From assembly GCF_040054535.1 (NCBI RefSeq), contig NC_090781.1, positions 10,915,982 through 10,979,981 of the forward strand: 64,000 nt of DNA, read 5' to 3'. This document shows positions 1 to 64,000 of the stretch, one piece after another (position 1 is the stretch's first letter; each line of letters opens with the position of its first letter). The translations under genes were made by a program, and so were the position numbers. Under the pieces are notes generated by a model that did no database searches, was not told the DNA's origin, and saw nothing but the letters and a program-made list of their open reading frames with translations. Source of the DNA: Antennarius striatus (taxonomy: Eukaryota > Chordata > Actinopteri > Lophiiformes > Antennariidae).

Positions 1-460
1 TACCTGATTCCCAGATCACATTAGCTGTAGTTGTCCAGTCATCTGAAAGCACCTCCTGACCTTCCTAAAATTCATGCAATACTCTTCCTTTTTCAGCTTC
101 CACCATTTCGTCTTCTGCTCTGCTTTTGCCCTCTTCATCTTCCTCACAACCAGTCATCCTACACACCACCATCCTATGCTGTTTGGCTACACTCTCACCT
201 ACCACTACTTTGCAGTCACTGATCTCCTTCAGATTACACCGTCTACACAAGATGTAGTCTACCTGTGTGCTCCTACCTCCACTCTTATAGATCACCCTAA
301 GTTCCTGTCTCTTCTGGAAGAAAGTATTCACTACAGTCATTTCCATCCTTTTTGCAAAGTCAACCACCATCTGTCCTTCTGCATTCCTCTCCTGGATACT
401 AAACCTGCCCATCACCTCCTCATCACCTCTGTTTCCCGCACCAACATGTCCATTGAAGTC
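1..460 (-). mobile_element. RTE-type LINE fragment, endonuclease domain
   Basis: Read on the minus strand, this stretch encodes part of an apurinic endonuclease-like (EEP) domain of the kind found in fish RTE LINEs, the family often misannotated as craniofacial development protein 2-like. Recognisable pieces in order are FNGHVG, GNRGDEEVMGR, the GQMVVDFAKRM block and STQVDYILCRR, then the VGESVAKQHRMVV block. The match begins abruptly near 460 and runs off the left edge of the window, so the copy is 5' truncated. The upstream part of the same open frame, to 661, does not look like LINE sequence. The copy is a relic, not a host gene. Confidence 0.8.
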
Positions 461-3400
461 TTGACTTGCGAGTCCAGGACTCACGTGATGCTCCTCCCTA
501 ATTCTGCTATTGTTTTTGCTGATAGCATGAGACCTTGTTGTAGTTGCATCTTGTTTATTTGGAAATAGGGGGCCAGAATTTAACAACAACACCCACAAAC
601 TGATGAAACAATAAATCTCAATAAATTTGGCCATATATTTACGTCTTCTTGTTATTTGCATCTATTTCAGAGGTGGGATGGGATGATAATATGTATGTGT
701 GTGTGTGTGTGTGTTAATTATGAAAATTTATGGATTATGATGTATTTATTGATTTTGCTTATTGATCTGATCATTCATCCACCCATTCCTCCTATGAACT
801 TCACGGCCAGGTGAGACATTTAATCATCAGGTCTTCTCCTGGTTGGACATGCTTGGAAAAATCGCCAAAGGCAGATGCCCTTAAGGCATCCTAATTTGAT
901 GCCCGAACCTTTTCTGGTTTCTTTCAACATGAAGGAGTTGTGCCTCTACTCTAAGCCACTTGTAGATGTTGAGCTCCTACTCTATTATTACTCCTGAGAA
1001 CTCATCACTAAAAAGAAAAAGAGGGCTGATTGATTGATTTGCAGAGGGCTTCACCTAAGTTTTATCTTCACCACAACAGTCTGGTACCGTTTCTACATTA
1101 TTTATGGCAGGACACCAAAACCCCCAACCATCTTATGATCATTATCCCATCACTTATGAGGAAGACCCCAAGAGACCCCAAGACCTTATGTTGGGCTGAA
1201 GAGAAATCCACTGTGGCCTCAGATTCATATGTCCAATTTTCCACATTCAGGGGAGCATAAGCATCACCTCTGATAAAAATCAATATATAAATTATAATTA
1301 TAATGATAACAATCTTTGATAAAATAGAAGTCTAGAAGTGAATGATAAAATCGGACAATCAACAGACGCTGTGATTCACCTTTTGATGATGCTCATGCAG
1401 GTTTTCAGCATTGATACATTTTTCTCTAACGCAGTGTTTAAACAACAGAAAATGGCCACAATGGTTCATCATCGTCATCATATAAAAAGGACAAGGTTGG
1501 AAGATACTTGCACAGCTGGGGGGTTTTTTCAGTAAACTTATCAAAAAAACATCAGCTATTCCTACTTGCAAGGCACTCGTGTTATTACAATGTAGGGTAT
1601 TTACCTGTGGCGAGCTGCTCAGTTGAAAAGCAGTAACACTTGTGCGTAGAGCATCAAGCATGCTCCATTCCCGGAATTGTGTTCATGTCACATTAAATGT
1701 TGATGACGCTCTGTGCTGACTGTAACACTCTTACACTAACTACTTAGCTAAATGATTCCCCATATTTGTTCAATTGACTTTATTTTCCGCCATCTGATTT
1801 AAGTGTTCGAAGTCTCGGTGTGACATTAGGCACAGCATAGTTGGAAGGAAATGGTGTCTGTGGCATGTACACTACTACCTGGTTTCAAAAAAAATCCTGC
1901 AATGCAGAGCTTCATCTTTGACAAATATGCAGAGAGGTGGAAAATTAGATCTGTCAGTGATAATATAAAATGGTCAAGATGACAGTGATGAAACATGTCC
2001 AGATCATCAAATCACAGCTCGGTATTTGGTAAATATGGAATGTGTGCCTAAATTTAGAGGGGACAATTGCTTGTGATGCAAGGAAGTGTAAAATTTTTGC
2101 CGGCATATTTGTGAGAATCTGTTCAATCTACCAGCTATGGTTTTAACACTGAACCCCGAATCTACTTGTTTTACTCGGACAGAAGGAGACACAGATGAAC
2201 TATGTGGTGTTATATTATGACAAATAAAATTTTGTCCTACATGTCTTGCCAATGAGAGAATAAATAGTTTAAGTATTGCTACAAATCTAAGATTGGGAGC
2301 AATAATAGTGCATAAATCATCCAAATAACTCATTTAGGTAAGAAAGAAAAAACAGAGAAACAGCCTCAGGGGACACAGCCGCCGCGAAGCACTAACCAGT
2401 CTTAAGGCAGCCCACTTGGTGAAGGATCGTCCAAATACCTGCAATGGCATAATATCCAGATTGCATCTTAGTATATCAAGCTATATACAGAATGTACCAA
2501 ATCTGTCACTTTAATAACAAAATGAAAAATAGGTTATCCATGCTGCCCTTCTGTTTTTGTTTTTTTTCTTCTGGGTTTGATTAAGTTTCAAATAGATTTA
2601 AACTAGAACACAAGGGTGTAAAGAATTATTCATGCCACTGAGTGACATGCACAATGCTCAAATGGATCCATCACTGAGAGGAAAAGTGTCATGTTAGGTA
2701 TGCCAGCCAGTAGACTGCAATATGTTTAAATCTGCTGTGCAACATTTTGCTTTGAGGCAGGAAATGCATTATTAGACCAACACGTCTCCCCTGCAGTTGG
2801 TCATGCTGATTTCTCAAGATGTGTCACTCATGCGTCACTCATGACGATGCGACAAACAGAATGGTGCCTATTTAGAGGTAATAACTATCCCCACGGCGAA
2901 CACAGGCACTGAAGAGGCAGACAGTTAAATTAGGCAATCTACATTTTAAAGCACTGCTGACATTTGCATGTGTTTTTGAGCTAGATGTGTACTGTTCAGA
3001 GGAATGTGGATTAGCTAACCTCGATAGGGCATCTTTTGCATATTTGGATGTCAGTGTAGCTTTGAATATGAAAGGAGAGCTTGAATTTGCACATTTTGTG
3101 GTCCCATGTTTTTAAATCAGGTAATCACACCAACACATGTAAGCTGAATCAACTAGGGGTCACAGGCGGCTCAAGTGGAAGGCAGTTATACTGTCAACGA
3201 CAACCAGCGCTGAACGATTCATTACCCTCGACAAACTGTGCTTCTATTCAAAATGTGACCATATTCAACGGTCAGTAACCACAACTATGACACCAATCAA
3301 CAAACAAACATCTGTATACACTTCTATTTGTGTACACGCTATGAATAACACAAAAATAAATACAGTGGGCTATTTACAAAGTTACAAATCTTGAATTCAT

Positions 3401-6400
3401 CACATGTATTGCCAATGGAGGGTCCGGGTGTCACCTGGGTCAGATTATTGATGTTTCTATTGTGTGTTACACAGCTTTGGAATACGTTCCTGTTGTGTAT
3501 TCTGTTCTCCACAGTGCACAGCCATACAAGTATGGCATTTGGCTGATAATCCAGTCGGCCATACCTCAAGGATGACCAAATGTTATTACTCCAACCGGAG
3601 GAAAATCTCATCTAACGCTCAGTAGTATAAAATTGTGTTTTTCCAGAGTTAGATCCTCAGTTTTGGTAAACAATGCATCCCCATTCTGATATTGGCTAGC
3701 AACAGGTGCTTAATTGTGTTTCTTTGTGCTTCCAGCTTTAAGATGCTGGGGGGAAAAACCTTTGTCTTCTAATGTTAAAGGAAGAGAAAATAATTAATGG
3801 ATCCACTTCCTTGTCTGAATCCACTTTAGACTTTAATGTGTTCTGCTGCATAAAATGCTTAACCTTACTAGCAAGTTTAATCAAAACTAAAATATGGGTA
3901 GTAATTGATGGTAACTGTGAAACAAGTCCAATCTGTTATTAATGTTAAAGAATTTCTTTTTTTAATCCTGGATCCATCCCTTTATACAAATCCAGTTCAA
4001 ACTGTATCCAATTCTTCCCTGTCGTATGTCCAACACTCCCACTAAGTTTCCTTAAAATCTCTGAATCAGGCCATTTTTTTGTAATCCTGCCAACATACAA
4101 ACACAAAAACAAAGCAAGCAGCAGATGGAAGTGAAAACCTAACCTTGTCGGCAGAACAAATAGGAAAATAGAAGAAATGGGAGAACACAAAGCAGAGGAC
4201 TGAGGACGGCCCATTGGAAGGCTACATCAACTTCAGCACTGAATAAACCGTTCAACATTTTATTTTATTTACTATTGGCTTGATAGGCTTCCTCCTTATT
4301 TTACACCTTTACCATTCATGATCAATGTGACTGCTGTGGGAATACATAATCATACTGAGCATGCAACTGAATTTATGGTTTGGCAATATTACATTTTCCC
4401 TTGCCTTTTACCATTGATGAATGTGCCCTTTTCACAGCCCCTGTGAAAGCTTAATGTAATTAACTCTTCTTCTGAAAACAAACAATGGATATCTATAATT
4501 ACATCTCTTATCAGTAGCTCAATAACATTCATTTTCTACAACCGGGTCATGACACACATCATTCTGATGTTAAATTACAGAATACATGTTACGCTGACAT
4601 GCAAGGCATTATGTACAGCCAATCATCATCCATCCAGGGCATGATCCATGTATTATTTGCATTCTGTAGGTTAAATTACTAAAGCCTGTGACCAGGGCTG
4701 TTGTGTGACAAACCCATCAATCAGTGTTGGATCCATTACCTTAGTTATAAAATGCCAAACACCTCATTATTTTCTCAACAACCTGTCAGTGCAGAGACGA
4801 TTGTGCAGCCGCAGCAAATGATGGCACGGGAAATAGACGCGTGCAAATACCTCAAGAGTTCCTACATGCTGGAGAGAACAGAAGCAAGTTTGGATTTTAA
4901 ATGATGTGTTGTCAGCGGCTTGCTTCCAGGGAAACAAATATCAAACTAAGCACTCCACTGTGTGACAATGTACGTCCTGTGGGGGAGTTGTTACGACTTT
5001 TAAGAGGTGAAACTTTAATAACTCTGGAATTACTTGCTGGCTTTTGACAAGAAGCACCCTGTTTGAAAAGCTGCAACTTGAGATAGGCAAGAACACTTCC
5101 ATTTATGTTCAAAGTTGAAATGCAGCTTAGTTTATTTACTGACCAAAAATAACCATCTCCGCTACAGTGTTCCCTCTGTCGCAGAATACTCTCTGGGTGG
5201 ATAAGAAGACTCATGTCTTGGCTGTTTGCATTTTCTAGAATTTGAAATCAGTTTGATACTCCCTCCCCTGATTAATGGCCTAGATACATAACCGCATCAC
5301 ATGATGATTCAGTTCTCCATCACTATGGGTCTACATAGAAATGCTCAAAGCATAGGTCCACACAAAGACTTGCTACTCTGCATCAATCCAAGCCCTTTTA
5401 GGGTATTTGTTAGATTATGACTGGCAGATTATTTCGGAGAGCCATAGCCCCCAGGTGTCACAGACATTCCAAGCTCATTCTCCACCCTGTTGATGCTCAA
5501 CTGAAGAGATTATGCTCAGAGGAAAATCTCTTCCCTCAATGGAAGAGGAAAAAAAAGAGGTTCAAACAGGCACAAACACTCTAAGTATGTGTAGCCAATC
5601 AGCTTTCTCCTTCGCCTGAGCATGACGTCCCTCAAGGCCCAATGATCCGGGCAAAGAAAAGTCCTTTTCCCCCAGGACCTGTAATACCTGCATGACGAGC
5701 GCCACATCTCTGCTACTCTCACATCGACCATCTTAAAGACTCACACAGAGAACACACAGGCTGGTGAGAAACAGGTTCCAGCCTCACCAAGGCTCTTTAC
5801 AGCCACCTGCTGTGCTTCATGTAATACAGCATTTTTCTTCACTACAAAATATGTAATCTGTACCTGCTGTTTTCTCACAATGCGGAGCTAACATACATCA
5901 ATGTGATAACTGGTGAATACTTACTTTAAAAACTGCTGTTAGGAAATTTTAAGGAAATAGCTGTGCTTTGTCATACTACTGAGAAAACTCTGAGGGTTCA
6001 AGCAGTGGTCAAAAACAGCTGACTTTCATAGATTATGCTGCTTTACTTAAACACAACTTCAGATTAATTTTACAGCGTTTGAAGGTCCTGAATTTTCATT
6101 TTGAATGCAGACTTCAGAGCTGCTACACAAATCACAGCAGCTTCATTAGTGGACAAATGCTTGTCATGGATTGCATGTCTAATCACCCGTCTCAACCAGA
6201 AAGCAGCCCCGCCATGGTTTGAAGGTCAATCTAGGAACCATTCTCCATGCTGTCTCATTAACAGAAAGATAGTGGCCTGTAGTGATTAGTACTCAGTATA
6301 TACAATAAAGGTTTTTTACCCATTTGATGTGAATTTTGAATGTGAATGTGAATTTTGTGCGACATTCATGTATCTGTATGTTAAAATTTTTCTCCTTTAC

Positions 6401-7460
6401 ATGCTACGAGTTCCAGTAATTTAAGTCTAGAGATACATCTACTCTCCAAAAGTAGTTAGGAGTGTAGATGTAGTTTTTGGTAGTTTAATACAAAATATTC
6501 AGATTTGTATGCATAACAGCCAAGAAATTACCATCTATCAGAAGACAGAGGAAGGAGTGCACACAAAGTGTGTATTGATTTTTCTCCATTTCCTCTGAAT
6601 GTTAAGGTATTGGCACGTAAGAAGCACCACATATCTTTAAGATGTACCTGACCTTTTTCCAGCTTAGAATCGATTCTTCTTTGTGTCTGACTCCAGATTG
6701 ACTTCAGATCATTAACATTCATCTGCATTTCATTGTCATGGTTCCATCATTGTACCGCTGGAAAGAAAGCTTAAGATATACAACAGCAGGAAAGATATAT
6801 GATCACTTTTTCTTCAAAGTTAAAAAATAAAATCCTTTTGATACAGGAGAATTTATCCAAACCTGGCTAGCACAATACTTTTTTGCAAAACAAGGCTCGG
6901 TGGCAGTGTTTCATAACTTTAATTCTAATATGGCTTCACCTGTGCAGACTTCAGGAAGGCTGTATTTGATTCTTTACTTCAAAACAGAGAAGGCTGTTGG
7001 CACCGGCTGCTGGCATGCTAATCTCATAGAAGCTGCAGATGGTTTTTTTTATTTAAAAGCAAAGAAGCTGAAAATTGTGGAATGTGCCAACAGAACATTC
7101 CCTGATGTGCAATAGAAACAGAAATAACAGGAGCATGTAATAATTATTTTAATGTATAAAAATATAAATTCAAAAGCAAGCCATTTCCTTCTTCATCCAA
7201 ACAGCCTGGCATCAATATCAGGCTAAAGTGTGGAGCAATAATTAATGCTGCACTTCCACACGTCTTTTAACAAAGAGGACATCTTGTCAGTGTGTGTTCC
7301 AGCTTCTCAGCACGTGACTGATGAACAGATATTACAATCATCTCGATACGCACCAGGGCACTTATCTACTTCATCACATAATCAAGCAGATTTAATCACA
7401 CTTTGAAACACAAAAGACGTGTGAGGTTAGCTCTCTGAACACCTGAAATTTAAATAAGTT
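461..7460. other. Intergenic DNA, no gene recognised
   Basis: About 7 kb of AT-rich sequence. No open frame here has family-like sequence or convincing splice sites, and the short frames have the composition expected of random AT-rich DNA. A (TG)n microsatellite sits near 695-714. I see no tRNA, no long hairpin and no clear transposon end. Confidence 0.5.
695..714. repeat. (TG)n microsatellite
   Basis: About ten TG dinucleotide units, seen directly. Confidence 0.9.
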
Positions 7461-7462
7461 TG

Positions 7463-7468
7463 TTTATT
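7463..7468 (-). terminator. Candidate polyadenylation signal of the SOCS gene
   Basis: AATAAA on the minus strand, about 190 bases downstream of the SOCS stop codon at 7661. It is a plausible 3' end, but other AT-rich signals are near. Confidence 0.4.
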
Positions 7469-7660
7469 GAGCTGAAAGAACTTTGAGTGTACAAGATCAG
7501 TGAGATTACATATTGTTTCATGATTGCAGTTTAGTACAATTATTAAGACATGTACAGCGGGAATATAATAAATAAGTACAGTGCAGTGTAGGCCAGATAC
7601 TTCCAAGAGTCACCATTAAATGCATTTAGTAGTTTTTTTCAATCCATATTTGTGTGTTCT

Positions 7661-9274
7661 TCATTCCCACCAGGTGTCCATTCGCCGTACGCGTACTCTC
7701 TGCTTGTAATGATATTCTTTAAGGTGCTTTTTTAAAGCGTTTGGAATGGGAAGCATGTTAATGCCATCATAGGTAGTGCAGCTGCTTATGGTTGCTCTGC
7801 AGATATGTTGCAGAGTGAAGGCCTGTGTTCGGTGAATGGGGTTAGACAGCAGAGGCTCAAAAAACATGCAAGAGTTGGGGTCCTTGTAGTGCTCCAGCAA
7901 TCCTGTCACGGTGGTAGCATGGAAGACGCTGGGGTCATGCACGTCAAAGCTAAAATTGTGGTTCCACTGTTCAATGCGTGCATGTAGTGAGCGGCCGTAG
8001 CGGCGGAAGCTAACTGAGAAGAGGTAGTCTTCCTGGGCAGAGTCACGCAGGAGGAAGGTGCCTTCAGGCTTTCCTTCTAGGAGTGTTTCCGCCTCGTAGC
8101 GATCCATGACACCCCAGTAGCAAGGGAGGTTTGTGATCTGCAGCAGGTCTGGAACTAAACAGTGAATGTAATCAATCTGAGTATGGATGCGGTAGCCATC
8201 GTGAGATTTGTGATGTTCAGCCTGAGGAAATATGGCCCTGGAGGGCACGCTGGGGGCCGAAACTTCTGGCTCAACCGGAGGGTCTGACACACTGTCACAT
8301 GGCTGGACAGAGGCTGAGGCCACTACCTCATCCAGAGTGTCCAAACAGCTCTGAAGCAGGAGCTGGTGCTGCTGCTGTCTTTGGAGAAGAAGCTGCTGTT
8401 GGGAGGGTCTTTCAGCCCCAGATAACTCATTCATACCATGAGCCAGTTTAGGGCCATGCTTGTAGAGAGGATTGATTTGGGCGGTCACCTCAAATGTGTG
8501 GATCTCCGCATTGGGTGGTGGGTCAACACCTTGTTCTATGCTGATGCGCCTGCGCTCTCGTAGCCTGTCGTCTATGTCCTCCACCACAGTTGCCATGGCT
8601 GAAGTAGGAGCACTGCACACTACTGCCGAATCAAGCATGGGAGGCTGAGTAATGGGGGCTGTGTGTTGCTTAATGAGATACCACTTCTGTGCCAGCTCTG
8701 ATCCGACAGGGAAAGGGCAGTCATCCAACATCAACTCACTGAGATGGATCTTGCGCCTTGACGAGGCGCAGGAGGCTGATGATGAAAGAGCTTGGGGAGT
8801 TGCCGCTGGTGTCACTGCAGTATGTGTCTTTATTGGGAAACACTGCCCCATTGCATCTTGGATTTTTTGCCTGAGAGTGCGACTACTACTTGAGCCTCTG
8901 CTCTCACTTTCACTTGGTGCAGATAACTCCATAGCAGAACTAACTTTTCCCAGTTCCGGTCCTGCTGCTGTCTGTTCTTGTCCTAGTAATGAGGGAGTGA
9001 CTTCAAACCCTTGCCATTTCCAACTGTCCTTCAGAGAGGTGGAAGATTTGTCTCTTGTCTCTAGGTCGCTCAGTAGTTCACCATACTCAAAGCCATCACT
9101 GACAGGCCTCTCAGCTGCAGGTTCATGGGACGCAAGGCCTTTTTTCTTTCCCTTCCCACCTTTTCGCCCACTGCCCACATCTCGCCTCTCTTCTGACCGG
9201 CTCTGTCTCACCTTGGGACGAGCTCCTCTCTCACGATCTTTCCCTCTGTTGCCTGACTCCTTTGGTAAAGACAT
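7661..9274 (-). CDS. socs9: Suppressor of cytokine signalling, SOCS4/5/9 subfamily (537 aa)
   Basis: A cytoplasmic adaptor that binds phosphotyrosine through an SH2 domain and recruits elongin B/C and a cullin E3 ligase through its SOCS box, damping cytokine or EGF receptor signalling (family knowledge). One uninterrupted coding exon. The N-terminal region of about 380 residues is long and low-complexity, as in SOCS4/5. It carries [16 protein letters not shown], a [14 protein letters not shown] block typical of SOCS5, and a Q/L-rich run near residues 300-320. The SH2 domain lies at about 385-480 with FLLRDS at 407-412. The SOCS box starts at LQHICR (about 488) and continues to [10 protein letters not shown]. 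The N-terminal block [11 protein letters not shown] and the end are SOCS4-like while the middle is SOCS5-like, so assignment within the subfamily is open. The symbol socs9 rests on the neighbouring samd4b and gmfg. A splice acceptor at about 9423 suggests a separate 5' UTR exon, and the leader has short upstream ATGs. Confidence 0.9.
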
Positions 9275-9422
9275 GATGGATTATGAGGTGGATCAGCAGC
9301 AGCTGAACCACTCCTGGGAACTGCGCTGGAAACTTCTAACTGCCGTTAACTTTTGGCAATAGATTTCCGATTCGCATCATTTTCTTTGTCCATACATCAT
9401 GGCCAATGGAGGTTAGAACGAC
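9275..9422 (-). other. 5' UTR part of the SOCS coding exon
   Basis: A T-rich tract followed by TAG at 9423-9425 (minus strand) reads as a splice acceptor about 148 bases upstream of the start codon, so the coding exon probably begins at 9422. Short upstream ATGs lie within it, for example an ATGATG that opens a frame of a few codons. Single-coding-exon genes with a noncoding first exon are usual for SOCS4/5. Confidence 0.5.
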
Positions 9423-10019
9423 CTACAAAAAAAGAGATGTGCTTAAAGTCTGTTTTAACAAGCTATATCACCTGTGATACATACACATTTGCTTTTATAT
9501 TTTGCGTAACAAGATTTTAATATAATTGAAACTGGCGACAGCTCTGCTAAAATTCTACCTTCACGAATCTCACAAGAATCTTTTTTCTTAACCTGCCTCA
9601 TGGGGATGTTGCTTTTAGCGTTAGAATTCATAATTATTTTCATTCTTATTAAATCTGTCAATTATATTTTAATTTAGTACATTAATCTTTACGGATTATC
9701 AATAGTGCCAATCACTATTCCCCACAAGTTCATTCATTCATTCTATCCATTATTTCAAATATGTAATAATGGATAGCAATACATAGAACACTGAAGCAGG
9801 ATTCAGTAAAATTTTGTCCATTTTATGAAAAACATTAAACCAAAATTTAATCCACACTTGGGATATTGAATAAATTCTTCTAACTAAAATTCAAACTCTA
9901 ATACTTGCTAAAAACAAAACGAAGTAACAAAAGTCAAATCAAACCAAAATCATTGATCCACTGAAGACTGAATCCAAAATTATAATTCTAAAATTATAAC
10001 TAAGAAAATGAAAATCCCA

Positions 10020-10600
10020 GGCTGAGCCACCTTGCATGAATGTCATTACCATTATGAGCCTAAGTTGTGTCTATGGTGCTTGTACACATTCCCAACAACT
10101 GGACATCTTGGGGGATCTCTGCCCAGACCTGGATCACAATGTCAGTGAGCTCCTGTGACGGTAGTATTGGATGCACAGATATATAACATCCCATAAGTCC
10201 TTTATTGGATTTTGATGAGAGGAGCATGAAACCCAGTCAGTGTCAATGGTTTCATCCAGAAACTGTCTACACCTGCTACATGAGGTCGGGCATTGTTCTG
10301 CACCAGGAGGAAGCCTGGGCCCACTGCTCCAACATAAGATCTCCTAATCTCTGAAGATCTCACCCCGGTACAAATCAGGGAACTGATGGCTATGACGTGG
10401 AAGTCTGTGTGACCCTTCGAAAATACATGTCGCCAGAACACCGAGACACCACCAAACTGGTCATGTTGGATGATGATGATCTCAAAGGTGCTCATTGTGA
10501 ACCTGACCTTATCTGCGAGGGAGAAGGGGGCACCAGATACAGTTCTCTGTACTGAAAACCCATTAATATATGGTGGCTTTCCATTGTACTTTGTCACTTT
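10020..10600 (-). mobile_element. Decayed Tc1-like DNA transposon, transposase relic
   Basis: Minus-strand translation gives GGVSVFW, then a block ending YVGAVGPGFLLVQNNARPHVAG. Closer to the low-coordinate end, VIQVWAEIPQDV appears in another frame. These are recognisable Tc1-family transposase segments, the NARPH block carrying one acidic residue position of the DDE triad region, here mutated to QNN. Frames are broken, and no terminal inverted repeats were found by eye. It lies between the SOCS coding exon and its putative promoter, so probably in a 5' intron. Confidence 0.7.
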
Positions 10601-10859
10601 TTTTGCACCAAAAGCAAATGAAATTGATTCACCGTCATGTGTGCTTCTAAAAAGACAAATTGTTCTCTCTTAAGATTAAATGTCCAATTAAATTTAACGC
10701 AGTGTAGTTTCAGGGTAACTGCCAGTGTATGATTTCAACTCTAGCTCATTCAAACTAAGTAATGGCATTAAAAATTCGTTTCTTGCAGTCTGAAGATGAG
10801 TTGAGCTCTTGAAAATGAGTACACTTCGGGTTGAAAACATTTTTTGTTCACGAAACAGC

Positions 10860-11790
10860 CAACATTTGGTAAAACAACTTCCGGTATGTTTGGAGCTCTT
10901 TGGGTCTGAGAGCTGCCTCGTCCTGGAAAGTTGTCCCGGCCTGTAAGTTAGCTTGTCTCTGCTATAAAGAGTTGTTTCTGGAGTCTATTCTTCCTTACAT
11001 TGTTCATTTTAGAATCCAACTAAAAATATTTGCCATGATGCTCTTTTCTCCGATTTCGTATACTGTATGTCAAAACACCAGTCTACGTTTGATTCACAAT
11101 TTGACATATTTACATGATGACGAGGCCATCGTCAATTTCAAAGTTACCACATAGTAGTAAGCGGAACCTGGAGGCTGCACTTTTTGACGATTTTCTTTCC
11201 ACAATTGTTAAATCACGCCAGCATTCACTTTATATTTAACGGACATCGTAATAGTATCAGGGGTGTGACCCAGTCCTTTTTAATCAAGACAACTATTTTT
11301 GAGACAAAGTACAGGGTCGACACAAACAAATTCCCGAACTTTTTGTCTCCAAGTTAGGGTAACCTCAGCTACCTCTTTTGGTTTTAAATGTTCCTCGTTT
11401 TTCCAAATATATCGACAGCTAAATTATCTTTTAAGACTAAAAGATATTAACCCACAACTTACGATGTCGCGCAAGCTAAAGTCGTTAGCAAAGCAGCTGT
11501 TTGTGGTCGCTAAGCTAAATTAGCAGAGCAGCTAGTTAGCTATCTGCTAATTTGTGTACTCTTCAATGTTTAAGTGTCGGGCTGTATTTATGGCAACTTC
11601 TTTCTAGCGCTCTCGGATATAGCACAAAATGTGAACATACCAAATCAGTTATCAACTTTATCGTCGAAAGAGCTTCTGAATCCTCTTGGACAAACTAATG
11701 ACAAAAGGGCAGCTAGCTCCGCCGTTTGACTAGCGTGCTATTTTGGCAAATGACCTGCTGAAAACACGCAACCCGGAAGTGTATGGATAT
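10860..11790 (-). promoter_or_regulatory. Putative SOCS promoter region
   Basis: An ETS-like site ACTTCCGG at 10877-10884 and another, CCGGAAGT on the plus strand, at 11773-11780 bracket about 900 bases. Between them lies a dense cluster of GCTA/TTAGC motifs at about 11480-11750. The same kind of cluster marks the other promoters of this window. The exact transcription start is not visible. Confidence 0.4.
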
Positions 11791-11849
11791 GTAAGCGATT
11801 TCTTTTGTAGTGACAAGCACTAAATGCCCTCAGCAGAGCAAATTCGGGT

Positions 11850-12000
11850 AGTCGTTTTATACATATACATAAATATACATATATAATATATATATGTATA
11901 TATATATATATGTATATATATATACATACACATATATATATACATCATATATACAGTACATACATATATACATAGATTATATATATAAACATTATATATT
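11850..12000. repeat. (TA)n-rich imperfect microsatellite
   Basis: Alternating TA with interspersed CATA and TGTA units, seen directly. The open frame through it is composition-driven. Confidence 0.85.
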
Positions 12001-12067
12001 ACACACAATTTTAAAGAAAATGTAACAGACACAAACCACAAGTTACGTTGCAAAAGAACTGAGCCTC

Positions 12068-12073
12068 TTTATT
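12068..12073 (-). terminator. Candidate polyadenylation signal of samd4b
   Basis: AATAAA on the minus strand, just upstream of the TA-rich repeat in transcript sense. It is the last good signal before the SOCS promoter region and would give samd4b a long 3' UTR. Confidence 0.4.
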
Positions 12074-15000
12074 TGGACTGTCATTGATCCGGCTGATGGT
12101 GTACTTCATGAATACCATTCACACATGAGTGACAGTAAAAAAAAAACAAAAATAAAAAAACAACGTATAGTGTAGGATGGGATTTAAAATGTCCATAAAA
12201 TATTAGAACATGTCTGGGGAGTCATAATTAAATATAAATTGTACAAGACAAATGCATGCAACATAGCCTACAGCTGGCCCTGTAAATTCAAGAATTAAGT
12301 CTGGCAGGGACATAAACATAATCCCAACACCACTTAATAGAAATTGTCATGCCACACAGGCTCTGTACCTCCTAGTGGATGCTTGGTTTGTGAAAATAAG
12401 TAAGGCGGAACTTATGCAGTGCTTTTGCCAACTAATTTAATGCATCCCTGGAATGTAAAAATGGAGTAAACATATTCCTTGGCCTGTTATTAGTGTTTAG
12501 TTTACTCATAATGACATAATTTGCGGCTCAGATAAGCATTGTCAGCCCCTGCTGCATCCCTTGTAGAAATCTGGTGCATTGTACCTCTGCATGTCTTTGC
12601 AGTCAAATATGGAGGCTGTCCAAAGCAAGAGAAAATAATAAGGATAATCTGAGCCATTTGTAACATAAAACAATAAACAATATAGTGAATAGTTAAAATG
12701 AGATAGCCAAGTTTTAGTTTTCCACATTGTTAACTGATAAAAGTCCTGTGGGCATGAAAGAGATGCTTTTAGAAAGTCAGATCTATTCAAGAGCCTGCTC
12801 TGAAGAAATCTATGACTATAATACCACTCTACACCAGTGAGGAAGCTGGAGCTGTGCATTTCAGGCACCACATGGACAGTTTATCAGGACTTAACAGCTA
12901 ACAGATCAATCACATGAACAGAATAGCAGGAGTTACATGTCTCATACAGTTAACACTTGTAAAATGTTCTGAGACTCATGAGGAGTCCATGAATTAGGGG
13001 CAGAAGGCTTTTTTTAGGGTTCTACCCATCAACTTCAAGTGCGAAAAGGCGTCAGTTCTTTAAAGTGTCACATTGTGAGACAATGGAGTTTTCGTGACAT
13101 CGCATAGCATGAACTGGGCATTACCCAAAAGAGATGTAAACAGTGACATGTAGTCGATATAAACATACAACATTGGTTGCAAAATTTCTTCTCTGAAGCT
13201 GTTGTTAACTCTGGGCACCATCAACCATCATGTCCTCTATCTACAACAGTGCTGTATTAGTGCGGCAAAACATGCGATTATAGAAAATAAGAATAGGTTA
13301 TCAATATCGAGGGAGAGTAAAAAATACAATTGGAAAAGATATCTGTAAATAACTATCTTAACTTGACAGACCTCCCATGGTGCTGCTGAAAAAAAATCTG
13401 AATGGTTATCCCTGCCTTATAATGCAACCAAAAGTGATCCGAAAGTTAAGACCATTACACATACATGCACCTCCGCTCTGCCACATTCAAAGACAGAGGT
13501 TGTATAAGACAGTTTTTGATCAACACTGATACCATATGATAATGTTAGGGTTCTGAGACTGAAACACACTGAGACACAAACAGAAAATATTGACATCGTC
13601 AAGCACCTTGAAAAGTATGATTCATCAAATCATCACGTTGGCCATGTGAGGACAAGGGCACTGTGAGGGTCAGGCGCTGTGCTCCAGAGCCTTTATCAAA
13701 TGATCATGCTTAATGGGTTTAATCTTTTTCTCACCCAGCATTTGAGTGTAAAATTAAAAACAATCTAACCTCTTTGCTTTTATAAATTCAATATTAAACC
13801 AGCTCTGGCACAGAACCAACCTCGACAGCCCTTATTTTACCCTTTGGGGATTCCTCAGCACAAAATGAGATTCATCATCATTTATGTAGTAGGGTATAAA
13901 ATAATAGAGACAAACTGCAGCTGGCATAAATTCTTTGAACTGCTTTTCTTCTTAAAAATATTATACCATTGCTTTGCATTTCACTACAAATATCCTTCTC
14001 AATTAACAATCACACAACCCATGTCTTTGGCTTTGTATACATTTAGAGGAGGACAGTCACTTTTACTTAGATTATCTGTTCAAGGAAAAACAACCATAAC
14101 AAAAGGTGTGCCCATTGTTGAATTACAGGCTTTTCCTAAATCCTTTTACTCTTCTGTTTTCTGTCTTTGCAACTGAGAGAATAAAAAGAATAAAAGAACC
14201 AAGGAAAGCTACGAAAGTTTCAACCAACACAAGCCCTCACAAGAACTGCTCATAAAGCATTTAAGGTGTGTGTTGATCTCTGCCAATCCAGACCTGATTA
14301 CAAGTGGAACCTTGGTGAACGTATCTGAGGGTCAGTTGCAATTTTGTGGCAAATATGAGACATATTTAAACAAAAGTGCCTTATTTCTGACTGAGAGTTT
14401 TCTCAATACATATATTATGTGGTGTGGGGCTGTGACTGTCAGTGTGTTTCGTAAGGAAGCCTCCCTCCAAGGCAGGAGGAGAAGAACAGTAACTCATAGG
14501 GAGGAACCCATTTAAGGGAGCACCAATTCGCTGTTTTTCTCTCAGACCATGGCAAACTGAGTCTGCACATCATGTCACAGTCCTGCAGGTGACATGGAGC
14601 AGTTTGCTTTTTTTTTTTACTCTGTCCTGCAATATAATAATCATCTGTTTTCCATTTTTAATAAACTTAGATGTATATAATAAAGTACAAAAATATTAGA
14701 GAACATATACAGTTTTTTGTCATTTTGTAGTGACTGCTTTGCCTGGTTTTCTTAAGCATACGTATATCTATTTGCTGGGTGATGAGGAACTTAACAGGCC
14801 TTGACCAAAGTGTATTTTTCCATTCTTGTTATATCGTTGATGTACGGTCTGTTCCATCTGAGGAGGAGATAATAAAAGTTTTCAGGTTTTTCCAATCACA
14901 ATCAATTGATTCATTTAACTTAGCATATGTGATATATTTCTGGATAAGGAGAAGCAGCTTTCTTCAGTTAAGAAGAAAACAGGCATTTGTTCATTTCCTG

Positions 15001-15231
15001 CAGCAGCTGTATCTGAATAAAATGTCAGGATACTGCATACACAGATACGAAATACGTTATCTATCTCGAAGGAATGAAACAGAATTCCATCTAACTTGTC
15101 AAGCCAGTAGATCATACCATCACACAGGGGTGTGTCTCATCCTCTACAACCTGACTTTGAACGATTGATTGTATTGTATAAGTAATAAAACAGTGTTAGT
15201 CCTGTTTACTGCTGCTGCTGAGGAAACTTAC
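12074..15231 (-). other. samd4b 3' region: last intron and 3' UTR, not resolved
   Basis: The family's coding sequence continues beyond exon 11 by a short C-terminal tail, so a terminal exon is expected here on the minus strand. I could not place it: no stretch encodes the expected acidic/threonine-serine tail behind a good acceptor. A strong polypyrimidine-CAG at about 13390 is followed by unrelated sequence. The remaining open frames look random. Confidence 0.4.
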
Positions 15232-18200
15232 CCCCTAAGGCATGCTCCGTCATACTGAGGCACAGTGACTCCAGCGTGGGGTTGATCTCCAGGTCTGCAC
15301 CTGGAACTTGGCATTCTGAGAGAAGAAGTGAGGAATGAAAATCTTGACGGTATTTTTACTCAAAGTCCATTTTACCACGCAGTAAATGTATCTAAATGTC
15401 CTACAAGGATTAATTTGTTAATTTCCTGTTTTTTTCTGCTGTTTAACCAGAATATTACAAGAAATTAACTCAGTGAAATGTGTAGTTACTACACAGACAG
15501 ACTTGTCAATGCCTATGTTACGATAGATGTCAACCTTTATTTGTTTTTCATGAGGAATACATAATATTCTTTTTTCAGTCAATATACTGTATGTCGACTA
15601 CCAGTAATTACATCTTTCATTAAAATTACTGATAAAATAAGCAAAACAAATATTTTTTTATTGTAGAAAGAAGTTCCTAATAAAAGCTGTGTTAAAACTT
15701 GATCCCTCACGCAACAAGCACATTTGAGTTGTCTCTTGTGAAACCATAACAAATGTCCACAACAGGGACAACGTGCTTGGCTCACTCATCTACACTTTGC
15801 CCAGGTGCAACAGTTTGACATATTGGAAAAAAAACCTTTTGTTTAAGCCGTGCATAAAAGCAGTTTGACTTGCTATTACCTGGTGTTTATCAACTCTGAC
15901 TCAGTCTTTAAACTAACACACAATATGATTTTCAAATAATTAAATATTAACCATTTGTCATTTTCTGTTGCAGTCAACGAACCGTCCTGTAACGCTTAGA
16001 GGGAGACGTTGAGGTGCTGTGATATTCGAACCTTATAGCAGTAAAATGAGACTGAATAGTCATTGACTTCTGCATCAGTATCGTGAGAAAAGAGACACAT
16101 GACATTAGGGTAACATTCATGTGGAACTCATCCATGTACAACATCTTAATTATTATCTTCATCGCATCAGACTTGCTGCACTGTTCACACATTTTCTTAC
16201 GCGCCGGATTACAACTCAAACCTTGTGCTATATATAATTTTCACAAGGAAACTTGACACCGTTTGATATGAATGCAGTGACATCACTCTAGAGATTGTTT
16301 CTCTAGCTACAGTAATGTCTAAAGTTTCCATTTCGCCTGACAATTTACTTCACACTTCTTTACAAACCAAAGCATTCTCACAAGAGGTCACTCAGATGTT
16401 ATCTATTTAGAAATCTTTAAATAACCTGATTTTGAGGACCTAGGAGTACACCCTGTTAACCTCTGCCGTAATACGTCTCGTCATTAAAAAGGATAAAAAG
16501 AAATGAGTAACGCTCATTCAAATGAACTCCTTAAATAGCTTTAAAAAAACAGTAAGATGTGGTCTAATAGCTGAAACATTACTTGTGTCCCTGGTTCAAT
16601 TACAGCTGAGGACCTGCGCTCCATTTCATGTCCTCCTCTCTCCTGTCTATTTATATACTATCCTATAATCAAGTCAACAATACTAACAAAAAACAATCCA
16701 GAGAACCACAAAGATCTACATGACATTATGTACTTGGTGTGCTGCGTGGGTACTAGTCACATCAGTTGTACCGTTTACACACAAACATGCAACACACAAA
16801 AGCCCCCTTGTAAGAGGTCCTGTGGTTAGAACACACCATTATTTTTGCCACACTGCCAGTTGTCTTTGTATTAAACAAGACATAAGATCACTACATGAAC
16901 AAGCTCAGCAATTAAGTAAGACTAGCCACACATTACAATCACAATTGCTTAGGAAGCATAAACAACTTTCTTGTGAGTGTTCTGTTTTAGTTTGCAATGA
17001 AAACTACATGACTACATTTTTTTTATAATGTATATGTAAAAACAAAATCAACAATAGTAGTAGTAAGTGTAGCCCATCAATGGAGAAATGAAAACATGGG
17101 TTCATTCATATGCTGAAGAGATTAACCATTTCACAGAGTAATCTATGCCTACAAGGCTACAAATGAATGCTCCTGTGTGAAATCTGGAACACACACAACA
17201 AAGCCACCAAAAGGTTATACATATTGTACGAGGTTGCAGATTGTTTACTGCAACATGTTGCTAAGCCGCCTTGTTATTTTGTCCTTGGCAAAGAAGGTGA
17301 GCAGTTTTCTGTTAGAATCTGACACTTTGTAACTTAAATAGCTCACAAAACCAACAGTCAAATCTGTCATTTTAAAAAATAATTCTCTCTTTAACCATTC
17401 CCAATTCAGAATTAAAACGATTTGACTTGTGATGGTGACAACGTAGGGAACAGTAATGAATTAAAATGTAAAAAAATTTGAAAAAAAGATCAAGTATAGC
17501 CACACTTAAATACTATGAAAGAAATCAAACGAAAGCAACGTCAGACTGCAGGCGAGTGCTTGTACTACCTTGTTGCTGGAACATGAGCATGGTTTGTGGG
17601 GACGTGTGGACAGGGAGGGAGTGGGTACGCTGCACAGAGCTGCGACTCTGACTCGGCATGCTGTTGCTGCCCCCTGGGTTGGCAAACCACAGGTTCTATC
17701 GAAGAAAACACAAACTGTCATGGTCAACACGTCAGCAAAAACTTCTTAATCTCTGATAATATACGTTGTACATCAAAAACCTTTCACTCTCTTAACATGA
17801 TAATTTAACTATTGTTTATTTTCATTCATGTTATATGAACTATTTTATAACAGCTTTGACCTGTCATCAAACAAGTCAGTAACTTCAGACACAATAAAAG
17901 GTAAAGGTGAAGAAATTTTAAACCAAATCAAATTTGAGTCAAATGCCTGGGGCAGCAGTGGCTCAGCGGTAGAGCAGATGTCTTGAAGACGAAGACTGAT
18001 CGCCCAGCCATCGGTGGTTCGAATCCCGCTCCCGCCAGGACTTCCCACCGGAGTGTGAGCTGACGGTGGGAGGTGTCAGCTCACCTCCCAGCCACTGCCG
18101 AGGCGCCCTTGAGCAAGGCACCGCCCCCTACAAGCTGCTCAGTTGGGTGCTACCTGAAGTGGCTGCCCTTCACTCTGCCTCCCCATATACTGTTGTGCTG

Positions 18201-21200
18201 TGATTACTAACTGCATAATAGCAGGCCCCTTGTGTGTTGTTTGTTTTAGGGCCCTGCACAAATACTATTTATCCTGCATGTAACACAAAATCATGTATAG
18301 AGTGAAAATCGTAATTTCCCCGTTAAGGGGATTAATAAAGTTCATCTTCTTCTTCCTTTTGTTCTGTGGCTACAAATATGATGTGAGGTTTAAATTTTCC
18401 TAAATTAGTACTTTAAGCTGTGTATAGCCTTTTGCACTAATTCCAACTCAAAGAATCAATTAGCCAACATGACTTGAGACATATGAATTATCTGAGATCT
18501 AAATCAAGTTACATGCGTCACGAAATTTGATGAACTGTAATGACAGGAACACTGACTTGTCTACCCTGGCCTGCCAGTGCAGGACTAGTGAGTGTGTGAC
18601 GAGGAGATGCTCCCCCAATCCCACTGGGACTCAGGAGACCAATGCGTCCAGCTGGGAGTCCTCGTGGGGTCATCTGGAACTGCCTTTGCCCCCGTCGTGC
18701 TACAACTCCACTCACAGAGCCTGCTGTGGGGAGGGAGTTGGACCCATAGGTCCAGCTGGTGTAACACAAACAAAAAAAGGACAGATCTTCGGAGTTAAAA
18801 TAACCGCTTGTTCACCCACTGAAGCTAAAATGGTATGGTTCTTACTAATCGAAGAGGAAAATGAAAATGGAAGGCAAAGTTTAACAGTTGCAAGGATAAG
18901 GAGAGGGAGGTGACACGTAAAAGTGGAATCTCACCCTTTCTGACGGTACACAGGCATGTCCAGCATAGCTTTCCGTGGAAACAGGCGGAGCAGTTTGAGA
19001 ACCTGCTGCTTCCATGTGACCAGCCTTTTCTTTTGAGTTTCTGAGAACGCCTTTTAACACAGAAAGACACAGCAGGAGAAAAAAGGCATCAGAATTTTAG
19101 ATCCCACTATCGGATCCCAGCAGATGCTTCTGGAATTTGTGATTTCTTTTTGTCAAGGAAAATGACAAACTTTTAGACAATGACAGTGTTCTCAGCCCTC
19201 AACACCAAATATATCACATTGTCTGCATGTTGTATATATTACTTAATATTTATGGGAGCCTTCATTTTCTACCAACAATAAAAAATGAATGCATTCAATT
19301 TGAATTAAAGGAGTCAGTAAATGTAGGAAACTGTCTGGATGTTCTCACCTCATGTGTTAAACACTTCTCAATGAGTTGAAGGTAACAGCTGATATTCTCC
19401 TCATCCGGCCTTGAGACCAGCAGCTGGGTGCACACTGGAACCAAGAAAATACAACCACAGTTTATGGATTGGGAACACCTATTTCTTCAACCAAAAACAA
19501 TAGAAAATATTTTCTGATTATATCTTCTCTGTGTTAACAAAACATTAAAGATCAATTCCTGTGAGTAGAAATCACACATGCGCCAGGTTTATGCATTCCC
19601 TCTCCCTCTCTCTCACCTTTACCCATGACGCGAGTGAACTGTCCAGCAATGTCGCCTTCTGAGATGGGTGTGGCGGGGGAGTCTCCCTCACAGGGAGCTG
19701 GGTTGTGGGACTGGAAGCCTTCTGGGGCCGGCTCTTTGTCTGCTCCTGTTTTTGTAGCATCTGAAGGGGAGGCGGCTGTGTCTGGGGCAGTGGCAGTGTC
19801 CGGGGCAGATTGTGCTGCACTGGGTGGGCTGTAAGCCTTGATGGGTGTGACTATAATCTGCTGAAGTTCTTGGAGGGCATTTCGCAAGTTTCCCCCTTCC
19901 AAAATATCCTGCCATGACATTACAACATAAGTGACACAGGTTTTATATCAAGGAACAGTTGAGTAAAAAAAAATTGGCATTTTCCAATAATGATGTAATA
20001 AACTACGTAAACTTTCCAATGAAATTGTCTTCACTGTATTAAATACTTTACTGGCTGTGGACATCTAGTCATTATGATGAGGTGTAAACACAGCTCCACC
20101 TTCAACACAGGATGGAGACTATAACACACCAGCAGGCAGCTGCCCCTAAAGTCTCTCTAAACTTCCAGATGTCCTATGACATCCTGCCCACTTCTCATCT
20201 TCACAGAACACACAGAACACATGGCCTTTCAGTTGTTTGTGAAAGCCGTGTTACTGATTTAGAGACGGAAACTCCACAGACTTGTTGGAAAACAAACTGT
20301 TAAATTATGTCCACTGTTGGTCAACAGATTGAGTACTGCTAGCATGACGTTACCTTTCTGGCTCACTGCTGAGCCACAGGGGTCAAAAACTCTTTCCCCT
20401 AACTGTCCAATTTGTCACGCTATTTGCATAAGAAAGTGGGAACTTTTAACCATTAAAAAAAAAAAAAAACGCAATTAAGGTCAACACACACACGCACTTT
20501 CCTGTGAAATTTTGAGAAGCAGAACTAAAGCTCAGTCTACAATATTGTAAAATGTTTTATTGTTCATCTTACTGATGATCTCAACACTTATGTTGGTCTT
20601 AATTCCCAGAAGTCTCCTAAAAGAACCAGGATTTGCTCAGAGTGTCACAAAATCCAATGGAACACATTGTGAGCACTCTGTAAACAAATATTGCCCGTTG
20701 CCAAGTTGTAGCTGATGTTTTACCTTTTTTATTACGTAGTGGATGTTTCCGTTACACAGGAACCTTATTTATTTAGGGTAGCAGTTATTTACTTAAACTG
20801 CAATCTACTGAAAAATTGCCTAATTTTTTTTTTCCCTTTGGTAAGTGACCATGGTACAAATAATATTCTATCTGGTGACATATTCAGCAATTCTAGGACA
20901 GAAAAGTACATTAACCCAGCTACTGGGAGGAACACTTTGGGTTTAAGGGTGACATGGTGTGTAGAAAAATCTGCTACAGATCTTGAGTCAAACCTCAAGA
21001 AAAACAAACGTTTGTGTTAATGAATTATTCCAGAGGAAAATACAAAATATCTACTGGCTGTTCTGTGTCCGCTTCTGTTCCAACAACCAAATAAAAGTCT
21101 GACTACATCTCCAGGTTCACTGTTAATCAAGCATGATTGGAAATTCAACATGTGGAACAATTGTTTATCTGTTTTTGGACCATAAGAAAAAACAACAGAT

Positions 21201-23396
21201 CCCATATAATTACCTTTTCCAAAGACTTGAGCACACTCTGCCTCTCTCGCAGTTTCTGAATACTTAAGGCAATCTTGTGCCGTGCTCCTTTAGTGACATT
21301 CTAAAAAGGAAAGTAACAAAAGGCATGAGAGGAAAGCAACTCATTTCTTGTGGAAACACTGAGTAATTTATACAGTTACTAAATAACAAACCTAATCACC
21401 ATTTGTTTCATTAGAGCCAAGGGGCAGAAGTAAAATTGCACCATTTATATGTCTGACTGCTTGGATTTAACTGTGGGGTGCGCTGCTTAATTTCATGCCT
21501 CATTGAGAGTTGATGTATCATCAGGTTTGAGGACAGTAATCATCACAACTGATAGGAAGGGTAGGATAATCAAAGACTGGCCACAATGTATGTAAAAAAA
21601 GAGACTTAATAACCTGCGACTCCAGGTGCTGCTCTGTGAGAATCATCATTTCCTCGTAGGTCATCTGAGAGAAAAGTGACGCATATTTATGAAGACGGAG
21701 ACTCTTCAACCATGCAGGAACATCTAAAAAAAATTCAAAGAAAGATATGTTACATATCAGTTTATATCACAAAAGCTGTTGCACTTTTTTTCAAGAGCAC
21801 CATTGGCCCACTTCAGTAATGAACTCCGACCTTTCATGCCACTGCCATCCTCCTGGAATGTGTTGCGACTGGAACCCTGTTCTTCTGTCTGCTCACTGCC
21901 AGAGGAGGCTACACTGCTCTGGGGGGAAAGAGGTGCGTGGTCTGTTGCAATGAAACTTTGACGGCCTCCTGCATCATCCTGGCTGCCCCACTCAGATCCA
22001 CAAGCCTGGGGACTGGATGGAATAACGGACATGGACTTCTTCAGAGGGCTAGGCTGCATTTGCCCACCCACAGCTGGCATGGGAAACAATAAATGCAGGA
22101 AAACATTCTTAGGCATTTATTTAACCAGACATAACTGACAATGGCATATCCATGAAGCAAAAACACTGTACAACAACTGCACCAGCATATGAAATATTCC
22201 AAAATCCAACTCAAAAAACAAGTAAGCACAATACTTTATCATGACTAAGACAGTAGAAGCTAAAATACAGCCTATGAGATGTGCTCTGGAAAAGATGACC
22301 ATTCTTGCTTGGAACTCACTTTAAGTTTCAGTTTCCATGGAAACTTTTTTTTACCCCATTTGCAGAAAATATTTTTAAAAAACAAATATACCACAGCTAC
22401 TTACCGGTACTCTGGTTAACATATATGTAAACTTCAGTAAAGCTAAAATTTACAGTTATGCTCCAGACAAAAAGGTTTTATGACTGAACTAAAAGACAAC
22501 TTATCATTCCCCTGCCATTTTTATGTTGGGAGATAAAATTGTTCACATCCTGAAAACTTCAACAACATAGACACAATTGTGCCACATTCCCATAACAATC
22601 CATTTACTTGCAGTAACAAACATTACCTGTGTTATTGCTGTTGATGGGAGAAGACATCCCACCCGGGAAAGGCATATGCCCATTCTGGCCTGCTGGAGAG
22701 GTGTTGGATGATGGGGATTTGTCATGCCAGCTGTGTCCAGGGTCAAGAGCCTCAGCCGAGCTCGACCATTCATCTGAGCCCTGGTGTGGGTGGTACGGGC
22801 TAGAAGGGGGCCGGGGTGTATAGCCACTAGACAGGTGCTCCTCCAGGTGGTTTAGCCACATGGCCAGAGAGGTGCGGTCATCCAGTGTGGTGGCAGGATG
22901 GATGAGCGCGTATGATAGCAACTGTCTGCTTTCCTCCACAAACAGGCTACTCTCAATAGTGTGACTCAATACCTTCTGCAGCAGCTTCATGTACTCACAT
23001 TTGGCCTCACTGTTGCGTGGCTGCAGCAGGGGCAGGTGGGACAGTAGCAAGGATACAACCTTCTCCTTTGGCTCCTGATGCCACTGGCAAACAATTGCTA
23101 TTGACAAAATGGCAAATCAAGAATGTTACCAATGATTAACCTTTATGACCTGATTAATGCGTGCCTTCTTCAGTTTTAGGAAGGAATAATGTTAATTTAC
23201 CTGCATTGTTCGCTTCAGCTTCTAGGATGTGGATCTCTGTGCAGTCTGCCAACCAGTGTTCGAGGCAGATGTGTAAGAAGCGAGCCTGGGTGCGGGACAC
23301 CCTCTTCAGGAGGGACAACAGTGCCACCGTCTGTTCACACTCATTCCAGCCCTTGAACCAATCTGTGAGGATACCTACCTGGTCTCGGAACATCAT
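15232..23396 (-). CDS. samd4b: Sterile alpha motif domain protein 4B (Smaug2), RNA-binding translational repressor
   Basis: Cytoplasmic repressor that binds Smaug-recognition stem-loops in mRNA through its SAM domain (family knowledge). Eleven coding exons on the minus strand: 23201-23396, 22627-23097, 21831-22073, 21614-21723, 21214-21300, 19617-19908, 19349-19434, 18935-19050, 18557-18755, 17569-17695 and 15232-15315, all frame-consistent and totalling about 670 residues. The start [10 protein letters not shown] is the conserved vertebrate start. The Smaug similarity region spans about residues 1-170 ([20 protein letters not shown]). A Ser-rich block with [20 protein letters not shown] comes next. 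The SAM domain begins at about 304 ([17 protein letters not shown]), crosses exons 4-5 and includes [14 protein letters not shown]. The PHAT-like segment FTRVMGK-VCTQLL follows, then [15 protein letters not shown]. The final short exon was not found. Reading through the donor after exon 11 adds about eight residues and stops at 15206, a possible alternative end. Confidence 0.93.
15316..17568 (-). other. samd4b intron between coding exons 10 and 11
   Basis: About 2.25 kb of intronic AT-rich DNA. No repeat family or RNA gene recognised by eye. Confidence 0.6.
17949..18350 (+). mobile_element. tRNA-derived SINE, copy 1
   Basis: The head has an A-box-like TGGCTCAGCGGTAGAGC and a B-box-like GGTTCGAATCC, followed by a conserved body (CTCACCTCCCAGCCACTGCC) and a tail ending GGGGATTAATAAAG. 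The same body recurs at about 35.3-35.6 kb and 52.66-52.99 kb. It lies in the samd4b intron between exons 9 and 10. It is not a functional tRNA: the cloverleaf is not closed. Confidence 0.8.
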
Positions 23397-25400
23397 GGCG
23401 TGTCTCCAAATAAAGGAGAAAAGGAATGTATAAATGGGTAGGGGAAGTGAAAGACAGTTCTCTCAGAAACAACAGTCTCACCCCGCACAGCGGGGTTATA
23501 TTAGTGACAGTCCTGAGATCCCCTCAGACTGGACCGAGGGGCCCTCACATGGTTCAGGTGCAAGAAGAAGTTCAGATAATGGTGTCGCGTGGATTATCAG
23601 GGATGTCTTCTGAAGCGAGGTTATGTGTGTTAACCGTAGTCAGAAATGACTCCAACAGGAAATGAAGTGTTTCACTCTAGCATGTTCTGAATCACATTGT
23701 ACGTGCCCTGTAAAATAAACAGACAGAAAAATCTTAGACATGTGTTCAAAATGACATCATCTACACTTAATACATTAACAAACATGAGTGCTTTGACAGT
23801 TTAAAACAATGCTGAAAGTTTGTGTTGTATCGATCATATGTTTCTATCTCATTTGCAGAGCATTCAAGACAGACATCACTTATAGGTTGTTTTTTTTGTG
23901 TGTTATATTTCAAATAAATTGTTGATAAACTTGGACGTTATAGCAACATTAAGAGTGTTACCTGAATTAGGCTTTTACTAACTTAAACTCTTCACAAGGA
24001 TGCATATCCATCTTGTTCAATTTTTCGAGTCATAATGTTAAAGAATGTTCACAACAGGTGTTCAAAAAACTTGACTTGAAGGATAAGCGTCCATTTCATT
24101 TAAGGCAGTAGTAATATTTACAGACTGAACTAAGATAGACTTCTGTCACAGGAGTACGGGCTGTCATCATTTCCATTTATATCCAACAACTAAATATAAC
24201 ACAGTAGTTATCACCTCAAGAAAAGTAACATACATTAACTTTGGGGTAACAGTGCATGCCATAACAGCTGACACCAGTACCAGCTGTTAAATCACAGTCT
24301 AATTTTAATTATAGAACAGTCATGAGTCTGGTTAGAAGATCTGATTGATGTCTATAAAGTTCAAACAGGCATCATTTCAATCAGCAGCATAGCGTTGGAT
24401 ACTGGAAGACACAGTTATCTGGGTTAACTGAGGCAAACTACAAGACGCATTCAAGACGTTTCTTAACAGATGCATCGAAGTATGTTCCAGCGCCTGGTCA
24501 TGTTAAGAAGCACCACAATATATGAGGCCCTGTCACAGCTGTAGCAAACGACTTTACAGACTTCATTTCACATTTACAAGAGGGTCCATAGCAAACAAAA
24601 GACTAAGTGTATTTGGTCGTGCCTATAAAGTGACAGATTCCTACATTTCAAACGCTGTATACCAAAGTAACAAAAGTGAAAACAGTAATAGCACTAGCAT
24701 TTTGACTGTCTCATCGTGGTGTCAAATTTAATCCACCCATGAAAACGCAATACTAACAGCATACCCAACAGATGTCGCAGCTTTTGACATTATCTTGTGC
24801 TTCCGAACAGTGAAACATTTTCAACACGTCGGTTTCACTGTGACACAAAGCACAAGAAAACATCGATTTTTCATTACTAGCTCGGTCGGCCTCGTCATTG
24901 ATATGGGATTCACAATTTGTATTGTTAGTGGTTAACACTGTTGCTGCCCCTTCTCTCCGTTTCGTGCTTCAATCTTAGCGGTGGGAACAGGGAGGCTAAA
25001 ACGCAGTTTTAATCGAATGACGCCTGTTACAAGTTGACAAGACAAAGTTATGGTAGTTGCAATTTAACATAAACACACTCATGGGGATTGTTGTTTACCT
25101 TTGTCAATTGTGACTGGTTAGCGAGCTAGGCTAAGGTGCTAATGCACAGCTAGCTCGACGGTAGGGCAGGGATAGTGAGCAAAAATGCTAGCGCTAGCTT
25201 CTTAGGTAGCAAGTTTTGCTAACAGATGCAACAACGTTGGCTTAGCTGAAAGAAGCGTAGATTTCAATCTCCTCCGAGGTTTTCCTTACGGGTATTCCTT
25301 CAAAGCAGCGAGCTCTCGTGGTTTCAAACAAATCATATTAAAGAAGGTATATACAAAATGTTTATTGCAAAGCAGAAAATAACGTACGCCTGGAGAATTC
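23397..25400 (-). other. samd4b 5' leader and upstream intron region
   Basis: Sequence upstream of the samd4b start codon. The 5' UTR continues directly above the ATG, with a possible acceptor within about 20 bases. A noncoding first exon probably lies near the CpG-richer DNA at 24.9-25.3 kb. Nothing else is recognised. Confidence 0.45.
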
Positions 25401-25450
25401 TACTTCGATTTTGAGTGACGTCAGACGTTCGCGTACGTCATACGTCTGGG
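24900..25450. promoter_or_regulatory. Putative samd4b promoter, possibly shared with gmfg
   Basis: A cluster of GCTA/TTAGC/GCTAGC motifs at 25112-25250 is followed by a perfect cAMP-response palindrome TGACGTCA at 25416-25423 and a second half-site TACGTCA at 25434-25440, then GGGCGG at about 25449. samd4b and gmfg diverge from this region. The transcription starts are inferred. Confidence 0.5.
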
Positions 25451-25519
25451 CGGTAAGTAGCACCTTGTTCCGCCCCCTGGGTTCTTTGTCACATATGGCA
25501 CTAATTACATACAAACTGT

Positions 25520-25622
25520 ACATACATACATACATACATACATACATACATACATACATACATACATACATACATACATACATACATACATACATACATA
25601 CATACATACATACATACATACA
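25520..25622. repeat. (CATA)n tetranucleotide microsatellite
   Basis: About 25 near-perfect tandem CATA units. The long open frames through it on both strands (repeating MYVC or IHTY) are artefacts. Confidence 0.97.
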
Positions 25623-25742
25623 AAATCAACACAAATCAACACATTCTGATTCAATTGAAAACATATACCATGTCCAAACTTTTTTGAAAAAGTAATTGTT
25701 ATGTGTTACAATGCTAAAACTGTTATATTCTAGTACATACAT

Positions 25743-25747
<5 letters not shown>

Positions 25748-25809
<62 letters not shown>

Positions 25810-25862
25810 CAGTATGTGTGTGTGTGTGTGTGCGTGCGTGCGTGTGTGTGTGTGTGTATGTG
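25748..25862. repeat. Compound (TA)n(TG)n microsatellite
   Basis: (TA)n about 32 bases, directly followed by (TG)n, then a GCACAG interruption, further (TG)n with TGCG variants, and TATGTG. Confidence 0.95.
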
Positions 25863-26308
25863 TGAGGACCAAATCAAAATATATTTACTTTTGCTGTATT
25901 TATTTTAATTATATTTAAAAGAAAATGTATTTACTTTTTATACATTTTGTCTTATTCCATTGAATTCTATCTGACGACCATTGTAATCACTGATTTTATT
26001 TCAATCATCCCAAACTGGGAAATTAGGTTGCCTTCAAATTATATCTGTATGGATATATTAACATTTAACAAGTCCCCTACCAACATTCAACAGGTGATTG
26101 CTACTCATAATTCTGACCTCACAGAATTACATCTGACAAAATTTTTTTTTTTTTAATTTCAGGACAAACTTGGTTGATTTTGCAAACTGGAGACTTCTTG
26201 TACTGTTGAAAACAGGAAGCAGAAGTTATGCATGCTCTTACTGTGTGCCTGCCCAACTGTCAGATTGGCAGCATTACTCTGAGGAAGACTTACAAAGATC
26301 CCCTCAGA

Positions 26309-27882
26309 ATGGTAGGTGAAACTCATGTGATTGCCTTGAAAATTTGTGCTTTTCTCTTGAATTTGACCAGATTTGATGAACTGTCAGTTATACGCATTGT
26401 GTAGAGTATTTTTTTGTTTCCATTGCGACACAAGTTGACTATCCCCTGTGCTCTTTCACACAGGAAGCTACATTGTTGCACAGACATTTCCTGCCCTCAA
26501 TATGTCAGAATAGTGTTATGAACATTTAATGCATCTCAAAAGATCAAGACGCCTGTTCTGGTGTTTCTATTTCTGATTTTTATACCTGTCAGTTTTATTT
26601 GCCCAAGGGTCTGGAACATCATGAGGCATTAAGACTTTTCAGATTGACACTGCATCAGTTATTTTATCTTTTTATATTTTGCAGTCAAGCTCTCTGGTTG
26701 TGTGTGAAGTGGATGAAAGTCTGACAGAGAAGCTGAAAAAGTTTAGGTTTCGAAAAGAAACCAACAATGCTGCCTTACTAAGTAAGTATAATTTGCTAAA
26801 TAATAATTCTATAGATACTTCTATGTCAATTTTAATTGTTTGGAACTTAAAAAATAAAAATTCACATTTAATACAAGTGTCAGTGTTTTAACATTTTCTG
26901 ATTTCATTTCTCAGTTAAAATAGACATGAAGAAAAAACTTGTTATCCTTGAAGAAGAATATGAGGCAAGTACATTTATTTTTGCATTTGAACTTTTTTGG
27001 TGTTCTCAGAATCCAAAGTCATAGAGTCAACTTTGGCTTTCAGGACATCTCACTGGATGACTTGAGAGGTGAACTTCCTGAACGGCAACCCAGATATCCT
27101 GACTGGATGTCTCATAAATATATGAAAAGCTTCATAGTGTAGCAATTACATCTCTTCACTTGTACGGTAACATTCTAACAAAGTTGATCTTCCTTGACGG
27201 AGCGGTTGTGCACATTCATTGTCTACAGTTACAAATATGTCCATGATGATGGGAGGGTCTCTTACCCGCTATGTTTGATTTTTTCCAGTCCAGAGGGTGA
27301 GTACACATAGCATCTGTTTATAATTTACTGGTACTTTTGACTGGTAAAAGTTCATTTCGATTCTCACAGGATGTAAGCCAGAGCAGCAGATCATGTATGC
27401 AGGCAGCAAGACTCAGTTGGTCCAAACTGCAAAGCTGACAAAGGTGCCGTCTCACAGTTCTGAGTTCACAGCTCAGGTGTTATGTTAAAGAATGGGTTCA
27501 ACAATCTGGATGGCTAGACTGTAAAATTAAATATTCGTTTTGAGACATGCCACTAAAAGTTAATATGCCAAATACATTGTCCAGCTGATCCGTCTGAAAT
27601 TTGGTCTGTCATACATTTATTTGAACCTTCACCTCATCAAAACATTCAAGTATTGAATGTAGGTTATTTTTAATATGCTTTTGCCTTAGCATGTCTTCAT
27701 TTAGCAGCCATTCATTGGTCAGCTTCTTTCTGAGCTTCTTTATTATTATTTATTTATTTTTTATGACACTGCAATCAGAATTTTAATGTGACATCTTCTT
27801 TTTCTCTGAGGTCTTTGACACAAGACATGCTGAGGAATTGACGGAAGAATGGCTGAAGAACCAATTGTCATTCTTTCGCTGA
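26309..27882 (+). CDS. gmfg: Glia maturation factor gamma, ADF-homology actin-debranching protein (142 aa)
   Basis: Cytosolic ADF-H protein that binds the Arp2/3 complex and promotes debranching of actin networks (family knowledge). Seven exons: 26309-26311 (ATG only), 26685-26781, 26915-26964, 27044-27093, 27214-27296, 27370-27443 and 27811-27882. They join to exactly 142 residues, the length of human GMFB/GMFG. Conserved pieces are [59 protein letters not shown] and the end [20 protein letters not shown] and the terminal LSFFR favour GMFG over GMFB. The start is fixed by exon 1, which ends in ATG directly before GTAGGT. Intron 3 has a GC donor. Intron 4 can only be joined as AT-AC and has U12-type signals. 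The gene diverges from samd4b and converges on paf1. Confidence 0.95.
27094..27213 (+). other. gmfg: AT-AC (U12-type) intron 4 of gmfg
   Basis: The 120-base intron starts ATATCCTG and ends CAC. A branch-point-like TTCCTTGAC lies at 27190-27198, 16 bases before the 3' end, which is within the distance used by the minor spliceosome. Only this AT-AC junction restores the conserved [13 protein letters not shown] sequence; no GT-AG alternative does. Confidence 0.88.
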
Positions 27883-27927
27883 CTACACCAGCTGCATTGT
27901 TTTTTACAATGTTATTGTTTTGATACT

Positions 27928-27933
27928 ATTAAA
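27928..27933 (+). terminator. gmfg: Candidate polyadenylation signal of gmfg
   Basis: ATTAAA 46 bases after the gmfg stop codon, the first usable signal. Another ATTAAA lies at about 28118, and an AATAAA at about 28614 would overlap the paf1 3' UTR. Confidence 0.4.
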
Positions 27934-28485
27934 TGACTAATGACAAAAAAATCAAGATGAACATGATACATTGCATTGAGAATAAGTAAAATCTTTCAAT
28001 TACTGAATGTCTCAAGTCACTTATAGCCACATGTTTCTTAATGCCAAAGTGTGTATTTTTGCGAGATGTGCTTCAGACAAGTTGAATGCCTTTCAGTTAC
28101 TGTGGAAGCATGTTTGTGATTAAAGCCAAAGGTTGGTGAGGCTAGAATACTGTATATCATTTCTAAAATGCACTCCAGACATGGCTGCCTTTCTCTCATG
28201 ACTGGTTAAAAAAAAAAATCAATGGAAAAAAAAAATGTAATTACTGTAGTTGAAAATCCAAAATGCCAATGACACTACTCTTTGACAATATGTGTCATGT
28301 CTGGTGAAGTCATGTAGAGTTTGCAATATGTGTGCCAAACAACTAAAGATACACAGGGAGCACCTGTTTTTGGCTTAGTTTTAAAATAGTTTTGCCGTCT
28401 GTGTTAACACAAAGGTTCCTATATCGGTTAAATGGAAAAACATAAACGATTGATGACCAGGTTTCTTATAAAACATCACCTGTAC

Positions 28486-28491
28486 TTTATT
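28486..28491 (-). terminator. paf1: Candidate polyadenylation signal of paf1
   Basis: AATAAA on the minus strand about 300 bases past the paf1 stop codon at 28787. This leaves a short gap between the gmfg and paf1 3' ends. Confidence 0.5.
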
Positions 28492-28786
28492 ATTCACTTC
28501 AAAGCTGTAAGACAATGACTTGTTGGGAGGATAAAGACATTTCTACATTGCCTTGGACTGAATATCGGACACAGGCATAGTGTACAAGAAGCTACTGGTG
28601 TGTAATATCTACAAATAAAAGGGAGATGTCCCTGGTCAAAAAGAATCTTCCCACATAATTTCATTTCATATTTGCAATGATTGAGACTGCAGCCCCTGAC
28701 TCACTTGAAGTCAGGGGTCAGTGACAGTTAAAGACTGTAGTTTGGAGAAGAGCATACAAATGACACGAGTGCCTTTCCAACTCGTC

Positions 28787-36557
<7,771 letters not shown>

Positions 36558-36849
36558 GTTTATGTCAAACTGCTGACAACTACGATCAGAAGTAATTTCT
36601 TTGCGCAAATATTTTTTGTTAGGGCCAAATGTCTCGCCCTGGATAAATCTACGCAAAACTATCACAACCCGTCCGAATAATTGTAGCACAACAGTGTCTC
36701 TTGTAGCGTTACCGCAATACTTTATCCAGGATGGGAAGAAGCCCCGGAAATGATGTAGGGTTAAAATCGCTTTAAGCAATCGCTAAAAAGAGCGACCCCT
36801 TCCGGCGTGGCGTGCGAGGTGTTCAGCTCTGTTGTACAGGTAAAAATAC

Positions 36850-37900
36850 TGTTGGGCTGTTTTGATTCACAACTACAAACCTGACATACCTGGGAAACAG
36901 TAACAAATGGAGAAGAAAACCGCTTGTTCAAATGTGAACCCTTTAATGTACAGGAAAGGAATGACAAATATCTGACAGAAAAGTAATGTCACAGGTTTGC
37001 AGTGATTTGTTTTATATGCTAAGCACACATACATGCACACATAATGCTGGTCAGTGCTGACATAGTCTCAAAACTAAGGTCAACTCTGTTTCATCTTGTG
37101 ATCTTCATTAGCAAATTGAGCTTTAGCTGTCTTGTAATGCTGTTACAAGTGGTATCACTGATAAAAGGCCACAGGATGTGGCTAAAACCTCTGGAAATTT
37201 CTCCTGAGTGAATGAAGTTATTTTCATGTTTAATCTGACAATTTACTTTGGCGCACATGTTATATGATACCTGATAAGAACTTACCTATTTTGAAGATTA
37301 TGAGTGTGAAAAATATCACCTCTATGATTACTATGTATCAGTCTTCTGTCTGTTGTTCGGCCTTGGAATTAATCTCAAGAACATGGCTCCATCTCTAATA
37401 TTCAAACTTGGCCCTTTCCAAACAGCTGAGCCAAAACAAAAAACAAACAAAAAAACATAATTATCTGCCAGTTGTACATCACAGTCATAAGCATAACATA
37501 ATTATCTTTAGTGGAATCTGATATTTAAGACATAACTTTAGCAGCAAAGAGCAAAAACTGTACAACTGTAGTTGTATAAAGCATAAGTATGATCAAAATA
37601 AAATCTCAGTGCAAATCTATAAATGGGAACAGAACTTAAAAGAATGATGCAATTCATTCTTTGTGAATGAAGCATGTTCTGCTCTATTCATTCTTTTCCT
37701 CCCAAAATTGTGAAGATATAAGTGTTACATTGGTGGGTGTGATACACGTCAATATTGAGGTCCTCCTTTAGTTGCATCTTCACAGATTCTGCAACTCTCC
37801 ACCATGACTATCCACAAAATTGTGAGGCAGTCAATTCAAAGGAAAAACAGCTACTACTTTCCATCTTTTTCCATTACAGGAATGCAACAGGCCCCTATTG
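36850..37900. other. Intergenic DNA between paf1 and the microprotein gene
   Basis: AT-rich sequence without recognisable coding exons. In human, MED29 lies next to PAF1 (from memory), but no MED29-like sequence was seen here. Confidence 0.5.
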
Positions 37901-37908
37901 CAAATTAT

Positions 37909-37914
37909 TTTATT
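37909..37914 (-). terminator. Polyadenylation signal of the microprotein gene
   Basis: AATAAA on the minus strand, 24 bases past the stop codon. A very short 3' UTR is implied. Confidence 0.5.
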
Positions 37915-37937
37915 AAAGTTATTGATCTTCTTCTGTC

Positions 37938-38745
37938 TCAGGTCTGGATGTCTGACTGCATATTCATTTCCAGTCTGTGGAGATAAAACAAATCAACTCT
38001 TGCACAGAAACACAGATGGCACAATTAAAAGTGTCCTAACTACTTGAGTCATAATAAAACAATGCTCTTGCCTGTTCAGCATATAGATCATCTGTCCAGG
38101 ATCATCTGCAAATGCCCTTTAACAACAAAAGAAGGGTACCATTACAAAACAACACTGACTCAATAATGGACATTTTTCTTTAGTTGCTTTTTTCTTCTCA
38201 CCTTACTTACTCTGTTATTCATTGCTTTAATCCATCAGTTCTTGATGGGTTTTTCAACAAATCATAGCAGAGAAATGGTGCTTTACAGAGAGCTACAAAT
38301 GCTTGATCATTAAAGTCATACCTTTGAGACTGAAATAATCAGTAAAACTAGCACTTTTCCTCATAGTCAGGAAAACAATTTGTATTATCTCTTGCACTTC
38401 AGTATTTAAATTGTTGAAGTACACTTGGGTAAATAATATTACTTGAAACTGTAGTGTAACTTTCTGATTAAACATGGTCATGTGAAAGAGTTGTACTTGG
38501 TAATCATACTGTATATGCCCCATTGACAGAATTCAAAGAAAAATGAAAAGTGATACGCACCAGACTGCTTGTAAAACTTAAAAATTAAAACATTTCCTCA
38601 GAAAAAAAATATCTTACCCATCTCCCCAGTGGTAAAATGCTCTGTCCTGGTAGAACATGGACAAAAACAGCCAAATACTTATTGTCTCGACCCAGAAGAT
38701 GACAAACATGAACCACAGTGATGACAGCAGGACTTCACACAACAT
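37938..38745 (-). CDS. Unrecognised small membrane protein, about 69 aa, three coding exons
   Basis: Not recognised. Three minus-strand segments join in frame: 38618-38745, 38072-38116 and 37938-37974, stop at 37938-37940. The product starts MLCEVLLSSLWFMFVIFWVE, and the first 30 or so residues are strongly hydrophobic and aromatic, like one or two membrane segments. A soluble part follows with FYQDRAFYHWGDG, FADDPGQMIYMLNR and an acidic-polar end. The first exon follows an acceptor at 38755-38756. Its donor is GTAAGA. The second donor is GC (CAG|GCAAGA) and the last acceptor is TCTCCACAG. An AATAAA lies at 37909-37914, 24 bases past the stop. A leader exon probably lies at about 40254-40370, ending in a GTAAGTA donor. 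Splice and poly(A) signals support a real gene, but no homologue was recalled and the N-terminus could lie further upstream. Confidence 0.55.
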
Positions 38746-39149
38746 CCTGGAGATCTATGGGGACACCAAATATACATCAGAAGGAAGTGAGGCTTTCTGG
38801 AATTTGAATCCCATTTATCCTGCGAGTATAAAAAGCTTCAAACTTGGACTTTTTATGCCTTCACTTTACCTTAACTAGTGGGGGGATTATTCAATTGATT
38901 AAATGTTCAGGAATGTTGCAATATTATGTACCTAATTCCTCATGTGTACATGGTTTCGAGTTAAATCGTTTTAGATTTTACGTCAGTTTTTAAAAAAAAA
39001 TACATGGCAAAATAAAAATCAAGTTTACTTCATTTTACTTGACTTTACGTCTGACAGCCACAATTATTGGAATTGTAAAATCACTATAAAATCATATTAT
39101 TAACACGTTGCAACTCCCATTTTACCGCAATGGGCTGAAGACGAGAAGG

Positions 39150-40250
39150 TGAGGTTTTTTCTGCACTACTTTCAAAAAAAAAAAATTTAAAAATATTTTG
39201 TTAGCTTAAATTATTTGTAATAACCAAACAAAATTCGTATTAATCAATTATTATTGAAAATACATTCATAAATAAAGTTCAGTACAGAACTGGGAATGGT
39301 TGTTTTCAGTTTAGCCTGGAGACAAGAAATTCGACTTACATCGTTTTTCATTTTCAGTCTTTTCAGTATACTTGTACTATAATGTATATCAAGAAAATTT
39401 TGCAATTTTAAAGTTATGAAACTGATAGTGTTCTGTGCAGGAACGTTATGATTCCTGACAGATCCTTGCATCTAAATGACTGACATCTGTTTATAATTTG
39501 ATACATTACATTGAGTTTGGTTAATGTAAACCAAAGTGAACATTCATTTATTGAGCATGAATTGTAATTGGTTGTTTACAACCAACAGTTGAAGTTTGCT
39601 GCCTTAAAATTTCAAAGTGGCAAGGCTCTTATGAATAAGATCGACATAGTCATGCTTTGTATGTGAACATGCATGTGAGTATGAGTATGCATGCATGTAT
39701 AGATACATGCATGCATAAGCAATTCAATGTCAAAACAATTACACTAACATAAAAGTAATAGATGAAACAATAACGTTGAAATTTTGGGGTACAGTTAATC
39801 ACAGCCAACAACAGAATTGCCCAAAAAGTTTGTGTATCGTTACAATTATTCATACTATTGGTTGACCAATGCACATGCAGGGGATTTCGTTAGCTTTATA
39901 TACTAGCATGGCTAGCCTGCTACTTCAGCAGCTAAAGTCAAACCTCAAGTATCGGTCACTTAGCTAGCCATCCAATAGCAGCTTATTTTACCACTGCCAT
40001 ATTTGGAAAGCTAATCAAGCTTACAATTAGTTCGCATTACATTCGCCTTGAACGAATGTCCGCTGCGAAACAATCAAACACAAAAATTTAAGTGCCACGA
40101 CAGTAAAATATGGATTCGCGATAGTTTTTTTTTTTTTTCCTACAGCTAACGCTAGTGACGTTGATATTACATTTCGCAAGCCCAAAAAGTTAACAGGTCA
40201 AAATACAACGTGACTTGTAGAATTTGATCAAAGTTGTACAACTATTTACT
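39150..40250 (-). other. First intron of the microprotein gene with GCTA cluster
   Basis: AT-rich, with TTAGCTTT, TAGCATGGCTAGCC, TTAGCTAGCC and GCTAACGCTAG motifs at 39890-40155. No gene is seen. Confidence 0.4.
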
Positions 40251-40253
40251 TAC

Positions 40254-40375
40254 TTAATTCAAAGAATGATGAGACAGCATTCCTTTTCCAATCTAGCTTA
40301 ACATTCACTTTTGTTTACAATGGTCGTCACCCACATGTCTCGCTGCCTTCACTCCTGTTGCCAGATCTCGCGAGA
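40254..40375 (-). promoter_or_regulatory. Leader exon and TCTCGCGAGA promoter element
   Basis: The palindrome TCTCGCGAGA at 40366-40375 is the known promoter element bound by BANP in vertebrates. Directly downstream on the minus strand is a probable noncoding exon that ends at 40254 before GTAAGTAA. It holds two short upstream open frames. The most likely client is the small membrane-protein gene at 37.9-38.7 kb. Confidence 0.6.
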
Positions 40376-41272
40376 AGACAAGCAGGCATGTCTGGGAGAC
40401 AAGTCTCATAAGAGGACACTACTGTATTTTAGAAGTGCAGACACCTAAATAATTACTTAGCGACAACAACAACAACCATAACTGTAATTATAGTAGGAGT
40501 AGGAGGATTAATAATAATAATAACAACGCAAAAATTAATGACAACTGGCCTGTTGCATGTCTAGTAACTTGATCTAATCCAGATAGATCTGAGATTTATT
40601 TTGGACTCAAAATGTGTTACATTTTGATTTACTTTGTTGTCTTTGGTTTATAAACTCCATCACCCGTTGTGGAATTAAAATAATGCACATTTCCTTTATC
40701 TCCTGGGTCAAACTGCAACAATGACCCGAGGTCTTCTGAAGTGATTTACAATCACATTACATTAAATAGAACCCAGATGCTTTCTTTCCTGTGGCGTTGA
40801 GGTTTCTCTGTATTTTGTCCTTCCTCTGAGTTACAGGTCTCTTTCTTGAGGAGCACCTCCTCCAAGTCTCACCTCCTCTTCCAGCTCACACACTCCTGAC
40901 TCTCAGACAGCTCCTCCCAGTATACTGTACATTCTTAAAACTGGGAGCTCTCTAATCCATCAAATAGCTGGGACAATTGATTGAGATGTTTGAGTCCTGT
41001 AACTGATGATAAAGTCTTTCAATTCTATGAGGTTGACATAGATGTTGTGGTTGTTGGGGAAAAAAACCAACTAAAACAAATGTCAAGTGTCTCTTTCTCT
41101 GCAACTAAATTTTAAGCGACAATAGCAAACACTATGGTCTAGAGGTTTAATTGAGTGTTTACTGCAAAAATCTTGGAAGTAAAATATGAATGCACATGAA
41201 TAAAATGTTACACAAAACAAAGTACCATACTTAAATGAATAAAAAACACAGGGCAATTTATACTAAAATTAC
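40376..41272. other. Intergenic DNA between the microprotein promoter and taok1 3' end
   Basis: No coding or RNA gene recognised. It contains short imperfect (AAT)n and (CAA)n runs near 40460-40530. Confidence 0.5.
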
Positions 41273-44200
41273 TTTATTACAGCTGATTTCTGATCATATC
41301 CCTCTGCCAGCACAAAGTGAAATACAATACAAACAAAATAATAATTTGATCTTTTGTTTATTCTGTTTTATAATTTTTTTTTTACACAATTCAAATCCAC
41401 TTTTAGTACTTTTCCAACTCTTATGTAATATCTTCATAGTCTCTCTGACATTCGGTAACAACTTCCACCATCTATACAGTTTAATACACGTTATGAGTAG
41501 TAGTGGTAATGTGCCAAAGAAGAATACTGACATCTTCAAAGAAATGCAATCTATGTTCATAATTTGCCTGTCATGACATCATCTTTTCAAGCGTTTTGAC
41601 TTTGGCCACTAGGCTAGAACCAACAGAAAATGGCTGATCATGAAAAGTTAATATATTTATTTCGTCACAAGATGCGCTCTCAATGCCCCGTTTGTTTCTT
41701 ACTTGACAACTGCACACTGTAGAGCTCTTGATCTTTCAACTTGACACAGCATGTTTAAACATTATACTGAAGAATTGAATTCAGGTCTGACACTGCCCCA
41801 TAATGACAACATGAAAATCACTTTAGCTTTTGGCTAAGTCAAATTGAAAACATTTTTACTCATTGAAAATTTGCCATAACCCAAAAGAAGAATGTATTTT
41901 CTAAGCAAGTAGCTGTAACAGTGTACAATGGACTTGACTGCTAAGCAGGACCAAGCATAAAGACAAAGTGAACTTGAATACAGCTGATGTGCAATCACAG
42001 TTACTACCGAATTGGATGATAAGCTGTGTAAATTATAATGGCTAATATCACCAGAAGAAAATGATGAAAAAATATTTTCTGTTGGAATTGAATGCTGTCG
42101 CTGAGATAGATAAAAAAGAAACATTTAGCTTGTGCTGCTCTATGATCATTACATCAGTTTTTGTTTTTTTTCATAGATTTCATGCTGACAGCTCAATGAT
42201 TAATCAAATGCTGAGACAATGCAGTGGTATCTGGACTTGGCAACTCAGGTATGGCACAGTGCTTTACCATAGAAAAGATCATCCTTTTCTGTTGCCAATT
42301 CTCATTCAGTATCCCACATGCTTTCAGTCAGTAGGACAAAATTAGACAAAAAAAATAAATAGATAAAATTTTAAAAAAAACAACATTTTAAAAATTCAGG
42401 TTGGTGGGAAAGGTCTTATGACTGACAATATCCAGACACCCTCACACACTACACTGACATAAAAGTGAACAAATATTGTGCATAAACTCTTAAGGTTGGC
42501 ATGTCTATAAGGTTTGATGGGACTGACACTCAAACTCTTGGTCTTGGCTTTAGAAGATAAAATTCCAATAATGATAAATGCATTCCCATTTTCTTTATCA
42601 AACATGAACCAATCAGAAATAATGGATACAACCTGTTGTGTAACAGCAGCTGATCTTGTCAGCTGGATTTAGAAAAGCGTCGGTACTGGGAAAAAAACAT
42701 ATGTATCTTTATATAATGCATACTGTAGGTACGGTTTCACACATGTGGTAAATTAAAATCCCATTGTTTTAAGAAAAATATCCCAGCAATGTTTGTGACC
42801 TCAAATGTGATAGGAATATATCACAAAGTGACATTCAGAGGAAGCCAGCGACTACAAGGGTGGCTCTGAATCAGAGTGGAATGGAATAAAGTCCAACATG
42901 AGCAGTGGAGGGGGAACAAAACAGTAGCAGATATAATGAAGAGACAGCCCTCTAACTAAATAAGTGGCATTTAATGGACATGACAGCAAATACATGCATA
43001 TGAGGCGTTCTGTGTGCACACATAACCAAGAATATCTTCCAATGAGCTATGTCCAGACAACTCAACACCAATTTAACACTTTGAGAATGAAAAGTTCGCT
43101 AATATCAGTGTGGTCTGTGTAAGTTAAATAAAGTTAGTTTTAAAAATTATTTTCTTATAAATGTGTTAATTCTTATAATGTTTTTCCTTAATAAAATATA
43201 CACCTATGAACATTTAACTCCAGCTTTGTGATTCATGGGAGTTCACATCCTAGTTTATCTGGATGAAGGCATTCTTACGCATTTTAAATTTGGTATATTG
43301 AAAATCTGAACATATTGATAAAACAAATTTAAAGGGCACCAAATTCTCGAATGATACTTTAACCACAAACCAGCGAGAAAAGAGCAAAAAGAAACAGATA
43401 TTAGAGGAGCTGCTATATCAGGGGATACCTAAGTGCTTTTCGTCACATTTTGTTTGCATTTGGCTATTTTGACTTAGTTTTACATCTCCTTATGAGTATG
43501 TGCTTGTCTTGATCTTGTATTATGAAATCCTGTAACGCCTTTTTAGCACCTTTTAAATTTGTAGTGATAAACTGGGCCTCATCATTTATAGTGTTGTCAT
43601 TTTCTAAGTAGTGTCAAGCCTGCTGTTATGGTCATGACATTTATCCTAATTTCTCTGCCTGCATGTAATGGATACTATTCAGCTAATGTTGTGTCAAAAA
43701 GTTATTACATTTAAAAAAAATAATTTAAAAAATCCAGCGCCATTTCAATCTGCAACATAATTTACAGGAAATGTTCCTGATCTGTGTAGGAAGCTTTCTT
43801 CTGGAAAACCAATAAACGGACACAAGCGAAAACACAACCTCAATGGTGGAGGTCAAAAGATTGCAGCATCCTCCTTCTACTTAGCAAAAACAGACAGATG
43901 ACACATCCAACTACAGCTAGAATTCCAATATAAACCAAGAAAATGCTCACATATAGTACGATGACACAAATGTGGTTCTGTCTTTGGGAAGCTGCTTAAC
44001 TATATCCATATCACAGCACAGGTCGGCCCCAGTCCTCAACTTAATAACGTGTACCGAAAAAACACTCATCCACCGGGTGCTTTGCATCAAGTCAAATGTG
44101 AATCTTACACACATTGAAGTGTATAAAGTGCGCTGTAAAAGGCAGCAGCTTTAAAAAGGCACTTGTAAAAATTAATAGATCACTACTAGGATTGTTTCTG

Positions 44201-45193
44201 AAGGCAGATTAGTACCCTCGAGATTCCTGATGTAAAGGTATACAATTGCAGCCCATGCAAGTACCACCACTCTAACTCTCCAAAAATATATTTATGGACA
44301 TACGCAGCTTTCCTCCTCGTATCATTTATAAAACTTAAACCTACATTACTGCATACACAGTGAAGGTGATACTCTCAGATAAGCATTTAGGACCTCTGGA
44401 AGGTGATAGTCTGTACTATACATTCATTGGCAACGGTCAGAAATATGTGATAAACTATTGATCTATAAACATCTGAGGCTGATTTCTATAATCAAAAGTT
44501 AAAAGGCACTGATGAAGCATAAACCTCATTTAAGATTCATTTATTTGGCTATGAATTTGGGAAGTCTAATTTTGGTTGAAATCAGGTGAAATAAACCATG
44601 CAGCTCTTGAAAATGACCATCACAGCAGGCTGGTGTCACAACAAAGCTTCTTAAGTATAATCTGCGGCATTTATTCACAATCGCTACAGAATCCACCAGT
44701 GTGTGCCTGACCCCGAATCTGTGGAGTAAAGGAGGGGGGTGCTTCATAAAAATTAGTTTACTTTGACTGTTTGATACCACATTTCAAGGTACATAGTTAA
44801 CCCATTTCAAAGGCTTTTCTACAGTGTTTCATGTGCAAAATGAGAGCAATGGCTGCGAATAGCACAAAACAAAATACTTTTTAAAATTACGGCTATGAAT
44901 TACAAGAGCTGTAAATAAAAACAAATGGTAGTATTATGTGTTGACACTCAAATTGCCCATTTAACATAAATTGAAGGATCTGTATGTGTGCCGATAAACT
45001 GCCGTGAGAACGGGCTGCATCTCATCCAGCCCTTTTGACCTGAGCAACATTTATTTCATCACACATCCACATCTGTACACAGGAGAAACGGAGGCAAAGT
45101 GTCGCAGAATGAGATGGAGCAGCAGGGCTCAGCCGTTGCTCTGTCCTGCTGTTTCTCTTGGATTCTACTCTGACTGCAGGGCCGATGGCTGAT
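41273..45193 (-). other. taok1: Probable long taok1 3' UTR
   Basis: Nearly 4 kb downstream of the taok1 stop without another gene. An AATAAA on the minus strand at 41273-41278 is a plausible end. Human TAOK1 also has a very long 3' UTR (from memory). Other signals within the stretch could give shorter forms. Confidence 0.45.
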
Positions 45194-53686
<8,493 letters not shown>

Positions 53687-56046
53687 AGTGGGTAGTGGGG
53701 GGCAATGCCGCTGCCGCCAGGAACTATCTGGGTCTGCGACAGCGACTTATGGGCCCCCACTGATGACTCATCTGCAGGACAATGGCCTCATATGTGTTCA
53801 GAGCTACAAAGAAAAAACAAGAATAAGTGAACAAAAAACAACACAGCAGTGACAGAAATCCATGCACAACCTGCTTCAGTAACAAGGCTTCAATATAAAT
53901 GCTGAATCGACAGCAGAGAAGTACAATACGATCAAAGTGAGGCTTCACAGGCTTGGAAGTTTTGGGGAAGAATTTACATAATATCTACCTTATGACTAAT
54001 TACTGACATAAAACATTAGTCTAAAAATCTGTGGTTCATATGATGTTACAGAGGGAAAAGGACCATAAGGACTGATGCAAACTGGGGATGGAGAATGGCC
54101 TGTCGGAAATCCTGAGGCAACTAGAGTGGGGTTTATTGTTTCCTACAGTACGGAAATCAGCGGACCGTGTCCTGACAACCTGCCTTCACATCTTCAGTGA
54201 CTGGTATGCAGATGGAAAGATGTGAGAAACACACAAAGAATTGTCTCACAACCGATAATTTTCAGCAAGAACAAAGGTATAGAGGTAAGAACACGCGACT
54301 TCACTGTTGAGATAAGACGCCTGGACTGAAACAAAGCATTCCAGTGATGGGAATACTTGTTAAACCTGTAGGTACTCAGTAAACACACATTCTCAAACAT
54401 ACAAAACATTATGAACATCACTTTTGTCAGAGAGCTTGATGGACTTTTTTTGTCAAAATCACACGAATATAGAAAAAAATTCTGTTGATATATGCTACAG
54501 AGCACAAAATGGTCATCGTTTGTGCATCATATTATGTGAACCTACTTTATATGTGAGAATACAATTAAACACAACATGAAATAAATCTGCACTAACATGT
54601 ATGAATATTTTTAAAGCATTTTTATGGAAAAATAAATATTGTGACCATTATATTTTAATTTTCACTTACTGTTTTTAATGTTTCATCTTTTATGATGTGG
54701 TTTGTTTTTTTTGGCTGGATTATTTTCATTTGCCCTTACTTATTAAACATAGTTTAATAATACATCTACTACTCACACAAAAGAGACAAAATAGTGTGTG
54801 CAAGATTTAAGTGAATTAAATAAGCTCTCAGATTTGTTGACTTATATTGTGTCTCACTCCTGACGCAGGTGACAAAACATTATTCATCTCTGTGGTTTCA
54901 AAAGAAGGAACCTGTTTGTTTGTTTTTTCAGTTTGAAAATGTCTAAGCATGTCTAAATTTCATGAACCTACTGAAATCAGAATCTCTGTAGAGTGATGTT
55001 TGGAAATGAATATGTGGTTAGTGCTGGGACAGCACGATCTAAAACATCCATGCAAGAGAGTGACTAAAATTTAATAAAAAAATCTATGCTCCTAAGACTG
55101 AATATGTTGAGCAGAAATAAAGATGGGGTTCTTTTTCAATGACATAATGCACCAGCACACATGACAAAAACAATAACATTTAAACATCGTTCTCTCTTTG
55201 TGATGTTTTGGCCTGCTCTCTAAAGCTTGAGAGAATATATGGGTGCATTTCAAGGCAAAATTTGAGTTAAAGGTGAATAGTTCAGCATCAATGTCGCACA
55301 GAGTACCAAACTTTTTTCTGAAGAGAACCAAGTGAAAAGATACCCCATAAAAAGTGCACCTTGAACCACACAATGCTGCAATATTGCATAACACAATGAG
55401 CAATTATACAAAATATGATAGACACAAATGCCTTATTTGACCAGCAGTCTACTCCCTGTCGTCTACAGTGGCGTCTACCTAGGGTGCTGTATCTAGTTTT
55501 ATTTGGCCTAGTTTGTTTTGGTGGGAAAACTACCTATCGTTCCAAAAAATGTCCTCAGAGTAATTTAGCGCCAGTGTCAGCTTCTGTCTTGTCAACGTAA
55601 AAGAATACTGACAATAACTCAAGAAAGGTGTGTGGAGTGTGGATTCATCTTATCCCAAAAGCTTACTGTGGCTATAAAAACTCCATGGCTATATGCCACT
55701 TTGAAAGAAAATGTTTTCAGCTTTTTAGATATAGCATAAGGCAATAATTCAAACGTGAGGCTTTAACTTTCTGCTATTTATTCTGCCATACCTGTCTCTC
55801 AATGACTGTCTCCTTATGACCATTTCTACATTGTTTTTTTAAAAACATTTTATTTGTATTTATTGTGGGCATTATGTGCCCACAATATGAGTGTTTTGGT
55901 TTCATACTGGTTTATAATTGCAGAGTATGATTGTAGATGTGGATTGAGTGTGTGGGTGTGTTTGTGATTGTGTCTTTTAGATTTTAGTGTCTCTTAGGTG
56001 TTGCAAATTTCATTGTATAATTTGGTACAATCACAATAAAGCTTCT

Positions 56047-56363
56047 CTGGGCTTGTGCTAGCCGATCGCCACTACGCCATACGCGAAGTAAATTCCAGAG
56101 TGGCTACAAGGTTTTTAGCCTGTGTAGCCACAGTGGCGTTCTTATTTTTAGGAAAAAAAGGCTAAAACTTACAACTTTTTTGGACTTGCGAAAATCCCAG
56201 AGCAATAACATAAGAAAACAAACTTTTTCTCTTGCTCTTACCAATGCTCATCGGCGTGCTGCGCAGCTGTCTTGGACACAGAATGTGGCTTTTTGTGGCT
56301 TAGTCAATTCTTTTACACTGTGCCACAGTGGCTTAGTCATACTACCTCCTAGTGCAAGCCCAG
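56047..56363. mobile_element. MITE-like element with 15-base terminal inverted repeats
   Basis: The left end CTGGGCTTGTGCTAG matches the reverse complement of the right end (CTAGTGCAAGCCCAG) at 13 of 15 positions. The 317-base interior has no coding capacity and contains two copies of GCCACAGTGGC (56127-56137 and 56322-56332) and a 9-base-arm hairpin (56100-56108 with 56123-56131). No clean target duplication was seen. Confidence 0.6.
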
Positions 56364-57970
56364 CTTTTTGATTCTGATTGTATTAGCAGCCTATCAAATA
56401 TTTTATTATAAAACTGTCATATACATAAAGGATGTGAATGATCCCTAAGAAAATATCTGTGTTAAATGAAAACAACTGGACTTCCTAGGGAAAGCCTGAA
56501 GACGTTTTGCTGTGTATTCAAGACATTTAGCCTCTCATCACACTAAGAACTAGGATACTGAACGTAGTGGGAGTCAACCAATTTGTTAAGTCATAACGTG
56601 AGTTGTTAAAACCTATTTATATCAGTTTCACCTACGGATGTAGCCCCCTCCCACTAAAGGGAGGTTGGAGTTACCAGAAAGTGGTTCAAATGATGGTTGA
56701 GTTGTTTGCTCCTCATACTCGAGTAAATGAGATTTTAGCTTCCTCAGGAGGAAACCCAAAACTGCATTGTGTGTGGAGGACAGCTGATGGCAAAGGCCTC
56801 CTCCCCTGTTGAGGGCAAGCCACTCAAATTTTACAGATGGCTTCTTTAACGGCTCTGTCAAAAAAAGCCTGAGAATCTCCAAAGAAATCACTAAGTTTAT
56901 TGACTCCACGCAACTCAGATGATCAGTTGCAAACAGATGCAGAGCTGACGCTAGAGTCACAAGACTTCTTTACCAGCCTGGGAGAAAACCCCAGTTCAAG
57001 AAGGCATCTTTCGTCTCACAACACTGAACAACTCACTATTCCACACAGATACAGCCACAGCCTTGAAATCACGCCTCATTACCATGTGGGACTGTGCCTC
57101 TTTATTGTCATTGTCATTTACTACGTTGTTGCTCATGAATGAGCCTTATTGTGATATGTCATGATGGCATTTTCAACCGCAGGCACGTGAGTACAAAGTG
57201 AGTGATCATAATTGATACCTTCATAAAACCCCATCATGTTCCAGTTGGGACACACACATGCGCAAAAATGCAACTGGACAAGACAACAAAGCTGGAGGGC
57301 TGGAATTCCCGATGTATGTCCTCACTGCATTGCATCTCTTTGAGTTTCCTTTTAACACAGCTATAGCAAAGTAGAAAGGGGCCCTGGTGAGCATTTTGAC
57401 GAGTTATTATCTGCCTGTCTTGACCTAACAGGAAAGGTATGCTTTTGGACATACGCTGTAATTCCAAACACATTGAATGACCGTTTAAAGTACTGATGTG
57501 TTCTTTTGTACAAAACGCAAGTACCTTAATTTCATGTAAATCAGCGAGCATTTAAAGGAGTCCCACTATGAAAAACAAAGTATTAGTGTTTTCTCAAGTC
57601 TTTTCCTGCTGAGAGTGGAATCCATTACACAGCACACACACATACAACACCACCAGCTCATGTTTACTGTATGATTACCGTCTAAATCCAACAGAAAGTA
57701 AGCTGTGCTCCGATGTTTGTTTATAAACAAGCCTGAGTCATAATGCATCAATTGATTAAAATGGGAAATGGGCCTCATCAGACTTTGACTATGGAGAAAG
57801 TTAAAAAATGGAAATGTATTCCTTGAATTGCTCTGTACTTGGTTGATCTCCATAAAACGAGATCAAGTGGTAAACTAGTAGTCCAAACTTGCCTAGTGCC
57901 TTTAACCTTAGTTACCTATGAAGTGATGTCTGTGCAGGTTCTCATTCATCCAGGTCATGGTAATCCAAAG

Positions 57971-58044
57971 TTGTTTAAATCAATCCAATGTTCCTTCAAG
58001 TATCCGAGGAACTTTCTTAAAGTTCAGTGGATTGATTTAAACAA
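57971..58044. repeat. Perfect 17-base inverted repeat with 40-base spacer
   Basis: TTGTTTAAATCAATCCA at 57971-57987 is matched by its exact complement at 58028-58044. Flanking sequence (CTCATTCATCCAGGTCATGG) looks like a dispersed fish repeat. Confidence 0.75.
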
Positions 58045-58239
58045 GTCTGGACTACCTGCGAAGAGGTTAAATCTTCTTGGAGTTGCAACACAAGTGGAGA
58101 GCCCATTTACTGAAAGTTGCCAATTTCCATAAGATGTTTCAAGTAGTACAGACACACGAAATGTGAATAGTAAAGACCAAACACCATCCTGGAGTGTGCG
58201 CAAATACTGCATGGACTCTCAGGACGTTCAACTAAACAA

Positions 58240-59050
58240 CGTTGTACTGTAATGTTAGCTAATGCTACACATCAGACTTAACGTTAGCTGAGGCAACTTA
58301 CGTGTCATATAATAAAATCACAAAATCACCTCTCGAAGTGTGTATACTAAGTAAACAGTTGAGAAACTACAATGACGATGTGGAGTTAGAACTACTTCAA
58401 GAGCCAAAAACCAGAAATTCTAAATTAGCAAGTCAACCCGTGTGATGTTTGCTAAGTTAGCTTAGCCAGTTAGCTGACACTCACCCTCTCCTGACAGGCC
58501 AGCTTTCAACACTGCAGAATGTCGTGTATTTCAAAACAGTTTGGGATTTTAAAAGTATGCTTCTTTTTTCATCCCGGGTCCCGTGAATTCGTACGCCGAA
58601 TCCCTGTGGTTCCTAACGCTGTCAGTCGTTTACAACATAAAGATTTGTGAATTATTGTCGGTTAAAATCTCCACCCTCGAAGTAAATAGGGTGCCAGAAT
58701 AGTCGAATCCCACTCCCTGGCAGGTCCAAAGATGGCTGCCGACTGTTCCACCGTCGCCTCCCTTCTTGAAAATACGTTAAAGGGAATGTGAAGGAAGTTC
58801 AAACACCTCATTAACACCCAGAAACAATATCCGCGATGTCGTCACAAAAATTGCGATTTTTAATCTAGTACTAGCAGACTGCCATGTTAACGACTTAGCT
58901 GTTAAGCAGTAACTGAGCGTGGTTATCCGTCTTCCTTCGACAAACTGCGAACAGCAGTTCCGCCCTGCCTGGTGCAGTAAACTACCGACACATCAGAGGC
59001 GGAGACATTAGCAGGAGACACTCCGCTGACAACACAGGAAAGAGACGCGC
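58240..59050 (-). promoter_or_regulatory. taok1: Putative taok1 promoter region
   Basis: A dense GTTAGCTAA/GCTAAGTTAGC cluster at 58250-58490 precedes CpG-containing sequence and an AAGATGGCTGCC (YY1-type) site on the plus strand at 58729-58740. It is the only promoter-like DNA upstream of taok1 in the window. The first exon boundary was not fixed. Confidence 0.5.
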
Positions 59051-59276
59051 TCGGCACTGTGGGCAATGTAGTCATCTGTGCTATGTGGAGTATGCTCTTA
59101 TTTTTGTGTTGAACTACAATGATGCTGAACTTTAAATGCTTTCTCACATTGGTTTTAATTGGTCCACTGAGTCTTGGGCTGGGGACTGGAGGGTGGCCGG
59201 TTCAAGGCTGATGTGGACCAAAAAGTTTGGAGTGTGAACTGGCGTCTAGCATTGTGAATGGGTATAACGTCTAGAC

Positions 59277-59343
59277 CCCGAATGTAAGACGACCCCCACT
59301 TTTTCAGTCTTATTTCAATGCAAAACACCGTCTTATATTCGGG
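59277..59343. repeat. Fold-back repeat relic
   Basis: CCCGAATGTAAGACG at 59277-59291 is complementary to CGTCTTATATTCGGG at 59329-59343 with one mismatch. The arms resemble the ends of a widespread vertebrate DNA-transposon repeat, but the family name is not certain. Confidence 0.6.
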
Positions 59344-59349
59344 CCAATA

Positions 59350-61300
59350 CGGTAATGAACAAATTTCACGTCAGACTTACGTGTAGTCATTTGATTTGCC
59401 AACACTGGATTTTCTTGGAATGCCGAGGAAGTGAAAACACATGACAAAGCATGAGCGGCTTTCACACAGGGGTTGCGCAACATCGCCAGAACCCAGTTCC
59501 TTTTCTACAATACAATATTTTTTGTTTGAATCGCCACAATAATTTAATTTGTGGGATACAGTACAATAGTTTGCATTTTCACCTGAACCTTTTCTCTGTT
59601 AATGACACCAATTAAAGCCAGTCATATATGTAGTATACTGTATGCTATAACTGTGCATCTGTAAGTATTACGTAAAAGTTGGGGTAATTTTTAATGCAAC
59701 ATGTATAGGTAGCAGTGCTCTAGCAGTTTATCTGCCTTACCTCATCAATACAAATTTTATTGTTATCCCGAAAAACGTCGATACCTGACTTAAACCACAT
59801 ACTCTCATTCACAGGATTTTAATGGTTAACATGGGGCCATAAAACATTAAAATACAAGTATTCCACCAGAACTATGTGTCATATGTTCTTCCTTCAGTGT
59901 CAGTTCTTTACAGCCAGTTGCTCACTATTTTTTACCCCTATAATTTTTCTTCTTTCTCCCCTTCTGCATGTTCTGATTTCTTTGTAATCTCCAAAACTGT
60001 AACATTCTTCAGGTATACTGGGCGTTTGATGAACTCACATCCGATATAATAATTACCCAATAGATAAATCAGATTTTCTCTTCTATAATCAGATGCAAGC
60101 CATGAAACAATTTTACTTACAGGTGGTATTTTACAGGTGTATCTGTTGAGAAGTTTGAGGTGGGCACCACAGTAAATGCAGTTAGAGGATGCTGTCATGA
60201 AAATGAAAAAATGAATCGAATAATTTCCTTGTCAGGAATGTCAGCTTGATATTTATTGATGGCTGTAGCAAAATTTTCTTCCCTCCCTCTCTGTTTCAGA
60301 GGGTAGGAAGGTAAAATAATATTGAGGAATTTTTCTTCACAAAAGTATGAACACAAATATGAAGGAAAATAATTACACAAACTATTCTTTATGACATTTA
60401 AGATATGTATAATTATATCTACAGTTACTCACACAAAGGAATTTATGGTTGCAGTCATGTTTTTAATGGATTAATTTAAGATTGTCAGTCAATTATTTAG
60501 AAAAAGAAGAAAAGATTATTAGAATATTCATAGAATTAATAGAATATAAAATTGTAAAAACATGAGTTAATTATGAGGTAAATTATCAGAGAAAAATGCA
60601 ATATAAATATAATGCAAAATGTAAATGAGAGAGAAGTTCAGTCTTACGCCATCAATCAAGGGCATTTCTCATTCAATAACAATAACAGTAATTCAATTAC
60701 AACCTCATTGATCGATCAATCGATCGATTGATTGATTGATTGATTGATTGATTCATTTATTCATTCTGGATTTATATTTGTTATTAATTAAAGGGAACAA
60801 CTTCAAACTTCATAAGCAGTCACAAAAAGGTGTGTTCTAGGTCAATGAATCATCTGGAGTTTTCTCAATGTCGTTATGAATATGTTTATAGAAAATGCGT
60901 AGTTGCAATTTGTCGGCCAAATTACAATATAAAAGTACAGTACTTGAGTATTCTGATAGATTATTGCAGAGATGAGATGCATTCTACTTCCATGCATCCC
61001 TAACCTTATTCTTTCTCCTCCAGGATGGCACTGTGGATTTGAAATCGGTGGAAATAAAAAGTATACAAAAGAATGAAACTCACTGTGGTACTTTTAAATC
61101 TGTTTTATTGCAACCAAGACTTATGTGCTTTTCAAAATCTCTGTTATAAAATAATATTGGGTATTGACACTATTCTTATATTTTTGAAAGTATTAAACAA
61201 ATAATTACTATTGTTACGTAATAAAATGAAAATCAATATTACCTGTACTTTATTGTATCATGCGTTAAAGACTAACAAACGTAAATTTACGTAAATTTAA
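59350..61300. other. Intergenic DNA, no gene recognised
   Basis: AT-rich stretch. It holds a simple repeat of ATCG/ATTG units at about 60712-60755 and otherwise nothing identifiable. Confidence 0.5.
60712..60755. repeat. (GATC/GATT)n tetranucleotide repeat
   Basis: GATCGATCAATCGATCG followed by about seven ATTG units, seen directly. Confidence 0.9.
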
Positions 61301-61868
61301 AATAAGCTTTTAATTTTTTAAAAGATATTTTTATTTAAGCATTTATTAATTTCACACAACATGGACTTTCAAGCAAAATTAAATTGTGTACATTAAGAAT
61401 ATAATATTAAAACACAACAAAATAAAATCAGGAACCCATACTTTCCCATCCTCCAAAAATTAGAAAAAGAAACACAAAACAAAATTAACCAAGATTATTT
61501 CTCTCTTGCTCGATTACAAATCAAAGGTATAGGCCTTTAAGACATTTCAAAGGGTCATTGTACATGTAGCACTGGTAGTACTGTAATTCCATAAACGATC
61601 CCAATATTTTTTGATACGTTGCTGGTTTACTCCTCAAACTGTATAAGATCGTTTCAGGTGTGCTATAAGATACAAGTTCATTCAGCCATTGCATCCGGGA
61701 GAGAGATATTTCTGCCTTCCAGTTCTTCAGAATACATTTTTTCCCTGCTGTGCTAGCTAAGAGTATAAAATATTTTTTAGCATAACTCACATTAAGGGCC
61801 TTTATGTCACCCAAAATCCAGATTCTAGGATCAAGAGGAATGCCACACCCCACAATGTCTGAAGATGT

Positions 61869-62225
61869 TTGGCATGGTGGTGCAGTGGGTAGCGCTGTCG
61901 CCGCACAACACGGCGGGTCCGGGTTTGAGTCCCACTCTGTGCAGAGTTTGCATGCCCTCCCCGTGTCTGCATGGGTTCTCTCCGGGTTCTCCGGCTTCCT
62001 CCCACCTCCAAAAACATACGCTTCAGGTTAATTGGCCGGTCTTAAACTGCCCATAGGAGCGAGTGTGTGTGTGCGTGGTTGTCTGTCTTTGTGTGTGGCT
62101 CCGCGGTACACTGGCATCGTGCCTGGAGTGTCTCCCGCCTCATGCCCTATGCCAGCTGGGATAGACTCCAGCTCCCCATGATCCGCTGCAGCGGATTAAG
62201 TGGAAGAAAATGGATGGATGGATGA
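61869..62225 (+). mobile_element. tRNA-headed fish SINE with ATGGATGGATGG tail
   Basis: The head reads GGTGGTGCAGTGGGTAGCGC with a B-box-like GGTTTGAGTCCCA. The body is the widespread teleost sequence with CCGGCTTCCTCCCACCTCC, GGTTAATTGGCCGGTC and AGCTGGGATAGACTCCAGC, and the tail is ATGGATGGATGGATGA. It splits the L1-like frame precisely, so it inserted after the L1. Confidence 0.85.
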
Positions 62226-62399
62226 ATATTTGGCAATGTATTTCCAAAATTTGTTCAAATGTGAACAGCTCCATAACATATGGAGTAAATCTCCATCATA
62301 AACTTGACATCTTTGACAGAGGGCAGAGGTGTCATGATGTATTTTATATCGCTTAAGGGGAGTGTAATAGGTTCTATTAAAAATATTCAACTGGATTTG

Positions 62400-63170
62400 T
62401 TTGTGGCAGGGTGCCCTGAGAGGAACTGTGGTATTGTATGAGGAAGTCTGGAGTGGAAGAGAAGTATGTGAGAGCGGTGCAGAACATGTATGAGGACTGT
62501 AAGACAGTGGTGAGGTGTGCTGTAGGTGTGACAGAGGAGTCCAAGGTGGAGATGGGACTGCATCAGGAAGAAGGTGGAGGATGTTAAGTACTTAGGGTCA
62601 ACAGTCCAGAGTAATGGAGAGTATGGAAAAGAGGTGAAGAAGCGTGTACAGGCAGGATGGAACGGGTGGAGAAAAGTGTCAGATGTGACCTGTGATAGAA
62701 GAGTTTCAGCTAAAATGAAAGGAAAGGTGTACAAAACTGTGGTGAGACCAGCGATGTTGTTTGGTCTAGAGACAGTGTCACTGAGGAAAAGACAGGAGGC
62801 AGAGCTGGAGGTAGCAGAGATGAAGATGCTGAGGTTCTCTGTGGGAGTGACCAGGAAGGATAGGATCAGGAATGAGTACATCAGAGGGACAGCACATGTT
62901 AGAGGTTTTGGAGATAAAGTCAGAGATTCCAGACTGAGATGGTTTGGACATGTCCAGAGGAGAGATAGTGAATATATTGGTAGAAGGATGTGGAGTTTTG
63001 AACTGCCAGGCAGGAGGCCTAGAGGAAGACCAAAGAGGAGGTTTATGGATGTAGTGAAAGAGGACATGAAGGTAGTTGGTGTGAGAGAAGAAGATGCAGA
63101 AGATGGTTAGATGGAGGCAACTGATTCGCTGTGGCGACCCCTGAAGGGAAAAGCCGAAAGGAGAAAAAGT
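62400..63170 (+). mobile_element. RTE-type LINE copy with internal deletion
   Basis: The left part encodes YCMRKSGVEEKYVRAVQNMY and the VEMGLHQ block that precedes the reverse transcriptase core. At about 62565 it jumps to KYLGSTVQSNGEYGKEVKKR and on to the C-terminal RLRWFGHVQRRDSEYIGRRM and RPRGRPKRRFMDV, with a trailing LIRCGDP-like end. The part between, which should hold the catalytic FADD block, is missing. It is the same LINE lineage as the fragment at 1-460 by motif style. Confidence 0.85.
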
Positions 63171-63827
63171 TTGGGATAGCTGAAAGAGCGTTTTTACAGG
63201 GCACAAAGGGAACAAATTCTAATGGGACATTTTTTATTTAATGGTTTTTCATGTGCAGTCACTTTGTTTCAGTGTCCTTACCATGTAACCAGCATCATAT
63301 GAACAAAACTGGGCTGCAAGATAATAGTGTCTAAAATTAGAAAGACTCAGTCCACCTTTGGTGTATGGGGCCTCCAGAGTTGAAAATTTAACTGTTGGAA
63401 TTTTATTTTTCCATAAAAAACTGGTAATAGCTTTGTTTATTTCTTTAAAGAAAATCTTAGGAATTTTATTTTGTAGGTCCAACTTAACTTGACCTAATAG
63501 CTTGATGTAGTTTTCTTCAAAAATCTTTTCTGTACATCTTCTTATTTATACACCTAGATACAGTACTTAAATCCATTTGGACACCACTGTGAAGGATTAA
63601 TGAGGTTTCTAATATCATTGTCCTGTATACTGAATAACATAGCTTCACTTTTTGAGAGATTTAACTTGTATCCTGATGCTGCGCTATATTGATGGAAGCA
63701 CTGAATAAGAGAAGGAAATTAACATTCAACAAGTGATATTATTTTTAAGGAAGATTGGGAGAATTATATAGTTCTGTAACTTAACTTAGGCAACAATGAA
63801 AGCAAAATTATAACAACTGAGTTTCGT

Positions 63828-63933
63828 AATCCGGGATTAATAAAGTATGTATGTATGTATGTATGTATGTATGTATGTATGTATGTATGTATGTATGTAT
63901 GTATGTATGTATGTATGTATGTATGTATGTATG

Positions 63934-64000
<67 letters not shown>
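63828..64000. repeat. LINE/SINE-type tail running into (ATGT)n then (ATCT)n
   Basis: GGGATTAATAAAGTATGT leads into about 23 ATGT units and, at about 63933, switches to ATCT units that run to the window edge. The retroposon-like GGGATTAATAAAG start suggests the array grew from a retroposon tail. Confidence 0.9.

Follow-up and report, generated by a model that had tools for sequence, protein, structure and literature searches.

The termini of U12-type introns are AT-AC or GT-AG. Introns of the AT-AC minor type start with the 5′ splice site ATATCCT, and U12-type 5′ splice sites commonly carry TT at +8/+9; the U12 branch site lies near the 3′ end and has a consensus of approximately TTCCTTRAC. 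The lack of a polypyrimidine tract upstream of the 3′ splice site is a further criterion of the U12 type (PMC3584512, in the part available). According to the accessible portion of PMC2831892, the U2-type AT-AC introns of sodium-channel genes carry G at +5, and 156 of 180 U12-type introns are conserved in all eight vertebrate lineages. The closest described counterpart of the intron analysed here is intron 4 of human GMFB. The available text of PMC7244321 calls it a minor intron, describes its use as such in minigenes and prints its ends as TCGatatcc and ttctttaacttgagaaaaacCTT. As far as that text goes, GMFB already provides a published case of a minor intron in the GMF family. No other paper linking GMFB to a U12-type, AT-AC or minor intron turned up in the literature searched.

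For GMFG, no statement of a minor intron was found in the literature searched; U12 databases and supplements lay outside the search. GMFG and ‘minor spliceosome’ occur in unrelated places in the accessible part of PMC9014605, and in that of PMC3931319 GMFB and U12 co-occur only in unrelated lists. The main text of PMC9501576, dealing with zebrafish Zrsr2, has no mention of gmfb or gmfg. As described in the portion of PMC10150485 available, blood stem cells of zebrafish need gmfg for their development; a splice-modifying morpholino for the gene is mentioned, and neither ‘exon’ nor ‘intron’ occurs in the main text.

The gene studied here lies in a window of 64,000 nucleotides (the whole stretch of DNA that was analysed), located on contig C6 of a genome of 548 Mb and 42 contigs that, judging by the genes of the window, is that of a ray-finned fish. 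The coordinates of its features are listed in Table 1. With 140 residues as the query, the top PDB matches of the protein were GMF gamma (E 2e-65) and GMF beta (E 8e-65), E-values that barely discriminate gamma from beta; a Pfam search found a Cofilin_ADF domain (E 9e-30). All three minus-strand pieces scanned downstream of the gene matched Paf1, and one of the two upstream minus-strand pieces matched Vts1 (28.6 bits, cut-off 27) and is presumably SAMD4. Since this neighbourhood resembles what we take to be the human gene order, SAMD4B–GMFG–PAF1, and the protein scores hardly decide, the gene is likely to be gmfg and not gmfb. Elsewhere in the window, a 539-aa open frame on the minus strand (7664–9280) contains SOCS, SH2 and SOCS-box domains (Pfam) and is assumed to be a SOCS4/5-like gene.

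Table 1. Features of the gmfg gene and of its intron 4 (positions in the window; a slash marks an exon–intron boundary)
Feature	Position	Strand	Details
gmfg coding region	26309–27882	+	7 exons, 142 aa; ATG 26309–26311, stop codon end 27882
Coding exons 1–3	26309–26311, 26685–26781, 26915–26964	+	exon joins giving the ORF
Intron 3	26965–27043	+	GC-AG, 79 nt, GAG/gcaagt, read as U2-type; U1 duplex -7.4 kcal/mol
Exon 4	27044–27093	+	50 nt, 3′ end CCC AG/
Intron 4	27094–27213	+	AT-AC, 120 nt, phase 2; junction enumeration
U12-type 5′ splice site ATATCCTGA	27094–27102	+	+5 = C
First in-frame stop (TAG) on retention of intron 4	27140–27142	+	after 15 added residues
Branch-site motif TTCCTTGAC	27190–27198	+	A at 27197, likely branch nucleotide
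3′ terminal AC of intron 4	27212–27213	+	junction enumeration
Exon 5	27214–27296	+	83 nt, 5′ start /A TTC ATT GTC
Coding exons 6–7	27370–27443, 27811–27882	+	exon joins giving the ORF

Exon 4 sits between two non-GT introns, GC-AG intron 3, with an otherwise good donor, and AT-AC intron 4. The donor of intron 6 (AAG/gtgccg, in the region 27441–27480) is the weakest of the five U2-type donors, with a U1 duplex of -5.3 kcal/mol; an alternative in-frame donor, CAG/gtgtta at 27477, lies 33 bases further on and would lengthen the protein by 11 residues.

Between exons 4 and 5, intron 4 reads ATATCCTGACTGG...TTCCTTGACGGAGCGGTTGTGCAC and splits the Arg codon of PERQPR. Possible junctions were enumerated by combining exon-4 ends at 27062–27149 with exon-5 starts at 27150–27261, with an intron of at least 40 bases, and the joined proteins were scored against GMF gamma (PDB chain 4jd2_H). 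The full enumeration contained 1973 joins that were in frame and stop-free. No joins reached the top score, 191, except three adjacent registers (27093/27214, 27094/27215 and 27095/27216), which correspond to one identical mRNA. These registers have the termini AT-AC, TA-CA and AT-AT, respectively, and AT-AC is the sole recognised terminal pair among them. The junction is fixed in this way because the GMF protein is conserved. The initial annotation had placed a 120-base intron here, starting with ATATCCTG and ending in CAC, which proved exact to the base. It had also described this as the only junction that restores the protein; this holds for the mRNA, which is a single one, but not for the register, as three registers give it and AT-AC is merely the only recognised one.

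GT-AG or GC-AG termini were found in eight of the 1973 joins, which scored from 165 down to 69, compared with 191 for AT-AC, and were rejected. The best GT-AG junction (27108/27229, score 165) would define a U2-type intron at 27109–27228, likewise of 120 nt. It leaves frame and protein length unchanged but turns FIVYS into YPDWI, destroying a stretch that is conserved between GMF gamma and GMF beta. Its donor, GAT/GTCTCA, does not pair stably with U1 (+0.7 kcal/mol, versus -5.3 to -11.5 kcal/mol at the five other gmfg donors), and such an intron, which is very unlikely, would leave ATATCCT, TTCCTTGAC and the AT-AC intron of the paralogue described below unexplained.

ATATCCT at 27094 agrees with the conserved U12-type 5′ splice site (A/G)TATCCT, and the +8/+9 positions are GA, departing from TT. 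The intron runs from ATATCCTGA to TTCCTTGAC, which fits TTCCTTRAC, and then over 15 bases to its end at CAC; the A of the motif is 16 bases from the last base of the intron, just as reported for a branch-point-like motif in the initial annotation. By eye, no pyrimidine tract was seen in the last 15 bases (ggagcggttgtgcac). AT-AC termini by themselves do not prove U12 dependence, and the available part of PMC2831892 indicates that they do not settle the spliceosome, which would allow for removal by the major (U2) spliceosome, as with some sodium-channel introns. Unlike U2-type AT-AC introns, with their G at +5 (PMC2831892, as far as accessible), the gmfg intron has C at this position, within ATATCC. 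It also possesses a full U12 branch motif, and the U1 duplex at its AT donor reaches only -1.6 kcal/mol. The U2-type reading was rejected on the +5 C and is extremely improbable.

Over both strands of the window, there is a single place where ATATCCT, TTCCTTRAC and AC follow one another at intron-like spacing. In 200 dinucleotide shuffles of the window, this triple signal occurred four times in total, about 0.02 per window. The chance of finding it over the whole window is, by itself, not negligible; the case is built on the location that the protein dictates. When, with the junction fixed, the 120 bases of intron 4 underwent 200,000 mononucleotide shuffles, the triple signal appeared 0 times; single signals appeared in 18 (start), 89 (branch motif) and 11,649 (AC end) of the shuffled sequences. 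A looser scan, using (A/G)TATCCT with TCCTTRAY over distances of up to 5 kb, returned intron 4 and three other candidates, at 47495 (+), 23374 (-) and 23056 (-).

Paired with the 5′ portion of the U12 match from the same genome, the branch motif TTCCTTGAC gives a duplex of -7.3 kcal/mol, leaving the A at 27197 unpaired. The duplex is weaker than that of the consensus branch site (-9.5 kcal/mol) and stronger than that of the published branch region of human GMFB (-6.5 kcal/mol). At the 5′ site of intron 4, the duplexes with U6atac (-4.6 kcal/mol) and U11 (-3.5 kcal/mol), computed without enforcing the register, are weaker than those of the paralogue on contig C17 (-8.2 and -4.9 kcal/mol) and no better than those at the rejected GT site (-5.2 and -3.4 kcal/mol). 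Since they do not distinguish the true site from the rejected one, these energies were not used as support. The same genome contains predicted genes for four minor snRNA families, with matches above the Rfam cut-off for U12 (1), U6atac (8), U11 (1) and U4atac (1); there were no matches to these families in 14 control genomes of unstated identity, which is a weak control. Four of the U6atac matches (L010–L013) are located about 9 kb apart on the minus strand of contig C19 (1773862–1800690) and are mutually identical at 126 to 128 of 128 bases; they form a tandem array of U6atac-like genes. The four others are elsewhere in the genome.

A protein search of the genome yielded six matches, comprising five exons of gmfg and one locus on C17 (L007, reverse strand). 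This GMF-like locus is probably gmfb; among the matches listed near it are reading frames taken to be galectin-3-like and plastin-like, neighbours consistent with this name. Its intron reads CCCAG/ATATCCTTTC...GGGAAC/ATATGTC, the exon resumes with ATATGTCCTC, and the join of exons 4 and 5 yields PERQPRYVLYSYKR. Like the gmfg intron, it is AT-AC, of phase 2, begins at CCCAG/ATATCCT and splits the same Arg codon of PERQPR; it differs in its length of 333 nt, in a 5′ site nearer to the consensus and in a weaker branch motif, the region around CCCTTAGC being a poor match with a U12 duplex of -5.3 kcal/mol. Alignment of the two genes gave identity at 39 of 52 columns in exon 4 and 58 of 85 in exon 5. 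The identity of the first seven intron bases stands out because just 95 of 323 columns match past the first 10 bases of the intron; this letter-by-letter comparison of whole introns covers one other gene, the paralogue in the same genome. Parts of the C17 locus are divergent (DTCLVKKVEEFRFRKKTNDAAIIS; GSKLTLVNSINCTKV), and its exon 3 was not recognised with the motifs tried.

The presence of an intron at the same place in the paralogue also argues against an assembly error or a dead gene, in which case the 120 bases would be no intron. No point in favour of this explanation was found, the joined gmfg ORF is intact over 142 residues, and of the five other introns of the gene four are GT-AG and one is GC-AG; this explanation has next to no probability.

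The protein-fixed junction and the AT-AC intron at the same place on C17 support the AT-AC U12-type reading proposed in the initial annotation, and human GMFB intron 4, a published minor intron, also starts with atatcc (PMC7244321, available part). With high confidence, 27094–27213 can be regarded as an AT-AC U12-type intron of gmfg that most probably goes back to the ancestor shared by GMFB and GMFG. Given the C17 paralogue and human GMFB intron 4 (PMC7244321, to the extent available), the most probable view is that the GMF family has conserved this minor intron for a long time. The human letters TCG/ and /CTT, known from the printed ends only, are compatible with a divided Arg codon and a Phe codon after it (accessible text of PMC7244321); for this reason, the AT-AC intron is most likely older than the divergence of GMFB and GMFG.

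During splicing, the 5′ end AUAUCCU would be recognised by U11 and then by U6atac, U12 would pair with UUCCUUGAC, leaving out the A at 27197 as the branch nucleotide, and the 3′ cut would be made after CAC. Removal of the intron by the minor spliceosome would restore a 14-residue stretch of the protein. An unremoved intron would add 15 residues followed by the in-frame TAG. As this stop lies 154 bases ahead of the end of exon 5, the usual distance rule for stop-triggered mRNA decay suggests that the mRNA would probably be degraded. Skipping of exon 4 would shift the frame, since the exon has 50 bases. The signals point to U12 dependence of intron 4 and, through it, to a likely dependence of gmfg expression on U11/U12 activity, as had been suggested at the outset; failure of the minor spliceosome is predicted to lower gmfg mRNA. 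A drop of this kind could have consequences for the development of blood stem cells, which requires gmfg in zebrafish (PMC10150485, part available). Gene-finders limited to GT-AG introns would misplace the exon 4/5 junction.

A broader interpretation is that the GMFG copy is uncatalogued, that the two GMF genes of vertebrates, which regulate branched actin, have each preserved an AT-AC intron older than their duplication and are jointly throttled by the activity of the minor spliceosome, and that GC-AG intron 3 and AT-AC intron 4 of gmfg flank a 50-nt exon the loss of which shifts the frame. Taken as a whole, this interpretation is doubtful. Intron 4 is real but ordinary, a conserved minor intron that adds at most one new entry for the gene and the species; it opens no new question, because the GMFB intron is already published and has been used as a model minor intron. 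It does provide a clean example of a minor intron retained in both copies of a duplicated gene.

Compared with AT-AC U12-type introns in general, as described in the available parts of PMC3584512 and PMC7367187, gmfg intron 4 has the same termini, 5′ site and branch motif, as well as a short distance from the branch site to the 3′ end and no pyrimidine tract; it differs in having GA, and not the common TT, at +8/+9. The comparison with human GMFB intron 4, based on the accessible text of PMC7244321, is closer. The human intron belongs to a paralogous gene of another species, follows an exon ending in TCG and not CAG, and has the branch motif ttctttaac where gmfg has ttccttgac. Both introns occur in the same gene family at the exon 4/5 location, start with atatcc, end with ac and carry a U12-like branch region close to the intron end.
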